Assembly: GCF_002904165.1 (NCBI RefSeq)
Contig: NZ_CVTD020000024.1
Location: forward strand, 1-64,000
Length of the DNA: 64,000 bases
Direction of reading: 5' to 3'
DNA from: Herbinix hemicellulosilytica
GTDB taxonomy: Bacteria; Bacillota; Clostridia; Lachnospirales; Lachnospiraceae
Positions 1 through 64,000 of the stretch are shown here, one piece after another. The position numbers and the translations under genes were made by a program. Below the pieces are notes generated by a model, which worked only from the letters and a program-made list of their open reading frames with translations, searched no databases and was not told the DNA's origin. How positions within the stretch are numbered: the first letter of the stretch is position 1; each line of letters begins with the position of its first letter.

Positions 1-44
1 TTTAGTTTGTGACAGCTTATTTTTATTTAGAATTTAAAAAATCA

Positions 45-887
45 TTATGCCGTCTGCTGTATTACTTTAACCGGGCAGACTTTTACACAGGCACCGCAGT
101 TGGTACATTTGTCGTAATCAATTTTTGCCAGGTTGTCATTAACATGTATGGCATCATATTCGCAGGCTTTTTCACAAAGCTTGCAGCCAATACAGCCAAT
201 AGAGCAGACTGTTTTTACATCCTTACCCTTATCATTGGAACTGCAGGCTACATAAGTCCTTGCCTTTTGAGGTACCAGTTCTATTATGTTAATAGGACAT
301 TCAGCCACGCACATACCACAGGCAGTGCATTTTTCTTTATCAACAAAAGCCACTCCGTCTACGATATGGATGGCATCAAAAGCACATACTTTGACGCAGG
401 AGCCGAACCCCATACAGCCATATCCGCATCCTTTGGATCCGTTTCCGCCTATTCCGGCTGCCAGTTTACAATCTTTCGGACCATAATAAGTGGCATTTAT
501 TTTTGATTTGTCACAGGTACCGGCACATTTTACAAAAGCGACCTGCTTTTCGGTTTCTACCACACTTCCACCAATAACTTTAGCAATTTCAACATGAATG
601 TCATGACTGGCTACGGGACATACATTTGCGGGCGCTTCACCCAATGCTATAGCTTTAGCACAGGCGTCACATCCTGCATATCCGCAGCCGCCACAGTTTG
701 CTCCAGGCAAAAGCTCTCTTACCATAGTTTCTTTTTCATCTATGGGTACTTCCAGTTTTCTGGAAGCTAACCCAAGGAAAAGACCGATCAATAGACCAAC
801 TGCACTTACCACACCGGTAGCTACAGCAATATCTGTATAACTGATTGCCGCCCATTCTATTGCCGCTAAAATGTTTACCGTCAACAT
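45..887 (-). CDS. rnfB: Rnf complex subunit RnfB (polyferredoxin)
   Basis: 280 aa. RnfB takes electrons from reduced ferredoxin into the membrane Rnf complex, which reduces NAD+ while exporting ions. One N-terminal membrane helix (about 18-41) is followed by the Fe-S domain with Cys65, 68, 73 and 90 (GANCGGCGYAGC, NVCP). Further 4Fe-4S motifs follow (CTACGMCVAECP, CIGCKLCEKAC, CTNCGACVKVCP). A strong ribosome site (GGAGGGAGG) precedes the ATG. It is the last gene of rnfCDGEAB, 15 bp after rnfA. The family call is certain; the transported ion (H+ or Na+) cannot be read from this subunit. Confidence 0.97.
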   Translation of the reverse strand: MLTVNILAAIEWAAISYTDIAVATGVVSAVGLLIGLFLGLASRKLEVPIDEKETMVRELLPGANCGGCGYAGCDACAKAIALGEAPANVCPVASHDIHVEIAKVIGGSVVETEKQVAFVKCAGTCDKSKINATYYGPKDCKLAAGIGGNGSKGCGYGCMGFGSCVKVCAFDAIHIVDGVAFVDKEKCTACGMCVAECPINIIELVPQKARTYVACSSNDKGKDVKTVCSIGCIGCKLCEKACEYDAIHVNDNLAKIDYDKCTNCGACVKVCPVKVIQQTA

Positions 888-902
888 ATTCTATCCTCCC
901 TC

Positions 903-1493
903 CTAAATAAGGCCGGAAAAGCCATAGAAGGCTATAGCCATTAGGGTTGCTGTTATCAGGGTTATCGGGAAGCCTCTAAAAGTTTTTGGAATATCATTAT
1001 ATTCCATCCTTTCCCGAATTCCTGCCATCAGGATTATCGATATTGTATAGCCCAATGCAGCGGCAAATCCGTTTACTATACTCTCTACCAAATCATAACC
1101 TTTTTCTACGTTAAGAAGAGCTACGCCAAGAACCGCACAGTTGGTAGTAATTAGAGGAAGATATACTCCAAGAGCATCATAAAGAGCCGGACTGAATTTT
1201 TTTATAACCATCTCCACAAACTGCACAAGGCATGCAATTACCGCAATAAATACAATTGTGTTAAGATAGCCCAAATCCAGCGGAGCCAAAATAAAGGTAT
1301 AGAGCAGGTAACATATAATTGAGGATGATGTAATAACGAAAATTACCGCCAGTCCCATACCGATAGCTGATTTAATTTTATTTGATATGCCAAGGAATGA
1401 ACATATTCCTAAGAATTGGCTCAATATAACGTTATTAATCAAAGCACCGCTTATAAAAATCAACAACAGGTTTACAAAATAATCTGATTTCAT
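903..1493 (-). CDS. rnfA: Rnf complex membrane subunit RnfA
   Basis: 196 aa, the usual length for RnfA. It is an integral membrane protein with about six hydrophobic helices and the conserved N-terminal stretch NNVILSQFLGICSFLG. RnfA and RnfE are homologous, inverted-topology subunits that form the core of the complex. The ATG follows GGAAGGAGG with good spacing. It lies between rnfE (1-bp gap) and rnfB and is clearly co-transcribed. Confidence 0.97.
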   Translation of the reverse strand: MKSDYFVNLLLIFISGALINNVILSQFLGICSFLGISNKIKSAIGMGLAVIFVITSSSIICYLLYTFILAPLDLGYLNTIVFIAVIACLVQFVEMVIKKFSPALYDALGVYLPLITTNCAVLGVALLNVEKGYDLVESIVNGFAAALGYTISIILMAGIRERMEYNDIPKTFRGFPITLITATLMAIAFYGFSGLI

Positions 1494-1494
1494 A

Positions 1495-2226
1495 TTAATC
1501 CTCCTTCCTTATTGACTCTTTTTTGATTGAAGAGTCGGATGCGCTGTTATGGAAAGAGGCAAACCTTTCCGCACTGCAATGAGCACAATCTCCGCCGCAG
1601 GCCAACTCCGATTTTTTAGCAGTACCGTTGGTAGCTGAAGGAAGCTTGAATTTATTCTGAAGGGCTGTAAGCATTGCCAGAACCAGAAAAGCTCCGGGAG
1701 CCTGAACAAATATAGAAATAGGCTCATAGCTTTCAGGCATTAGCCTTATATTAAATACGGTACCTGCACCCAATAGTTCACGAAATGCTCCAATAAGCAC
1801 CAGGGCTACGGTAAATCCAAGTCCCATTCCGATTCCGTCAAACAATGAAAGACCTACGGAGTTTTTGGCAGCATAAGCCTCTACTCTGCCGAAAATAATA
1901 CAGTTAACAACTATTAACGGAATATAAATACCCAAAGCTTCATTAACATCAGGCAAATAAGCCTTAATCAGCAACTCTACAACAGTAACCATGGATGCCA
2001 CTATCACAATGAAATAGGGCATTCTTACTTTTTCGGGTATATGTTTTCTGAGTGCTGCAATTATAACATTGGATACTATTAAAACAGCCGTAGTGGAAAG
2101 TCCCATGCCGATTCCGTTCATAGCCGATTTGGTTACAGCCAGTGTAGGACACATGCCCAACATCATAACAAAAATTGGGTTCTCTTTAAACAGGCCGTTA
2201 ACCAAACGATCAAGATATTTATTCAT
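1495..2226 (-). CDS. rnfE: Rnf complex membrane subunit RnfE
   Basis: 243 aa from the ATG at 2226. That start sits 7 nt after AGGAGGT; a GTG at 2235 would lie on the ribosome site itself, so I reject it. The gene overlaps the end of rnfG by 8 bp, suggesting coupled translation. Several membrane helices carry family motifs such as ENPIFVMMLGMCPTLAVT and GAFRELLGAG. After the last helix there is a soluble tail of about 45 residues containing CGGDCAHC, which is not part of the membrane core and may bind metal or a cofactor. Confidence 0.96.
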   Translation of the reverse strand: MNKYLDRLVNGLFKENPIFVMMLGMCPTLAVTKSAMNGIGMGLSTTAVLIVSNVIIAALRKHIPEKVRMPYFIVIVASMVTVVELLIKAYLPDVNEALGIYIPLIVVNCIIFGRVEAYAAKNSVGLSLFDGIGMGLGFTVALVLIGAFRELLGAGTVFNIRLMPESYEPISIFVQAPGAFLVLAMLTALQNKFKLPSATNGTAKKSELACGGDCAHCSAERFASFHNSASDSSIKKESIRKED

Positions 2227-2866
2227 TAGCCGCACCTCCTAAGCCTTCGGCATATTCTTTAAGAAACGCTATTGCACCGTTTACTGCCTTAACAACAGCA
2301 GTTGTTGTAACGGTAGCACCGCTGTACACATCGATCTCAGTTTCCGACGAAGAATTTCCCTTAGTTACGGTAAAGTGATCCGCTTTTACTCCGGTAAATT
2401 TAGATTTAAACTCGGGAGAATCGGCATTCGCGCCAAATCCTACGCTTTCCCCTATTTCAAGAAATTCTATTCCTTTTACGGTTCCGTCCAGGGAATAACC
2501 TATGGCCAGATTAATGGTGCTGGCATATCCTCTTGTTTTTGATGTCACTATGTAACCAAGCAGATTACCGTTTTCATCAAGAGCCTGTACCACATCTGCG
2601 ACAGTTACGCCGTCCAAATCCGAATCAAGAGCCGCAAGATTAGTCTCTGCCGCCTTGCTTACCAATTCTTCATCGGTAAACAATTTATCCGCATCAGCAA
2701 AAACAGCCTTATATCCGGCGTTCTTCTTTGCTTCTTCCTGTTCCTTAATCGGTGTTTTTGTTATTTCATATACAAAAGCCAAAGCAAAACTGCATATGAC
2801 AGTTATAATGGTTAAAGCTAAAGCATCTTTTATTATTGATGATTTCTTTTCCTTATTATTTTCCAT
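2219..2866 (-). CDS. rnfG: Rnf complex subunit RnfG (covalent FMN protein)
   Basis: 215 aa from the ATG at 2866, preceded by GGGAG; an upstream TTG at 2887 has no ribosome site. One N-terminal helix anchors an extracytosolic FMN-binding domain. The flavin attachment motif DVYSGATVTT is present near the C-terminus; its threonine is the residue modified by ApbE flavin transferases in this family. It sits between rnfD (11-bp overlap) and rnfE. An ApbE candidate is encoded at 42198-43241. Confidence 0.96.
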   Translation of the reverse strand: MENNKEKKSSIIKDALALTIITVICSFALAFVYEITKTPIKEQEEAKKNAGYKAVFADADKLFTDEELVSKAAETNLAALDSDLDGVTVADVVQALDENGNLLGYIVTSKTRGYASTINLAIGYSLDGTVKGIEFLEIGESVGFGANADSPEFKSKFTGVKADHFTVTKGNSSSETEIDVYSGATVTTTAVVKAVNGAIAFLKEYAEGLGGAANE

Positions 2867-3851
2867 TCTTTGCACGCTCCCTTCCAAATGCTACCGGGCG
2901 TGTCAGATTATCAATCATCGGCACCAGAAGGTTTCCTAACAGGATTGCATAGGTTACACCTTCTACTCCCGAACCGATTATTCTGAATATACCGGTCATT
3001 ATTCCGAGGAAAATACCGTATATGATCTGCCCCTTGGGTGTTGCCGGGCTGGTAACATAATCCGTTGCCATGAAAAATGCTCCAAGAATAAGGCCTCCGC
3101 CCAGTATTTGCCCAAGCAGATAATTTGAATCAAAACCCTTGCCGCCAAAAATTAAGGCAAATACGGCAAAAGATAAAATATAACTCAAGGGAATTCTTAA
3201 AGATATAATCTTTCTGTATACCAGATAAGCGGCTCCTAAAAGCAGGAACAGGGTACCGGTTTCACCAATGGTTCCTCCGACATGTCCTATAAACAATTTT
3301 AACAAATCAACAGTTTCTCCTGCTTTTAACTGTCCAAGCGGGGTTGCTCCCGATACACCGTCCAGCACTAGCGCTCCGTCCCTAAGGTAATCTTTAAGTC
3401 CGGGTGATGATATTTTTTCCAGAGCAAATGATGCCATCCTTGTCGGAAAACTTATCATCAAAAATCCGCGGGCAGCCAATGCCGGATTCATAACATTCTG
3501 TCCCAATCCGCCGTACAGCATCTTAACTATTAATATGGCAAATACTCCTCCCAGTACTGCCATCCAAATAGGGATAGAAACCGGCAAATTAAGCGCCAAA
3601 ATCAGTCCGGTCACCACGTCGCTATAATCCCAGGGATTGACCGGTTTCTTCATTAGTCTGCAATATACATATTCGGTAACGGCACATGTTAAAACAGTAG
3701 CCAATATCACAATCAAAGCTCTTAATCCAAAATTAAATATACCGAATAAACAGGCAGGTATCAGTGCGATTATAACGTCCTGCATTATAGTTTTCGTTGT
3801 TATCGGGCTCCTGGTGTGAGGGGCTGCCGAAACATTATATAAACCACTCAA
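2856..3851 (-). CDS. rnfD: Rnf complex membrane subunit RnfD (covalent FMN protein)
   Basis: 331 aa. The start is a TTG at 3851, supported by AGAGGTG about 6 nt upstream and by the family's N-terminal pattern (VSAAPHTRS directly after the start). It has around nine to ten membrane helices and the covalent FMN motif DGVSGATPLGQLK. RnfD passes electrons within the membrane part of the complex. It is second in the operon, 87 bp after rnfC. Confidence 0.96.
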   Translation of the reverse strand: MSGLYNVSAAPHTRSPITTKTIMQDVIIALIPACLFGIFNFGLRALIVILATVLTCAVTEYVYCRLMKKPVNPWDYSDVVTGLILALNLPVSIPIWMAVLGGVFAILIVKMLYGGLGQNVMNPALAARGFLMISFPTRMASFALEKISSPGLKDYLRDGALVLDGVSGATPLGQLKAGETVDLLKLFIGHVGGTIGETGTLFLLLGAAYLVYRKIISLRIPLSYILSFAVFALIFGGKGFDSNYLLGQILGGGLILGAFFMATDYVTSPATPKGQIIYGIFLGIMTGIFRIIGSGVEGVTYAILLGNLLVPMIDNLTRPVAFGRERAKNGK

Positions 3852-3938
3852 AGTTTACACCTCTTTCTTATCATCTACTATGTGCATTTATCATGCTATA
3901 TATGGTCTGTCAGCAGCTTATGAAAATAATTAATATTT

Positions 3939-5249
3939 TTAATGCCTTTTAGCCAGGATTTGCTGCTTTGTCTTAGTAATTGTCTGTGTAAGACTTCTTT
4001 TGGCAGGGCATACATAGGAGCAACAGCCGCATCCGCAGCATTCCATACCATAATTTTTTTCAAACATCTCAAGATTGTTATTAAGAGCAAGCATCTGCAA
4101 CCGTATAGGCATTAAATTAAGGGGACAGTGTTCATGACACTTGCCGCAGCGAATGCATGCAGATTCCGCCACCGCCGCCTCGTCTTTTACAAACCCTAAT
4201 AATGAAGAGGTTGTCTTGGTTACAGGTACGTCATATGAATGCATGGCTGTTCCCATCATAGGTCCGCCAAAGACAATCTTTTCAGGTTCTGACTTAAAGC
4301 CGCCGGCAGCTTCAACTAATTCGGCAAAACTCATACCGACAGGAACACGGAAATTTTGAGGTTCGGCTATGGCGTCTCCCGATACGGTTACAGTCATATG
4401 GGTTAAAGGAGTTGATTTTGCCACAGCCAAATAAACGGCCGCAACCGTTGCCACATTGCATACTATGCATCCAACGTCTGCAGGCAGCTTGTCTGAATTG
4501 AGTTTTCTTCCCGTAAGGGCGTAAACCATTTGGCGCTCTCCGCCTTGAGGATACTTGGTTTTTAAAACTTTAACCTCAATTTTATTTTCCTCTTCGGCAA
4601 GCTTCCTCAAATTTTCTATAGCTTCCGGTTTATTGTCTTCGATTCCGATTACGCCTTTGGCATTCTTAAATAAACTAAGCAATATCTTTAATCCGCCTAT
4701 AATTTTTTCGGGTTCTTCAAGCATCAGTCTGTAATCGGATGTCAGATATGGCTCACATTCCGCTCCGTTTACAATAACATAATCGATTTTTTCATCATTT
4801 TTCGGTGAAAGCTTAACATGTGTAGGAAAACCTGCTCCCCCAAGACCAACGATACCGGCCTCTTTTACAGCTTCCCTGATTTCTTCTTTAGACATTTTTG
4901 TGTAATCTCTTTCCTGTCCATAACCCTCTGTTTTCTTATATTCGTTGTCATTGGAAATAACAATCGATTCTACCATCCTGCCAGTTGCAGTTAGTCTTTT
5001 TTCGACAGCTTTAACTGTTCCTGATACCGAACTAATTATATTTGCCGAAACAGGACCGTCCGCTTCCGCAATCTTTTGGCCTACCAATACCTGGTCACCC
5101 TTGGAAACAAGCGGTCTGGCAGGTTTACCGGCATGCTGCAATAAAGGAAATACCAAATCCCCCTTTGGCAGCAGAACAGTTATGGGCTTGTCCTTAGACA
5201 GGTTCTTACCGTCATATATATGGATGCCCTTAAATCTTAACTTAGCCAT
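3939..5249 (-). CDS. rnfC: Rnf complex NADH-side subunit RnfC
   Basis: 436 aa from the ATG at 5249, which follows GGAAGGATC; the in-frame ATG at 5267 has no ribosome site. RnfC is the peripheral subunit that reduces NAD+. The FMN/NADH-binding Rossmann-like domain is visible (GLGGAGFPTHVKL, VIVNGAECEPYLTSD), as in NuoF. Two C-terminal 4Fe-4S motifs follow (CIRCGKCHEHCP and CCGCGCCSYVCP). It is the first gene of the rnf operon, so the promoter should lie in 5250-5475. Confidence 0.97.
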   Translation of the reverse strand: MAKLRFKGIHIYDGKNLSKDKPITVLLPKGDLVFPLLQHAGKPARPLVSKGDQVLVGQKIAEADGPVSANIISSVSGTVKAVEKRLTATGRMVESIVISNDNEYKKTEGYGQERDYTKMSKEEIREAVKEAGIVGLGGAGFPTHVKLSPKNDEKIDYVIVNGAECEPYLTSDYRLMLEEPEKIIGGLKILLSLFKNAKGVIGIEDNKPEAIENLRKLAEEENKIEVKVLKTKYPQGGERQMVYALTGRKLNSDKLPADVGCIVCNVATVAAVYLAVAKSTPLTHMTVTVSGDAIAEPQNFRVPVGMSFAELVEAAGGFKSEPEKIVFGGPMMGTAMHSYDVPVTKTTSSLLGFVKDEAAVAESACIRCGKCHEHCPLNLMPIRLQMLALNNNLEMFEKNYGMECCGCGCCSYVCPAKRSLTQTITKTKQQILAKRH

Positions 5250-5480
5250 CACTGATCCTTCCTTCATAATTATAATTTCGTGTTAAAAAATAAACAATGT
5301 TCTGCCCAGAAGGCATACTTATTTATTATAACATATATTGAAATTTTTCACATCTAATTTTTTATTTTTTATTAAATGCACAAAAATTTTTAATTCTCAT
5401 ATATGAGTTTTTTACAACTTGATTATAGCCCTTACAATCTTTAACGGTCAATGGAAGTTTATTCTATGTATATTTACAAA

Positions 5481-5518
5481 AAAGGTATCTTTGTGAAAAT
5501 ATCCACGAAGATACCTTT
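5481..5518 (-). terminator. Terminator after spoIIID
   Basis: A 15-bp stem (5481-5495 with 5504-5518, one G-T pair) and an 8-nt loop lie just beyond the spoIIID stop. On the minus strand the stem is followed by a run of T. Upstream of rnfC it also insulates the rnf operon from spoIIID. Confidence 0.8.
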
Positions 5519-5546
5519 ATAAGTTTGATTTAATTTATACTTAAAA

Positions 5547-5807
5547 TTAGCTGTATTTTGCCTTCTGTTTATATTTTTCTTTTGTAGCCATACCACCCCT
5601 TATATGGCGTTCCGACTTATTGTGGTCCAGTACTATACGCGCTTTGTTGGCCAGTATCGGATTAATTTGGAGAAGCCGCTCCGTAACGTCTTTATGTACG
5701 GTTGATTTCGATATACCGAACTGCTTTGCGGTTTGCCTGACTGTCGCGTTATTTTCAATGATATAATTAGCGATTTCAACCGCCCGTTCCTCTATATAGC
5801 CTTTCAT
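5547..5807 (-). CDS. spoIIID: Sporulation transcription factor SpoIIID
   Basis: 86 aa from the ATG at 5807, matching the family length (about 83-90) and its conserved beginning MKGYIEERAVEIANYII. SpoIIID is the small DNA-binding regulator that acts in the mother cell between the sigma-E and sigma-K stages. The helix-turn-helix is seen in TVRQTAKQFGISKSTVHKDV, followed by the conserved KSERHIRGG tail. The frame stays open upstream to 5882, but that extension is unlike the family. The ribosome site is weak (AGGAA, 11 nt away) and lies inside an 8-bp inverted repeat. Confidence 0.96.
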   Translation of the reverse strand: MKGYIEERAVEIANYIIENNATVRQTAKQFGISKSTVHKDVTERLLQINPILANKARIVLDHNKSERHIRGGMATKEKYKQKAKYS

Positions 5808-5813
5808 AGTGTC

Positions 5814-5841
5814 TGCGTTCCTGCATTGTCCGCGGAACGCA
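5814..5841 (-). promoter_or_regulatory. Inverted repeat over the spoIIID ribosome site
   Basis: TGCGTTCC at 5814-5821 is perfectly complementary to GGAACGCA at 5834-5841, with a 12-nt loop. In the minus-strand transcript the second arm contains the only AGGAA-like ribosome site of spoIIID. If it forms, the hairpin would limit initiation. No experiment is implied; this is a sequence reading. Confidence 0.45.
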
Positions 5842-6066
5842 TTCCCCCTTATCATCGTTGTTGTTACATTGTATGCAGGCAAAATTGGCGGTAGTACTGA
5901 TAATTCTTATATTTATTATCACAAGTTTTTCATCTCTAATTACCAGTCTTATTTTATCCTTAAAATAAGACCGGTCCATAAATAGTAATTTTATATTGTA
6001 GAATTCGTTTAAATGTGATATTTTATGGATATGTTCATTTATAAAATTAAAAAACGGAGGTTTTAT

Positions 6067-6948
6067 ATGAAAATTGGAGCATTGGAAGCCGGCGGCACAA
6101 AAATGGTATGTGCTATCGGCGATGAAGACGGAAGTATTTTAAAAAGAGAAGTTTTTCCAACCCAAACACCGGATATAACCATGCCCTTGCTCATTGATTT
6201 TTTTATGGATGAAGGTATAGATGCGTTGGGAATCGGCTGTTTTGGTCCCATTGATCCTAATAAATGTTCTGCAACTTACGGATACATTACCAGTACTCCT
6301 AAATTACCATGGAAAAATTATAATATAGTAAAAACTTTTTCAGAGGCACTTAACATACCTATCGGTTTTGATACCGACGTCAATGCAGCCGCCTTGGGTG
6401 AGGCTGCATGGGGCGCACTTAAGGATTGTGAAGTGGGTATATATATTACAATAGGAACCGGTATAGGGGTAGGTGTCTGTATTAACGGCAACCCTTTGCA
6501 CGGCCTTATTCATCCGGAAGCAGGCCATATATTAATACGAAAAATGGCTAACGATAACTATAAGGGTAAGTGTCCTTATCATTCGGATTGTTTTGAAGGG
6601 TTGGCATCCGGTCCCGCAATTGAGGACCGCTGGGGCAAAAAAGCTTACGATCTTAAAGATGTCCCTGAGGTATGGGATCTGGAAGCCGACTACATTGCCC
6701 AAGCCCTTGTCAATTATATTTTATGCTATTCACCCAACAGAATCGTTCTCGGCGGAGGTGTAATGCACCAGGATCAGCTTTTTGCTTTAATTAGGGAAAA
6801 AGTTACGGAATATCTGGGCGGATATGTAAGGTCAGATGCCATAATAAAGCATATTGACGAATATATAGTCCCTACCGGACTGGGCGAAGACTCCGGTATA
6901 AAAGGATCCATTAGACTTGGATACATGGCTTATCATAACTTAATATAG
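6067..6948 (+). CDS. ROK-family sugar kinase, probable fructokinase
   Basis: 293 aa from the ATG at 6067, which follows CGGAGG; the frame opens at 6025 but that ATG has no ribosome site. ROK kinases phosphorylate hexoses with ATP. The phosphate-binding start GALEAGGTKMVCA, the sugar-binding region GFDTDVNAAALGEAAWG and the GTGIGVGVC loop are all present. The zinc motif is the His/Cys cluster HPEAGH...CPYHSDCFEG. This short form matches the ROK fructokinase group (GmuE/YdhR type), so fructose 6-phosphorylation is likely, though mannose or another hexose is possible. Confidence 0.85.
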   Translation: MKIGALEAGGTKMVCAIGDEDGSILKREVFPTQTPDITMPLLIDFFMDEGIDALGIGCFGPIDPNKCSATYGYITSTPKLPWKNYNIVKTFSEALNIPIGFDTDVNAAALGEAAWGALKDCEVGIYITIGTGIGVGVCINGNPLHGLIHPEAGHILIRKMANDNYKGKCPYHSDCFEGLASGPAIEDRWGKKAYDLKDVPEVWDLEADYIAQALVNYILCYSPNRIVLGGGVMHQDQLFALIREKVTEYLGGYVRSDAIIKHIDEYIVPTGLGEDSGIKGSIRLGYMAYHNLI

Positions 6949-6979
6949 ATTGTATTAAGTAATTTCTCATAATAATAAC

Positions 6980-7121
6980 CGGGCACACAGGAGTAACCGT
7001 AATACACCGTTACAAGAAATGATGCTAAGCGCTCAAGGCAGATATTTATGACTGCCTTAAGTTATTCAAATTTGGGCATATATACTTATAACGGCATCTT
7101 ACGATAACACCTGTGTGCCCG
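6980..7121. terminator. Long structured element between convergent genes
   Basis: A perfect 12-bp outer stem (6980-6991 with 7110-7121) encloses about 118 nt. Inside are a 6-bp stem (CCGTTA 7007-7012 with TAACGG 7089-7094) and a 7-bp hairpin (7035-7041 with 7052-7058). It separates the ROK kinase (+) from the phosphoribosyltransferase-like gene (-), so a two-way terminator is the simplest reading. It shares the GG..TAACCG..AATA.ACCG pattern with the element at 43362-43468. Confidence 0.5.
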
Positions 7122-7138
7122 TCAATTTATAAAACGGC

Positions 7139-7783
7139 TTAATTTAATCTCATATACCCATAACCGTTCACAATGGCTTCCAGCCTGTGTCCCGATCTGC
7201 AGAGGGGGCATTCATTTATGCTATAGCTTTTATAATTCGGAAGATCAGCCTCTTTAAAAATGGCATTAACTTTGATTCCCTCGACCTGATCTACGGCAGA
7301 AAAAATAGCACTGATTCCGTTTACTATGCCGCCGTAATATCTGATACATTCCAGACTGCGTTTTATGGTATTTCCTGTTGTTGCCGACGCAACAAGCAGG
7401 AGTATCCTTTTATTAAATACCGCCCCCTGGTTGCAATCCCTAAATATCATCTGTCCGTTGGTATTGAACTCGGGTGATATAATATACATGGTCTGATGGG
7501 TGTTCATAGAACAGATTCCGGCATTGGTAAGTTCCTGTGCCAAAAAAGCTCCGATTACTTCACAATTATCCAGGCAAACAATAGTATCAATCAGCGCATT
7601 GCTGACATATTGCGTTGCCATAACCCGGGCGGCCTCGGCTGCCTCATTAAGCCTGGTTTTTGTTGTGGTCAGATCAATGTAAAGGTTAATGTGGGAACTG
7701 TTTGTGGCAAAATGTCCAGGTATTACTTTCAAATTAATTTTATGGTTTAGCGATGAATGAATTTTTATCGATCTTCCTTCCAT
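7139..7783 (-). CDS. Phosphoribosyltransferase-like protein
   Basis: 214 aa. The mid-region TIVCLDNCEVIGAFLAQEL followed by KRILLLVASATTGNTIKRSL has the layout of an orotate-type phosphoribosyltransferase, where the second stretch is the PRPP-binding loop. The usual two acidic residues of that loop (VDDV..TTG) are replaced by VASA, so catalysis is uncertain. A CPLC motif near the C-terminus could bind zinc with His/Cys partners. It is preceded by GAGGGGG and stands alone between a convergent kinase and a membrane-protein pair. I cannot name a substrate. Confidence 0.55.
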   Translation of the reverse strand: MEGRSIKIHSSLNHKINLKVIPGHFATNSSHINLYIDLTTTKTRLNEAAEAARVMATQYVSNALIDTIVCLDNCEVIGAFLAQELTNAGICSMNTHQTMYIISPEFNTNGQMIFRDCNQGAVFNKRILLLVASATTGNTIKRSLECIRYYGGIVNGISAIFSAVDQVEGIKVNAIFKEADLPNYKSYSINECPLCRSGHRLEAIVNGYGYMRLN

Positions 7784-8109
7784 AGCATAACCCCCTCATA
7801 AATTAAATATATAATTGTATCTCCCCATTAAAGGCAAAATCCAATTTACATTTTATTTATGCTGTCTTTAGTAAGTTAGGGTATAAATAAGTTTCGCTTT
7901 TATTTTTAAGTACTATTATGACTTATGAAGTTAGAAACTAAAATATGTTATAATTAAAACTTATCAGTAAGAAATCTATATCATAAAGCTTATAAAATTA
8001 CTGTTCTATTTTTTATTGTAAACCATAATTATTACAATTTCAACCAAAATTTGCCAAAATGTTTGGCCTAAATTTAATTATCTATAATGGACATTTTAAC
8101 ATGCAAAAA
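7784..8109. other. Intergenic region with no recognised gene
   Basis: AT-rich spacer between two minus-strand units. It must hold the promoter of the phosphoribosyltransferase-like gene (7139-7783), but I could not place a confident -35/-10 pair. No coding or RNA signal is seen apart from the terminator that begins at 8110. Confidence 0.4.
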
Positions 8110-8137
8110 TCCCGGTAAACTCTTCAGTTTACCGGGA
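8110..8137 (-). terminator. Terminator after the 8148-8675 gene
   Basis: Perfect 12-bp GC-rich stem TCCCGGTAAACT (8110-8121) with 8126-8137 and a 4-nt loop. It starts 10 bp beyond the stop codon and on the minus strand is followed by TTTTTG. Confidence 0.9.
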
Positions 8138-8147
8138 TAACTTATGT

Positions 8148-8675
8148 TTATAGCACTTTGGCATAGTATAAATGCTTTGATTTATGAAAAATCACAAGAA
8201 AATAAATCGACGAAAGAAGCGAACCTATAACACCGATTATAGGAAGCGGCCAAAACCAATACAAGGCATACGATATAATGTCAAATACGGCACGAAGTAT
8301 CCATGCCGATTTAAGCCTATCCCCTTCCAATGAAATTTCGTATTTTTTCTCCGTGTCCGATACACCCGAAACAATAATATATAAAATATACAGTAATACT
8401 CCCGTTGCCAATAGAGATAAAAGATATGTCAATGCCCCATAAGATGCCGAAATTCCAAGCAAATCCATTATATATAAAATTCCTGTGTAAACTGCCATAC
8501 CAGCCGCAAATGGCTTGGCTTTTATGAAAACCGGGCTTTCTTGCGCCATTATCTTTAATCCTTTAATCATAACAATATAACCCAGAAAATTCGGCAGTAA
8601 ACCGACTTTTATGTTTTCCAGTGTTAAATCGAAATCTAAACAAATAAGTAATAAACCTATAAAAATATTTCCCAT
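8148..8675 (-). CDS. Uncharacterised membrane protein
   Basis: 175 aa from the ATG at 8675, 7 nt after AGGAG; the upstream in-frame ATG at 8711 would overlap yccF and has no better ribosome site. It has about five hydrophobic segments, with a polar stretch (SDTEKKYEISLEGDRLKS) between the third and fourth. I do not recognise the family. It lies 16 bp after yccF, so the two are probably co-transcribed. A role in the cell envelope is only an inference from topology and neighbour. Confidence 0.65.
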   Translation of the reverse strand: MGNIFIGLLLICLDFDLTLENIKVGLLPNFLGYIVMIKGLKIMAQESPVFIKAKPFAAGMAVYTGILYIMDLLGISASYGALTYLLSLLATGVLLYILYIIVSGVSDTEKKYEISLEGDRLKSAWILRAVFDIISYALYWFWPLPIIGVIGSLLSSIYFLVIFHKSKHLYYAKVL

Positions 8676-8691
8676 ATGCCAACTCCTATAC

Positions 8692-9051
8692 TTATCTGAC
8701 CGTTGCCCCAAAAGGCATTAGGGCAAGTTTTGCTATTTTAAAATGCTGAAGCCCGAAAGGTATTCCTACAATCGTAAGGCACAAGAGCAGCCCGAATGCT
8801 GCAGATTCTATTGCAAGAGGTATTCCGGTTATTAATAACCAAATTATATTTAAAAGCAGGGACCCGGCTCCACCACCGTATACCACTTCCTTGCCGAAAG
8901 GAAAGAAGCATAATCCCGCAAATTTAAAACACTGAACACCAATCGGTATACCGATTATGGTAAGGCACCAAAAACATCCGGCCAATAACCAGCTTAATCC
9001 GCTTACAAATCCGCCGCATATAAACCAGATAATATTACCTAGACATCCCAT
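8692..9051 (-). CDS. YccF domain-containing membrane protein
   Basis: 119 aa with two copies of the YccF (DUF307) repeat, each ending in a short GIP-containing motif (LTIIGIPIGVQCFKFA and LTIVGIPFGLQHFKIA). Four hydrophobic segments are expected. The function of YccF proteins is not established. The ATG follows GGAGGT. It is first of a two-gene unit with the membrane protein at 8148-8675. Confidence 0.85.
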   Translation of the reverse strand: MGCLGNIIWFICGGFVSGLSWLLAGCFWCLTIIGIPIGVQCFKFAGLCFFPFGKEVVYGGGAGSLLLNIIWLLITGIPLAIESAAFGLLLCLTIVGIPFGLQHFKIAKLALMPFGATVR

Positions 9052-9201
9052 TTAAAGACCTCCGAAAAATTAAAAATAAAAATAATTCTGCAGTATGGCT
9101 TTAAGCCAAACGCCATTGCCATACATTTTTATGTAATTGTATAACTACAAGATTAAAAAACGGATAAAAGATACGGGTTTTATATTAAAAAATGCTTATA
9201 A

Positions 9202-9834
9202 TTATCCCACAACTCCAAGCAACTTTTGGCCGAAATAATCCAAAGCTTCATTTACGGCCTTAAGATCATATATGTTTCTCTCAATAAAAAATTTAACAAC
9301 CAAATCCGCCGTATCACTGTTTGACAGCGAATATCCGGCTAGTCGAAGCAAATCCTGAGTTTCTTCCAAAGTAAGTTCCAGGGCTATACATAAAGCTATA
9401 GCTGTAGTTTTCTTTGGGCTGTAGTATTTGTCACAGCGGATTTTTGAAAAATGCCTCCGGTCTATGCCTGCTTTTTTATAAATTTCGGCGTCCGTAAGCC
9501 CCGACCTGTCAATATACCTTAAGAGTTTTGTTGTAAAGGTATCTTCACTTTTTTCTTTATTAATATAATTTTCCAATTCATTTTCTGTTAAGACCGGACA
9601 GGATTCTTCCTTTTTTTCTTCTTTTTTGGAAGCTGCTTTTTTTCTGAACAGGCCAAACGGCAAATTGTCTGTTTTTGAGCTTTCTGATTTATCAATATTT
9701 TCCGGCGAATCTTTCTTTACGTTTTTCATTGGCTTTATATAATCATATTTTACGCCGGCCTCTCTTACAAAAATATCTGTATTTTTATGTTTATCTAAAT
9801 ATAAGGTCAATTCATATAGCAACCGTTTATCCAT
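9202..9834 (-). CDS. HTH-like protein with charged linker, divergent from a VWA protein
   Basis: 210 aa. The N-terminal 35 residues form a small helical unit. Residues about 35-85 are a charged, low-complexity linker rich in Lys, Glu and Ser. The C-terminal part (SGLTDAEIYKKAGIDRRHFSKIRC and onward) looks like a helix-turn-helix of the XRE type. The exact family is not clear to me. It is transcribed away from the VWA gene at 9948 and the two share a 113-bp control region. A small 7-bp hairpin (GTCGCCT/AGGCGAC) lies in its leader. Confidence 0.6.
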   Translation of the reverse strand: MDKRLLYELTLYLDKHKNTDIFVREAGVKYDYIKPMKNVKKDSPENIDKSESSKTDNLPFGLFRKKAASKKEEKKEESCPVLTENELENYINKEKSEDTFTTKLLRYIDRSGLTDAEIYKKAGIDRRHFSKIRCDKYYSPKKTTAIALCIALELTLEETQDLLRLAGYSLSNSDTADLVVKFFIERNIYDLKAVNEALDYFGQKLLGVVG

Positions 9835-9863
9835 AATACCTCCCGTATCCGTAAAATGTCGCC

Positions 9864-9880
9864 TGGCAGGCGACCATTTA
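9864..9880 (-). promoter_or_regulatory. Short hairpin in the leader of the 9202-9834 gene
   Basis: GTCGCCT, a 3-nt loop and AGGCGAC form a GC-rich 17-nt hairpin between the divergent HTH-like and VWA genes. It could be an operator or a leader hairpin. Reading on the plus strand it is followed by a T-rich stretch, but no plus-strand gene ends before it. Confidence 0.35.
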
Positions 9881-9947
9881 TATTTTTTTATATATATAAT
9901 TATACCATAAAACAGCTATTAGTAAAAATTAGAAAGGATGATGCTAT

Positions 9948-10571
9948 ATGAATAAAAACTTGACCGAATTAGTCTTTTTGTTGGATCGAAGCGGATCCAT
10001 GACGGGCCTGGAAGCCGATATTATAGGAGGTTTTAACAGTTTTATTCAAAGACAATGCAGTTTGGGCAAAACCAATCTGACAACCATATTATTTGACAGC
10101 AAATATGAAATTCTGCATAATGGCGTCGATGCCGGTACTGTGACCCTGACAGAAAAAGATTTCTTTACCCGCAGTACAACCGCCCTTTTGGATGCAATCG
10201 GCAGAGCTATCCTTGACGTCAACTTCAGGCTTTCACAATTGGATAAAGAAAATTATCCCGGAAAGGTTATATTTATTATAACAACCAACGACCAGGAAAA
10301 TTACAGTACTGAGTATACATATGAAAAAATCAAGCATTTAATCGACCGTCAGAAAGAACTGTATAACTGGAAATTTATTTTTACGGGAACCAATATGGAT
10401 CTTATTAAAGAAAGTCAAAAATTGGGCATCCATCCTTCCATGTCTTTTATTTTTCAGGCTTCAAGTAAGGGTATAAAGCAAATGTATCAAAAGATCGATC
10501 ATATAGTCAGTGAACTTAGATTGGATCAGTTCAGAAGCGATAAGGACGATTTGTCCATGCATAATTTGTAA
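9948..10571 (+). CDS. von Willebrand factor A domain protein
   Basis: 207 aa, essentially a single VWA domain. The metal-ion-dependent adhesion site is seen as FLLDRSGSM at residues about 10-18, a central threonine (FTRSTTALLDAIG) and the acidic TTNDQEN loop. No signal peptide or membrane segment, so it is cytosolic. Cytosolic VWA proteins often act as scaffolds with AAA+ or regulatory partners, but none is adjacent; the divergent HTH-like gene at 9202 is the only candidate partner. AAAGGATG precedes the ATG. Confidence 0.85.
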   Translation: MNKNLTELVFLLDRSGSMTGLEADIIGGFNSFIQRQCSLGKTNLTTILFDSKYEILHNGVDAGTVTLTEKDFFTRSTTALLDAIGRAILDVNFRLSQLDKENYPGKVIFIITTNDQENYSTEYTYEKIKHLIDRQKELYNWKFIFTGTNMDLIKESQKLGIHPSMSFIFQASSKGIKQMYQKIDHIVSELRLDQFRSDKDDLSMHNL

Positions 10572-10650
10572 TTATTCGTTTTACTTGAAGGGCAGGTTGA
10601 TACTGCCTGTATCGCATTAAAATACTATGTCTTTATTATTCTACTTTCGC

Positions 10651-10674
10651 TTATCCGGACTATATGGCGGATAA
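10651..10674. terminator. Hairpin between convergent VWA and AlkD-like genes
   Basis: TTATCCG (10651-10657) pairs with CGGATAA (10668-10674) around a 10-nt loop, just beyond the stop of the minus-strand AlkD-like gene. It probably serves one or both converging units, although the flanking T-runs are poor. Confidence 0.45.
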
Positions 10675-10676
10675 AC

Positions 10677-11363
10677 TTAACTTCTTGGCCTTTTAAGGAC
10701 TTTTAACATATCTTTTGTTGATTTATCTACGCAGCGGGATTCTATTATTTTTTGAATCCCTTTATTGTGTGTAAAATCATCCAGCCGGTTATTCTTTATA
10801 TATGCCAGGGTTATGTCAGGCTGTTTTACAAAATAAGCAGATATAGCCCAGGCAATCGCCATCTTTACGTAATATCCCTCATGCTTAATTCTGTCAAAAT
10901 GTTCAAAAGCTTTAGGAGCATATATTTCATCAATAAAATAATTAATTATCATCACTATGCCAAAACGAATTTCAAACTCCTTTAGAGAGTGAAGATAAGG
11001 CTGCAGAAAATCCCATACCTTTTCTTTATATAACTTTGTAATTTTTAGACCGGCACAAAAGCTGTCACATATAGCCCAGTTGTCAATAAGTGGTATAAAA
11101 TTACCTGCCAGTTTCAGAACTTCGTCAATATCCGCTTTTATATATCCGATTACCATACCCTGAAGCATTTTTTCCTCGTAAGTTTCGGATGATGCTTCAT
11201 TAAAGTAACTGATGTAATCACCTTTTGCAATGTCTTTTGCAATCTTTCTAAGAACGGGAAGCCTTACCCCCAGAATATTTTCTGCTCCTGGTGTTATTGA
11301 TGATGTAAACATTCTATATTTTTCATCCGCCAGTTTAATTAATTGTTCTTTTATAGCTGACAT
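10677..11363 (-). CDS. DNA alkylation repair protein, AlkD-like
   Basis: 228 aa. AlkD-family proteins are HEAT-repeat DNA glycosylases that remove alkylated bases. The N-terminal pattern NILGVRLPVLRKIAKDIAKGDY, the central LIDNWAICDSFC and the later RFGIVMIINYFID and HNKGIQKIIESR match the DNA alkylation repair family, and the length fits. It is downstream of the Crp/Fnr gene with a 23-bp gap, so co-transcription is likely. The exact lesion specificity cannot be judged from sequence. Confidence 0.85.
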   Translation of the reverse strand: MSAIKEQLIKLADEKYRMFTSSITPGAENILGVRLPVLRKIAKDIAKGDYISYFNEASSETYEEKMLQGMVIGYIKADIDEVLKLAGNFIPLIDNWAICDSFCAGLKITKLYKEKVWDFLQPYLHSLKEFEIRFGIVMIINYFIDEIYAPKAFEHFDRIKHEGYYVKMAIAWAISAYFVKQPDITLAYIKNNRLDDFTHNKGIQKIIESRCVDKSTKDMLKVLKRPRS

Positions 11364-11386
11364 TCCGTGACCTCTTCCTTTGATTA

Positions 11387-12061
11387 TTAATATTCCGTCA
11401 GATTTTTAAGTTTTTTCCTGTCGGTCAGGCAAATTATACCTCTGTTCAAATTTACCATTCCTTCATTTTGAAAATATTTGAGCATTCGAGTTATTACTTC
11501 TCTTGCGGTTCCCAGATGGTTGGCAATCTTTTCATGAGTAATTGCAAGACAATCTGTACCGTCTATACTCGATTGCTCCAATAAAAATATTGCCAGTCTT
11601 TTATCCAGGGTCATAAACAATGTTTGCTCCAAAATCCACATTACTTCCGAAAAACGCATGGCCATAAGCTCATTTGTATATGCCTGAACTGCCAGTGATT
11701 CCTTAGAAAGTTTATCATATGTGGAAGTTGGGATAAGATAAGCATCTGTATCTTTTTCGGCCTCTATATATATATCAAATTTTATATTTTTCAAAATACA
11801 AGAAGCGGAAAAAATACATACATCACCTTTAAAAAGGCGGTATAGGGTTATCTCTTTTCCATTTTCTGATACAATAAAAGCCCTGACCTGACCCCTTTTA
11901 AGAAGAAAAAGCCCGGAACAGTTATTTGCCCCGTTTAACAATGCTTCTCCTTTTTTAAAATGTTTTTCTACAGCAGACTGAATTATCAATTCTTTTTGAT
12001 TTTCGGTCAGAGCATCCCAAAATTTTAAATTTTCCTGAAAATACGTATTTTTTACAATCAC
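11387..12061 (-). CDS. Crp/Fnr-family transcriptional regulator
   Basis: 224 aa if the GTG at 12061 is used; this gives the usual family length and has GGGGTG 8 nt upstream. The frame is open to 12178, but that longer reading would run through a hairpin (12157-12213). Residues about 20-130 form the cyclic-nucleotide-type beta-barrel sensor. The C-terminal winged helix has ITHEKIANHLGTAREVITRML as recognition region. No N-terminal cysteine cluster like that of Fnr is present. It sits next to desulfoferrodoxin and thioredoxin genes, suggesting a redox or oxygen-stress role. Confidence 0.85.
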   Translation of the reverse strand: MIVKNTYFQENLKFWDALTENQKELIIQSAVEKHFKKGEALLNGANNCSGLFLLKRGQVRAFIVSENGKEITLYRLFKGDVCIFSASCILKNIKFDIYIEAEKDTDAYLIPTSTYDKLSKESLAVQAYTNELMAMRFSEVMWILEQTLFMTLDKRLAIFLLEQSSIDGTDCLAITHEKIANHLGTAREVITRMLKYFQNEGMVNLNRGIICLTDRKKLKNLTEY

Positions 12062-12156
12062 TGCAAGCACCCCATATTTATTATAATGCACTTTCTTGCC
12101 AAAATCCATAAAAAGTGAGTAAAACATATAGCCATATCCGGCCCGCACAAAAATAT

Positions 12157-12213
12157 AAGGATACATAGATACAACCAATCACTTATCTGATTTGGTTATA
12201 CCTGTGTATCCTT
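12157..12213 (-). terminator. Long hairpin between desulfoferrodoxin and crp-like genes
   Basis: A 22-nt stem (12157-12178 with 12192-12213, three imperfect pairs) with a 13-nt loop. On the minus strand it follows the desulfoferrodoxin stop by about 80 bp and is followed by TTATATTTTT. It contains AGGTATAACC (minus strand), a motif repeated in other intergenic hairpins of this window. Confidence 0.6.
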
Positions 12214-12290
12214 GTACATTCTATGAACTGACTCTTAGGGTATATACATATTTATTAAGTTTTAAAGCAACTCAATCTTGATTTTCTTTA

Positions 12291-12674
12291 TTATTTTAAT
12301 TCTTTTTTCCACAAGCCGTGAAGATTGCAATATTCATATACAGCAATTAATTCATCATCTTCCAGTGTAAATACGGCTTTTGGCTCCTCGCCCGGCTCCA
12401 GATTCTTTCTCTGGCATCCCTTCTTGGTAAGAAGATAAATCCACATGATGTAGTGTTTCTCTTCCATGGGATGGGCTACTTCTCCCACCTGAACCTTAAC
12501 TATATTTCCATCTACAGATACACTGGGTACATGCTTTTCCTTTGAAGCATCAACAGTATTGGCTACAAGTTCTTCCATTTCCTCATCACAACATACGGGA
12601 ACTACTCCGGAATCATAAATTTTTTCTACGATATTTCCGCAGTGTTTACATCTAAAAAACTTTGGTTCTTTCAT
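12291..12674 (-). CDS. dfx: Desulfoferrodoxin (superoxide reductase)
   Basis: 127 aa, a full-length two-iron form. The N-terminal desulforedoxin centre has CKHC (Cys9, 12) and a CC pair (28, 29). The catalytic centre II ligands are visible as EKHVP, VAHPM, EKHYI and the C-terminal CNLHG. It reduces superoxide to peroxide in the cytosol of anaerobes without making oxygen. The ATG follows AGGAGG. It sits between thioredoxin and the Crp/Fnr gene, all on the minus strand. Confidence 0.96.
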   Translation of the reverse strand: MKEPKFFRCKHCGNIVEKIYDSGVVPVCCDEEMEELVANTVDASKEKHVPSVSVDGNIVKVQVGEVAHPMEEKHYIMWIYLLTKKGCQRKNLEPGEEPKAVFTLEDDELIAVYEYCNLHGLWKKELK

Positions 12675-12761
12675 GGAAAATCCTCCTATCCATAATAATA
12701 ATGATAACTACTACTATATACCATTATAACCCTCTGATGTGATATAGTCAATTATATAATA

Positions 12762-13073
12762 CTATACCTGAAGCATTTTTAATATTTCTTTTTTTGGCCT
12801 GGCACCGACAGCCATAGCCGCAACCTTGCCTTCTTTTAAGACCATTAAAGTCGGAATACTCATGATTTTAAATTGTGCGGCCAATTCTCTTTCTTCATCA
12901 ATATTGACCTTTCCCACCTTGATATTTTCATTTTCCATTGCTATTTCTTCGATTGCCGGAGAAACCATTCTGCATGGCCCACACCATGCTGCCCAAAAAT
13001 CTAATAACACCGGTTTGTCTGACTTTAAAACTTCTTCTTCAAAATTATTCTTTGTTATCTTAATGGATGCCAT
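12762..13073 (-). CDS. trxA: Thioredoxin
   Basis: 103 aa, a complete single-domain thioredoxin with the active site FWAAWCGPCRM and the cis-proline loop SIPTLMV. It is a cytosolic dithiol reductant. Ribosome site AAGGAGG. No thioredoxin reductase is adjacent. The upstream region has two palindromes (13093-13116 and 13135-13149) that could be operators. Confidence 0.95.
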   Translation of the reverse strand: MASIKITKNNFEEEVLKSDKPVLLDFWAAWCGPCRMVSPAIEEIAMENENIKVGKVNIDEERELAAQFKIMSIPTLMVLKEGKVAAMAVGARPKKEILKMLQV

Positions 13074-13092
13074 CCTAATTCCTCCTTATTGC

Positions 13093-13149
13093 TGTTATGA
13101 TAACCCTACCATAACACAATACGGGAAATTAGTCTGTGATGTTATCACA
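13093..13149 (-). promoter_or_regulatory. Candidate regulated promoter of trxA
   Basis: TGTGAT-GTT-ATCACA (13135-13149) is a perfect interrupted palindrome of Crp/Fnr type. A -10-like TATGGT lies at 13113-13108 (minus strand) and would put the start near 13101, about 41 nt from the palindrome centre. No good -35 is present, as expected for an activated promoter. A second inverted repeat TGTTATG/CATAACA (13093-13099, 13110-13116) overlaps it. This is an inference from spacing only. Confidence 0.4.
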
Positions 13150-13245
13150 AAATCACCATTTTTTTATTATTTGTTTCCTTTTGTCAATTTTTTTATTATT
13201 AGAATCAATTATTTGTATTATTTATCCAGTCCTAAGCTGACATTA

Positions 13246-14538
13246 TTAAAAGAATCCATGTAATTTCCTCCGTTTTTCAATATAATATTTAGAATTGATA
13301 ACAAGCCACATCTGATTAAAAAAATACATAACATTCCAAATTCCTATACTATTTAATCTGTTTTCCTCCATAAATAATAAAATAGCCTCAATTCCACGGG
13401 CATCTCTAAATCTTACAATATATTCGTAATCTGAGAAATATTGAAAATAAGATGCCCTTGATACTTCATCAAACAATATTTGTGCACCATGTTCCCTTGC
13501 CAAGTCTATAGCCGCATCATAGGTGATGGATTGCCCCGTAGTTAATCCCTCAATATAGGGCAATCTCCATATATAGCCTATGGTCGAAATACCAAAGTTA
13601 ATATCCTGCGGGGAGATACGGCTGGTTATTGCTTTCATTAAATTATCAATAGTATCATATGCTAAAACAGCAGGTGAAATATAGCTTAGGCCCCAATCAT
13701 AGGTAATCATAGTTATATTATCCACGTATTTTTCCAGCTGCTCATATTCTAAATCATCATATTCCACATTAAGCAATAATTCAAAAACATTAAATGCAAG
13801 AGTTATAAAAGTACGAAACCCTTCAGACCTTAAGCGAGTCGAAAGTTTTTTGATAAATTCCACATATAGCGATCGGTCTTCAGGCTTATTATAGTGGGCA
13901 GAAAAATTTACACCGTAATATCCCTTCCTGTACAATAAAGCAATAATATTGCTAATCAGCATATCCTGCAAATCTGTGTTCTCCAATAAATAATGAATCA
14001 TTTCAATTTCTTCCAAAGGATTATCATCCATGGCATTTAATATCATAACCGGTGCTACTCCGTATTGCTTTGCCGTTCGTATTAACTCTTCATCATCTAT
14101 ATTAAAAATTTCACCGTTAATATTATAATAATAAGAATATATGGAAAGATAAGTTAAAAATGGTAAGGTTTTTCGAAGAATATTCATAGCTATGAACGGA
14201 TAAGCATACCCGTTTGTTGTTAAAGTCCCGGTTTTTTCTCCTTCATATTTTATAACAATGTCTTCTCCCGGATAAATATATTTCCTTTCGGAAAGGTAGG
14301 GGTTGTTTCTCAACAGTTCAAAAATGGATATATTATGAGCCAAGGCGATACTTTCAAGAGTATCTCCATCCTGAATAGTATATATTATTTCAGGCATCAA
14401 AATAACCAGAGTTTCTCCTTCAACCAAATTATCGGTAGCGCGAATTCCGTTTTCTAAAATCAGCCTTTCTACAGAAATACCATAACGATCTGCAATTGAA
14501 TCGAGTGTTTCCCCCTGTTCCACTACATGGATAATCAT
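13246..14538 (-). CDS. LysM-GH18 spore-type protein with degenerate catalytic motif
   Basis: 430 aa from the ATG at 14538, with GGGGG 5 nt upstream; the ATG at 14550 lies before that site. Two LysM repeats (IIHVVEQGETLDSIADRYGIS and IYTIQDGDTLESIALAHNIS) precede a GH18 fold, the layout of YaaH/SleL spore cortex glucosaminidases. The position of the GH18 DxxDxDxE motif reads YYGVNFSAHYNKPED: the catalytic Glu is His and the preceding Asp is Ser. It probably binds peptidoglycan without hydrolysing it. No signal peptide, as is common for spore-coat LysM proteins. Confidence 0.85.
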   Translation of the reverse strand: MIIHVVEQGETLDSIADRYGISVERLILENGIRATDNLVEGETLVILMPEIIYTIQDGDTLESIALAHNISIFELLRNNPYLSERKYIYPGEDIVIKYEGEKTGTLTTNGYAYPFIAMNILRKTLPFLTYLSIYSYYYNINGEIFNIDDEELIRTAKQYGVAPVMILNAMDDNPLEEIEMIHYLLENTDLQDMLISNIIALLYRKGYYGVNFSAHYNKPEDRSLYVEFIKKLSTRLRSEGFRTFITLAFNVFELLLNVEYDDLEYEQLEKYVDNITMITYDWGLSYISPAVLAYDTIDNLMKAITSRISPQDINFGISTIGYIWRLPYIEGLTTGQSITYDAAIDLAREHGAQILFDEVSRASYFQYFSDYEYIVRFRDARGIEAILLFMEENRLNSIGIWNVMYFFNQMWLVINSKYYIEKRRKLHGFF

Positions 14539-14736
14539 AACAGCCCCCATAAACGTTTGCTTTTTTAATACCTATAATACTTTATATAACTCAAAGTAAT
14601 TTTATGTAAGGTTTAATTCAAATATGGAAATATAATTTTCTTTATTATATGATATTATAATTTTCTTGCCTTAATTACAAAAGTTAACGTTACCTTTTGT
14701 TTTATTTGAACTTCATTACCTCGAAGTAAAATAGCA

Positions 14737-14772
14737 AAAAGGAAGTGAAATAACAGAATTTCACTTCCTTTA
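14737..14772 (-). terminator. Terminator after uxuB
   Basis: A perfect 15-bp stem (14737-14751 with 14758-14772) with a 6-nt loop lies about 100 bp beyond the uxuB stop. On the minus strand it is followed by TTTTGC. The remaining stretch 14551-14736 should contain the promoter of the LysM-GH18 gene. Confidence 0.75.
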
Positions 14773-14873
14773 AAAGTCTAAAAAAGTTATTTTTGTATTT
14801 GAATTATCAAAAATCAATTATCTGCCGTCAAAATAGGTGCCAAGAATATAAAGCCCTGACAAATCATGCTACA

Positions 14874-16493
14874 TTATAAATATTTCTTTAGGGTTTTCCT
14901 AACAGCACCTTTTTCGGCAATTAATTCTTTAAACATTCCTTCAATTTTTTCTCCTAAACCGACCTGATACAGATTTACAGCAAAGATTTTATCGTTTGAT
15001 AAAATTGGTTTTAAAATATCCTTTTTAAGTTCCGTGTCACCCAGTTTTACGTCTTTCAGATAACCCTGCAATTCTTCCAGCAAGGGATCGGGGCTCGGAG
15101 TAAAGGGATTACCATTATCATCGATTCCCATCAGGTATCTGCACCAGCCGGCTATTGTCAAAGGTATATAAGTCAAGTCGGTAACCTTCAGGTTATTGCT
15201 GTTATAATAAGCTTTAATGGTTTCGCCGAACCGAATGGGTATCTTCTGGGATGTATCCGTAGCAATTCTTTGAGGGGCGTCAGGCATAAAGGGATTTGGA
15301 AGCCTAAGTTCCAAAACAGCCTTGATAAACTCCTGGGGGTCAAGTACTCCCGGATTTACCACTACAGGCATACCCTCATCGTACCCGATTTTGTAAACCA
15401 GCTTCTTAAGCTCGGGATCTCTCATTTCCTCCCAGATGGTTTTGTATGATAATAAACACCCAAATATAGCCAGGGCGGTATGAAGAGGGTTAAGACAAGT
15501 ACATACCTTCATTTTCTCCACTTTGTCTACCGTATTACGGTCCGTAAATATGATTCCCGCCCTATCAAGAGGAGGTCTTCCGTTGGGGAAAGTATCCTCA
15601 ATTACAAGGTATTCGGTTTCTTCGGCGTTTACAAAAGCAGCCGTATAGGTGTTTTTGGAGGTAATTATTATATCAGTATCCTCAAAGCCATCTTCCTTCA
15701 AAAGCTCCCTTACCTTATCATCAGGCCTTGGTGTTATCTTGTCTATCATGCTCCAGGGGAAGGCCACCTTATTTTTATTTCTAATGTAAGAAAGAAAACC
15801 TTCCTCTATAAAACCGTTTTCAACCCAATGCCTAGCATATGTCTCTACGGCTTCGTACAGCTTGTCCCCGTTATGGGAACAGTTATCCATACTTACCAGT
15901 GCCACAGGAAGTTCGGCAGGCTCTAAAGCATCTGCACCACCTTTGTATCTTTCATACATTAAGGCCGTTATTTTACCCATCAGATGCACAGGTTTTTCAT
16001 AGCCGTTTTTAAAATCATTTAATACAATACCAAGATATTCTCCGCTTGAATCCACCAAGCTGTACCCTTTTTCCGTAATCGTAAAGCTGACCATCTGCAA
16101 TGACGGCTTCCGGAAAATTTCTTTAAGCCGTTCCCATTCATCATCACGGTTTACATCGGCCACAATAGATTCAACAACACTTCCTATAACCTTCTTTTCA
16201 ATATTTCCGTCAGATTTCAAAACCACAAGAAGGCTCAAATCGTCAAAAGGCTTGTATGCTTTTTCTATTATTTCATAGTCAAAGCCTTCACTTACTATTA
16301 CGCCTTTGTCATAAATTCCTTCATTTATAATTTTCTGAAGAGCCGCCGCAGGAAAACCGCGAAAGATATTTCCTGCTCCAAAATGTATCCAGGTGGGGTT
16401 TTCTCTGGTAGTACTTCTTAATTTGTCTCTGTCATAATTAGGAAGCTCATATCCCTTTTCTTGCCATGAAGTATTATAATTTATCAGTTTCAT
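14874..16493 (-). CDS. uxuB: D-fructuronate reductase (mannonate oxidoreductase)
   Basis: 539 aa from the ATG at 16493; AAGGT lies 8 nt upstream. It belongs to the mannitol dehydrogenase family and reduces D-fructuronate to D-mannonate with NADH. The N-terminal nucleotide region reads WIHFGAGNIFRGF, and the catalytic region contains KVCTCLNPLHTALAIFGCLL, with Lys-x5-Asn-x2-His typical of this family. It lies 70 bp downstream of uxuA, whose product uses mannonate, so the two steps are consecutive. Confidence 0.93.
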   Translation of the reverse strand: MKLINYNTSWQEKGYELPNYDRDKLRSTTRENPTWIHFGAGNIFRGFPAAALQKIINEGIYDKGVIVSEGFDYEIIEKAYKPFDDLSLLVVLKSDGNIEKKVIGSVVESIVADVNRDDEWERLKEIFRKPSLQMVSFTITEKGYSLVDSSGEYLGIVLNDFKNGYEKPVHLMGKITALMYERYKGGADALEPAELPVALVSMDNCSHNGDKLYEAVETYARHWVENGFIEEGFLSYIRNKNKVAFPWSMIDKITPRPDDKVRELLKEDGFEDTDIIITSKNTYTAAFVNAEETEYLVIEDTFPNGRPPLDRAGIIFTDRNTVDKVEKMKVCTCLNPLHTALAIFGCLLSYKTIWEEMRDPELKKLVYKIGYDEGMPVVVNPGVLDPQEFIKAVLELRLPNPFMPDAPQRIATDTSQKIPIRFGETIKAYYNSNNLKVTDLTYIPLTIAGWCRYLMGIDDNGNPFTPSPDPLLEELQGYLKDVKLGDTELKKDILKPILSNDKIFAVNLYQVGLGEKIEGMFKELIAEKGAVRKTLKKYL

Positions 16494-16563
16494 TGCCAAC
16501 TACCTTTCCGGAAATAATTCTCACCGAGTATATTTTTATTAATATAAGTTAAAAACGCTATTA

Positions 16564-17643
16564 CTATTTTGATTTATCGCTTTTACGAATAGCTTCCCAC
16601 AATCCGTTAAAATATGCAACACCAAGGGCTCTGTCATAAAGACCGTATCCGGGTCTTGCTTCTTCTCCCCAAATCATTCTTCCGTGATCGGGGCGCAGTA
16701 CTCCGTCAAAACCTATATCATAAAGAGCCTTTGCTATTTCGTACATATCGAAATCGCCGTCGCTTGAAAGGTGGGAGCTTTCATGGAACACTCCGTCACA
16801 TTCATATTTAATGTTTCTGAAATGTACAAAATGTATTCTGTCTTTTATTTTCGGATTTCTTATAATTTCAGGCAAATTATTTTTCAGGTTGCTGCCTAAA
16901 GATCCGGTACACAAAGTAAATCCGTTATATATGCTGTCATTTAAAGCTGCTATTTCTTCCAGGGATTTTTCACTGGTTACAATTCTGGGCAGCCCAAATA
17001 CGCTCCATGCCGGATCGTCTGGATGGATAGCCATCTTAATCTGATATTTTTCACATACAGGCATAATGGCGTCCAGAAAATACTTAAGATTCTCCATACG
17101 CTTCTCTGCCGTTACGCCCTTATATTTTTCAAATAAATCCATAATCTCATCTCTGCGGTTGGGCTCCCAGCCGGGCAAGATAAAGCCTGCGCTCTCTTTT
17201 TCTACTCGCTCAAACATTTTCTCAGGCTTAATATCCTTAATTATGTTTTCATCATATGCCAGCACATACGAACCGTCCTCAAGTTCCTTGGCAAGATCGG
17301 TTCTTGTCCAGTCAAAGATTGGCATAAAATTATAGCAAACCAAATGGACGTCGGCTTTGCCCAGGTTTTCAAGGGAAATCTTATAGTTTTCAATATATTT
17401 TTCCCTCGTAGGCAGACCGATTTTTATATCCTCATGAATATTCACACTTTCTATACCTACCAGCTTCAGGCCTGCAGCCTCTACCTCATTCTTAAGTGCC
17501 AGAATGTCTTCCAATTTCCATGCCTCACCGGCAGGAACATCATGCAAAGAAGATACCACACCGGTAACACCCGGTATCTGTTTGATATACTCCAGTTTTA
17601 CGCTGTCATGTTTTTTCCCGAACCAACGCAATGTAATATCCAT
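16564..17643 (-). CDS. uxuA: Mannonate dehydratase
   Basis: 359 aa, full length. UxuA dehydrates D-mannonate to 2-keto-3-deoxy-gluconate. The N-terminal MDITLRWFGKKHDSVKLEYIKQIPGV and the C-terminal HFRNIKYE...DGDFDMYEIAKAL and RPDHGRMIWGEE segments, with their metal-binding His and Cys residues, are typical. It is just upstream of uxuB. The genes for uronate isomerase, KDG kinase and aldolase are not in this window. Confidence 0.96.
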   Translation of the reverse strand: MDITLRWFGKKHDSVKLEYIKQIPGVTGVVSSLHDVPAGEAWKLEDILALKNEVEAAGLKLVGIESVNIHEDIKIGLPTREKYIENYKISLENLGKADVHLVCYNFMPIFDWTRTDLAKELEDGSYVLAYDENIIKDIKPEKMFERVEKESAGFILPGWEPNRRDEIMDLFEKYKGVTAEKRMENLKYFLDAIMPVCEKYQIKMAIHPDDPAWSVFGLPRIVTSEKSLEEIAALNDSIYNGFTLCTGSLGSNLKNNLPEIIRNPKIKDRIHFVHFRNIKYECDGVFHESSHLSSDGDFDMYEIAKALYDIGFDGVLRPDHGRMIWGEEARPGYGLYDRALGVAYFNGLWEAIRKSDKSK

Positions 17644-17916
17644 AGTCTATTTTCCTTTCTATTATGCTTATTTATCAAGAAATTCTGCCGCATAAGTCCA
17701 TAAAAGGTGATTAGCGACAGAATAACATCCCATATTATAAGATTCAATTTATTATACATAAAACATACCTATTATTACTGCAAAATAACAAATCCATATT
17801 AACCATATTATATTATAATAAAATAAATATCAAGTATATAAACTGCCAATAGGGCTCCTGTTTATCTGCCTTTTACTATAATCTTATTTTTATAAAATAT
17901 CTTTTGTTTTAAACAT

Positions 17917-18034
17917 AAGGAGCTGTTTCATATATTACCGCTCGATATGCTCTCTTCCTGATAGACATATTAATTAATAAAATCTTTTCACTTAATCAGA
18001 GCATATCAAACACATCTGCATGAAACAACTCCTT
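17917..18034. repeat. Nested long-range inverted repeats upstream of uxuA
   Basis: The outer arms (17917-17931 and 18020-18034) match over 14 of 15 positions. A perfect 10-bp inner pair (GATATGCTCT 17944-17953 with 17998-18007) is nested inside. The whole element is 118 bp. It lies in a 522-bp gene-free stretch between GH67 and uxuA, both on the minus strand. It could be a terminator after GH67 or a structured RNA. No obvious target duplication flanks it. Confidence 0.5.
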
Positions 18035-18165
18035 TTCGGATTAGGTAATATCCTAACCCTTATACCGTTTATAAACATCAAAATAATTTAAAAATATTAA
18101 AAACAATTTTGATATTATAAACCGGCAGAAAGCGTACAAATTTAATGCAATCTTATTTTTTAAAA

Positions 18166-20187
18166 TTAATATATCGTTCTGTTCTTTTCGTCCTTAACAC
18201 CCGATTTTCTGTAAAAATATGTGTTTATCCTGTCACGCCATTCTCTGGCATTCTCCAGCTGCTTATAAAAGCGTTCCCTGCATCTCATATATACGTCGTC
18301 CGGGATAAGGCCTTTTAAATCTTCCCAATCTCTTACCATTTTTTCAACTTCCTCTGCCCCTTCAAAATGAGTATCGTATATATGCTGAATTAGGGTTTTA
18401 CCGCTTTTTAATTTATAATCATACCTGACATAATGGAAAAACAGCAAAAGTTCCTCGGGGCAGGTTTCTATATTCTCGTACATTGAAGCATTAGGCTCAT
18501 TGTATTGACCCGCATAACCTGTACCGCTCCTTACGGTTCTGTCCACTCCAAGACCGTTTCTGTCAGCCCTGTGATAGGTGCCCCATCTGTCGTACTCATA
18601 TCCGTCTACATTGGGCCCGTAATGGCTGCCCGGATTTACCATCCACCCTATGCCTAAGGGTGATGTATACTTTTCGTATACAGGCCATGATTTCATAAGA
18701 ATATCAAAAATAGTTTTTATTACTTTATCCTTATGAGGAAACGTCAGCTTTATCCATTCAAGGGCAATCTGCTCTGAAGTAAGCTCCGTATTCCATGCCA
18801 GCCTTCCGAAACCATACAGGTTAGCAGCGGCCAGGTCATGGCCTGTCCAGTTAAAATCGTTACCGGTATTGGATACTGCTGCCATACCGCAATTAATCTG
18901 ATTGTAAGCTCTTCCCGATACAATATCGGCTACGGTTGCTCCATCTTCTTTTGCATAAGTTTCGAAATTAAGCACTTCTTTCCACATAGGAATTAAATAA
19001 CATACATCTATTTGCTGTCCGGTATATTCCTGAGCCGCCTGGACTTCAAGAATCATATTTGTATTTTTTAAGCCGCCAAACAAAGGAGATACCGGTTCCC
19101 TTACCTGAAAATCCATAGGGCCGTTTTTTATCTGAAGCACAACATTATCTTCAAACTTACCGTCAAGTCCTATAAAATTATCGTAAGCAGCCTTTGCACG
19201 GTCGGTTTTATAATCTCTCCAGTCCTGCATGCAGTTATATACAAAACATCTCCAGATAAGCAGACCGCCATAAGGTTTTAAAGCCCTTGCAAGCATATTC
19301 GCTCCGTCGGCATGGGTACGGCCGTAAGTAAAAGGCCCCGGCCTTCCTTCGGAGTCAGCTTTGACAAGGAATCCTCCGAAATTCGGAATATATTCATAAA
19401 TCTTCTTTACACAGTCATTCCACCAATTTTGCACCCTTTCATCCAAGGGATCGGATACGGGCAGTCCTCCTATTTCGATAGGTGCCGCAAAATTAATACT
19501 TAAAAATAACTTTATACCATAACCGGCAAATATATCAGCTATGGTCCGAAGTTTACCCAAATAGCGCTCTGTAATAAGTTCGGTAGCCGCCTTGTGCACA
19601 TTTACATTATTAATAACTGTTGCATTGATACCGACGGACGCGATAAGTCTGGCATAATCTTTTGTCCGTTCGTTTATCAATATTTCATCATTTTCAAAGA
19701 AAAACGATTTGCCTGAATATCCTCTTTCTATGCTTCCGTCCATATTGTCCCAATGGTTTAGCATTCGGATATTGTTTTTCGGATTTTCGTTTATGTCAAG
19801 CCCGCGAACAGAAAGCCCCTGGCCTATACGCCGTATCAAATCAAAACATCCGTATAACAGGCCTTGCCCGGTCTTGGCTTCTATGCGGACAGTTTTTCCC
19901 GTTTGTAATATCCTGTATCCTTCCTCGGAAATTTTGCTGTTATCATCATTTAATAACTTTAAAATTATACCTGTTGTTACCTTTTCAGTCTCAGTACCAT
20001 CCTGATACTCGCAGGATACATTTATACCAAGAATGTTTTTCAATGCATAAGTAAGCTCATTTATGGCATTTTGAATAATGATATCGTTTTTGTTCTCATT
20101 TACGCAAACTGTAAGTTCGGTTAATAAATCTTTGTCAGAATAATTTTCAATAAAGCTATAATTTAACCAGCACTGATTGTAATTCAT
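18166..20187 (-). CDS. Alpha-glucuronidase, GH67
   Basis: 673 aa from the ATG at 20187, with GGAGG 5 nt upstream; the TTG at 20199 is that ribosome site itself. GH67 enzymes release (4-O-methyl)glucuronic acid from the non-reducing end of xylo-oligosaccharides. Family regions include [40 protein letters not shown], and the C-terminal [20 protein letters not shown]. No signal peptide, so it acts in the cytosol on imported oligosaccharides. Its product would enter the UxuB/UxuA route after isomerisation. Confidence 0.96.
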
Positions 20188-20432
20188 AAATTCCTCCAAT
20201 AATTATTTATCATTCGGTTACATGAAGTCATGCATGTATATAATTTAGAATAAAGATCTATATTATCAAAAAATTTTCAGCTTTATACTTCTAATTAGCC
20301 TAAACACATAATCTTACATATCCGCTCTGCCGGCACAATTTAAATTATATGAACACCATTTATATAATTTCAAATATTAGTTTAAGTAATTTATTCAATA
20401 CTGATAACCCAAGAGTTAAATTGAATAAAAAA

Positions 20433-20452
20433 GCGGACGCCTCTGCGCCCGC
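20433..20452 (-). terminator. Terminator after the GH3 gene
   Basis: GCGGACGC, a CTCT loop and GCGCCCGC form an 8-bp stem with one imperfect pair, directly beyond the GH3 stop. On the minus strand it is flanked by AAAAAAG and TTTTTTATT. A classic intrinsic terminator. Confidence 0.93.
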
Positions 20453-20457
20453 CTTTT

Positions 20458-22626
20458 TTATTTTCTTGATTCAAGTATAACAGTACGGTCGGAACGCATG
20501 ATTTTACAGAAAGGTTTTTTGCCTGTCAGTTTTATGCTTCTTACATCCGGTTGGCTTGTACCAATATAGACTTCATATTCGCCTTCATGTAAAACAAGAT
20601 TTCCGTCGTTATCATAAAGTCCGAAGGCAGTATTATCCAATTCAATAGTAACGGTTCTTGATTCACCGGGATTTAAAAATACTTTTTTAAGCCCCTTTAA
20701 CTGCCAGTTCGGTGCACCTTCCCGTTTTACCTTTACATAAATCTGAACGGTTTCCGCACCCGGCATATCTCCCGTATTTTTAATGTTTGCGGTACATAAT
20801 ACTTTTTGTCCGAATATGATATTATCCGTATTAACGGTTACATCAGACAGTTCAAAGTCCGTATAAGATAAGCCGTATCCGAAAGGATACAATGCTTCAT
20901 TTTTCATATAACGATATGTCCTGTTTGCCATGCTGTAATCAGTAAAGTCAGGCAGCTCCTCTGTTGAACGATAAAACGTTACGGGAAGCTTACCTTCAGG
21001 AGAATATTCCCCGAACAAAATTTGAGCTATTGCTCTTCCTCCCTGGGCTCCGGGATACCATCCCTGAATTATTGCAGGAATATGTTCGTCAGCCCATGGT
21101 ATGCTTAAAGCACTTCCTGAAAGCAGTACCAGTATCACAGGTTTTCCGCAATTATATATTTCTTTCAGTACTTCTTCCTGAATTCCGGGAAGATTCAAAT
21201 TCGGCTTATCCCCGCTGGCAAATTCGTTGCCCTGGTCTCCTTCTTCACCTTCAAGCCCCGGGTCCAGTCCAAAGCAAGCTATAACAACATCACTCATCTC
21301 ACATACCGCTTTTACTTCCGCAAGCCTGTCATTCTCTTTGCCTAATCCCTGTATGGATTTCTTAAACAAATGGCATCCTTCGGAGTAGTACACTCTTACA
21401 TCGTCTCCGAGATATTCCTTTATCCCTTCCAATACGGTAATATATTCGGAAGCGGTACCTTCATAGTTGCCTACAAGGGCTTTTCGGTTGTTTGCATTAG
21501 GCCCGATAACACCTACTGTCTTTAATTTTGATTTATCTAAAGGAAGAAGTTTGTTTTCGTTCTTTAACAGAACAATACATTTTCTTGCAGCTTTTAAGTT
21601 AAGCTCCTTATGTTCCTTACAGTCTACCTTATCATATCCGATGGAATTGAAAGGAACCTTTTCGGGATCGTCAAACAGTCCAAGCTTCATTCTGGTTGTA
21701 ATAAGTCTTACTACGGCTTCATCAAGGGTCTTTTCATCTACAAGGCCGTCTCTTACGGCAAGCAGTAAGTTGCCAAAAATATTGCCGCAGTTAAGATCGC
21801 ATCCGTTATTCATTGCCAAAGCAACCGATTCAACCGGAGTTGAAGTTACCTTGTGATTCTCATGGAAATCTTTTATAGCCCAGCAGTCTGAAACCACATG
21901 GCCTTTAAAGCCCCATTGATCCCTAAGAATATCCTTAAGCAAGGTTTTGCTTCCGCAGCAAGGTTCTCCGTTGGTGCGGTTATAAGCTCCCATGACCGCT
22001 TCTACATTACCTTCCTGTACGCAAGCCTTAAATGCGGGAAGATAAGTTTCATATAAATCCTGAATTGATACTTCCGCATTAAAACTGTGTCTTAAATCTT
22101 CCGGTCCCGAATGAACCGCAAAATGCTTGGCACATGCGGCTGCTTTCAGATATTTGCTGTCCTTGCCCTGGATACCATTAATAAAGCGGACTCCCAGTCT
22201 GCCTGTCAAGTACGGATCTTCACCGTATGTTTCATGGCCCCGTCCCCATCTGGGGTCTCTGAAAATATTAACGTTTGGCGACCAGAAAGTTAGGCCTTTA
22301 TAAATATCATAATCACCGTACTTTTGTTGAGCATTGAACTTTGCCCTTCCTTCTGTGGAGATAACATCTGCCACTTCTTCCAAAAGATCTTCATCAAATG
22401 TAGCCGCAAGACCTATAGCCTGTGGAAATACGGTTGCAACACCCGCACGGGCCACACCGTGGAGAGCTTCGTTCCACCAGTTATAAGCTTTTACACCCAG
22501 CCTTTCAATAGCGGCAGCAGTATGCAGAGTCTGAAAAACCTTTTCCTCCAGTGTCATTCTTGATACCAGGTCTCTAGCTCTTTCTTCAAAACTAAGTGAT
22601 TGATCCAAATAAGCCTTATATTCCAT
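20458..22626 (-). CDS. GH3 beta-xylosidase
   Basis: 722 aa, no signal peptide. The N-terminal barrel has LGVKAYNWWNEALHGVAR and SPNVNIFRDPRWGRGHETYGEDPYL, a pattern typical of GH3 xylan 1,4-beta-xylosidases. The nucleophile Asp is in GHVVSDCWAI. A second alpha/beta sandwich domain and a C-terminal fibronectin-III-like domain (ETVQIYVKV...LKGLKKVFLNPGES) follow. It should cleave xylose from xylo-oligosaccharides, with beta-glucosidase or arabinosidase side activity possible. The ATG follows AGGAGG. Confidence 0.92.
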   Translation of the reverse strand: MEYKAYLDQSLSFEERARDLVSRMTLEEKVFQTLHTAAAIERLGVKAYNWWNEALHGVARAGVATVFPQAIGLAATFDEDLLEEVADVISTEGRAKFNAQQKYGDYDIYKGLTFWSPNVNIFRDPRWGRGHETYGEDPYLTGRLGVRFINGIQGKDSKYLKAAACAKHFAVHSGPEDLRHSFNAEVSIQDLYETYLPAFKACVQEGNVEAVMGAYNRTNGEPCCGSKTLLKDILRDQWGFKGHVVSDCWAIKDFHENHKVTSTPVESVALAMNNGCDLNCGNIFGNLLLAVRDGLVDEKTLDEAVVRLITTRMKLGLFDDPEKVPFNSIGYDKVDCKEHKELNLKAARKCIVLLKNENKLLPLDKSKLKTVGVIGPNANNRKALVGNYEGTASEYITVLEGIKEYLGDDVRVYYSEGCHLFKKSIQGLGKENDRLAEVKAVCEMSDVVIACFGLDPGLEGEEGDQGNEFASGDKPNLNLPGIQEEVLKEIYNCGKPVILVLLSGSALSIPWADEHIPAIIQGWYPGAQGGRAIAQILFGEYSPEGKLPVTFYRSTEELPDFTDYSMANRTYRYMKNEALYPFGYGLSYTDFELSDVTVNTDNIIFGQKVLCTANIKNTGDMPGAETVQIYVKVKREGAPNWQLKGLKKVFLNPGESRTVTIELDNTAFGLYDNDGNLVLHEGEYEVYIGTSQPDVRSIKLTGKKPFCKIMRSDRTVILESRK

Positions 22627-22813
22627 CTTTATCCTCCTGTATAAAACAGTACATTTGAATTAAATTATATCATATGGCTTCATATTTTGCTCGCAATTTT
22701 TAACTAAATTTCAACTATATTTAAAAAATTATTTTACTCAGAAAATATTGTATAATATAATGATACCAGAAATTAAGACAGACAAAACGGCCAAAATAAG
22801 TTAGAATGGAACT

Positions 22814-23107
22814 ATGGAAAAGAGAAGAAATTTTACACCGGAAGAAAAAGCAAAAATAGTGATTGAGGTCTTAAGGGAAGAAAGAACGCTGAATGAGATT
22901 GCTGCCGAATATGAAATACATCCGAACCAGCTAAGTCGCTGGAAGGCAGAATTCATAAGCAATGCAGGCAGAGTTTTCAGCAAGGAAACTGATGAAGTAG
23001 AGAAGGTCAAACAGTCGTATGAAAAGGAGAAGGACGAACTGTTTAAGCAAATTGGACAACTTTCATATGAGGTTGCCTGGCTTAAAAAAAAATCTGGCCG
23101 ACTCTAA
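22814..23107 (+). CDS. IS3-family transposase OrfA (copy 1)
   Basis: 97 aa. Helix-turn-helix of the IS3/IS911 OrfA type (FTPEEKAKIVIEVLREERTLNEIAAEYEIHPNQLSRWK), then a leucine-zipper-like coiled coil to the C-terminus. It ends ten codons after an A9 tract (23084-23092), where OrfB begins in another frame. Confidence 0.93.
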   Translation: MEKRRNFTPEEKAKIVIEVLREERTLNEIAAEYEIHPNQLSRWKAEFISNAGRVFSKETDEVEKVKQSYEKEKDELFKQIGQLSYEVAWLKKKSGRL

Positions 23108-23966
23108 GTCCCGTGAAGACCGCATGAAGATGATTGACAGAGAAGAAAAGAAACTGAGCATCACAAAGCAAGCCGAACTGTTGGGAATTAACCGTACAAG
23201 CCTTTACTACAAGCCGGTTCCAGTAAATGATGAGGAATACCTGATTAAGCGTATTATTGATGAGATTTACACGGCTCATCCGGAGTATGGCTACCGCAGG
23301 ATGACGAATATCCTGAACCGGGATTATCACATTCATATCAATCGAAAGCGAACCCGGCGTTACATGAGGGAAATGGGGATCCATGGTTTCTGTCCTGGAC
23401 CTAATCTTAGCAAACGTCTGCATGGCAAGTATTTGTATCCGTATTTGCTGAGAGGCTTGAATATTGATCATCCAAACCAGGTATGGTCTATAGACATAAC
23501 ATACTGCCGGATGAAACGTGGTTTTATGTACATGGTAGCCATTATAGACTGGTATTCCCGGTATATTGTTGGATTTGAGTTATCAAATACTTTGGAAAGG
23601 ACATTTGTATTAGAGGCAATAAAAAAGGCGATCAAACGGTACGGGAAACCTGAAATTATGAACAGTGACCAAGGTTCACAGTTTACCAGTGATGATTACA
23701 TAAACTTACTAAAAAGTAACAATATAAAAATTTCAATGGATGGGAAAGGAAGAGCACTGGATAACCAAAGGATAGAGCGCTTCTTTCGATCTTACAAGTG
23801 GGAAAAGCTTTATCTTGAGGATTGCGAAACAGGGCACCAACTCCGGCAGATTACCAGGGATTATGTTGAATATTATAACAACCGGAGACCTCATCAGTCG
23901 TTAGACTACAAAACGCCAGCAGAGTATTATTTCGGGGTTTACAAACAGTTTCAGGCAGTCGTATAA
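23019..23966 (+). CDS. IS3-family transposase OrfB (copy 1)
   Basis: Open frame of 315 codons overlapping orfA; the functional part probably starts at or after 23084. It has the HTH_21 region (HPEYGYRRMTNILNRDYHIHINRKRTRRYM) and a complete DDE integrase core: Asp in VWSIDITY, Asp in NSDQGSQFTS and Glu in NQRIERFFRS. The frame is +1 relative to orfA, not the -1 usual for IS3 elements. Expression would need +1 or -2 shifting, transcript slippage at the A9 tract, or separate initiation (ATG at 23124). Confidence 0.92.
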   Translation: MKRRRTNCLSKLDNFHMRLPGLKKNLADSKSREDRMKMIDREEKKLSITKQAELLGINRTSLYYKPVPVNDEEYLIKRIIDEIYTAHPEYGYRRMTNILNRDYHIHINRKRTRRYMREMGIHGFCPGPNLSKRLHGKYLYPYLLRGLNIDHPNQVWSIDITYCRMKRGFMYMVAIIDWYSRYIVGFELSNTLERTFVLEAIKKAIKRYGKPEIMNSDQGSQFTSDDYINLLKSNNIKISMDGKGRALDNQRIERFFRSYKWEKLYLEDCETGHQLRQITRDYVEYYNNRRPHQSLDYKTPAEYYFGVYKQFQAVV

Positions 23967-24323
23967 AACCTTGGGGCTCTGCCCCAAACCCCGTCCTCGC
24001 CGGAAGGCAGCCGGTCTGTCATGACAGACCGGAAAGAAAAATGATGTATGTGTATTGGATGTCAAGGGTCAAGATGAACTCGCTTACGCTCGCCCTTGAC
24101 ATCCTCAGACATAGTAAATAAATGTAAAATATAGAAATTTAAAGAAAGGAGAATCTAACTTAGAAAAGCTGAAAAATTGTCTTGACAATGGGGGGCATTA
24201 TATAAATTCTATCTTTAATTAGTATGAATAAAGCCTTCAATTTTATCCGAACTATTATAAATCCTTAGTTTTTCATTGTTTTTTATATTTATTGTTAATC
24301 ATAGGGCAATAATGTCTAAATAT

Positions 24324-24348
24324 AACTTAGTTGGGAATAAATTGAATA
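24324..24348. repeat. 25-bp direct repeat flanking the IS481 element (left)
   Basis: Identical to 25424-25448. It abuts the left end of the IS481-type element exactly. See the finding on its unusual length for a target-site duplication. Confidence 0.85.
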
Positions 24349-24391
24349 TGTAGGTTTACAATACATGTGTTACAAAATTAAATAAATAAAA

Positions 24392-24465
24392 ACGGAAATG
24401 CTCTCTTTTGTGTTATATTTAAGTTACCATACAAAAATACAAACAGAAAGGAGAAGCATTTCCGT
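24392..24465 (+). promoter_or_regulatory. Inverted repeat hiding the transposase ribosome site
   Basis: ACGGAAATGCT (24392-24402) is perfectly complementary to 24455-24465, which directly precedes the ATG. Pairing can extend so that CTCTTTT (24403-24409) covers the ribosome site AAAGGAG (24447-24453). A TTATAT -10-like box lies in the loop, so only transcripts entering from outside would contain both arms. Confidence 0.55.
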
Positions 24466-25413
24466 ATGGCTATTATAACACAGGATATGAGATTTAGACT
24501 AGCATTAATTAAGTATGCTGATAAATATGGTGTTTCAAAAGCTGCTGCTCGTTATAAAACCAATCGCCAGTATGTCTATCGCTGGAAACGCCGTTACGAT
24601 GGCTCTTGGGATTCTCTTAGAGATCGGTCCAGAAGGCCTCATCATCATCCTAATCAGCATACTGAAGAAGAAATCAAACTTATTAATAACATGCGCCGTC
24701 GTAATCCTCATGATGGTTTGGTTGTTTTTTGGGTAAAACTTAGGCAACGTGGCTATAAAAGATCCATCACCGGTCTATATCGTTTTCTTCGTAAGAAAAG
24801 CCTTATGCCTACTAAACCAAAAAAACCAAAGTACATTCCTAAGCCTTATGAGAAAATGTCATATCCTGGCCAGAGGTTCCAGATTGATGTCAAGGCCGTA
24901 CCTTCTTCATGCCTGGTTAATGAAGCCAAGGGGCAAAAGTTTTATCAGTATACTGCTATTGATGAATATTCCAGATGGCGTTATGTTGAAGCTTTTGAAG
25001 AGCGTAGTACATATTCATCTATGCAGTTTTTAGAGCACCTTGTAAAAGCATTTCCACTGCCCATAGAATGCATTCAAACAGATAATGGCATGGAATTCAC
25101 TAAACGCCTTTCATCAGGAAATAAAGCTAAAACACCGACAATTTTTGAAGTACGACTTAAGCAACTAGGTATTCGTCATAAACTCATACGGCCATTTACG
25201 CCCAGGCATAATGGTAAAGTAGAACGAAGTCATAGAAAGGATAATGAGCGATTCTATTCAACGCATACCTTCTATTCATTCGAGGATTTCAGTAAGCAGC
25301 TAACTATATATAACAAAAGAGAGTATAACCGTTTTCCAATTAGACCCCTGGGATGGAAATCGCCACAAGAAGTCTTAAATGATTTTATTAAGTATGGTGT
25401 AACATATGTTTGA
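24466..25413 (+). CDS. IS481-family transposase
   Basis: 315 aa in one frame. N-terminal helix-turn-helix (YGVSKAAARYKTNRQYVYRWKRRY), then the integrase core with Asp in RFQIDVKAVP, Asp in CIQTDNGMEFT and Glu in HNGKVERSHRKDNERFY. A single ORF with this DDE layout is characteristic of IS481 rather than two-ORF IS3 elements. Intact by length, so potentially active. Confidence 0.93.
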   Translation: MAIITQDMRFRLALIKYADKYGVSKAAARYKTNRQYVYRWKRRYDGSWDSLRDRSRRPHHHPNQHTEEEIKLINNMRRRNPHDGLVVFWVKLRQRGYKRSITGLYRFLRKKSLMPTKPKKPKYIPKPYEKMSYPGQRFQIDVKAVPSSCLVNEAKGQKFYQYTAIDEYSRWRYVEAFEERSTYSSMQFLEHLVKAFPLPIECIQTDNGMEFTKRLSSGNKAKTPTIFEVRLKQLGIRHKLIRPFTPRHNGKVERSHRKDNERFYSTHTFYSFEDFSKQLTIYNKREYNRFPIRPLGWKSPQEVLNDFIKYGVTYV

Positions 25414-25423
25414 CAAACCTACA

Positions 25424-25448
25424 AACTTAGTTGGGAATAAATTGAATA
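25424..25448. repeat. 25-bp direct repeat flanking the IS481 element (right)
   Basis: Identical to 24324-24348 and adjacent to the right end of the element. The rest of the stretch up to araC (25449-25765) is AT-rich and should hold the araC promoter; I see no gene in it. Confidence 0.85.
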
Positions 25449-25765
25449 TATGTTTACAAAATTATCTAAATATATTAAAATTAAATTATTGACAATATAA
25501 ATAATAACTCCACACAGGATCGACAGAATACATATGTACTTTTTTATATAAAAAATAGTAATTATTAATAGTATTTAAATAAGCATCAATATTTAAATAT
25601 TGATATAACTTTAAATGTTTTTAGGCTTTTTATATGTAATATATTACATTTGCAGACTTCATATTAAAGCCATCTGTTTATCCTATTTTATGTATGTGAC
25701 TTTAGCTTATACTGGATATCTGTTTTTATTTAGTAAAGCATAAAGTCAAGAGGTGAGGGGTTATA

Positions 25766-26665
25766 ATGAGGATTTTGGACGGTGTTTATGAAAAAATTGA
25801 TTACAAAGATAATTCATCTATTCTTTTATACATCAACAATGAGCCGGATAATTATTCACCCCACTGGCATACTGCGGTAGAAGTTATTATGCCTATTCTC
25901 AATATCTACACGGTCATTATAGGGAAAACCACGTACAATTTGAACGAAGGAGATATATTAATTATACCGCCTGGAGAGCTTCATGAACTGGTTGCCCCAA
26001 AGGAAGGCCTTCGCAGAATCTTATTATTTGACTATTCTTTAATAAGCAGTCTTAAAGGCATTACAAATATTTTTACAGTTCTCAACCAACCCAGACTAAT
26101 CACATCAAGAACTGCTCCTGATACTCACAAAGAACTTTCAAAGATATATGACGAGATAACCGAAGAATACAACAACGACAAAGCTCTTCGTGAAGCAGCC
26201 ATTTATTCGCTAATTATCAGGATGTTTGTTATATTGGGCCGCAAATATATGAATACCGATCATATCTTTCCGGACGTAAAGCTTAACAAGCAGAAAGAAT
26301 ATATTGAGAAGTTTAATTTAATATTTGATTATATCAATGAAAATTTTATGGAAGATATTACCCTTGATGTCATAGCAGACGTAGCAGGTTTCAGTAAATT
26401 CCACTTTTCCAGGCTTTTTAAACAGTTTACCGATATGTCTTTTTATGATTATCTAAACCAAAGGCGGGTTAAGGAAGCCGAAAAGCTTTTGCTTAATCCC
26501 AACCTGTCCATAACAGAAGTCGCCATGAGATCAGGATTTTCAAGTATTTCAACCTTCAACCGGGTATTTAAGCAATTTAAAGAATGTACTCCAACGGAAT
26601 TTAAAAATCTTTATCAGCGGCGCAACCGGGTTAAGCAAAGCATACATATGTTGAATGTTAAATAG
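25766..26665 (+). CDS. AraC-family regulator, probable xylan-locus regulator
   Basis: 299 aa. An N-terminal cupin-type sensor domain (SPHWHTAVEVIMP...GDILIIPPGELHEL) is followed by the AraC DNA-binding domain with two helix-turn-helix units (ITLDVIADVAGFSKFHFSRLFKQFT and LSITEVAMRSGFSSISTFNRVFKQF). The position between GH3/GH67 and GH43/GH10 suggests it controls xylo-oligosaccharide use. The effector is unknown. A ribosome site (GAGGTGAGGGG) precedes the ATG. The two IS elements just upstream may have altered its promoter. Confidence 0.9.
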   Translation: MRILDGVYEKIDYKDNSSILLYINNEPDNYSPHWHTAVEVIMPILNIYTVIIGKTTYNLNEGDILIIPPGELHELVAPKEGLRRILLFDYSLISSLKGITNIFTVLNQPRLITSRTAPDTHKELSKIYDEITEEYNNDKALREAAIYSLIIRMFVILGRKYMNTDHIFPDVKLNKQKEYIEKFNLIFDYINENFMEDITLDVIADVAGFSKFHFSRLFKQFTDMSFYDYLNQRRVKEAEKLLLNPNLSITEVAMRSGFSSISTFNRVFKQFKECTPTEFKNLYQRRNRVKQSIHMLNVK

Positions 26666-26702
26666 CAATACATAATAAAAATAATTTCTCACAAGTAACC
26701 TG

Positions 26703-26766
26703 AAAATCCGCACAGGTATGATGCTTCGCAGCAGAAACGGCTGCGTTTTATACCTGTGCAGATTTT
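26703..26766. terminator. Nested hairpin between araC and GH43
   Basis: The outer arms 26703-26719 and 26750-26766 pair with one mismatch (GCACAGGTAT with ATACCTGTGC at the core). An inner stem CGCAGC/GCTGCG (26727-26732, 26740-26745) is nested inside. TTTTATTTTTAT follows on the plus strand, so it should terminate araC; it lies between convergent genes and may act both ways. Confidence 0.8.
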
Positions 26767-26862
26767 ATTTTTATATTCCTCAAAAGTTTTGTTAATGCTG
26801 TTTTATAATTTTAAATAATTTATAACCTGCCAAAAACATTTGAAGACTGATTACTAATTTGT

Positions 26863-28431
26863 TTAATCAATGTTTTTGTAATATATCCAGTCAAAGTCCG
26901 CATAGTTATTGCTTTCCGATTTGTTGGACGAGCAGTAAATACCCAGAGTATTTCCCACAAAACCCCCTGCCACATCGGTACTTAATATCCTTGCATCCAC
27001 CCCGTCCATCAAGACATGATATTCTTCATTGTCAAAGCTGAAAGAGAAGGTTAAGTCCTGAAGTCTGGCTTCGATTCGGAGAATAATGTATCCCTCATTA
27101 CGGCTGCTTTGAACATTTGCTTCGGCTAAGACCTCTTCTTTACCTTCTTTACACCTAATCAGGCAAAGAGTCTTAACACCCTCCCTTAATTTTTTAACCA
27201 AACGATAATTAAACTTATCATTCTGGAATATTACAATGCCTGCTTCCTCAGAATTGTTCTCAGGTTCAAATTCCATCTTAGCCTCAAATATGAAACTCAT
27301 ACCGGTCTGACGAATACAGACATAACTCGGACTTACAAGCTCGGTCAGTTTTTCCGGAGCAAGCTTCATCCTAAGATATCCCTTTCTCTCCGTAAGGCTG
27401 TAATTGGCTGAATTGGGATTTCTAAGATACATGAATCGATACGGCAGCTTCTCATCGTCAAAATCTTCTTTTTCAGGAAGAGGCTCTACCGGTGTTAAGG
27501 GCAGATTCGGAACCTTTACGGTAGATTCTACCAGTCCAATACCTCTGTTTACAAGGGGCCAGCCGTTCTCCCACTCAACAGGCACCAGGAAGGTTTCTCT
27601 TCCGAGATTTCTGTAATAACCTCCGTAAGGGCGGGAACCAAGTAAAACCATATACCATTCCCCGTTCTGGGTTTCCACCAGATCTCCATGCCCCACATTG
27701 ACTATAGGATAATCCAGCCCCAAATGCCTGTGGGTAAGTATAGGATTACAATTATAACCCACATAAGGACCTGTGATCCGATCCGAGGAAGCCACGGTAA
27801 CTGCATGGGCATGGCCTGTTCCACCTTCCGCAATAAGAAGATAATACCTGCCGTCTTTTTTATAAAGATGCGGTCCTTCAGGCCACTCCACATCTTTCAA
27901 AGCCCCGTGCCATATGGCATAAGATTCGCCTATTAACTTCATATTTTTTATATCAAGTTCCTGCAGCCAAATTTCGTTGTCTCCGTAATATTTGCCCCCT
28001 TCTCTGCGTTTTTTGGTACCGATATAGTAGCACCGCCCGTCATCGTCAAAAAAGAGTGAAGGATCTATTCCTTGCGCTCCTTCAATAAAATACGGGTCTG
28101 ACCAGGGGCCGGCCGGGTCTTTTGCCGTTACGATAAAATTGCCTCCTCCGGATACGTTGGTTGTAATCATATAGAATGTCCCGTCATGATAGCGTATGGT
28201 AGGGGCATATATACCCTGTGAAAGCCGTACACCGGATAATTCAATCTGTTCTCTTCTGTCCAGAATGTTTCCTATCTGTTTCCAGTTTACCAGATCTTTG
28301 CTGTGGAAAATCGGAACTCCCGGAAAATAGGCAAAAGTGGATGTAACCAAATAATAATCGCTGCCCACCCTGCATATGGACGGATCAGGATAAAATCCAG
28401 GAAGTATAGGATTTTTTACCCTTTTTTCCAT
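26863..28431 (-). CDS. GH43 beta-xylosidase/alpha-arabinofuranosidase
   Basis: 522 aa, no signal peptide. The five-bladed propeller begins NPILPGFYPDPSICRVG, with the general base Asp in YPDPS, the second Asp in GIDPSLFFDDDG and the catalytic Glu in VEWPEGPHLYK. The C-terminal 190 residues form a beta-sandwich typical of XynB-like GH43 enzymes. It should act on short xylo- or arabinoxylo-oligosaccharides in the cytosol. It lies 50 bp after the GH10 gene and is probably in the same transcript. The ATG follows GGAGG. Confidence 0.93.
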   Translation of the reverse strand: MEKRVKNPILPGFYPDPSICRVGSDYYLVTSTFAYFPGVPIFHSKDLVNWKQIGNILDRREQIELSGVRLSQGIYAPTIRYHDGTFYMITTNVSGGGNFIVTAKDPAGPWSDPYFIEGAQGIDPSLFFDDDGRCYYIGTKKRREGGKYYGDNEIWLQELDIKNMKLIGESYAIWHGALKDVEWPEGPHLYKKDGRYYLLIAEGGTGHAHAVTVASSDRITGPYVGYNCNPILTHRHLGLDYPIVNVGHGDLVETQNGEWYMVLLGSRPYGGYYRNLGRETFLVPVEWENGWPLVNRGIGLVESTVKVPNLPLTPVEPLPEKEDFDDEKLPYRFMYLRNPNSANYSLTERKGYLRMKLAPEKLTELVSPSYVCIRQTGMSFIFEAKMEFEPENNSEEAGIVIFQNDKFNYRLVKKLREGVKTLCLIRCKEGKEEVLAEANVQSSRNEGYIILRIEARLQDLTFSFSFDNEEYHVLMDGVDARILSTDVAGGFVGNTLGIYCSSNKSESNNYADFDWIYYKNID

Positions 28432-28481
28432 TGTTTATTTCCTCCGTTTCCTATATCAAAACCATCCCTGCACCGTCAGTT

Positions 28482-29708
28482 TTATTCAAGACATACGGTT
28501 ACTGCAGGGCTGTTTTTTGCAATCTTAAACCGTCCGTCAAGTCCCTCGGATTTTGCTTCGTAATCACCCAAAAATCCTGTAACTTCAGCAAAACCGTTAT
28601 CGTCGGTCATAACCGTTACATTTGTCCACCATTCTTTTTTAATTAAATTATATAAAGCGTCATAAGAAGGTTTGCAGGAATTATCTGCTCTAAGGAATCC
28701 GGCCGGAGCCTTAAGCCATTTACCGTCCACAATACACCAGGTAGTAATGGCTTCTACAGAAGGATCGGCAAACAAGGTCCTGTATAGCTCTACTACTTCT
28801 TTTGCCTGTCTTTCCTCTCCCTCCGGAGTTGTAGGCCATTCGTCGACCTGAAAATCGTTAAGATCTTCAATTTCAGGCGGCATAAGATCGCCGGATATCA
28901 ATGTGTTTTCGGTAAAATGAAGAGGCAATCCGAAATGAGAGAATCTCTCTAGTACACTCTGGATTTTTTCCACTCCCCAATAGCCCTGGTGCTGATGGGA
29001 TTGGATACCTATTGCATCAATCGGAATTCCTGCCTCCAGGCAGCCTTCAATCATTATTTCATAAGATATACTTGTATTAAAGTCGTTTATCAAAAGCACA
29101 GCATTGGGATTGGCTTCTTTAGCTGCTTGAAACACTTCCCGTATAAGGGGTATTCTTCCCAGTTCCTTGCATATTCTTGTTATTCCGTTATCGTATTTAT
29201 CAAAAATAGGCATAATTACAACTTCATTTATTACATCCCACATATCTATTACGCCTTTAAATTCGGAAACTTCACGGCGAATTCTGTCAAGCTGGGCTTT
29301 TAAAATTTCCTCATTGGTCATATCTAAAAGCCATGGAGCTGTTTGTGTATGCCAGCATAAAGGATGTCCCTTTAAGGTAACTCCTCTATCTTTAAGCCAG
29401 CGCGCTGCTTTCATAAGTGCTTCTGTATGCGGCTTTCCTTTTTCCGGCTCAAATTGTCCCCAATAAAACGGCAGTGTTGCTGTATTAAACAGGGCCAACC
29501 ATTTATCCATACGGTCCTTAAGCAGTTCTTTATCTTCTCCGAATGGAAGATCATTTACCAGAGCTACAGTATCAAAAGCTCCGCAGGCAAACATAAACTC
29601 ATGCTTTGTCTGTGATATATCTATACGTTTATTGGCAAGGGGTGACCCGTCCTTTCCTACAAAACGTATAACACTTGTCGCCATGCGATGTTTATACTTA
29701 TTATCCAT
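28482..29708 (-). CDS. GH10 endo-xylanase, intracellular
   Basis: 408 aa from the ATG at 29708, 7 nt after GAGGAGGT; the ATG at 29729 precedes the ribosome site. The GH10 barrel carries the acid/base Glu in WDVINEV and the nucleophile Glu in LHFTENTL, plus the substrate motif GHPLCWHTQTAPWL. There is no signal peptide, so it probably trims imported xylo-oligosaccharides like other short intracellular GH10 enzymes. About 75 C-terminal residues beyond the barrel form a small beta-rich domain. First gene of the GH10-GH43 unit. Confidence 0.93.
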   Translation of the reverse strand: MDNKYKHRMATSVIRFVGKDGSPLANKRIDISQTKHEFMFACGAFDTVALVNDLPFGEDKELLKDRMDKWLALFNTATLPFYWGQFEPEKGKPHTEALMKAARWLKDRGVTLKGHPLCWHTQTAPWLLDMTNEEILKAQLDRIRREVSEFKGVIDMWDVINEVVIMPIFDKYDNGITRICKELGRIPLIREVFQAAKEANPNAVLLINDFNTSISYEIMIEGCLEAGIPIDAIGIQSHQHQGYWGVEKIQSVLERFSHFGLPLHFTENTLISGDLMPPEIEDLNDFQVDEWPTTPEGEERQAKEVVELYRTLFADPSVEAITTWCIVDGKWLKAPAGFLRADNSCKPSYDALYNLIKKEWWTNVTVMTDDNGFAEVTGFLGDYEAKSEGLDGRFKIAKNSPAVTVCLE

Positions 29709-29820
29709 AAATGTTACCTCCTCAGTCACAGGTATATTTTTACATATACCAGTTTATCCGACATTCTGCCCTTATGTCAATGTAATAACCTATACTGAAA
29801 ATGTATCATTAAAACTTTTC

Positions 29821-29872
29821 GTAACTTTATATTTGTAAGTTACTTGAAAATATAAAGTTACTATGATAGAAT
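29821..29872 (+). promoter_or_regulatory. Promoter with overlapping operator for ccdA-trx and hxlR
   Basis: TTGAAA (29844-29849) and TAGAAT (29867-29872) are 17 nt apart, close to the sigma-A consensus. A perfect 14-bp inverted repeat (29821-29834 with 29848-29861) overlaps the -35 and spacer. Its centre holds GTAAGTTAC, so GTAAC/GTTAC half-sites repeat through the region. Such sites fit HxlR/DUF24-type regulators, and an HxlR gene is the second gene downstream. The predicted leader to the ATG at 30097 is about 215 nt, with nothing recognisable in it. Confidence 0.65.
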
Positions 29873-30096
29873 TATAGTGTAGATTACAAACACGCTAAAA
29901 ATATTAATAAAATACTAATCCATTTAAAAACATCTCAATCTATTTTATATCAGACTAAGCATACGACTTTATTCTAATTTGTTTCAAGGTTATAAAACTG
30001 ATATCGTTTTTACTTAAGATAATTTCTTAATATAATAATCAATTTAGGCTATACACTTAAAGGTTTAATTTTAATTATTTAATAAGGAGAAGGTAT

Positions 30097-31557
30097 ATGT
30101 TTGATAATTTAGTGTCTTTGGACAATATAAGTTTTGTGCTTGTTTTCCTTGAAGGACTTATTTCATTTTTGTCGCCCTGTGTAATACCTCTTATTCCGAT
30201 TTACATGAGCTATTTGGCAGGCAATGCAAAACATACGGATGAATCCGGTGCCATTACTTACAGGCAAAAAACCGTATTTTTTCATACCGTATTTTTTATC
30301 CTTGGCATATCATTTTCTTTTTTTCTTTTGGGAATGGCATTTACCGCTCTCGGTAGCTTCTTTAAGACCAACCAGCTTCTGTTTACCAGAATTGGCGGAA
30401 TTCTTATAACCTTACTGGGCCTGTTCCAGGTGGGCCTGTTTAATGTTAAATTCCTGCAAAAAGAACGGAAATTCCGCTTCATACCTGATGAAATAAATCC
30501 CCTGATGGCTTTCCTTATGGGATTTACTTTCAGTTTTGCCTGGACTCCCTGTGTCGGACCGGCACTGTCTTCCGTACTTATACTGGCTTCAAGCTCAAAA
30601 AGTGCCTTGACAGGTTATCTTCTTGTTCTTCTTTATACTGCGGGATTTATTATTCCTTTCCTGATACTGGGTCTCTTTACTACGCAGGTTTTAAATTTCC
30701 TTAAATCAAAACAGAAAATATTAAAATATACCGTAAAAATAGGAGGATTAATCCTAATACTTATCGGCATTATGACTTTTACAGGCTGGATGAACGGCAT
30801 ATCAAAATATTTAAATAAAATATCCCGTCCCCTGGGAGTAAAGCAAGAACAGCAAACCGATATGGCGGACGAATCATACGGAAACCCCACCGATAAATCC
30901 GATACGGATGCATCGGGATACGCAAACAATGAAACCGTAAACGAACCGGGAGCTACTCCTTATGATCCTGAAGCCGAAAGTATCCTTCCGGGTGATAATT
31001 CAAATGACGACTTGTCCGAAAACAATTCGACAGCTGATAGTGCCAGCAACAACGATGCCGATTCCCCAAACAGCGAACAGACAGAAGAAGTCCCTCCCAA
31101 ATTCCCGGCTATAGATTTTACCTTAAAGGATCAGTACGGCAATGAACACACCCTTTCCGATTATAAAGGGAAAGTGGTATTCTTAAATTTCTGGACCACT
31201 TGGTGCCCTTATTGTATAGAAGAAATGCCGGATATTGAAAAAATATATAATGAATACGGAAAAAACCAGAAAGACGTAATAATCTTGGGAGTTGCCAATC
31301 CTTCCAGTGATGAATATCCTTATAATCAGGACGTAAGCAGGGATGAAATCATAGATTTCTTAGAAGAAAACGGCTTTACCTTCCCAGTAGTATTCGACGA
31401 AACAGGGCAAGTGACAATGGATTACTTTATTTCAGCCTATCCTACTACTTTCTTGATTGACAAAGAAGGAAATATTTACGGATATGCTGCAGCCATGCTG
31501 ACCAAAGATATTATGGACAATGTAATCCGCCAGGCCCTTCAAGCCACCGAAGAATGA
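30097..31557 (+). CDS. CcdA-thioredoxin fusion, transmembrane thiol reductase
   Basis: 486 aa. Residues about 10-235 are a CcdA/DsbD-type membrane domain with two redox Cys motifs (LISFLSPCVIPLIP and FAWTPCVGPALSS). Residues about 245-345 are an acidic Asn/Asp/Ser-rich linker. The C-terminus is a TlpA/ResA-like thioredoxin domain with FWTTWCPYCIEEMP. The protein should carry reducing power from cytosolic thioredoxin across the membrane and use it on extracytosolic disulfides. The ATG follows AAGGAGA. It is followed after 72 bp by an HxlR regulator. Confidence 0.9.
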   Translation: MFDNLVSLDNISFVLVFLEGLISFLSPCVIPLIPIYMSYLAGNAKHTDESGAITYRQKTVFFHTVFFILGISFSFFLLGMAFTALGSFFKTNQLLFTRIGGILITLLGLFQVGLFNVKFLQKERKFRFIPDEINPLMAFLMGFTFSFAWTPCVGPALSSVLILASSSKSALTGYLLVLLYTAGFIIPFLILGLFTTQVLNFLKSKQKILKYTVKIGGLILILIGIMTFTGWMNGISKYLNKISRPLGVKQEQQTDMADESYGNPTDKSDTDASGYANNETVNEPGATPYDPEAESILPGDNSNDDLSENNSTADSASNNDADSPNSEQTEEVPPKFPAIDFTLKDQYGNEHTLSDYKGKVVFLNFWTTWCPYCIEEMPDIEKIYNEYGKNQKDVIILGVANPSSDEYPYNQDVSRDEIIDFLEENGFTFPVVFDETGQVTMDYFISAYPTTFLIDKEGNIYGYAAAMLTKDIMDNVIRQALQATEE

Positions 31558-31629
31558 CAATTTATTTTTTACGTCAGGATGCAATTTATTTTAACAAGAG
31601 ATATCCGGGTTTAATGAAAGGAGTATACC

Positions 31630-32076
31630 ATGAAAAATCTGTATAACCTCCCCTGCAATATTGCCCAAACCCTTAATATTATCGGAGATAAATGGACCTT
31701 GCTTATTATCCGCCAGCTGATGCTGGGTTACGATACCTTCAAAGAAATACAGGACAGGCTTATAGGAATCCCTACCAACATTCTTTCAGACCGGCTAAAA
31801 AGCCTGGAAAAAGACGGCCTTATAACCTCACAGCTCTACCAGTCCCATCCTCCCAGATACAAATATTTCCTTACAGATAGCGGTTTAGATTTGGCAGATG
31901 TTTTTAACAGCATAATCCTGTGGAGTGAACGCAATCTGAAAAAATGCCACAAAATTCTTACCCACTCCGAATGCGGCCACAAAATCGAGCTGACTTACTA
32001 CTGCCCGAATTGCGGTAAAACAATAAAGCGTGAAGATATAAATGTTACCGACAATAACTTCGACAAGCCGGAATAA
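31630..32076 (+). CDS. HxlR-family transcriptional regulator with C-terminal zinc-ribbon-like Cys
   Basis: 148 aa. The winged helix of the HxlR (DUF24) family is clear: NIIGDKWTLLIIRQLMLG, FKEIQDRLIGIPTNILSDRLKSLEKDGLI. Many HxlR proteins sense thiol stress through cysteines; here Cys residues occur at the N-terminus (LPCNIAQ) and in a C-terminal extension (CGHKIELTYYCPNCGK) that resembles a zinc ribbon. It is probably co-transcribed with the CcdA-thioredoxin gene and may control that operon through the inverted repeat at 29821-29861. Confidence 0.88.
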   Translation: MKNLYNLPCNIAQTLNIIGDKWTLLIIRQLMLGYDTFKEIQDRLIGIPTNILSDRLKSLEKDGLITSQLYQSHPPRYKYFLTDSGLDLADVFNSIILWSERNLKKCHKILTHSECGHKIELTYYCPNCGKTIKREDINVTDNNFDKPE

Positions 32077-32202
32077 AAAATGATTTAAAGCGGTAGTATA
32101 TAAGAGAATTATTGAAGATATTATTTTATGATTAAGTTATTATGAAGAAAACAAATATACTCGAAAGACAACTTCTTTTAAATATGCTGAATTAAATAAT
32201 AA

Positions 32203-32283
32203 GAACACCTGCAATAATTTATACTTGTAAAATCGGTTATATACTACATATCTGAATTACCAAATAAACTATGGCAGGTGTTC
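32203..32283. terminator. Long-range hairpin between convergent hxlR and asnB
   Basis: A perfect 10-bp pair (GAACACCTGC 32203-32212 with 32274-32283) encloses 61 nt. The arms resemble those of the element at 43394-43456. Its minus strand carries TATATAACCG, close to the motif shared by other elements. Confidence 0.5.
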
Positions 32284-32314
32284 GTTACATCATGGTTATT
32301 TATTTATCTTAATC

Positions 32315-34159
32315 TTATGAAGAACTGTATTTATTAAGCCAGTCATTTACCTGTATCATATAAGCCATAAGCTGCGGTGATGCCATTAACTGGCCGAACC
32401 AAGGCTTACCGTATACAGCCGGAGCTTCCATAAATTTTTTAACCTTTTTCTTATCAATCAAGGGCCGGATAGGGGAATTGGGATCATTAACAATATCCAA
32501 AAATCTTTCCGTAAGCAATTTCTCATAATTGGGATGATATGTTTTTGGATACGGGCTTTTTTTGCGATTTATAATCTCGACCGGCAAAAGATCTTTACAG
32601 GCTTCTCTTAATAGTGCTTTTTCTGTCCCGTTTTTATATTTCATATCCCAAGGCACATTAAAAACATATTCGATTATTCTGTGGTCGGCAAAAGGAACCC
32701 TTGCCTCCAGCCCGCTGTACATACTTGCTCTGTCCATTCTGTCAAGAAGTGTTTGCATAAACCACTTTATATTAAGGTATGTTATTTCCCTTCTCTTCTT
32801 TTCCTCCAGACTTTCACCGGCAAGATACGGTACCTCTTTTGCAGACTCGTCATATCTGGCCGATACATAATCCTCAATATTAAGTTCATTAATAAAATCA
32901 TCCGCCAAAAGGGCCGTTCTTGCCGACAAGTCCTTTGACCACGGAAACCCTTGCGCCCACAAAAGTTCTTTTCTGTAAAACCAAGGGTATCCTCCGAAAA
33001 TCTCATCGGCACACTCACCGGTTAAAGCTACCTTGTTATGCTTTTTTACCAGAGAGCAAAAATACAAAAGCGAAGCATCAATATCGGCCATACCCGGCAA
33101 ATCTTTAGCATCTACAGCTTCATAGAGCAAATCGGCGAGCTTTCTTTCGTCACATTCAAGATAAGTATGGTTTACTTCATATTTTGAACGCATTTTATCT
33201 ATATAAGGCCTATCCCTTTCAGGCTGGAAAGCATTGGACTGAAAATAAATATCATTGTCTTTAAAATCAAAAGAAAATGTATTTAGCTTTAACCCTTTTT
33301 CAGACAAATAATCGGACGCTACGGCAGTTACAATACTTGAATCAATACCTCCGGATAAAAAACTGCATACCGGCACATCGGAAACCATCTGTCTTCTTAT
33401 AGCATCCCGTACCAAATAAGATACCTTATCAAGAGTATCTTCATAAGTATCCGTATGTTCTTTGCTTTCAAGTTCCCAATACCGGAAAAAAGCCATGCCT
33501 GCTTTTGAAAAAACGGCATAATAACCGGGTTTTATCTCATTTATACCGACAAATACACCGTTTCCGGGAGTACGGGCAGGCCCCATACCGAATATTTCTC
33601 TGTAACTGTTTATATCAATCTCAGGCTCTATATCAGGATGGCAAAAAAGGGCCTTTATTTCGGACCCGAAAACAAGAGTCTGATTTTTAATACTGTAAAA
33701 CAAAGGCTTTACCCCGACCCGATCCCGGTACAAAATGAGGCTTTCCTTTTTTCCGTCCCATATTGCAAAGGCAAAAATACCGTTTAATTTGCTTACAAAA
33801 TCTTTTCCGTAATGTATATATGCATATAGAATAACTTCGGTATCAGTTGTTGTTTCGAATATAAATCCTGCTTTTTTCAACTCAGGAGTAAGCTCTTCGG
33901 TATTATATATTTCCCCGTTATAAACAATTGCATAATCATGCTCGTCTATGGTCCTTATAATCGGCTGTTTGCCAAAGCACTGGTCTCTTATGGAAAGGCG
34001 GCTGTGGCTTAATCCGACATATTTTCTTAAATATTCACCCGAATCGTCTTTTCCGCGGTGAGCAATTGATTTTCTCATTTTTATTAATGTATCCGTCCAA
34101 TATTCGGGATACTTTGTATAATCCAAATTAAAATTGCAAAATCCGGCTATTCCGCACAT
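32315..34159 (-). CDS. asnB: Asparagine synthetase (glutamine-hydrolysing)
   Basis: 614 aa from the ATG at 34159, which makes Cys2 the N-terminal nucleophile (MCGIAGF) as the class requires; an upstream GTG at 34168 would add residues before it. The glutaminase domain covers about 1-200, including RLSIRD and YNGEIYN. The synthetase domain has the ATP loop SFLSGGIDSSIV. It makes asparagine from aspartate and glutamine. An attenuator-like hairpin (34338-34398) lies in its upstream region and is similar to one in the glnA leader. Confidence 0.93.
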   Translation of the reverse strand: MCGIAGFCNFNLDYTKYPEYWTDTLIKMRKSIAHRGKDDSGEYLRKYVGLSHSRLSIRDQCFGKQPIIRTIDEHDYAIVYNGEIYNTEELTPELKKAGFIFETTTDTEVILYAYIHYGKDFVSKLNGIFAFAIWDGKKESLILYRDRVGVKPLFYSIKNQTLVFGSEIKALFCHPDIEPEIDINSYREIFGMGPARTPGNGVFVGINEIKPGYYAVFSKAGMAFFRYWELESKEHTDTYEDTLDKVSYLVRDAIRRQMVSDVPVCSFLSGGIDSSIVTAVASDYLSEKGLKLNTFSFDFKDNDIYFQSNAFQPERDRPYIDKMRSKYEVNHTYLECDERKLADLLYEAVDAKDLPGMADIDASLLYFCSLVKKHNKVALTGECADEIFGGYPWFYRKELLWAQGFPWSKDLSARTALLADDFINELNIEDYVSARYDESAKEVPYLAGESLEEKKRREITYLNIKWFMQTLLDRMDRASMYSGLEARVPFADHRIIEYVFNVPWDMKYKNGTEKALLREACKDLLPVEIINRKKSPYPKTYHPNYEKLLTERFLDIVNDPNSPIRPLIDKKKVKKFMEAPAVYGKPWFGQLMASPQLMAYMIQVNDWLNKYSSS

Positions 34160-34337
34160 ATATAGCACCTCTTTCTTTCAATAAATCTAGGACTACAGTT
34201 TTTAATACGCCTAATAGTCGATTATGAACTTTTAAATTTAAATGCCCTAATAACGGGCAGGAATACCCTCCAAGCGAATTAAAAAGTTGCTATAGGCATA
34301 TCTTACATCCTATAATTTCTTATTATTATCCGCTATA

Positions 34338-34398
34338 ATAAATAAAAGGCGTCCTCTTAATCATTCTTTCAAATGATTAAGTGAACGCCATTGTTACA
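34338..34398 (-). promoter_or_regulatory. Terminator/attenuator-like structure upstream of asnB
   Basis: On the minus strand an 18-nt stem begins GGCGTTCACTTAATCATT, has a 6-nt loop and is followed by TTTTATTTATT. The 5' arm can pair instead with the preceding GTGTAAC, giving a small hairpin with hexaloop AATGGC. A TATAAA box lies just upstream (34402-34407) but no good -35. It is also the likely terminator of pyrG, so its role as an asnB leader is an inference. The rest of the 356-bp gap shows no gene. Confidence 0.55.
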
Positions 34399-34515
34399 CA
34401 ATATTTATATATGCACGAAAAATAAATTGTAGACCGGATTTTAATGAATTTTTGATCAAATAAAGTAATATTTTATAATCTATTCTTGTATCTTATCCTA
34501 TTAATTATCACCCAA

Positions 34516-36111
34516 TCACCTGTCACCTAAGGCAGCTTCAAGCAATCCCACAAATAAAGGATGAGGCCTATTGGGACGGCTTTTAAATTCCGGATGATAT
34601 TGCACACCTATAAAAAATCTGTTCACAGGCAATTCCACTGCCTCTACCAGATGTCCGTCCGGAGAAGTTCCGCAGATAACCATGCCATGTTCAGCGAATG
34701 TTTCTCTGTAATTATTGTTAAATTCATATCTGTGCCTGTGCCGTTCGCTGATTAAATCCTCTTTATATAAACTCTTAAGCAAGCTTCCGTCTTTGATTTT
34801 GCAAGGATATGCCCCAAGCCTCATGGTGCCTCCTTTATGGGTTATACCGACCTGTTCTTCCATAAGGTCAATTACCGGATGAGGGGAGTCGGTAAATTCT
34901 GAAGAATTGGCACCGGCTAGCCCGCAAACGTTACGGGCAAATTCGATAACGGCAATCTGCATGCCAAGGCAAATTCCCAAATAAGGAATATTGTTTTCTC
35001 TCGCATACCGGCATGTGGTGATTTTTCCTTCAATTCCCCTGTCGCCAAATCCTCCCGGTATAATAATGCCGTCAACACCCTGAAGCTGCTCTCCTACATT
35101 TTCCGGTGTTATATCCTGGCTTTCAATCCATTTGATTGTAACTTTTGAACCGGTGTGGAAGCCGGCATGATTTAAACTTTCTATAATAGAAAGGTAAGCA
35201 TCATGAAGTTTTACATATTTACCGACAATGGCTATGACAACTTTTTTATCCACAGACTTTATTTTCTTAATCATGCTGTTCCATTCGGTCAAATCCGGTT
35301 TTTCGGTCTGAAGCTTAAGCTTGCGGCATACCACTTCATCAAGCCCCTTTTCATGAAGCATAATGGGAGCTTCATAAAGGCAAGGAAGCGTAAGGTTTTC
35401 GATTACGCAATCACGCTCTACGTTACAGAACAGAGAAATTTTTGCCTTGATACTGTCATCCAGTGGTTCATCGGTACGGGCTATTATTATATCCGGTGAA
35501 ATACCTATGGAGCGCAATTCCTTAACCGAATGTTGTGTCGGTTTTGATTTGTGTTCATTGGAACCTTTAAGATAGGGAACCAAAGTAACATGAATGAAAA
35601 GGCAGTTATCACGGCTCTGTTCAAGAGAAATCTGCCTTATTGCTTCCAAAAAGGGCTGACTTTCAATATCACCGGTTGTACCGCCTATTTCGGTTATCAG
35701 CACATCCGCATTGCTCTTTCTTGCTCCTTCATATATAAAGTTTTTAATTTCGTCTGTTATATGTGGAATAACCTGCACCGTTTCTCCAAGATAACCTCCC
35801 TGACGCTCACGGTTTAAAACATTCCAGTATACCTTGCCGGAAGTAAGGTTTGAAAATTTAGTCAGGTCTTCATCAATAAATCTTTCATAATGGCCCAAAT
35901 CCAGGTCGGTTTCTGCCCCGTCATCGGTAACGAAAACTTCTCCATGCTGAAACGGGCTCATTGTCCCCGGATCCACATTAATATACGGATCCAGTTTTTG
36001 TGCGGCCACTTTTAATCCTCTCTGTTTTAAAAGCCGCCCTAAACTTGCCGCAGTAATGCCTTTTCCCAAACCGGACACGACACCACCGGTTACAAAGATA
36101 AACTTCGTCAT
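34516..36111 (-). CDS. pyrG: CTP synthase
   Basis: 531 aa, full length. PyrG aminates UTP to CTP using glutamine and ATP. The N-terminal synthetase domain starts [24 protein letters not shown]. The C-terminal class I amidotransferase domain has [13 protein letters not shown] with the nucleophile Cys and a His-Pro-Glu triad end ([11 protein letters not shown]). Ribosome site AAGGAG. It stands as its own unit between the ANTAR gene and asnB; no rpoE gene is adjacent. Confidence 0.98.
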
Positions 36112-36166
36112 AGTATAACGCTCCTTTTTTATCCTGATGTTTACTAAATATCAGACTATAATACTT

Positions 36167-36736
36167 TTAATTTTCATACATTTTAAGAATCTCTTCCGCT
36201 ATTTTCCTTCGTGTCACCCTAAGGTCCATTGCCTGCTTTTCAATGTATCTGTGAGCTTCAGGTTCGGAAAATGACAGCTGTGAAATCAAGATACATTTTG
36301 CCCGGTCAATTATACGAATATCTTCTATTTTCTGTACAAGTTTTTTATTTTCATTTTGAATTATTTTTACCCTTTTATGGGCTGCCGAGGCTATTTTTAA
36401 CGCATTCCAAAATAAAGCTTTTCCTATGGGTTTTGCTATGGTGATAATGCCGTATTCTTCTACCTTGTGCGATATTTCATCAAACAATTCGGCTTTTACA
36501 AGTAAAATAACTTCACTGATCTTTTTTTCTGCTATATGCCTTGCAAGGCTTTCGCCAAACTCATCGGGAAGCGGTGTATTAACAATAATAAGGTCAAAAT
36601 CTTTCTCAATTAGTACCCGTCTTGCTTCAGAAGCAGTAGGTATTACGGTAATTTCAGATATGGCCGCTTCCGTTAATATTTTGCGCAAATCCTGATTGTT
36701 TTTTTCAGAACATGAAATTATCAGCGCACTATCCAT
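36167..36736 (-). CDS. ANTAR-domain antiterminator, NitR-like
   Basis: 189 aa. Residues about 1-120 fold like a response-regulator receiver, but the usual phospho-acceptor Asp is Asn (DLIIVNTPLP), so signalling is probably not by phosphorylation. A coiled coil (about 120-140) leads to a C-terminal ANTAR RNA-binding domain (IIDRAKCILISQLSFSEPEAHRYIEKQAMDLRVTRRKIAEEIL). ANTAR proteins prevent transcription termination by binding hairpins with A-x-x-G hexaloops. It starts 27 bp after glnA, the arrangement of glnA-nitR in clostridia, which points to nitrogen control. Confidence 0.88.
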   Translation of the reverse strand: MDSALIISCSEKNNQDLRKILTEAAISEITVIPTASEARRVLIEKDFDLIIVNTPLPDEFGESLARHIAEKKISEVILLVKAELFDEISHKVEEYGIITIAKPIGKALFWNALKIASAAHKRVKIIQNENKKLVQKIEDIRIIDRAKCILISQLSFSEPEAHRYIEKQAMDLRVTRRKIAEEILKMYEN

Positions 36737-36763
36737 AGCATTCCCCCTTTCATATACTAAATT

Positions 36764-38083
36764 TCATATAACCTTAAAATAATTATTAAAGAAATAATCA
36801 TGCTTATTGACTGCCTGTTGATTAGCTTCCAGTTCTAAGGTCTTCAAGTGAAGGAATCTTAATATAAGTTCTTCATTTAATGTACTTTTTACTAATTCAG
36901 AACCTTTGGCAAGGTTTAATGCCTCATCAAGCGTTTCGGGAAGACGAACCAGTGAATCGGTAATACTCTTGTCAGCCTGGTAAAGATCCACATTTATGCT
37001 GTCTTTCAGCTTTAATCCTTTTTCAATACCATAGGCCCCGGCACTGATTACAAGAGCAAACGCAAGATAAGGATTTGTCGAAGGATCGGGAGAACGCAAT
37101 TCCATACGGCATCTTTCATTGTGAGCTGACGGAATTCTGATAAGCTGAGAACGGTTACTGTAAGACCATGAAACATACTTTGGTGCCTCAAAAGCTCCCA
37201 AACGATCGTATGAATTTGGCAACGGGTTTAAAAATGCGGTAATTTCGGGGGTTTTTTCAAGAATACCGGCTATAAAACTTTCCGTTACCCCGGAATATTC
37301 ACTGTCACCCAATTTGAATATGTTTACCCCATTCCGAGAAAGGGACAGATTGATATGCAGACCGCTTCCGCTTTTATCCGGCAAAGGTTTCGGAAGAAAA
37401 GACGCAAACAGGCCGTTTCTTTGGGCAATAGTTTTAACCACCTGCTTAAAAGTAACTAAATTGTCTGCACAGCTTAATGCATCGGAAAACTTAAAATCTA
37501 TTTCATTTTGCCCCGGCCCTTGTTCATGATGGGATGTTTCCGGTTTCAGACCCATTTCTTCAAGGCAAAGGCAAATCTCCCTTCTTACGTTTTCTCCTTT
37601 GTCCAGAGGTGAAACGTCCAGATAACCGCCGTTATCAAAGGGTATCATTGTAGGCTCTCCGTTTTCGTCTGTTTTAAACAGATAAAACTCACATTCCGCA
37701 CCGACCATACAGGTGTATCCCCTTTGCTGGGTATGGGAGATAACCGATTTTAGAATTTGTCTCGTATCACCCCAAAATGCACTGCCGTCAGGATTTTTAA
37801 TATCGCAGAAAAACCGGACAACCCTTCCTTGCTGCGGCCTCCATGGAAGTACTGAAAGTGTCGACGGATCCGGTACCAATAAAAGTTCCGAATTTGTTAC
37901 GTCCGTAAATCCCCTGATTGCATGTGCATCAAAAGGAATTCCGTACTCAAACGCCATAGGCAATACATCCGGCATAACGGAAATATTCTTTTGCCTTCCA
38001 AACAAATCACAAAAAGCAAGCCGAATAAATTTAACGTCATTTTCTTTAATGAATTCCAATGCTTCGCTTACGGTTGCAGTCAT
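36764..38083 (-). CDS. glnA: Glutamine synthetase, type I
   Basis: 439 aa from the ATG at 38083, 6 nt after AGGAGGG; an ATG two codons earlier touches the ribosome site. GS motifs run in order: VGAECEFYLF, HHEQGPGQNEIDF, SGSGLHINLSL, WSYSNRSQLIRIP and RMELRSPDPSTNPYLAFAL. Length and lack of the adenylylation loop fit the clostridial GSI-alpha group. It makes glutamine from glutamate and ammonia. It is followed by the ANTAR gene and preceded by a leader with a consensus promoter and terminator (38310-38433). Confidence 0.95.
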   Translation of the reverse strand: MTATVSEALEFIKENDVKFIRLAFCDLFGRQKNISVMPDVLPMAFEYGIPFDAHAIRGFTDVTNSELLLVPDPSTLSVLPWRPQQGRVVRFFCDIKNPDGSAFWGDTRQILKSVISHTQQRGYTCMVGAECEFYLFKTDENGEPTMIPFDNGGYLDVSPLDKGENVRREICLCLEEMGLKPETSHHEQGPGQNEIDFKFSDALSCADNLVTFKQVVKTIAQRNGLFASFLPKPLPDKSGSGLHINLSLSRNGVNIFKLGDSEYSGVTESFIAGILEKTPEITAFLNPLPNSYDRLGAFEAPKYVSWSYSNRSQLIRIPSAHNERCRMELRSPDPSTNPYLAFALVISAGAYGIEKGLKLKDSINVDLYQADKSITDSLVRLPETLDEALNLAKGSELVKSTLNEELILRFLHLKTLELEANQQAVNKHDYFFNNYFKVI

Positions 38084-38309
38084 ATCCATCCCTCCTGTTT
38101 TTATATTTTTTTACTAAAAAATTACTATTAATATAATATCATAATTCCATTTGAATGTATTTAGCAAAAAATTTAATTCCATATATAAATATTGACAAAT
38201 AGGAATTCCAAAAGAATTTTGAATATCCGAGAATAAAAGCGTGAGAGATTTCTTTTCAAATAATATTTTTATTATATGGTCAGTAATCCTGGAAATTTTC
38301 AGCTAAAAT

Positions 38310-38433
38310 AAAAAAAGTCCATCACATAGTACCAAAATTAGACAATAAGCTTCTTAGGCCTATTATCCGGTACTATCTGATGAACGCCTTTGTTCACTTG
38401 AGATATTATAAAGTAATAAAAAAAACGTGTCAA
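38310..38433 (-). promoter_or_regulatory. glnA upstream promoter with attenuator-like terminator
   Basis: Minus strand: TTGACA (38433-38428), 17 nt, TATAAT (38410-38405), a perfect sigma-A consensus. About 15 nt after the expected start a 17-nt stem (arms near 38385-38369 and 38333-38317, one mismatch and one G-T) is followed by seven T (38316-38310). The 5' arm can alternatively pair with GTGAAC to form a 6-bp hairpin with hexaloop AAAGGC. This fits an attenuator, or a terminated RNA of about 88 nt. A further 227 nt separate it from the glnA ATG. Confidence 0.65.
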
Positions 38434-38472
38434 TAGGCTAAAAAATAAACATATAAAATATCCGTAATATAT

Positions 38473-38519
38473 AAAGAACTGCCGCTTTTTTATTAATAAC
38501 CGTTAAGCGGCAGTTCTTT
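38473..38519 (-). terminator. Terminator after gdhA
   Basis: Perfect 15-bp stem (38473-38487 with 38505-38519) with a 17-nt loop, 8 bp beyond the gdhA stop. On the minus strand the second arm ends in a short T-run. Confidence 0.85.
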
Positions 38520-38527
38520 AACTGTGT

Positions 38528-39957
<1,430 letters not shown>

Positions 39958-40207
39958 TTTTTTTTTAAATAAAATGTATTTTTTTTAATGCTTTTTTTGC
40001 CGAAAGTTTATACCTGCATTTAAAAAACCCCGTATATTTAGGCAATTGCAGAGATTTTCATTATCTTTATATCCGTATTTATTTCATAATTAAAAACAGT
40101 ATATGAATTAAAATTCATTCTTAAAGTTTAAATAAACAGAAAAATTATTTTGGATTTCTGGATAATATAAGTTTTTTTAGAAATACTATGGAAGGAGGTG
40201 TTAATAA

Positions 40208-40795
40208 ATGATAACAAACGTTACATTAACTACTAAAGAGAGATATCTTCTTGAAGATCAAAAAACCCATGAAGAGCAATGCGTTTTAAAATACGACAAC
40301 TACTCAAATCTGGCAACAGATACCGAACTTAAATCAATATTTAAGAACTTAAGCCAAAAAGAAAAAGAACACCTGCAAACCATCAATCAATTGCTGAACG
40401 GTGAAATTCCCTCTGTAAACCAAAGCAGTTCAGGCTCACAACAGCAGGGATCACAAACGCAAAATATGCAAATGCAAAATTCTCAATCAAACTCACAAAT
40501 GCAGAACTCACAAGCGCAAAATTCACAAGCGTCAAACTCGCAGCAAAATCAGCAAGGACAAGCTCAGCAAGTCTCATCCGGCCAATCTTCAAGCGGTAGT
40601 TTTAACCTTACAGATAAAGAAATGTGCATTGATATGTTAAGTACGGAAAAGTATATTTCCGGAACCTACAATACCGCCATTTTTGAATTTAAAGACCCCA
40701 GAATAAGAGACGTGCTTAACCATATACAAAAAGAAGAGCAAAAACACGGTGAAACGTTATTTTTGTATATGCAAAGCAAAGGAATGTATAATTAA
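40208..40795 (+). CDS. Spore coat protein, CotF/ferritin-like with Gln/Asn/Ser-rich insert
   Basis: 195 aa. The N-terminal 65 residues (LTTKERYLLEDQKTHEEQCVLKYDNYSNLATD...KEKEHLQTINQLL) and the C-terminal 65 residues (LTDKEMCIDMLSTEKYISGTYNTAIFEFKDPRIRDVLNHIQKEEQKHGE) form two helical hairpins of the CotF coat family. Residues about 70-132 are a low-complexity stretch of Gln, Asn, Ser and Met between them. A strong AAGGAGGTG ribosome site precedes the ATG. Probably expressed in sporulation, but I could not identify a sporulation-type promoter. Confidence 0.85.
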   Translation: MITNVTLTTKERYLLEDQKTHEEQCVLKYDNYSNLATDTELKSIFKNLSQKEKEHLQTINQLLNGEIPSVNQSSSGSQQQGSQTQNMQMQNSQSNSQMQNSQAQNSQASNSQQNQQGQAQQVSSGQSSSGSFNLTDKEMCIDMLSTEKYISGTYNTAIFEFKDPRIRDVLNHIQKEEQKHGETLFLYMQSKGMYN

Positions 40796-40963
40796 CGTCT
40801 AATCCGCTTAAAGATTGAATATATTTTAACAAAATCTGCAACCGTTAAATTTTTTAATTTTTTAGTGAAAATAATAACAAATATCTTTACTAAAATAGGT
40901 TCTATCTGTTATAATTATCACGTAACAGAGTAATATTTTACTTAGTAATATTCAAAATTCTCA

Positions 40964-40992
40964 TTGACTATTATTAAAAAAAGTAGTAATAT
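40964..40992 (+). promoter_or_regulatory. Promoter of the FMN-type lipoprotein gene
   Basis: TTGACT (40964-40969), 17-nt spacer, TAATAT (40987-40992). Transcription would start near 40999, about 50 nt before the ATG at 41048. Confidence 0.6.
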
Positions 40993-41047
40993 TTAATCAC
41001 TTTGTTAATTTATTAATTAACGAAATTTAAATGGGAGGATAAGTTTT

Positions 41048-42049
41048 ATGAAAAAAATTATTTCATTACTTTTATGCGTTGGATTAGTTATGACAATGTT
41101 TACTGCATGCGGTTCCAAAGGCGTTAAGACCGGTCTTGCAGTAGTTACTACCGCAACCAGTTCAAAAGACGCTACCGCAGAATCTGACGGCCTTGCCCAG
41201 GTTGATTCAACTGCTGTTGCGGTTCTTGTTGACAGTAAGGGTGTTATTCAAAATTGTGCAATTGATGTAATTCAAACCAGATTTAACTTTAATGCTGCAG
41301 GTGAAATCACTACAGAGTTAGACAAAACATTTGTAAGCAAGAAAGAACTTGGAGATGCTTACGACATGAGAAAAGCTTCTCCTATAGGCAAAGAATGGTA
41401 TGAACAGGCAGAAGCTCTTGAGAAATATGTTATCGGTAAGACCCTTGATCAGGTTAAAGGCATTGCCATTGATGATCACGGATATGTTACCGACGAAGAT
41501 CTTGCCAGCTCAGTTACAATTAATATTGCTTCCATTATCAGCGCTATTGAAAAAGCCGTTAACAATGCAAAAGATTTAGGCGCAAAAGCCGGTGACAAAT
41601 TAGGTCTTGGACTTATCTCCGGTGCTCAGGCTTCCGGTACAAAGAACGCCTCTGCCGAAGGAGACGGTTCTGTAACCGCTTATACACATTACGGCGTAAT
41701 TACATTAGACAAGAACGGCAAGATTACCAGCAGTATTATCGATGCTTCTCAGTCTAAAGTATTTTTCAATGCCGAAGGAAAGATTACTTCCGACCTTACC
41801 GGACCTTTTGAAACCAAGATTGAGCTTGGCGATAGATACAACATGAGATCCGCTTCCGGTATCGGCAAAGAATGGTTTGAGCAATCTGAGGCATTCTGCA
41901 ACTATATGAAGGGCAAGAAAGTTGCAGATATAACCGGTCTTGCATTGGATGGCGGTAAAGCTACCGATAAAGATCTTGTAAGCTCTGTTACAATTACTAT
42001 CACTGATTTCTTAACAGTAGTTGATAAGGCCGCTAAGGTTGCAAAATAA
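41048..42049 (+). CDS. Lipoprotein with two FMN-attachment-like repeats
   Basis: 333 aa. A signal peptide ends in the lipobox MFTAC (Cys21), so it should be anchored outside the membrane. Two tandem repeats of about 145 residues follow (roughly 28-170 and 185-330). Each has a LGD.YDMR-like or LGDRYNMR segment, GKEW(Y/F)EQ(A/S)E and, near its end, DLASSVTIN (Thr157) or DLVSSVTIT (Thr315). These endings resemble the D-x-x-S-[GS]-[AV]-T-x-[ST] site at which ApbE attaches FMN, as in RnfG. An ApbE gene lies 148 bp downstream. Similar double-FMN lipoproteins (PplA type) carry electrons outside the cell. Confidence 0.75.
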   Translation: MKKIISLLLCVGLVMTMFTACGSKGVKTGLAVVTTATSSKDATAESDGLAQVDSTAVAVLVDSKGVIQNCAIDVIQTRFNFNAAGEITTELDKTFVSKKELGDAYDMRKASPIGKEWYEQAEALEKYVIGKTLDQVKGIAIDDHGYVTDEDLASSVTINIASIISAIEKAVNNAKDLGAKAGDKLGLGLISGAQASGTKNASAEGDGSVTAYTHYGVITLDKNGKITSSIIDASQSKVFFNAEGKITSDLTGPFETKIELGDRYNMRSASGIGKEWFEQSEAFCNYMKGKKVADITGLALDGGKATDKDLVSSVTITITDFLTVVDKAAKVAK

Positions 42050-42084
42050 TATTTAAGTAGTATATAGTCATAACAGAATTATAT

Positions 42085-42131
42085 AAGGGATTGCAAACAC
42101 AACATATTTCTAAAATGTTTTGCAATCCCTT
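42085..42131 (+). terminator. Hairpin between lipoprotein and apbE genes
   Basis: A 13-bp stem (42085-42097 with 42119-42131) plus an inner ACAT/ATGT pair, followed by TTTTCTG. It probably ends the lipoprotein transcript, with partial read-through into apbE possible. Confidence 0.75.
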
Positions 42132-42197
42132 ATTTTCTGTGTTATTCTAACCATATGGTTTAACCTTTATCCTAATAATTTTTCCGGAGTGTAAGAT

Positions 42198-43241
42198 ATG
42201 AAAAAATTAAAATTTACATTGCTCTTGTTAACCGTAGGGCTTACCCTCTCATCCTGCAACAAGGCACTAAAAAAATATGAGGGAAGTTTTCTTTTCCTAT
42301 TTAATACTGTTACCGAAGTAATCGGTTATGCAAAAGACGAAGCCGCATTCAAGGAATTTGCCACTTTTATTCATGATGAGATGGAAACATATCATAAACT
42401 TTATGATATTTATAATTCATATGAAGGGATTAACAATATAAAAACAATAAATGATAATGCGGGTATACAGCCTGTGCAGGTAGACCAGAAAATAATTGAT
42501 CTACTGAAATTTTCAGTTGAAGCTTACGAATTATCCAAAGGTAGAGTCAATATCGGTATGGGTGCCGTTCTTAAAATATGGCATGACTACCGCACTCAGG
42601 GTATTGATGATCCCTTAAATGCAAAACTTCCGCCTATGGAGCTTCTAATAGAAGCAAAGCAGCATACCGACCTAAATAATCTGGTAATAGACGAGTCCAA
42701 TTCTACCGTATATCTTAAGGACAGTAAAATGAGCCTAGATGTCGGTGCCATAGCCAAAGGTTATGCAGTCGAACGTGTAGTACAGGCTGCAAAAGAAAAA
42801 GGATATACAGACTTTTTACTTAGCGTAGGTGGCAATGTCCGAGCTGTGGGTGCAAAAGGCAAAGAAAAGCTTTCCTGGAACGTTGGAATACAAAACCCCG
42901 ATAAAAGCTCAGAACAAACCAGCTTATATACCCTTGCCCTAAAAGATATGTCCCTGGTATCCAGCGGAAATTACGAAAGGTATTACACAGTTGACGGTAA
43001 AATTTATCATCACATAATAGACCCCGATACTCTCATGCCTGCCGAATACTTTACGGCTATATCGATAGTCTGCGAAGATTCCGGCCTGGCTGATGCCTTA
43101 TCGACAGCTATTTACTGTATGCCTTTTGATGAAGGCATAGCTCTTATTGAAAGCCTGGATGGCATAGAAGCCCTGTGGGTCTTTCCCGATAAAACCATGA
43201 AATACAGCTCAGGATTTGAATCATTTATAAAGCAGCAATAA
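42198..43241 (+). CDS. apbE: ApbE-family FAD:protein FMN transferase, lipoprotein
   Basis: 347 aa. A signal peptide with lipobox LSSC precedes the ApbE domain. Diagnostic regions are DIYNSYEGINNIKTIND, SKGRVNIGMGAVLKIW, MSLDVGAIAKGYAVERVV, LLSVGGNVRAVG and YYTVDGKIYHHIIDPDT, the last holding metal-binding residues. The enzyme moves FMN from FAD onto Thr or Ser of exported proteins. Likely substrates are the neighbouring lipoprotein and, elsewhere in this window, RnfG and RnfD. Confidence 0.95.
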   Translation: MKKLKFTLLLLTVGLTLSSCNKALKKYEGSFLFLFNTVTEVIGYAKDEAAFKEFATFIHDEMETYHKLYDIYNSYEGINNIKTINDNAGIQPVQVDQKIIDLLKFSVEAYELSKGRVNIGMGAVLKIWHDYRTQGIDDPLNAKLPPMELLIEAKQHTDLNNLVIDESNSTVYLKDSKMSLDVGAIAKGYAVERVVQAAKEKGYTDFLLSVGGNVRAVGAKGKEKLSWNVGIQNPDKSSEQTSLYTLALKDMSLVSSGNYERYYTVDGKIYHHIIDPDTLMPAEYFTAISIVCEDSGLADALSTAIYCMPFDEGIALIESLDGIEALWVFPDKTMKYSSGFESFIKQQ

Positions 43242-43361
43242 AACAAGGGTGTTTCATATATCAGGCATTTAACTTAAAACATAATTATAAGCCGAAAATA
43301 ATTTAGCCTAAAACCAAATTAATAATAAAGGGTATATAATATATTCATAAATCAACGGGAT

Positions 43362-43468
43362 ATAAGGTATAACCGAAATATACCGACAAAAATACACCTG
43401 CCGTATTTTGTACGTCTGGCGGCTAATCCGAATGACGTCCGTATTACGGCAGGTGTTCTTATACCTTT
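43362..43468. terminator. Nested hairpin element between apbE and GNAT-like gene
   Basis: An outer stem AAGGTATAA (43364-43372) with 43459-43467 and a perfect 12-bp inner stem ACACCTGCCGTA (43394-43405) with 43445-43456; inside that, ACGTC/GACGT. It separates convergent genes. The 5' side GGTATAACCG..AATATACCG aligns with the element at 6990-7010. No gene is seen in the rest of the 356-bp gap. Confidence 0.55.
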
Positions 43469-43597
43469 ATTATATTATAAAATTATATTACCCCGTTGTT
43501 TTATATCCAAATGCGTTGTCACAAAAGTCACATCATTAGTCCTGTATCGGTATTAATGGTTGGCTTTATATTATTCCGCCAAATTATGAAAACCATC

Positions 43598-44719
43598 TTA
43601 CAGGTCTTTGATCCAGCAGCGCCTGCGTTTATGCTGCCTGGTTTCATAGTGTCTCCAAAGCGCCAGGACCTGATGGTTTGTTTCCAGTTCGGGGCCGGTC
43701 TCCGCAAACTTTATGTTGTTTTTTCTGGCTGATTCGGTCATAGAGTGCAGCAAGACCGCTGTGAGCCCTTTATTTTGCATTTTCGGTACTACTCCGACCA
43801 GGAACAGGTCTAAAACTTCTGTGGTTGCGTATGGAGCCCTTAATATCCTGTACCAGCCAAACGGAAACAGTCTTCCGTTACTTTTCTTTACAGCCTTGTT
43901 CATTGAAGGTGCCGCAAGCCCGAACCCGACCAATTCGTCATTTTCATTCACAATAAATTTTACATAATCGGTATTTATTATTAAAATAAATTGGCGATAG
44001 TATTTCATAATCTGAGCCGGTGTCAGTTCCACAGTGCCGTACAGATGCTTGTATGCTTCATTTATAAGATCAAATACCTTAGGCAAAAAAGGCTTTATTT
44101 CTTTTTTTGACTTAGGTTCTATAAGCCTTAAATTATACCTTTTTAACACCAGTTCGGATAATTTACTTAACTTTTCATTGGGCTTTTCGGGCATCTTTAT
44201 CTGATTTTCAATCCAGTCGATGTCTTTTCGGTATCCCAGGTTTTCCATGTGTTTAATATAATAGGGATGGTTATATATGGTGATAAACATCCCGTCTTCT
44301 TCAAATCCCTCTATAAGCATTCCTTCCTGATCCAAATCACAAAATCCGATAGGACCGTGTATTTGCGTTAAGCCTTCTGCTCTTCCCCACTCTTCTACTG
44401 CTTTAAATAATGCGGCTGATACTTCCGGATCATCAATAAAGTCCACTCTTGAAAACCTAATCCGTTTTGTCTGCCATTTCTTATTGGCCGCATCATTGAT
44501 TATTCCGGCAATCCTGCCGACACATTTGCCGTCTTTAAAGGCCAAAAACTGCTTAACCCTGCAATACTCATATGCCGGATTTTTTTTCGGATCAAAATTT
44601 TTGTACTCATCGGAAACCAAATCCGGAATGGCCTGAGGAACGTCCTTATACATATCCGCATTAAAAGATGCGAAAAGCTTCCGTTCCTTTCTTGTTTTAA
44701 CCTCTCTAACCTCTACCAC
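43598..44719 (-). CDS. GNAT-type acyltransferase-like protein
   Basis: 373 aa from a GTG at 44719, which has AGGGGTG 6 nt upstream; an ATG at 44773 lengthens it but has no ribosome site. The central and C-terminal parts look like tandem GNAT folds (FLAFKDGKCVGRIAGIIN and VGVVPKMQNKGLTAVLLHSMTESAR). The acetyl-CoA loop of the second is recognisable, though not perfect. These proteins are often annotated as N-acetyltransferases of unknown substrate (YghO-like). It stands alone upstream of the broken metF gene. Confidence 0.7.
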   Translation of the reverse strand: MVEVREVKTRKERKLFASFNADMYKDVPQAIPDLVSDEYKNFDPKKNPAYEYCRVKQFLAFKDGKCVGRIAGIINDAANKKWQTKRIRFSRVDFIDDPEVSAALFKAVEEWGRAEGLTQIHGPIGFCDLDQEGMLIEGFEEDGMFITIYNHPYYIKHMENLGYRKDIDWIENQIKMPEKPNEKLSKLSELVLKRYNLRLIEPKSKKEIKPFLPKVFDLINEAYKHLYGTVELTPAQIMKYYRQFILIINTDYVKFIVNENDELVGFGLAAPSMNKAVKKSNGRLFPFGWYRILRAPYATTEVLDLFLVGVVPKMQNKGLTAVLLHSMTESARKNNIKFAETGPELETNHQVLALWRHYETRQHKRRRCWIKDL

Positions 44720-44860
44720 ACGCGTCACCCCTGTATAAATAAACTGTGAAACAGAATATAAATTCTGTTTCATAGTTTATTTTAAAATAAATTTTGGTGC
44801 AACGCAATCCAATTTGTCGATGATTTTAATTTTATGTCTGAAATTGTATTTAATTTTATA

Positions 44861-45540
44861 TCATGCTTTTATAATGTCTTTTATACTTTCGCTTATTCTT
44901 CTTGCCACATAGGGATTATTCATGGTATACAGATGAATTCCGTCCACGCCGTGGGAAACTAAATCGACTATCTGATCGACTGCATAAGCTATTCCGGCTT
45001 CCCTGATTGCCTCAGGAGAATGTTCAAAACGCTGCATCATTTTTGTAAATTTGGGAGGAAGGCTGGCTCCACACAGTGTTACCATTCTTTCTATCTGAGC
45101 CTTATTGATAACAGGCATAATTCCGGCCTGTATAGGCACATCTATCCCTGCTTCCCTTGCCTTTTCAAGAAAATTATAAAAATATGAGTTGTCAAAAAAG
45201 AGCTGGGAAATCAGATGCTGTGCTCCGGCTTCCACCTTTTTTTTAAGATACATAATATCCTGATCCAGGTTCTCCGCATCCACATGCCCTTCCGGATAAC
45301 AGGCGGCGGATATGTAAAAATCCCCTCTTTCTTTTATGTAATGTATCAGTTCGCTGGCATAAGAAAATTCCTTTTTCGGAGGGATATTAGGATTTCTGTC
45401 TCCCCTAAGGGCAAGTATATTTTTTATTCCATTATTTTTTAAAAGGTCAAGAATTTGATCTATCTCTTTTGATGTATAGTTAACACATGTCAGATGGGCA
45501 AGAGGGATAATACCGTATTTGCTTTGTATGGTAGAAGCAA
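44861..45540 (-). pseudogene. metF: metF, C-terminal fragment (interrupted by IS3)
   Basis: Encodes the main part of 5,10-methylenetetrahydrofolate reductase: the frame runs from the IS junction through ASTIQSKYGIIPLAHLTCVN and LALRGDRNPN to KKVEAGAQHLISQLFFDN and the normal C-terminus. The first ATG now available is at 45283, deep inside the barrel, so the fragment is very unlikely to work. Joined to 46988-47177 after removing the insertion and one CAA, the gene has 288 codons, the normal length. Confidence 0.93.
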
Positions 45541-45598
45541 TATAATGATACCAGAAATTAAGACAGACAAAACGGCCAAAATAAGTTAGAATGGAACT

Positions 45599-45892
45599 AT
45601 GGAAAAGAGAAGAAATTTTACACCGGAAGAAAAAGCAAAAATAGTGATTGAGGTCTTAAGGGAAGAAAGAACGCTGAATGAGATTGCTGCCGAATATGAA
45701 ATACATCCGAACCAGCTAAGTCGCTGGAAGGCAGAATTCATAAGCAATGCAGGCAGAGTTTTCAGCAAGGAAACTGATGAAGTAGAGAAGGTCAAACAGT
45801 CGTATGAAAAGGAGAAGGACGAACTGTTTAAGCAAATTGGACAACTTTCATATGAGGTTGCCTGGCTTAAAAAAAAATCTGGCCGACTCTAA
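45599..45892 (+). CDS. IS3-family transposase OrfA (copy 2)
   Basis: 97 aa, identical to the protein at 22814-23107; HTH plus coiled coil, ending after the A9 tract at 45869-45877. Confidence 0.93.
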   Translation: MEKRRNFTPEEKAKIVIEVLREERTLNEIAAEYEIHPNQLSRWKAEFISNAGRVFSKETDEVEKVKQSYEKEKDELFKQIGQLSYEVAWLKKKSGRL

Positions 45893-46751
45893 GTCCCGTG
45901 AAGACCGCATGAAGATGATTGACAGAGAAGAAAAGAAACTGAGCATCACAAAGCAAGCCGAACTGTTGGGAATTAACCGTACAAGCCTTTACTACAAGCC
46001 GGTTCCAGTAAATGATGAGGAATACCTGATTAAGCGTATTATTGATGAGATTTACACGGCTCATCCGGAGTATGGCTACCGCAGGATGACGAATATCCTG
46101 AACCGGGATTATCACATTCATATCAATCGAAAGCGAACCCGGCGTTACATGAGGGAAATGGGGATCCATGGTTTCTGTCCTGGACCTAATCTTAGCAAAC
46201 GTCTGCATGGCAAGTATTTGTATCCGTATTTGCTGAGAGGCTTGAATATTGATCATCCAAACCAGGTATGGTCTATAGACATAACATACTGCCGGATGAA
46301 ACGTGGTTTTATGTACATGGTAGCCATTATAGACTGGTATTCCCGGTATATTGTTGGATTTGAGTTATCAAATACTTTGGAAAGGACATTTGTATTAGAG
46401 GCAATAAAAAAGGCGATCAAACGGTACGGGAAACCTGAAATTATGAACAGTGACCAAGGTTCACAGTTTACCAGTGATGATTACATAAACTTACTAAAAA
46501 GTAACAATATAAAAATTTCAATGGATGGGAAAGGAAGAGCACTGGATAACCAAAGGATAGAGCGCTTCTTTCGATCTTACAAGTGGGAAAAGCTTTATCT
46601 TGAGGATTGCGAAACAGGGCACCAACTCCGGCAGATTACCAGGGATTATGTTGAATATTATAACAACCGGAGACCTCATCAGTCGTTAGACTACAAAACG
46701 CCAGCAGAGTATTATTTCGGGGTTTACAAACAGTTTCAGGCAGTCGTATAA
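45804..46751 (+). CDS. IS3-family transposase OrfB (copy 2)
   Basis: 315-codon frame identical to 23019-23966, with an intact DDE triad. It lies in the +1 frame relative to orfA and is probably expressed from within the overlap, as for copy 1. Confidence 0.92.
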   Translation: MKRRRTNCLSKLDNFHMRLPGLKKNLADSKSREDRMKMIDREEKKLSITKQAELLGINRTSLYYKPVPVNDEEYLIKRIIDEIYTAHPEYGYRRMTNILNRDYHIHINRKRTRRYMREMGIHGFCPGPNLSKRLHGKYLYPYLLRGLNIDHPNQVWSIDITYCRMKRGFMYMVAIIDWYSRYIVGFELSNTLERTFVLEAIKKAIKRYGKPEIMNSDQGSQFTSDDYINLLKSNNIKISMDGKGRALDNQRIERFFRSYKWEKLYLEDCETGHQLRQITRDYVEYYNNRRPHQSLDYKTPAEYYFGVYKQFQAVV

Positions 46752-46987
46752 AACCTTGGGGCTCTGCCCCAAACCCCGTCCTCGCCGGAAGGCAGCCGGT
46801 CTGTCATGACAGACCGGAAAGAAAAATGATGTATGTGTATTGGATGTCAAGGGTCAAGATGAACTCGCTTACGCTCGCCCTTGACATCCTCAGACATAGT
46901 AAATAAATGTAAAATATAGAAATTTAAAGAAAGGAGAATCTAACTTAGAAAAGCTGAAAAATTGTCTTGACAATGGGGGGCATTATA

Positions 46988-47177
46988 CAATATCACAGGT
47001 TGAAGTATCCGCAGCATTGCCTCCGGCCCCATATGTGACACTGATAAAATCCGGCTTAAGGTCTTTTAAATCATCCAGGGTTTTATAAATTGTATCTATC
47101 GGGCTGGTTTTCTTGGGCGGAAATACCTCAAATGAAAAGACTACCTTATTTTTCCCAAACAATGATGATATCCGCAT
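46988..47177 (-). pseudogene. metF: metF, N-terminal fragment (interrupted by IS3)
   Basis: Encodes the first 62 residues of methylenetetrahydrofolate reductase (VFSFEVFPPKKTSPID, DFISVTYGAGGN with the conserved Thr-Tyr-Gly-Ala-Gly-Gly). The original frame ends at the insertion after TSTCDI; a stop codon arises at once within the IS end. The start has a ribosome site (AAAGGAG). Only a short peptide can be made. Confidence 0.93.
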
Positions 47178-47304
47178 AAAGATGCTCCTTTCCTGCCGAT
47201 GAAAAACTTTTTAACCAATTAAACAGGTAAGACATAATCCGGTCAAACTAAAAAAACTTTTAAATATTGTAGCTTTTGTGCCAGATTATGTCAAGAAAAG
47301 AAGC

Positions 47305-47586
47305 TTAATATAGCTCCCTTTCTATACCAACGATTTCCCCTTCCGTATTCCCTTCCACAAATCCTATTACGGTATCTATAATTTTATCCGCATGGGCATT
47401 GCTAGTTGTTACGCACGCAAACCCCAGAACAATACTTTGGTGAATATCCTGGTTTTCAACTTCTGAGATTGACACATTAAATTTATTTCTGACTTTTGAA
47501 CATAAGCTTTTTACTATCATTCTTTTTTCTTTTAAGGAATGGACCCAAGGTACGTAAATTTTAATTTTAACTATTCCCACTACCAT
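47305..47586 (-). CDS. DUF503 family protein (YlxP-like)
   Basis: 93 aa, full length for DUF503. The pattern KIYVPWVHSLKEKRMIVKSLCSKVRNKFNVSISEVENQD and the later GFACVT match YlxP. In many Firmicutes ylxP sits between infB and rbfA; here it is alone, so this may be a paralogue. Function not established. The ATG follows GAGGAAAAG. Confidence 0.9.
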   Translation of the reverse strand: MVVGIVKIKIYVPWVHSLKEKRMIVKSLCSKVRNKFNVSISEVENQDIHQSIVLGFACVTTSNAHADKIIDTVIGFVEGNTEGEIVGIERELY

Positions 47587-47792
47587 AACTTTTCCTCTAT
47601 TCTAAAAATATTTATACCCACAAATTTACTATTTGTACTAAGTTAAGTCAAATGTATTTTTTATATTGTACTTTATTTAAAGTCTGCATCGACATACGAT
47701 TTATATACATAAATGAATAAGCATTATATTATTGCACAAATTATCTATCAAAGAGCATTTAGTTTAATATCAACCATATTAAGGGATATAGT

Positions 47793-48731
47793 ATGAATAC
47801 GGAAAAAAGATTAACAAAAGCCTATAAAGAAGCTACTATTGAATATTTTGACAAAGATTCAAAATATATTATCTTTAGCGATATACACCGCGGTGACGAC
47901 AGTGTATCCGATGAATTTGCCCGTAATCAGGCGATTTTTCTTCATGCCCTGAATCATTATTACAATAACGGCTATATTTTGGTGGAAGCCGGGGACGGGG
48001 ATGAATTATGGGAACATAAGAATTTTAAACATATCCGCCTTGCCCATAAAGATGTTTTTATAGCTATGAAAAAATTTCATGATGAAGGACGGCTCAGAAT
48101 CCTTTACGGAAATCACAATATATTTCTGAAAAATTTGGATTATGTACGGAATAATTATTACCAATTTTATGACGAATACGAGCAAAAAAAGGTAGATCTT
48201 TTTAAAGGTTTAAAACCTATTGAAGCACTGGTTTTAAAACACCGCGTAACCGATCAGGAAATTTTAATTGTCCACGGCCATCAGGGAGATTTTATTAATG
48301 ACCAGTTCTGGTATGTATCCATGCTTCTTTTACGCTACTTTTGGAGGTTCTTGCATGTCGTCGGTTTTGAAAACCCTTCCAGTCCCGCCAGGAATATGTA
48401 CAAAAGGCATAAGGTCGAAAAAAATTATAACAAATGGATAAAAAAACATAAAATTATGTTAATCTGTGGCCATACCCACAGGGCTAAATTCCCCAAAAAA
48501 GGCGAACTTCCGTATTTTAATACCGGCTGCTGCATTAATACCAGAGGTATTCCGGGTATCGAAATCGCAAACGATCAAGTTTTGATGGTCGACTGGAGAA
48601 TAAAAGCCGATGACAGTGGAGTCATGCATATAGAAAGAACCGTGGTAAGAGGGCCGGAACCTATAGAAATTTATGATATAAGGAACACAAACATTAACAC
48701 CGTAAAAACCCCTACCATGCAAATGCAATAA
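47793..48731 (+). CDS. Calcineurin-like metallophosphoesterase
   Basis: 312 aa. All metal-binding motifs of the superfamily are present in order: IFSDIHRGD, EAGDGDELWE, LYGNHN, IVHGHQGDF and CGHTHRA. The layout resembles LpxH/UDP-diacylglucosamine-type and related phosphoesterases, but the substrate cannot be named. No signal peptide or membrane segment. It is 134 bp upstream of the alpha/beta hydrolase and may or may not share its transcript. Confidence 0.88.
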   Translation: MNTEKRLTKAYKEATIEYFDKDSKYIIFSDIHRGDDSVSDEFARNQAIFLHALNHYYNNGYILVEAGDGDELWEHKNFKHIRLAHKDVFIAMKKFHDEGRLRILYGNHNIFLKNLDYVRNNYYQFYDEYEQKKVDLFKGLKPIEALVLKHRVTDQEILIVHGHQGDFINDQFWYVSMLLLRYFWRFLHVVGFENPSSPARNMYKRHKVEKNYNKWIKKHKIMLICGHTHRAKFPKKGELPYFNTGCCINTRGIPGIEIANDQVLMVDWRIKADDSGVMHIERTVVRGPEPIEIYDIRNTNINTVKTPTMQMQ

Positions 48732-48865
48732 CCTGGATTTAACGGATAAAATCAAGGCATTATTTTTAAAATACCCATATAATATAATTAGAGAAGAAAC
48801 TTTACTTAAAATTTGTATTGAGTTATAATGATGACTAAAGTACAAAGCATCAGAGGAATACAGCC

Positions 48866-49636
48866 ATGAAGATGAATATAGATAATTATTCGATAAATTA
48901 TAAAATTACCGGTCATGGAGAAACGGTTGTCATATTGCAGGGCTGGGGAACAAGTATGGACTTGTATGATACCATAGCCGGCTCTATTAATTCTCATTAC
49001 AGGGTTATTCAGCTTGATTTTCCCGGCTTTGGTCAAAGCGATGAGCCTAAAGAGCCCTGGTCGGTAGACGATTATGCCGATTTTGTGTTGAAATTTTTAA
49101 ATAAATTGGAGGTTAAGGAAGCCTCCTTTATAGGCCATTCCTACGGTGGCCGGGTTATCATAAAACTGGCAAGCAGGGATAGCCTTCCTATAAAAATAAA
49201 TAAATTAGTTTTGATAGACAGTGCGGGAATTTTACCGAAAAAAACATTTAAGCAAAAGGTTAGAATTAAAATATTTAAGACGGTAAACCGCTTATCCCGC
49301 ACAAAGCTAGCCCAAGCCTTTTTCAAAGATGCAATAGAAAGCTGGAAAAGCAAACAAGGTTCTGCCGATTACCGTAATGCCTCCCCGATTATGAGGCAGT
49401 GTCTTGTTAAGGCGGTAAACGAAGATCTTACAGCTTATCTTAGTAAAATAAAGGCAGAAACCTTACTTATTTGGGGTGATAAGGATACTGCAACCCCGAT
49501 TAGTGATGCCTACATAATGGAAAAGGCCATCCCCAATGCAGGCCTGGTTGTGCTTAAAGGTGCGGGGCATTATTCTTTTCTTGATCAACCTTATATATTT
49601 GACCGGGTTATGAAATCATATTTTAAAATAAGCTAA
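48866..49636 (+). CDS. Alpha/beta hydrolase
   Basis: 256 aa. The oxyanion region is VILQGWGTSMDLYD, the nucleophile Ser is in FIGHSYGGRV, the acid Asp in IWGDKDTATP and the His in GAGHYSFLDQP, so the triad is complete. No signal peptide. It is followed after 25 bp by the MurF-like gene and probably starts that operon. A thioesterase, esterase or amidase role linked to cell-wall precursors is possible but unproven. Confidence 0.88.
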   Translation: MKMNIDNYSINYKITGHGETVVILQGWGTSMDLYDTIAGSINSHYRVIQLDFPGFGQSDEPKEPWSVDDYADFVLKFLNKLEVKEASFIGHSYGGRVIIKLASRDSLPIKINKLVLIDSAGILPKKTFKQKVRIKIFKTVNRLSRTKLAQAFFKDAIESWKSKQGSADYRNASPIMRQCLVKAVNEDLTAYLSKIKAETLLIWGDKDTATPISDAYIMEKAIPNAGLVVLKGAGHYSFLDQPYIFDRVMKSYFKIS

Positions 49637-49661
49637 TAATATACGGAACGGAGCCTATAAA

Positions 49662-51251
49662 ATGGAATTTATAGATTATATATATTTAGTTAACCTTATT
49701 GTTGTCATTTTATCTTTTATTTTTGTGCTGAGATATAATCTCCATATGTTTCAGCTTAACGGTTATAAAAACAAAGTACATTTAAGGTGGCTTAAGATAA
49801 ACAGACAAAAACAGGCCATTCTTGTAATTTTTCTGGTAAGTGCGGTACTTGCGGCAGTTGCCCGTATTTTCGCCCTTGCCCTTTTGATGTTAATAGGATC
49901 ATTTATAGTATTACTATATTATTATATCTTAAGCAAAGCCAAGGCAAAGAAAAAACTGGTTTATACAAACAGGGTAAAAAGATTGATTGCTACAAATTTA
50001 ATACTGGCAGTTATTTTAACCGGATTAATATTTCCCGCAACAACATTGACCGATTTTACTTTTATCCGGAAGGCTGTCCTAGGTGCAACACTGGTTAATC
50101 TAATTGAACCCTTGTTGGTAATCTTATCAAATATATTAAATAAGCCTATCGAAAAAAGTATTAACAATTATTATATAAATGATGCAAAAAAAATCCTCAA
50201 ACAGTGTCCCAACCTGCTGGTTATAGGTATAACCGGCAGCTATGGAAAAACCAGTGTCAAGCATTTTCTTTCCGCTTTACTTCAGGCAAAATACAATGTG
50301 CTTATGACCCCAGAAAGTTATAATACTCCCATGGGTGTCGTTAAAACAATAAGATCCGGCTTAAAACCGGTCTATGACATCTTTGTATGTGAAATGGGGG
50401 CAAGAAATATAGGGGATATAAAGGAAATCTGTGATATAGTAAGTCCCACCCATGGAATAATCACCTCAATCGGCCCTCAGCATCTGGAATCCTTTAAAAC
50501 TATAGATAACATAATCAAAACAAAATTTGAGTTGGCCGATGCCTTGCCCAAAGAAGGCCTTATATTCCTTAACGGTGATAACGAATATATTAAAAATAAA
50601 GAAGGACTAAACCATCCCATTTATTACGGTATAGATAATCCGAATGTGGATTACCGTGCCGTTGATATAACGGTATCCTCAAAAGGAACGGAGTTTACGG
50701 TCATTTCTCCAAAAAAAGAAGAAGTCCGTTTCCAGACGAAGCTTTTGGGGCGCCACAATGTAGTTAACATAGTCGGTGCTATTGCCGTATCAAACACCCT
50801 GGGTATTCCTTTAGAAGACCTTATTATACCCGTAAGAAGATTGCAGCCGGTACAGCACAGGTTGCAGCTGATTGAAAAAGGAAGCAATATAACCATAATT
50901 GACGATGCCTTTAATTCCAACCCTGCCGGCTCTAAGGCAGCTTTAGATACCCTTGCCCTGTTTGACGGATTAAGAATCCTTATTACCCCCGGCATGGTTG
51001 AACTGGGAGACAAGGAGGATTATTATAACAAAGAATTCGGAAGACAGGCGGCTGTAAGCTGCGATTATGTAATCCTTGTCGGCAAAAGGCAGACCCAGGC
51101 AATCCGTGAAGGCCTTATAAGTGAAGGGTTTGACGAATCAAAGCTTTATATTACCGATTATTTTGATGATGCAATAAATCACGCTTATAATATTCATACG
51201 GATAAACATAAATATATACTGCTTGAAAATGATTTACCGGATAATTATTGA
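49662..51251 (+). CDS. Membrane-anchored Mur ligase, MurF-like
   Basis: 529 aa. The first 165 residues hold about five hydrophobic segments instead of the normal MurF substrate-binding domain. The rest is a Mur-ligase ATPase and C-terminal domain closest to MurF: GITGSYGKTSVKHFLSALL (P-loop), TPESYNTPMGVV, CEMGARNIGDIKEI and DDAFNSNPAGSKAALDTL. MurF adds D-Ala-D-Ala to the UDP-MurNAc-tripeptide. Located 13 bp before a D-Ala-D-Ala ligase gene, it fits that chemistry. A standard soluble MurF presumably exists elsewhere. Confidence 0.85.
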   Translation: MEFIDYIYLVNLIVVILSFIFVLRYNLHMFQLNGYKNKVHLRWLKINRQKQAILVIFLVSAVLAAVARIFALALLMLIGSFIVLLYYYILSKAKAKKKLVYTNRVKRLIATNLILAVILTGLIFPATTLTDFTFIRKAVLGATLVNLIEPLLVILSNILNKPIEKSINNYYINDAKKILKQCPNLLVIGITGSYGKTSVKHFLSALLQAKYNVLMTPESYNTPMGVVKTIRSGLKPVYDIFVCEMGARNIGDIKEICDIVSPTHGIITSIGPQHLESFKTIDNIIKTKFELADALPKEGLIFLNGDNEYIKNKEGLNHPIYYGIDNPNVDYRAVDITVSSKGTEFTVISPKKEEVRFQTKLLGRHNVVNIVGAIAVSNTLGIPLEDLIIPVRRLQPVQHRLQLIEKGSNITIIDDAFNSNPAGSKAALDTLALFDGLRILITPGMVELGDKEDYYNKEFGRQAAVSCDYVILVGKRQTQAIREGLISEGFDESKLYITDYFDDAINHAYNIHTDKHKYILLENDLPDNY

Positions 51252-51264
51252 GAGGAGATTTGAT

Positions 51265-52449
51265 ATGAAAATTAAAGTAGCGGTTATGTTCGGTGGCAAA
51301 AGTGTTGAACATGAAGTTTCAGTAATCTCTGGAATACAGGCTATTGCAAATATGGATAAGGATAAATACGATATTATCCCCGTATATATAACCAAACAGA
51401 ATGAAATGTACATAGGAGACGCCGTAGGCGACATTGAGGCTTATAAAAATATAGATAACTTACTTAAAAACAGCCGCCGGGTTATTATGGTGAGTGACAA
51501 GGGCCAGGTAAAGCTAATATCCTATCCCATGAAACTGTTTAAAAAACCTGAAGAGATAATTATAGATGTTGCCTTCCCCATTGTTCACGGTACCAACGTA
51601 GAAGACGGCACCCTGCAGGGTTATCTTAAAACCCTGGGTATTCCCTTTGTCGGTTGCGATGTCACCGCTTCAGCAATCGGAATGGACAAATACTATATGA
51701 AAGCCATTTTAAAGGACTGCGGTATTCCTGTTTTAGACTGCCTTACCTTTACTACAGGTGATTATAAAAATATTGACAAAATTATTGAAGATATTGAAAA
51801 TGCATTCTCCTATCCCGTTATTGTAAAACCGGTGAATTTAGGTTCCAGTGTAGGTATTAAAATGGCAAACAATAAAGATGAATTAATTTCTGCCATAGAC
51901 GATGCTTTCCTTTATGCCAATAAAATCCTTGTAGAACATGGTATTAAGAATTTAAGAGAAATAAATTGTGCCGTTTTAGGCGATTTCAACGAAGCCATAG
52001 CATCGGAGTGTGAAGAGCCTCTTCGTAATTCAGATATTTTAAGTTATGAAGACAAGTATCTTTCAAACGCAAAGGGTGGCTCCAAAGGTATGGCAAGCGT
52101 TTCAAGAAAAATACCGGCAGAGTTATCTGAGGAAATGAGAGAAAAAATCCGGTCCATGGCCGTAAAAGCATTTAAACATCTCGGATGTAACGGAGTAGCA
52201 AGAATAGATTTTATAATAGATAAAGATACCGGAAACCTCTACTTTAATGAAATAAATACAATCCCCGGTTCTCTAGCATTTTATTTGTGGGAGCCTGTAG
52301 GTATTCCTTATAAGGAACTCTTAAGCAGGCTGATTGAACTTGCTTTAAAAAGAAAAAGGGAAGAAGAAAACATAACGTTTTCTTTTGATACCAATATATT
52401 AAATATGTCTTCTTTCGGAGGTTTAAAAGGAGCCAAAAATGGTAAATAG
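51265..52449 (+). CDS. ddl: D-alanine--D-alanine ligase-like ATP-grasp enzyme
   Basis: 394 aa from the ATG at 51265, after AGAGGAG; the frame opens at 51223 within the previous gene. Motifs: VMFGGKSVEHEVSVISG, FPIVHGTNVEDGTLQGYL, PVIVKPVNLGSSVGI and the metal site YFNEINTIPGS. The segment SYEDKYLS keeps the Tyr that marks D-Ala-D-Ala rather than D-Ala-D-lactate ligases. The C-terminus is about 25 residues longer than usual. Its end overlaps the dipeptidase start by 11 bp. Confidence 0.88.
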   Translation: MKIKVAVMFGGKSVEHEVSVISGIQAIANMDKDKYDIIPVYITKQNEMYIGDAVGDIEAYKNIDNLLKNSRRVIMVSDKGQVKLISYPMKLFKKPEEIIIDVAFPIVHGTNVEDGTLQGYLKTLGIPFVGCDVTASAIGMDKYYMKAILKDCGIPVLDCLTFTTGDYKNIDKIIEDIENAFSYPVIVKPVNLGSSVGIKMANNKDELISAIDDAFLYANKILVEHGIKNLREINCAVLGDFNEAIASECEEPLRNSDILSYEDKYLSNAKGGSKGMASVSRKIPAELSEEMREKIRSMAVKAFKHLGCNGVARIDFIIDKDTGNLYFNEINTIPGSLAFYLWEPVGIPYKELLSRLIELALKRKREEENITFSFDTNILNMSSFGGLKGAKNGK

Positions 52450-53149
52450 CCGCATCCTTGATAATCCTATACCAAATATGGATTTGCCGGAAAAATGGAC
52501 TGAAAACGGTTTTATCTTATCCAAATTGGTATTGATTGATGAAAACATGGGATTTATTATAGATTTGCAGTATCCCAAAATGAATTTTAAAAATACTTTT
52601 AATAAATGCCTGGTTCGGGAGGAATTACTCGAAAGGTTAAAAATTGCTCAAAGCTTCCTGCCCGAAGGTTACAGGTTTAAAATATACGATGCCTGGCGCC
52701 CTATTAAGCTGCAGGAAGAATTATATGAAGTTTATTCCTCTCTTTTAATAGAAAAATATAATTTAAACGCTCTTTCGGATAGTGAAAAAGAAAAAATTTT
52801 GTCCGGGTTTATATCACCACCGGTTCATGAAAGGGACAATCCGCCTGTACATACAACAGGCGGTGCCATAGATTTGACTATAGTGGACCCAGACGGAAAT
52901 GAATTAAATATGGGAACGGCATTTGACGAATTTTCCGATAAGACTCATACCGCATACTTTGAGAATACCGATGAAATTGACATCAAACTCAACCGTAGAA
53001 TGTTATATAACTCCATGATAAAAGCCGGCTTTACCAATCTGCCTACTGAATGGTGGCACTACGATTACGGTGATAAATTCTGGGCTTATTATAATAAATC
53101 AAAAACATTATATAGGGGAGTATTTACAAAAGAGGAGCTAAATTTATGA
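52439..53149 (+). CDS. D-Ala-D-Ala dipeptidase, VanX-type (M15D)
   Basis: 236 aa. Zinc and catalytic residues of VanX-type peptidases are all visible: the Arg of IYDAWRPIKLQ, His and Asp of VHTTGGAIDLTI (H-x6-D), and Glu plus His of TEWWHYDYGD. Such enzymes split free D-Ala-D-Ala. No signal peptide. AAAGGAG inside the ddl end serves as ribosome site, and its stop overlaps the next start (ATGA), so translation of the three genes is coupled. Confidence 0.9.
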   Translation: MVNSRILDNPIPNMDLPEKWTENGFILSKLVLIDENMGFIIDLQYPKMNFKNTFNKCLVREELLERLKIAQSFLPEGYRFKIYDAWRPIKLQEELYEVYSSLLIEKYNLNALSDSEKEKILSGFISPPVHERDNPPVHTTGGAIDLTIVDPDGNELNMGTAFDEFSDKTHTAYFENTDEIDIKLNRRMLYNSMIKAGFTNLPTEWWHYDYGDKFWAYYNKSKTLYRGVFTKEELNL

Positions 53150-54297
53150 AAAACAAATCAGAATTCTACCATAACAATAAATTAATTTATAAAAAAAGCA
53201 AAAAGCGAATGATGGCATTTCTTATTATAGGTACCACTCTTATATGGATTATATTACTGCTCTTAAAAATTTTTATATGGGGTTTGAATTTTAGTGATTT
53301 GCTGGATGATATAACTGCCAACATACTTGGCATACTTCCGCCCCTGCTGATTTTTAACTTTGCTTATGAAAAACTGACGCAGGATATATCGGCTATAGAA
53401 ATGTCTGAGCAGATTACCGAAACCCTTATGAGCGACCCGGAAACCATTGCTTTATTTACCAAAGAACAAAGGCAGGGATTTATCAATTCAACCATAGCCT
53501 CCCTGGTCGATCAAAGGGCGTGTGCCATGGTCCAGGGATGCCTGGAACCATATCTGAATACCGATAATTCATTTAATATTCGGACATACTTTGATTACAA
53601 CATACAGCTTTTACATGACATTCCCCAAAACAACATTTTTAATCCTGCCGATTATTTCTTTTTATCGGAAACATTGCAATATAATATCTGTTACATAAAC
53701 TCCAAGACAGATGAAGACTTGCCTAATGAATTTTGTGCCGGTTTCTTTTTCGACATTGAAAATCTTGATTATGCTTTAAGGACCGGAAAAGGCAAATCCT
53801 GCTGCGACGATCATATTCCCTTCATATTCAGGGAACAGCTCAAAATAAAACGGGAAGACCTTGATAAGATTATTAATTTACCTGAGAATGAACTTAACGA
53901 TTTTATTAAATCGTTTGTTAAACTCAAAATAAAAATAGACAATGAACCTGCAGAAATCCGAAAAATTATTGTTGACCAAACATGTATTAAGGTTCTCTTC
54001 TATTCCAATCATATGGCCAAAAAGAACGGGCATTCCGTAAGAATCCTGTTCCATATGGCTCAGCTTTGGAACAGTGAGTTTCAAGTGGCTCTCAGCGTTC
54101 CCACATATTCACCCAAGATTCAGTTAAGTTACCAGCCGGATAAAATGGCTGTGGAGATGTATTCATTTTTCAGTGACAGTATTGAATCCTCGGTAGGTAA
54201 CGCTTTTGAAAAAGACCACGGTATGTATAATGTGATTGTAAATAATAAATGGATTTATCCGATGAGCGGAATGGTATTTACCATTAAAAAAATATAG
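53146..54297 (+). CDS. Unknown membrane-anchored protein in the MurF/Ddl/VanX group
   Basis: 383 aa. Two hydrophobic segments near the N-terminus (about 22-46 and 55-75) are followed by a soluble domain of about 300 residues that I do not recognise. Its C-terminal part is beta-rich. Its ATG overlaps the dipeptidase stop (ATGA), so it is part of that operon. It could be a sensor or anchoring partner; no known catalytic motif is seen. Confidence 0.7.
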   Translation: MKNKSEFYHNNKLIYKKSKKRMMAFLIIGTTLIWIILLLLKIFIWGLNFSDLLDDITANILGILPPLLIFNFAYEKLTQDISAIEMSEQITETLMSDPETIALFTKEQRQGFINSTIASLVDQRACAMVQGCLEPYLNTDNSFNIRTYFDYNIQLLHDIPQNNIFNPADYFFLSETLQYNICYINSKTDEDLPNEFCAGFFFDIENLDYALRTGKGKSCCDDHIPFIFREQLKIKREDLDKIINLPENELNDFIKSFVKLKIKIDNEPAEIRKIIVDQTCIKVLFYSNHMAKKNGHSVRILFHMAQLWNSEFQVALSVPTYSPKIQLSYQPDKMAVEMYSFFSDSIESSVGNAFEKDHGMYNVIVNNKWIYPMSGMVFTIKKI

Positions 54298-54357
54298 TTA
54301 TTACTTTATAAATAAGATCAAATGTAGGGCTTCAATCGTATGTGGAGTAAATTCAAA

Positions 54358-54395
54358 GGGATATGGGTATAACCGTGAAGTTATATCCATATCCC
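54358..54395. terminator. Two-way terminator after the MurF/Ddl/VanX group
   Basis: A 16-bp stem (one G-T pair) GGGATATGGGTATAAC with a CGTGAA loop and its complement, between convergent genes. Contains GGTATAACCG, the motif shared with other intergenic hairpins here. Confidence 0.8.
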
Positions 54396-54471
54396 ATTTA
54401 TTATTGTCAATCCTTATATATTTTCCCTGTCAATATTATCTTTTTATTATACGTACGTTTAATATTATATC

Positions 54472-54978
54472 TTAATATTTCTCATAATGAACCTTAGAAG
54501 GATCATACCGGTCCACAAATTTATTTTCCTGACCTTCTGCCGGATATCCGATAGGAATCACACAAAACGGCTTTAACTTCTTACCTAACCCGAATATATT
54601 TCTTATATAGTCCATTCTGTCTTCTATAGGGGCAACTCCTAGCCATACGGCTCCCAAACCAAGATAGGCGGCTTCCAGTAAGATATTTTGGGTTGCAGCC
54701 CCCAGGTCCTGTTCCCAATGATGTTTATATCTCATTCTGTCTTCATTGCCTAATACAACAATAGCCAAAGGGGCTTCGGCAACCATTTTCGAATATGGGC
54801 TAAGTTCAGCCAGTTTCCTAAGGTTTTCTTTATCCTGTACAACTATAAATTCCCACGGTTGCTGATTAACCGCAGATGGTGCCTGCATAGCTGCTCTTAA
54901 AATTTTGTCTATTTTTTCCTGTTCTACCGCCTGTTCTTTATACTTCCGAATACTTCTTCTGTTAAAAATGGCATCCAT
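54472..54978 (-). CDS. Nitroreductase-family protein
   Basis: 168 aa. Typical FMN-dependent nitroreductase regions: MDAIFNRRSIRKYKEQAVEQEKI, AMQAPSAVNQQPWEFIVV, the central GAATQNILLEAAYLGLGAVWLG and the terminal FCVIPIGYPAE. It should reduce nitro compounds, quinones or flavins with NAD(P)H as a homodimer. The ATG follows AAGGAGG. Single-gene unit. Confidence 0.93.
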   Translation of the reverse strand: MDAIFNRRSIRKYKEQAVEQEKIDKILRAAMQAPSAVNQQPWEFIVVQDKENLRKLAELSPYSKMVAEAPLAIVVLGNEDRMRYKHHWEQDLGAATQNILLEAAYLGLGAVWLGVAPIEDRMDYIRNIFGLGKKLKPFCVIPIGYPAEGQENKFVDRYDPSKVHYEKY

Positions 54979-55160
54979 ATAAATTCCTCCTTAACCATTC
55001 CTATATTCTAAAACAGCCGTAATTTAACTCTTATGTAATTTGATATATCAAATTATACCATAAAGGATATAAAACTAAAAATAAATTAATAATTACTAAT
55101 AAATTTTCAAATCCTTTTCATACTAATAATAAAATAATATTTAGTAAAGGAGATACAGCA

Positions 55161-55832
55161 TTGAGAAAATTATTATATATAACAGTCAACTCAAAACCTG
55201 AAAACTTATCATCCTGCAAAACCGTGGGAAGAGCCTTTGTAAATAAATTCATTGAAAAATATCCGGAATTTACAGTTGAAGAACTGGATTTATATAAGGC
55301 TCATATACCAAGGCTTGAATACCAGTATTTTGTAAAAAGAAACTGCATAATAAACGGAGATGCTCTTAAGGATTTAGACGAAAAAGACCAAAGAGAAGTT
55401 CAAAAAATCGTTGACTTGTGTAACCAGTTTATCAGTGCGGAAGTTTATGTAATTGCTTCACCGATGTGGAGCCTGTCATTCCCTTCACCATTAAAAGAAT
55501 ATATAGACTGCATAGTTCAAGAAAATAGGACAATTGCATTCCCGGACGGCGGTGATAAACCGGTAGGACTTTTAAACGATAAACCAAGGACCGTAGTTTA
55601 TATCCAGTCATCAGGAGCCCATATACCCTTTATGCTGAGGCCTATAATGAATAAAGGCTTAAATTATATCGAAGATATAATGAAATCTATGGGCATAAGC
55701 TCCTTTGAACGTCTGTTGGTTGATGGTACAGGAGATACAGAAAAAGAAAGAATTGATGCCATTAATAGGGCTATGGAAAAAATTGATGATATAATAGAAC
55801 GGATAGAAGTAAGAAAGGCTATGTATGTATAA
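55161..55832 (+). CDS. FMN-dependent NADH-azoreductase-like flavodoxin-fold protein
   Basis: 223 aa starting at a TTG, supported by AAGGAG 8 nt upstream and by the conserved first strand LLYITVNSKPENLSSCKTVGRAF. The flavodoxin-like fold of the AzoR/NQO family includes VIASPMWSLSFPSPLKEYIDCI and the later VYIQSSGA. It should bind FMN and reduce azo compounds or quinones. It stands alone next to a nitroreductase gene. Confidence 0.88.
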   Translation: MRKLLYITVNSKPENLSSCKTVGRAFVNKFIEKYPEFTVEELDLYKAHIPRLEYQYFVKRNCIINGDALKDLDEKDQREVQKIVDLCNQFISAEVYVIASPMWSLSFPSPLKEYIDCIVQENRTIAFPDGGDKPVGLLNDKPRTVVYIQSSGAHIPFMLRPIMNKGLNYIEDIMKSMGISSFERLLVDGTGDTEKERIDAINRAMEKIDDIIERIEVRKAMYV

Positions 55833-55969
55833 AGTTGCTTAAAAAAAGTATACAAAAATGCCTGATTACTTTTCTTTAACGGTTTATAACTATTGGTAAT
55901 TTATACTCACACTATGGCGTATTATTGACTTGCACCTATCAGATTACACCCATACGGGTGCACAATGAA

Positions 55970-56007
55970 AGCTCCTTGCCACAAGTATTACCCTGCGGTA
56001 AGGAGCT
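55970..56007 (+). terminator. Terminator between azoreductase and RNHCP genes
   Basis: AGCTCCTTGCC pairs with GGTAAGGAGCT (11 bp, one G-T) around a 16-nt loop and is followed by GTTTTTT on the plus strand. It lies about 140 bp after the azoreductase stop. Just upstream, CACCCATACGGGTG (55948-55961) is nearly palindromic. Confidence 0.8.
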
Positions 56008-56043
56008 GTTTTTTGTACTATATTCATACCACATAAAAAATTA

Positions 56044-56469
56044 CTACCTGATACTGCCTTCTCCGCCCATAAGCCTTGTCAATTCCTCAATTTTCTCAAT
56101 CGGAAACGGCGGTTGTGAGAGAGGTTTCATTGCAATGGACATTAGCTTCATAGGATTGTCATCAGCAGCTATTCGATTAGAGCTTAATGCTCCGCATATT
56201 TTGCACCTATGGATAATTGCCCATTCCCCATTCTTTCTCACCCATACTGCTATGGGTTCCATATGCCCCCCGCAATCTGCCGCCCTGTCACCGGGTTCAA
56301 TATCCAGATGCAAACTGCAAAGGCAGTTGGGGCAATGGTTTCTATGGTTACTTCCCGCTCCTTCAGGAACAACAAGTCTCCCACAAACTTTACAGGTAAA
56401 AGTCTCATTGCATGCATTGGTTTTATAGTAACCTTTTTTATATTTCTTTATTTTATTTTCTCTGTTCAA
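56044..56469 (-). CDS. RNHCP domain protein
   Basis: 141 aa starting at a TTG at 56469, with GGAGGT 7 nt upstream. The diagnostic SNHRNHCPNCLCSLHLDIEPGDRAADCGG is present together with CKVCG and HRCKICG pairs, so it should bind zinc. The family has no assigned function. A nested hairpin (56481-56557) lies directly before the gene and overlaps its ribosome site. Confidence 0.9.
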   Translation of the reverse strand: MNRENKIKKYKKGYYKTNACNETFTCKVCGRLVVPEGAGSNHRNHCPNCLCSLHLDIEPGDRAADCGGHMEPIAVWVRKNGEWAIIHRCKICGALSSNRIAADDNPMKLMSIAMKPLSQPPFPIEKIEELTRLMGGEGSIR

Positions 56470-56480
56470 TTTGTTTACCT

Positions 56481-56557
56481 CCGTATAGCATCATAATTTG
56501 ATGGCCTATGGGAGGTATACTAGACGAATCCGGTATAACCTCCCGGCTATACTACGG
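56481..56557 (-). promoter_or_regulatory. Nested hairpin in the leader of the RNHCP gene
   Basis: Inner arms GGGAGGTATAC (56510-56520) and GTATAACCTCCC (56533-56544) pair with one bulge. Outer arms CCGTATAGC (56481-56489) and 56546-56557 pair with a 3-nt bulge. The outer left arm overlaps the ribosome site GGAGGT (56477-56482, minus strand). It could control translation, or be a member of the intergenic hairpin group. The rest of the 394-bp gap holds the rlmD terminator. Confidence 0.45.
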
Positions 56558-56792
56558 ACTCCATATGATTTCTATTTTTCAACATAAAAATAGCCCTCCT
56601 GAAAATTTATATATAATCAAGCATATGCCTGACTATCTCTATTTATTTTATTATATAATAAACCATTTTTGCTAAATGGGAAATACTTTTTTATTATGCC
56701 ATTTTTTATAACCGGTAAATCCTCATTCTGTTTCTTTGTAACCTATAAATCGGTAAGTAGCACTTTCTTGTTAAAATACCAATTTCAATTAT

Positions 56793-56822
56793 GCCCTGTC
56801 TGCAGAGTTTTGCAGACAGGGC
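56793..56822 (-). terminator. Hairpin after rlmD
   Basis: Perfect 12-bp stem GCCCTGTCTGCA (56793-56804) with 56811-56822 and a 6-nt loop, about 40 bp beyond the rlmD stop. No strong T-run follows, so termination may be partial. Confidence 0.65.
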
Positions 56823-56863
56823 GGTTATAATTTACCGATGATTCAAGCCACTCTAATCCTCAT

Positions 56864-58222
56864 CTACACTTTTATCATCAGAGCAACCGTTTCCACATGC
56901 GAGCTATGGGCAAACTGATCTACAGCCCGTACTTTCTTAAGTTCATAGCCGTTGGCATTCAGATATTTTAAGTCCCTTGCCAAAGTGGCAGGGTCGCAGG
57001 AAACGTAGACCACTTTCTTCGGAGCTATTGATATTATGGTATCCAGAAGTTTTTGGTCGCAACCCTTTCTTGGGGGGTCCACCACAATAACATCGGCTTT
57101 AATATTTTCTTCATTATGTTTTCTTGGAAATACCTCTTCCGCTGCTCCTACAAAAAATTCAACGTTTTCTATTCCGTTGATATTGGCATTGGTTCTGGCA
57201 TCATCTATAGCCTGGGGAATAATCTCAACACCATAAACCTTCCTCGCTTTCTTGGCAAGAAACAGTGATATGGTGCCGATTCCGCAATATAAATCCCATA
57301 CCACTTCATCTCCTGTAAGGCCGGCATAGTCTAAAGCTATCTGATACAGCCTGTGAGTTTGTAAGGGATTTACCTGAAAGAATGATAAAGGTGAAATCCT
57401 GTATTTTATGCTACCGATATAATCGGTTATATAAGTTTCTCCCCAAACCTTTATTACTTCTTCTCCAAGGATTACATTGGTCTTTGCGGTGTTAATATTC
57501 AGACATATACTTGTAATGCCAGGAATTTTTCTCAGACCTTCCACCAGCTCTTTCTTGTGCGGAAAATCCCTGCCGTTTATAACCAGGCATACCATGACTT
57601 CCCCGGTAGTATAACCTACACGGATAAGAATGTGCCGAAGAAGCCCCATATGCTTCGTTTCATTATAAGGCTCAATATTATACTTTTCTATAAAGGACCG
57701 CATAAAGCGGATAATCGGCATATTAATTTCAGCGCCGATATAGCAATGGTCTGTATCTATAATCGAATGAGTCCTTTCAGCATAAAAGCCGATAATTACT
57801 TTACCCTCCTTGTTTTTGCCTACGGGAAATTGGCTTTTATTCCGGTAATAATAAGGTTTCTCCATCCCTAATATAGGCTCCATAGGAATGTTTTCAAAGC
57901 CCCCTATCCTTGCCAGGCAGTTTCTTACTTTATTTTCTTTGTATTCAAGCTGCTTTGCATAATCTATATGCATTATCTGGCATCCGCCGCATTTTTCTGC
58001 CTTGTCGCATCGAAGAATAACCCTGTATGGGGAAGCTTCGATAACCTCCAATAATTTGGCATAACCGTAGGATTTTCCGGCCTTCATTACCTTAACAAGA
58101 ACCTTGTCTCCTACTACCGTGTTTTTTATAAAGAGGGTATAGCCTTCATATTTTCCTATGCCTTCTCCCTCTGAACCTATATCTTCTATTGTAACAACCA
58201 GTTGATCATTCTTCTTTACCAT
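56864..58222 (-). CDS. rlmD: 23S rRNA (uracil-C5)-methyltransferase, RlmD/TrmA family
   Basis: 452 aa. An N-terminal TRAM domain (about 1-60) is followed by the 4Fe-4S cysteines (CDKAEKCGGCQ and an earlier/later partner) and the SAM-binding domain (VVWDLYCGIGTISLFLAKKA). The catalytic Cys lies in VVYVSCDPATLARDL. It methylates a uracil of 23S rRNA; whether U1939 or U747-type cannot be told from sequence. The ATG follows AAAGGAAAG at a long distance. It lies 27 bp after the HD-domain gene. Confidence 0.93.
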   Translation of the reverse strand: MVKKNDQLVVTIEDIGSEGEGIGKYEGYTLFIKNTVVGDKVLVKVMKAGKSYGYAKLLEVIEASPYRVILRCDKAEKCGGCQIMHIDYAKQLEYKENKVRNCLARIGGFENIPMEPILGMEKPYYYRNKSQFPVGKNKEGKVIIGFYAERTHSIIDTDHCYIGAEINMPIIRFMRSFIEKYNIEPYNETKHMGLLRHILIRVGYTTGEVMVCLVINGRDFPHKKELVEGLRKIPGITSICLNINTAKTNVILGEEVIKVWGETYITDYIGSIKYRISPLSFFQVNPLQTHRLYQIALDYAGLTGDEVVWDLYCGIGTISLFLAKKARKVYGVEIIPQAIDDARTNANINGIENVEFFVGAAEEVFPRKHNEENIKADVIVVDPPRKGCDQKLLDTIISIAPKKVVYVSCDPATLARDLKYLNANGYELKKVRAVDQFAHSSHVETVALMIKV

Positions 58223-58249
58223 ATCTTCTGCTGCTTTCCTTTATTTTTG

Positions 58250-59203
58250 TTATTCAATACTTTTTGAGCTTCTCATTATATTTGAATCAAAAAGCCGTTG
58301 ATATCCCATCCACTCAACACTTGCATCGCAGGAATTTAATAATTCGGACATGGTTTGAAGCTTAGCATCGGTATTATCTGCAAAATGCAGTGCCATAGCT
58401 TCAATTGTTGCAGGTTTTTTAGGCGAACCGTATTCCAGTTCTCCGTGATGAGCCAGTATGCAGTGTATCAATTCGCTGGCCAGCTTATCGGGAAAACATA
58501 CTATTTCTTTTATTTTTTCGGATACCATATTGGCTCCTATAAAAATATGCCCCAATAATTGCCCTTTGTCAGTATAATCGTTTCTCGGGAAAGGAGCAAG
58601 CTCTTCCATTTTCCCTATGTCATGAAGAAGAGCAGCCGTAAGTAACAGATCCCTGTTTATTATAGGGTAATTGGCCGCATAATAATCACATAAATTAACT
58701 ACACTTAAAGTATGTTCCAAAAGACCTCCTATAAAGCTGTGATGTACACTTTTGGCGGCCGAATGGTTTTTAAATTTTTTAACAAACTTTTCGTCGGTTA
58801 TAAAGAATCTTTCTGCCAGCAACCTTAGATTTAAGTCCTTGATAGAACTTATATACTTCTTTATTTTTTGGTACATTTCTTCGATATCTTTGCTGGTCTT
58901 TGGGAAATAATCCTCAGGATAATATTCGCCTTCTCTGCATTTATATATTTTGCTTACATTTAACTGAAGCGCATCCTGAAAACTGGTCACCCTCGCATCT
59001 ATATGTACGAAGTCCATCGCTTCGTAAGGTCCGATTTCACAGTTAAAGTCCCATATTTTCGCATCGATTGTACCTGTTTTGTCCTGTAAAATCAAAGATA
59101 CGTATTCTTTTCCGCTTTTACCGGTCAAAATCTGCTTAGATTTGCACAGATATATTTCGTTTTTTATTATGTCTCCCTCTCTTAAATCCCGGATGTATTT
59201 CAT
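58250..59203 (-). CDS. YhaM-like 3'-5' exoribonuclease (OB-fold plus HD domain)
   Basis: 317 aa. An N-terminal OB-fold nucleic-acid-binding domain (about 10-95; VSLILQDKTGTIDAKIWDFN) is followed by an HD domain with VHHSFIGGLLEHTLSVV, LLHDIGKMEEL and ILAHHGELEYGSPKKP. This combination is that of YhaM, which degrades RNA and single-stranded DNA from the 3' end. Probably first gene of a unit with rlmD. The ATG follows AAGG. Confidence 0.9.
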   Translation of the reverse strand: MKYIRDLREGDIIKNEIYLCKSKQILTGKSGKEYVSLILQDKTGTIDAKIWDFNCEIGPYEAMDFVHIDARVTSFQDALQLNVSKIYKCREGEYYPEDYFPKTSKDIEEMYQKIKKYISSIKDLNLRLLAERFFITDEKFVKKFKNHSAAKSVHHSFIGGLLEHTLSVVNLCDYYAANYPIINRDLLLTAALLHDIGKMEELAPFPRNDYTDKGQLLGHIFIGANMVSEKIKEIVCFPDKLASELIHCILAHHGELEYGSPKKPATIEAMALHFADNTDAKLQTMSELLNSCDASVEWMGYQRLFDSNIMRSSKSIE

Positions 59204-59549
59204 CTCTACCTTGACCTTTCTAATACTTGATAAATAAGCTTATTTCTATTATAGCCTACCACAAAAAATATATAAAGTGAATAATTAATCCATTCAATCA
59301 AATCAGCTATGCTATATTTAGATTTTATTATTCAAATTGCTTTTATAAATCAATAGGAAAATAGTAGTATTTTTTGGCAAGTTGCCCCATTTTAAATCAG
59401 AGAAAAAGATATGGGTCAGAGAAAACAAAATTTATTATTTGAAATTTATTAAATATATGAGATTTATTAAAAAATTTTATTCCGGATTTTCTACTGATTT
59501 GAGTGCTGTCTATGGCAATAAGTTGGGGATAAATTTAAAGTATAAAAAA

Positions 59550-59579
59550 GACTGCTGCCTTTACTTCTTGGCATCAGCC
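59550..59579 (-). terminator. Terminator after the HtrA-like gene
   Basis: On the minus strand GGCTGATGCC, a 10-nt loop and GGCAGCAGTC pair over 10 positions (one mismatch, one G-T) and are followed by TTTTTT. The gene stops at 59590. The remaining AT-rich stretch 59204-59549 should hold the promoter of the HD-domain gene; no other gene is convincing. Confidence 0.8.
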
Positions 59580-59589
59580 TTTTAAATTC

Positions 59590-60999
59590 TTATTTTTGCT
59601 TTTCAGCCAGAATAACCTTTAACTCCAGCTCCTTATCCTCAGATCCGGAAGTTCTTTTTATAATAAAGGTTACTTCTGTGCCGGGCTCATATTCTGAAAT
59701 AGCACTGTAAAAACTGTTCATATTGAATATGGTCCGCTCTCCTATAGCAAGAATAATATCCCCGCTCATAAGGCCTGCAGTAAAAGCGGGAGAATCCTTT
59801 ATAACTTCATAAACATAAACTCCGTTTGTTACATCATATTCCTTTTTGACAGTCTGCGGCAAATTCTCCGCAATTACCCCGCAATATACCCTCGAAGTTT
59901 GGCTAAGCATTCTGTCAATATAGGGTTTTATTTTACTGATGCCTATTACTGTGCTTAACTCTTTATTTAAACCTTTCTTCAGGGTTCTGGTTATTAAACC
60001 TATAATCTCTCCTTCAAGATTTACTATTACACCGTCACTTTCATTATTGAAACTCATATTTGTGAGGAATAAATCCAGTTCATTGTCTGTTATGCTTATT
60101 GTACTTCCCTTGCTGGTAATAATACCGATATCAATTGAGGATGTATAACCGTTTGGATTTCCCAAAGCAATTATGGGACTACCTGTCGTAAGAGAATATG
60201 ACTCCCCAAAGCTTGCTACAGTAATATTTTCATAAGCTTTAACCGGAATATCTGCTATATTCACGGCAATAACAGCCAGATTAAGCTCTGTTTCGTAATC
60301 AAGTAAATCCGCATCTACGTAAGATAACTCATTTATCATAATTTTAATGCTGCTAGCATCCTTAACCCTATCAAGGCTTACCAGCAGTTTTAACCGGCTG
60401 CCGTCGTTTTCCACTACCACACCTGTAGTATTTATCATTTTTTCAATTGGATTTCCGAACCAATCTTTGCCCTGAATAATACTTGATACCGTTAAAATAG
60501 ATTTTGCCGTTTCATAAGACAGCCTCTTTAAGTCGTTATATATAGCAATATAATCTTTTATATCTGCATCAAATGTTTCTACCATAAGAGGCTGAAGCTC
60601 CTCTTTAGGCTCACTTTCCTCCTGTACGGGAACTTTGTTTGTATCCTCTGTTTGGTTTTTATTATCATCTTCGTCTTCCCGTATATTTCCGGGTTTTTGC
60701 TTGTCATTGTCATCCGACTCATCATTCGTGTCTTCAATTTCCCCGTTGTTTTTATACGGTATCTTGGTCGTAGCCTGGACTGTATTTTTATTGGTATTTA
60801 ATTCTTCCTTATGAAGAAGTTTATATAATCTGGGCTCGGCAATGCAAAAAGTTACCGCAGCAACAAGCCCAAATACAACCGCCATAAAAACCATCGTTAA
60901 AAACGGAAGCAGAAATTTATTGACAAACCTTCGCTTCCTTGGGCGTATTTGCTCTTTAATGAATACAAAATCCTTATTTTCATTAAATTTATCGGACAT
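59590..60999 (-). CDS. HtrA-like membrane protein with PDZ domain, probably inactive protease
   Basis: 469 aa from the ATG at 60999, 7 nt after AAGGAG. A cytosolic basic N-terminus, one membrane helix (about 30-52) and a long acidic linker (about 65-140) precede a trypsin-like S1C domain and a C-terminal PDZ domain (GVYVYEVIKDSPAFTAGLMSGDIILAIG). The triad is degenerate. The His position (normally NHV) reads LDRV, the Asp position (DLAV) reads NLAV, and the Ser loop GNSGG reads NESDG. Only Ser remains. It likely binds peptides without cutting, or acts as a scaffold. It is transcribed away from mutS2. Confidence 0.85.
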   Translation of the reverse strand: MSDKFNENKDFVFIKEQIRPRKRRFVNKFLLPFLTMVFMAVVFGLVAAVTFCIAEPRLYKLLHKEELNTNKNTVQATTKIPYKNNGEIEDTNDESDDNDKQKPGNIREDEDDNKNQTEDTNKVPVQEESEPKEELQPLMVETFDADIKDYIAIYNDLKRLSYETAKSILTVSSIIQGKDWFGNPIEKMINTTGVVVENDGSRLKLLVSLDRVKDASSIKIMINELSYVDADLLDYETELNLAVIAVNIADIPVKAYENITVASFGESYSLTTGSPIIALGNPNGYTSSIDIGIITSKGSTISITDNELDLFLTNMSFNNESDGVIVNLEGEIIGLITRTLKKGLNKELSTVIGISKIKPYIDRMLSQTSRVYCGVIAENLPQTVKKEYDVTNGVYVYEVIKDSPAFTAGLMSGDIILAIGERTIFNMNSFYSAISEYEPGTEVTFIIKRTSGSEDKELELKVILAEKQK

Positions 61000-61275
61000 A
61001 ATTTTTCTCCTTATTATCAAAGAAAAACCTCATCATATATATATTAAAAGTTGGTACGTAAGTCCTATTTTATCAGCTACTTATGAACATATTATGAATA
61101 GTTTGTAAACAAAAACCATGCTTTATATGATAATAATACCGACAGCCTTATAATACAAGTCTAAACTATATAAATACGATTTTTTTGTTTTATTTTCCCA
61201 CAAACTAAGGTAAAATAGAATATGATATAATATGGTATCTGAATATGACATAAACCTTGAAAGGTATGATCGGAC

Positions 61276-63651
61276 ATGAATGATAAATCGTTAAGAACAC
61301 TTGAATATAATAAAATAATAAATATGTTGACCGAACTTGCGGCCTCAAGCCGAGGAAAGGAACTTTGCGAAAATTTATTGCCGCATAGTGAATTGTCGGT
61401 TATTATGCGTCTTCAAAAAGAAACTTCCGACGCCCAATCCCGTTTGCTGCGTAAAGGTAACATTTCATTTTCAGATATACACGATATCAGGCCCTCCCTT
61501 ATGCGCCTTAAGGTGGGTTCTGCCTTAAATGCGATTGAGCTGCTCCGTATAAGTTCCATACTTGATACAACTCTTCGTATCAAGGCATATGGGGGATATA
61601 CCGGTAAGGATGACGAAGAAGTATCTGCCGATTCCCTTACCGAACATTTTGCCGGTCTTGAGCCCTTAACTCCTTTTAATAATGAAATTAAACGCTGCAT
61701 AATATCCGAGGAAGAAATTGCGGACGATGCCTCCCCTGCCCTAAAAAACATCCGCAGGCTAATTCGTAACATTAACGATAAAATACACACCGAATTGTCC
61801 TCAATTTTAACTTCCTCCAGGAATATGCTTCAGGAACATATAATTACCATGCGAAACGGCCGATATTGCCTGCCCGTTAAAGCGGAATTCAAAAACCAGT
61901 TCCAGGGCATGATTCATGACCAGTCCTCTTCAGGTTCAACCCTGTTTATCGAACCTATAGCCATCGTACGCCTTAACAATGAACTTAGGGAACTTGCCAT
62001 ACAGGAGCAGGCGGAAATTGAAAAAATTCTTGCTGCCTTGTCAGAAACGGCTGCCCAATATATAAACGAACTGGAATATAATTATAACACCTTAACGGAA
62101 CTGGACTTTATCTTTGCCAGAGCTAAGCTTTCCCTTAAGATGAAGGGAACAGAGCCAAAATTCAATAATCATGGCATAATAAACCTTAAAAAAGCCCGCC
62201 ATCCTTTAATTGATCCTAAGCAAGTAGTCCCCATAGACGTAAGAATAGGCCGGGATTACAACATGCTGATTATAACCGGGCCCAATACCGGAGGTAAAAC
62301 CGTTACCTTAAAGACCGTAGGCCTTCTTACCCTGATGGGGCAGGCAGGCCTTCATATACCTGCTTTCGATAATTCTGAACTTGCTATCTTTAAAGAAGTA
62401 TACGCCGATATAGGGGATGAGCAGAGCATAGAACAGAGCTTAAGTACCTTTTCAGCCCATATGACCAATATTGTTACTATTCTGCAAAATGCAGACAAAG
62501 ATTCCTTGGTGCTTTTGGATGAGCTAGGTGCGGGAACAGACCCTACGGAGGGTGCTGCCCTTGCCATGGCTATACTTTCATATCTTAATAAAATGGGCAT
62601 CAGGACACTGGCAACCACCCATTACAGCGAGCTTAAAATATATGCTCTGTCCACCGAAGGCGTTATGAATGCCTCCTGCGAATTTGATGTTGAAACATTA
62701 AGGCCTACCTATCGGCTTCTTATCGGAATCCCGGGTAAAAGCAATGCTTTTGCCATATCAAAAAAACTTGGCCTTCCTGAATTTATCATAGAAGATGCAA
62801 AAACCAGGATCGGCAGACAGGACAGAACATTTGAAGATCTTATCAGTGACTTGGAAAACAGCAGAAAAACCATAGAAAAGGAACAGGAGGAAATCTCACG
62901 TTATAAAGCAGAAATAGAAAGGTTAAAAAACGAACTTAGCAAAAAGAATGAAAAGATCGAAGCAAACAAAGAGCGAATTCTTAGGGAAGCCAAAGAGCAG
63001 GCTGCCAAAATCCTTCAGGAAGCAAAAGATTTTGCGGACGAAAGCATACGAAAATTTAACCGCTGGATGCAGGAGGGTGGCAATATAAAAGATATGGAGG
63101 CTGCCCGCAGCCAGATTCGTGACCGCTTAAGCGAAGACGAAGGCCTTCCTAAGAAAAAAGATAAACCGGCAAAAAAATTATCACCCAAGAATTTAAAGGT
63201 GGGCGATACCGTATTTGTTTCAAGTCTCGGAATAAAAGGAACGGTAAGTACATTGCCCAATGCCAAAGGTGATTTATATGTACAGATGGGAATTTTACGC
63301 TCCCTTGTAAATATTAAGGATCTTGAACCGGCAGAGGAGGAAGAAAATAGGCCCGCCATAAGCAGTTCTACCCAAAGCGGAAAAATCAGAATGTCAAAGT
63401 CGGCCTCCATAAGTCCGGAACTTAACCTGATAGGCAAAACCGTAGATGAAGCTTTGTTTGAACTTGACAAGTATCTGGATGATGCATATCTTGCCCATTT
63501 GCCTCAGGTTACCATTATTCACGGAAGAGGTACGGGGGCCTTAAGAAACGCTATCCATTCTTACCTTAAGCGTTCTAAATATGTTAAAGACTTTAGAATC
63601 GGTGGCTACAACGAAGGAAATACAGGCGCTACAATTGTTGAATTAAAATAA
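61276..63651 (+). CDS. mutS2: MutS2 family ATPase/endonuclease
   Basis: 791 aa, full length. MutS-type clamp and lever regions lead to the ATPase with Walker A TGPNTGGKTVTLKTVG and Walker B LVLLDELGAGTDPTEG. A coiled coil (about 515-600), a KOW-like segment and the C-terminal Smr nuclease domain (LDLIGK-like start LNLIGKTVDEAL, then TIIHGRGTGALRN) follow. It acts on branched DNA and, in some Firmicutes, on collided ribosomes, not in mismatch repair. It is followed 20 bp later by a response regulator. Confidence 0.97.
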   Translation: MNDKSLRTLEYNKIINMLTELAASSRGKELCENLLPHSELSVIMRLQKETSDAQSRLLRKGNISFSDIHDIRPSLMRLKVGSALNAIELLRISSILDTTLRIKAYGGYTGKDDEEVSADSLTEHFAGLEPLTPFNNEIKRCIISEEEIADDASPALKNIRRLIRNINDKIHTELSSILTSSRNMLQEHIITMRNGRYCLPVKAEFKNQFQGMIHDQSSSGSTLFIEPIAIVRLNNELRELAIQEQAEIEKILAALSETAAQYINELEYNYNTLTELDFIFARAKLSLKMKGTEPKFNNHGIINLKKARHPLIDPKQVVPIDVRIGRDYNMLIITGPNTGGKTVTLKTVGLLTLMGQAGLHIPAFDNSELAIFKEVYADIGDEQSIEQSLSTFSAHMTNIVTILQNADKDSLVLLDELGAGTDPTEGAALAMAILSYLNKMGIRTLATTHYSELKIYALSTEGVMNASCEFDVETLRPTYRLLIGIPGKSNAFAISKKLGLPEFIIEDAKTRIGRQDRTFEDLISDLENSRKTIEKEQEEISRYKAEIERLKNELSKKNEKIEANKERILREAKEQAAKILQEAKDFADESIRKFNRWMQEGGNIKDMEAARSQIRDRLSEDEGLPKKKDKPAKKLSPKNLKVGDTVFVSSLGIKGTVSTLPNAKGDLYVQMGILRSLVNIKDLEPAEEEENRPAISSSTQSGKIRMSKSASISPELNLIGKTVDEALFELDKYLDDAYLAHLPQVTIIHGRGTGALRNAIHSYLKRSKYVKDFRIGGYNEGNTGATIVELK

Positions 63652-63671
63652 TTATATAGATGGAGGTAGTT

Positions 63672-64000
63672 ATGATATCAAAACAGAAAATATTAATTGT
63701 AGACGATGATGTTAATATTGCCGAACTGATATCTTTGTATCTGACAAAAGAATGTTTTGATACCAGAATTGTTCATAACGGTGAAGATGCATTAAAAGAA
63801 TTTGAAAATTATCAGCCCAATTTAATCCTGCTTGATCTGATGCTTCCCGGCATCGACGGCTATGAAGTATGCCGTGAAATCAGAAAGACATCCAAAGTCC
63901 CAATTATAATGCTTTCTGCAAAAGGCGAAGTCTTTGATAAGGTACTGGGTTTGGAACTTGGCGCCGACGATTATATTATTAAGCCTTTTGATTCCAAAGA
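63672..64000 (+). CDS. Response regulator, N-terminal part (cut by window end)
   Basis: The first 109 codons are visible from the ATG at 63672, with TGGAGGTAGTT upstream. A complete receiver domain is seen: the acidic pair in ILIVDDDVN, the phospho-acceptor Asp in LILLDLMLPGIDGYEV, the Thr/Ser position in MLSAKGE and the Lys in IKPFD. The style suggests an OmpR/PhoB-type regulator, but the output domain lies beyond the window. Confidence 0.93.
   Translation, partial: MISKQKILIVDDDVNIAELISLYLTKECFDTRIVHNGEDALKEFENYQPNLILLDLMLPGIDGYEVCREIRKTSKVPIIMLSAKGEVFDKVLGLELGADDYIIKPFDSK

Follow-up and report, generated by a model that had tools for sequence, protein, structure and literature searches.

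The window, meaning the whole stretch of 64,000 nucleotides that was analysed, carries a single tight run of five genes at positions 48866–54297. They encode an alpha/beta hydrolase (ABH), a MurF-like ligase with a membrane domain (TM-MurF), a D-Ala-D-Ala ligase (Ddl), a VanX-type dipeptidase and a predicted membrane protein (P5). The features are as follows.

48801–48829: predicted promoter-like site, before ABH
48866–49636, + strand: ABH, alpha/beta hydrolase; open reading frame, Abhydrolase_1 109.2 bits
49662–51251, + strand: TM-MurF, 529 aa; TIGR01143 231.6 bits; sole MurF-type ligase found in the genome
49662–50201, + strand: predicted membrane domain of TM-MurF, residues 1–180; hydropathy, loop charges, AlphaFold helices
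50217–51248, + strand: Mur middle and C-terminal domains of TM-MurF, residues 186–529; PF08245 150.6 bits, PF02875 44.4 bits
51265–52449, + strand: Ddl, D-Ala-D-Ala ligase; TIGR01205 295.6 bits, cut-off 245.65
52439–53149, + strand: VanX/DdpX-type M15 dipeptidase, accessory; PF01427 80.2 bits, cut-off 27
53146–54297, + strand: P5, predicted membrane protein, accessory; without Pfam, NCBIfam or PADLOC match
54358–54395, + strand: predicted terminator-like stem of 16 pairs, after P5

ABH and TM-MurF are separated by 25 bp and TM-MurF and Ddl by 13 bp (Ddl ATG at 51265), the Ddl and VanX-like genes overlap by 11 bp, and the VanX-like gene and P5 meet in an ATGA overlap. The coordinates and junctions of the last four genes, and the hydrolase upstream of them, were all as the initial annotation had given them. 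The promoter-like and terminator-like sites are consistent with one five-gene unit, the numbers of such sites (37 promoter-like against 29.6, s.d. 5.9, in shuffles; 6 terminator-like against 5.8) not being above those of shuffled sequence. Scanning the window for Rfam families and tRNAs gave no match. An anti-phage defence role was rejected, as six proteins had no PADLOC match.

Hydropathy analysis of TM-MurF detected five hydrophobic segments (residues 4–22, 52–70, 72–90, 108–126 and 138–156). The AlphaFold model (pLDDT 94.4) was all-helical before residue 186, with helices at 2–32, 37–46, 48–67, 70–92, 103–122 and 133–180 in the N-terminal part. The topology is predicted from the loop charges (positive-inside rule) to be N-out, with the Mur domains in the cytoplasm. 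Pfam assigned the middle and C-terminal Mur domains alone, the first from residue 190, without a match to the N-terminal Mur domain PF01225, and the murF model TIGR01143 was matched over profile positions 70–370 of 418, at a score below its cut-off of 288.6. The membrane helices thus occupy the position of the UDP-MurNAc-binding domain of canonical MurF, in agreement with the earlier proposal of about five membrane segments replacing the substrate-binding domain. Across the whole genome, PF01225 at an E value of 0.1 matched MurC and MurE frames only, so that no detached N-domain was seen. MurF structures were the top Foldseek and VIA matches of the model, the best being MurF 3zl8 (Z 41.4, rmsd 4.0, 371 aligned residues). 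The basic motifs of the predicted cytoplasmic loops were invariant, with Q31, Y35, T102, R104 and R107 kept in all 113 TM-MurF sequences.

The motifs were compared with those of 22 canonical MurFs (22 of 30 loci passed the ORF filter), TM-MurF rows shorter than 450 aa being left out. "Canonical" means here a score over the TIGR01143 cut-off; in a control of 14 genomes, 10 matched at 1e-60 and 9 exceeded the cut-off. Both types share the middle and C-terminal domains and the catalytic Mur core (P-loop, Lys/Glu, His and DDxxNxNP), with the same residues in at least 90% of each; the shared elements include the P-loop GSxGKTS, K288/E290, DDxxNxNP, R400 and ELG. They differ at the N-terminus, where no UDP-MurNAc-binding domain was detected in TM-MurF and five membrane helices are predicted instead, at H399 (Gly in canonical MurF), at residues 442–444 (TPG against the canonical LGD) and in the C-terminal LENDLPDNY, which is specific to the TM-MurF family, where canonical MurF has a K-A-S motif. 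In the tree, TM-MurF formed a separate clade (100/99), sister to canonical MurF (99/98), with long paralogue branches. Since TM-MurF scores under the curated murF cut-off and is devoid of the K-A-S motif, its donor or its acceptor could differ.

The host genome (3.04 Mb, rated 100% complete) was searched for other enzymes of the same steps. No second MurF was found with PF08245, TIGR01143 and PF01225 or on reading the dcw cluster, and the single Ddl-type match was the operon Ddl. An overlooked housekeeping murF was rejected, the other Mur-domain matches being read by eye as MurE, MurD and MurC; further matches were a second murD adjoining a murL-like gene and a folC-like gene (FolC named by eye). 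The dcw cluster also contains two genes named by eye as penicillin-binding-protein-like. The initial annotation had proposed a dedicated recycling or modification module and had looked to a second standard murF and ddl elsewhere in the genome; neither was found, and the operon genes are therefore read as the housekeeping genes. To call them simply housekeeping undersells the locus, as the housekeeping MurF is itself non-canonical.

The two MurF types were largely mutually exclusive. Among 60 genomes of the family, 8 had TM-MurF only, 52 canonical MurF only and none both, a count resting on the matches listed, down to about 93 bits, well below TM-type scores. In 398 genomes of the phylum, TM-MurF alone occurred in 24, both types in two (G225 and G394), canonical MurF alone in 367 and neither in five, of which G349, G382 and G419 had no match at 1e-60. 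Canonical MurF was accordingly lacking in 24 of the 26 genomes with TM-MurF and present in 367 of the 372 others (Fisher p 2e-31, kinship ignored). Judged from these sequence searches, many genomes of the phylum have TM-MurF in the place of canonical MurF, and in a group of Clostridia-type bacteria, many of animal-gut origin, a membrane-built ligase appears to replace the soluble enzyme.

These results also bear on whether TM-MurF is a pentapeptide ligase at all. The divergent LENDLPDNY and TPG would suit an enzyme that joins the dipeptide to another membrane acceptor in a cell without canonical pentapeptide. That reading is very unlikely, as the sole Ddl needs a MurF, TM-MurF and canonical MurF exclude each other, and the two penicillin-binding-protein-like dcw genes point to a pentapeptide, the known donor of penicillin-binding proteins.

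The gene neighbourhood was examined in 112 loci, including 80 named loci. These are the best 80, closest to the window, of 571 relative-encoding stretches; some of the 571 may not belong to the TM type, and the best 80 all reach into the membrane domain. ABH and Ddl were the recurrent neighbours. The most strictly conserved was ABH, which adjoins TM-MurF in 110 of the 112 loci, the remaining two lying at contig ends; these loci are not independent, and two of them, L112 and L051, have lengths that suggest a single contig. The residues of its triad, Ser92-Asp207-His235, were kept in all 110 aligned sequences. A Ddl gene lies within 400 nt of TM-MurF in 99 of the 112. By gene order, ABH–TM-MurF–Ddl forms the conserved module. 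A Ddl-like gene also stands beside canonical MurF in G041 and G394, so that Ddl–MurF linkage occurs in some canonical genomes too and not just with the TM type. Of 32 other TM-MurF genomes, 23 had the operon Ddl as their only Ddl at an E value of 1e-20, and nine had a second Ddl-type match.

The Ddl of the window passes TIGR01205 and has both Dala_Dala_lig domains (PF07478 and PF01820). The Tyr loop SYEDKYLS, on which the initial annotation had based its doubt about a simple D-lactate pathway, lies at residues 260–267, and its Tyr261 is the active-site Tyr characteristic of D-Ala-D-Ala-type enzymes. Among 83 full-length relatives this position is Tyr in 77 and Phe in six. General D-lactate, VanA, VanB and VanD ligase models gave 187–222 bits against cut-offs of 550–775, scores also below those of the D-Ala-D-Ala models passed (among the best 25 of 57 matches). 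The locus does not fit a van-type resistance cassette, which would pair a D-lactate or D-serine ligase with VanX: the sole Ddl found scores below the van ligase cut-offs among those same best 25 matches.

The dipeptidase belongs to the M15 D-Ala-D-Ala peptidase family (PF01427) by family match and by residues R87, H138, D145, E204 and H207, invariant in seven of seven aligned sequences, which we take to be the catalytic Arg, His, Asp, Glu and His. It gave 38.5 bits against VanX 1r44 and fell well under both curated cut-offs (NF033115, VanX, 37.5 against 320 bits; the other model 85.2 against 176). P5 is predicted to have a two-helix membrane anchor and a beta-rich domain. It had no match in Pfam, NCBIfam or PADLOC, and the Pfam matches obtained with the eight remaining P5 rows were all weak and scattered. 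AlphaFold modelled it poorly (pLDDT 66.4, with residues 49–141 below 50); the C-terminal part of this weak model is similar to the beta domain at the N-terminus of M1 aminopeptidases and to the putative protease 3kd4 (Z 12.0, rmsd 3.3, 166 aligned residues).

Both genes together accompany TM-MurF in 8 of the 80 named loci (best 80 of 571) and were unseen in the other 72, with 69 of the 80 holding more than 3 kb downstream; 25 phylum loci, with at most 1.5 kb of flank, cannot show them. Neither was found near TM-MurF in any of seven family representatives, nor in G606, the one same-genus genome searched. P5 occurred in one of 298 family genomes, the host's own, and VanX of this type exceeded 100 bits in three (the host, G474 and G664), while 38 others matched at 1e-10 with scores up to 75 bits. 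In G474 the VanX-type gene follows a region read by eye as flavoprotein-like, in a 3.5-kb locus without MurF, Ddl or P5. A core role was therefore rejected (0/7 and 8/80), and from gene content VanX and P5 are an accessory pair, not the core of the module. Recurrence of the gene order in Clostridia, raised by the initial annotation, was borne out for the TM-MurF/Ddl coupling, which is widespread, and, once VanX and P5 are included, just in those 8 of 80 loci.

A recycling or modification module working beside a normal pathway, with VanX at its core, would explain why the same dipeptide is made and hydrolysed within one operon, and its gene set does recur in those eight loci; since searches of the host yielded neither a normal MurF nor a second Ddl, and the pair was unseen in 72 of the 80, this reading is largely refuted and very improbable. 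Rarer still as a prospect is a module making a modified stem end (e.g. D-Ala-D-Lac), from which VanX would remove D-Ala-D-Ala as in glycopeptide resistance. The invariant catalytic residues of VanX and the six Phe-bearing Ddl relatives would fit it; Tyr261 in the window and in 77 of 83 rows, the low D-lactate and Van ligase scores, and the lack of VanX at the six Phe loci leave it extremely improbable.

TM-MurF probably performs the MurF reaction in housekeeping D-Ala-D-Ala synthesis and addition, whichever form the acceptor takes, as its sole-copy status and its Ddl partner suggest. Ddl would make D-Ala-D-Ala, and TM-MurF, anchored through its five membrane helices and exposing the ATP-dependent Mur domains to the cytoplasm, would join it to a MurNAc-tripeptide on the cytoplasmic side of the membrane. 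ABH is a constant partner hydrolase, and VanX and P5 are an optional addition in some relatives, which would most simply be a drain limiting free D-Ala-D-Ala.

By analogy with MurT, which is without a UDP-binding domain and acts on lipid II, the acceptor may be a lipid-linked tripeptide, on lipid I or lipid II, gripped by the invariant basic cytoplasmic loops, a proposal with just under an even chance. MraY likely can accept UDP-MurNAc-tripeptide. The fuller scheme, to be taken tentatively and a little below even, is that MraY, perhaps with MurG, processes the tripeptide precursor and TM-MurF finishes the pentapeptide on lipid I or II, with ABH as a fixed partner. Alternatively, TM-MurF might use soluble UDP-MurNAc-tripeptide, its membrane domain docking near MraY to hand over the pentapeptide and its loops forming a new UDP site. 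The standard order of the pathway would then be kept; besides, the VIA alignments of the listed MurF chains begin at residues 97–102 of the TM-MurF model, and MAFFT sets R107 against the arginine of the conserved D-S-R of canonical MurF, so that a segment of loop 3 may imitate a portion of the N-domain. Against this stand the loss of the whole UDP-binding domain, as in MurT, described as acting on lipid II (PMC6113224), and the absence of mraY among the 22 commonest neighbour clusters of TM-MurF (by eye). The soluble substrate is conceivable, at somewhat below an even chance.

MurF is usually regarded as an antibiotic target and as a soluble enzyme of three domains that acts on a UDP-linked substrate. 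No prior description of TM-MurF was found in searches of an open-access library, most subscription papers being outside that scope. In bacteria with TM-MurF, the essential MurF step may take place on a lipid-anchored precursor; their MurF would escape annotation by the curated murF cut-off, and soluble-precursor assays and inhibitors directed at the N-domain may not apply to them. If the lipid-linked reading is true, these bacteria assemble peptidoglycan precursors in an order other than the textbook one.

Among known systems, VanX/DdpX (M15) shares the presumed catalytic Arg, His, Asp, Glu and His with the dipeptidase of the window, which differs in its operon partners, a membrane protein and a Ddl of the D-Ala-D-Ala type in place of van genes. 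CapB is membrane-associated; the 23 NCBIfam matches of TM-MurF did not include CapB/PgsB, and the cyanophycin synthetase model gave 32 bits of 850. CapB/PgsB, CphA and FPGS have, like TM-MurF, a Mur domain outside the canonical three-domain set (PMC11915815). The MurT-specific DUF1727 was not found in TM-MurF, whose C-terminal Pfam match was PF02875, with none other at 0.001, and the staphylococcal MurT model gave 31 bits (of 800) against 231.6 on murF. MurT, a subunit of lipid II isoglutaminyl synthase that works with GatD, is described in PMC6113224 as having a Mur ligase fold without the UDP-binding N-domain and lipid II as substrate; it shares with TM-MurF the lack of that domain, its N-terminus being short and flexible where TM-MurF has a predicted membrane domain.

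Profile searches indicated that a MurF-like ligase with membrane helices in place of the N-terminal UDP-MurNAc-binding domain (TM-MurF) and its adjoining D-Ala-D-Ala ligase (Ddl) are the housekeeping MurF and Ddl of Herbinix hemicellulosilytica. The genes concerned are:

48866-49636, + strand, alpha/beta hydrolase (ABH)
49662-51251, + strand, TM-MurF
51265-52449, + strand, Ddl
52439-53149, + strand, VanX-type M15 dipeptidase
53146-54297, + strand, P5, membrane protein of no known family

The open reading frames of the window agreed with the initial annotation for the last four genes and their junctions, and for ABH 25 bp upstream of TM-MurF. A promoter-like site (48801-48829) and a terminator-like stem of 16 pairs, starting 60 bases past the final stop codon, were detected by scanning the window.

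The genome (3.04 Mb, rated 100% complete) contained six Mur-middle-domain genes by profile search. The five besides TM-MurF were read as MurE, MurD, MurC, a second MurD and FolC (MurE, MurC, the first MurD and FolC by eye, not by family match). The initial annotation had proposed a dedicated module for recycling or modifying wall precursors; this was contradicted, as no gene of the genome exceeded the TIGR01143 cut-off, TM-MurF ranking first, and PF07478 gave a single Ddl-type match, that of the window (178.8 bits). The other five PF07478 matches (≤49.1 bits, frames of 451, 1098 and 1386 aa) were read as other ATP-grasp enzymes. The dcw cluster, with genes named by eye, was ordered mraW-ftsL-two PBP-like genes-mraY-murD-ftsW-murA-ftsQ-ftsZ, and no murF was found in it. 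A search of the genome for a detached N-terminal Mur domain (PF01225) matched the MurC and MurE frames only. Elsewhere in the genome (L005, C8:125766-129071), a murL-like epimerase gene (14-1171; 237 bits, below the 700-bit cut-off) overlaps the second murD (1168-2463; 307 bits), additional to the dcw murD; this pair could represent a second route to the D-Glu of the stem.

Comparison across genomes indicated that TM-MurF takes the place of canonical MurF (a match above the TIGR01143 cut-off) in many of them. Among 60 genomes of the family, one per genus, 52 had a full-length MurF, 8 the TM type only, and none both. In 398 genomes of the phylum, a profile built from the membrane domain alone (8 sequences) matched 26, spread over 13 families, and canonical MurF was found in 369, including two (G225 and G394) of the 25 TM-positive genomes besides that of the window. 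Therefore, 24 had TM-MurF only, 2 both, 367 canonical only and 5 neither (Fisher p 2e-31, kinship ignored). In G385, one of the 24, TM-MurF is split across two contig ends. On contig C44 of G394 (162258-164178, 353751-357068), a canonical and a TM-type MurF each occur in a set with a Ddl, as though every MurF were accompanied by a Ddl of its own. A pattern scan of named genomes yielded at least 571 stretches encoding a relative, some possibly not of TM type; the best 80 all extend into the membrane domain, under titles that include Lachnospiraceae, Oscillospiraceae, Eubacterium, Mogibacterium, Clostridia and one Bacteroides.

Hydropathy analysis of the 529-aa TM-MurF showed five hydrophobic segments in residues 4-156, in line with the approximately five initially annotated. 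Only the Mur middle and C-terminal Pfam domains were detected, and TIGR01143 scored 231.6 bits (cut-off 288.6), matching from profile position 70. Motif comparison with 22 canonical MurFs showed that the P-loop, N221, E244-M-G, T268/G271/H274, K288/E290, N304, H365/N369, R400, DD414-415, N418, N420-P421 and ELG are common to both. In contrast, canonical Gly, LGD and His are replaced by H399, TPG and N456, and the C-terminal K-A-S by E-N-D-L-x-D. In the latter motif, 112/113 TM-MurF rows show E522, N523, D524, L525 and D527, and the other row has a gap. In a tree of 25 TM, 22 canonical and 5 other sequences, the TM sequences grouped as a single clade (100/99) whose sister group is canonical MurF (99/98 for the node joining them), with long stems on both. 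The structure model (77 sequences; pLDDT 94.4, pTM 0.88) places the membrane helices before a 48-residue helix (133-180) running into the Mur domain; its top matches were the MurF structures 4qf5 (Foldseek) and 3zl8 (VIA; Z 41.4, rmsd 4.0, 371 aligned). In the TM-MurF family, loops 1 and 3 average 5.2 and 6.6 K+R and the outer loops 0.4 and 0.8 (boundaries drawn by hand on the window's protein), which predicts an external N-terminus and internal loops 1 and 3. Residues Q31, Y35, T102, R104 and R107, conserved in 113/113 sequences, are predicted from these charges to be cytoplasmic, at the membrane. A survey of Mur-domain proteins published in 2025 (PMC11915815) gives 12 members of the family, with no membrane MurF group among them, and no published description of TM-MurF was found in searches of an open-access library.

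The gene order was compared in 112 TM-MurF loci (7 from the family, 25 from the phylum and the best 80 of the at least 571 named stretches). The MurF-Ddl coupling recurs in relatives: Ddl follows TM-MurF within 400 nt in 99 loci. It lies 0.6-5.8 kb away in 9 and was not seen in 4, which have ≤874 nt of downstream sequence. ABH is directly upstream in 110 loci, the other two being contig ends, and its triad Ser92, Asp207, His235 is kept in 110/110 aligned sequences. Clustering of 86 loci gave no other neighbour cluster larger than 10. Of 32 other TM-MurF genomes, 23 have no Ddl besides that of the operon, and 9 gave a second match, which fell below the cut-off in two. Since Ddl also adjoins canonical MurF (G041, G394), ABH is the more telling partner. 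A Tyr to Phe change at a Ddl active-site position is associated with D-lactate use in some ligases; Phe occupies this position (Tyr261) at six loci (L122, L124, L131, L142, L151, L161). Extra genes between TM-MurF and Ddl (L092, 7720-8640; L111, 7729-8634; also L098, L100, L110, L138) were read by eye as metallophosphoesterase-like or small multi-helix membrane proteins. Regarding the window flank, a gene at 47793-48731, 134 bp upstream of ABH on the same strand, matched metallophosphoesterase weakly (26.1 bits, cut-off 27), and no homologue was seen in the 112 loci (blastp 1e-8). An IS3-family transposase is located at 45804-46751, and the same protein is encoded on another contig of this genome (L015, 2883-3830).

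The dipeptidase and P5 form an accessory pair, present together in 8 of the 80 named loci and 0 of 7 family representatives. In seven of the eight the pair lies downstream of Ddl, and in one upstream of ABH. P5 was found only in the window's own genome among 298 of the family; in G606, the sole same-genus genome searched, both P5 and this type of VanX were absent. The dipeptidase, the only M15 peptidase in the genome, keeps R87, H138, D145, E204 and H207 (7/7 aligned sequences) and weakly resembles VanX 1r44 (38.5 bits). P5 is predicted to have an anchor of two helices joined to a beta-rich domain, whose fold is uncertain. The pair might drain free D-Ala-D-Ala, perhaps under P5 control. A related VanX-type domain, following a flavoprotein-like N-terminal region (by eye), was observed away from MurF and P5 in L167 (G474:C13, 1314-2588).

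Canonical Mur ligases grip the UDP part of the precursor through the N-domain. The simplest reading, by analogy with MurT, is that TM-MurF would add D-Ala-D-Ala at the membrane: the dipeptide would be supplied by the adjoining Ddl and joined to an acceptor there, plausibly a lipid-linked tripeptide. MurT lacks the N-domain and acts on lipid II, and the authors of its structure considered this domain superfluous and likely to clash with the membrane (PMC6113224; PMC6085368). TM-MurF goes further than MurT, with a membrane domain where the N-domain would be.
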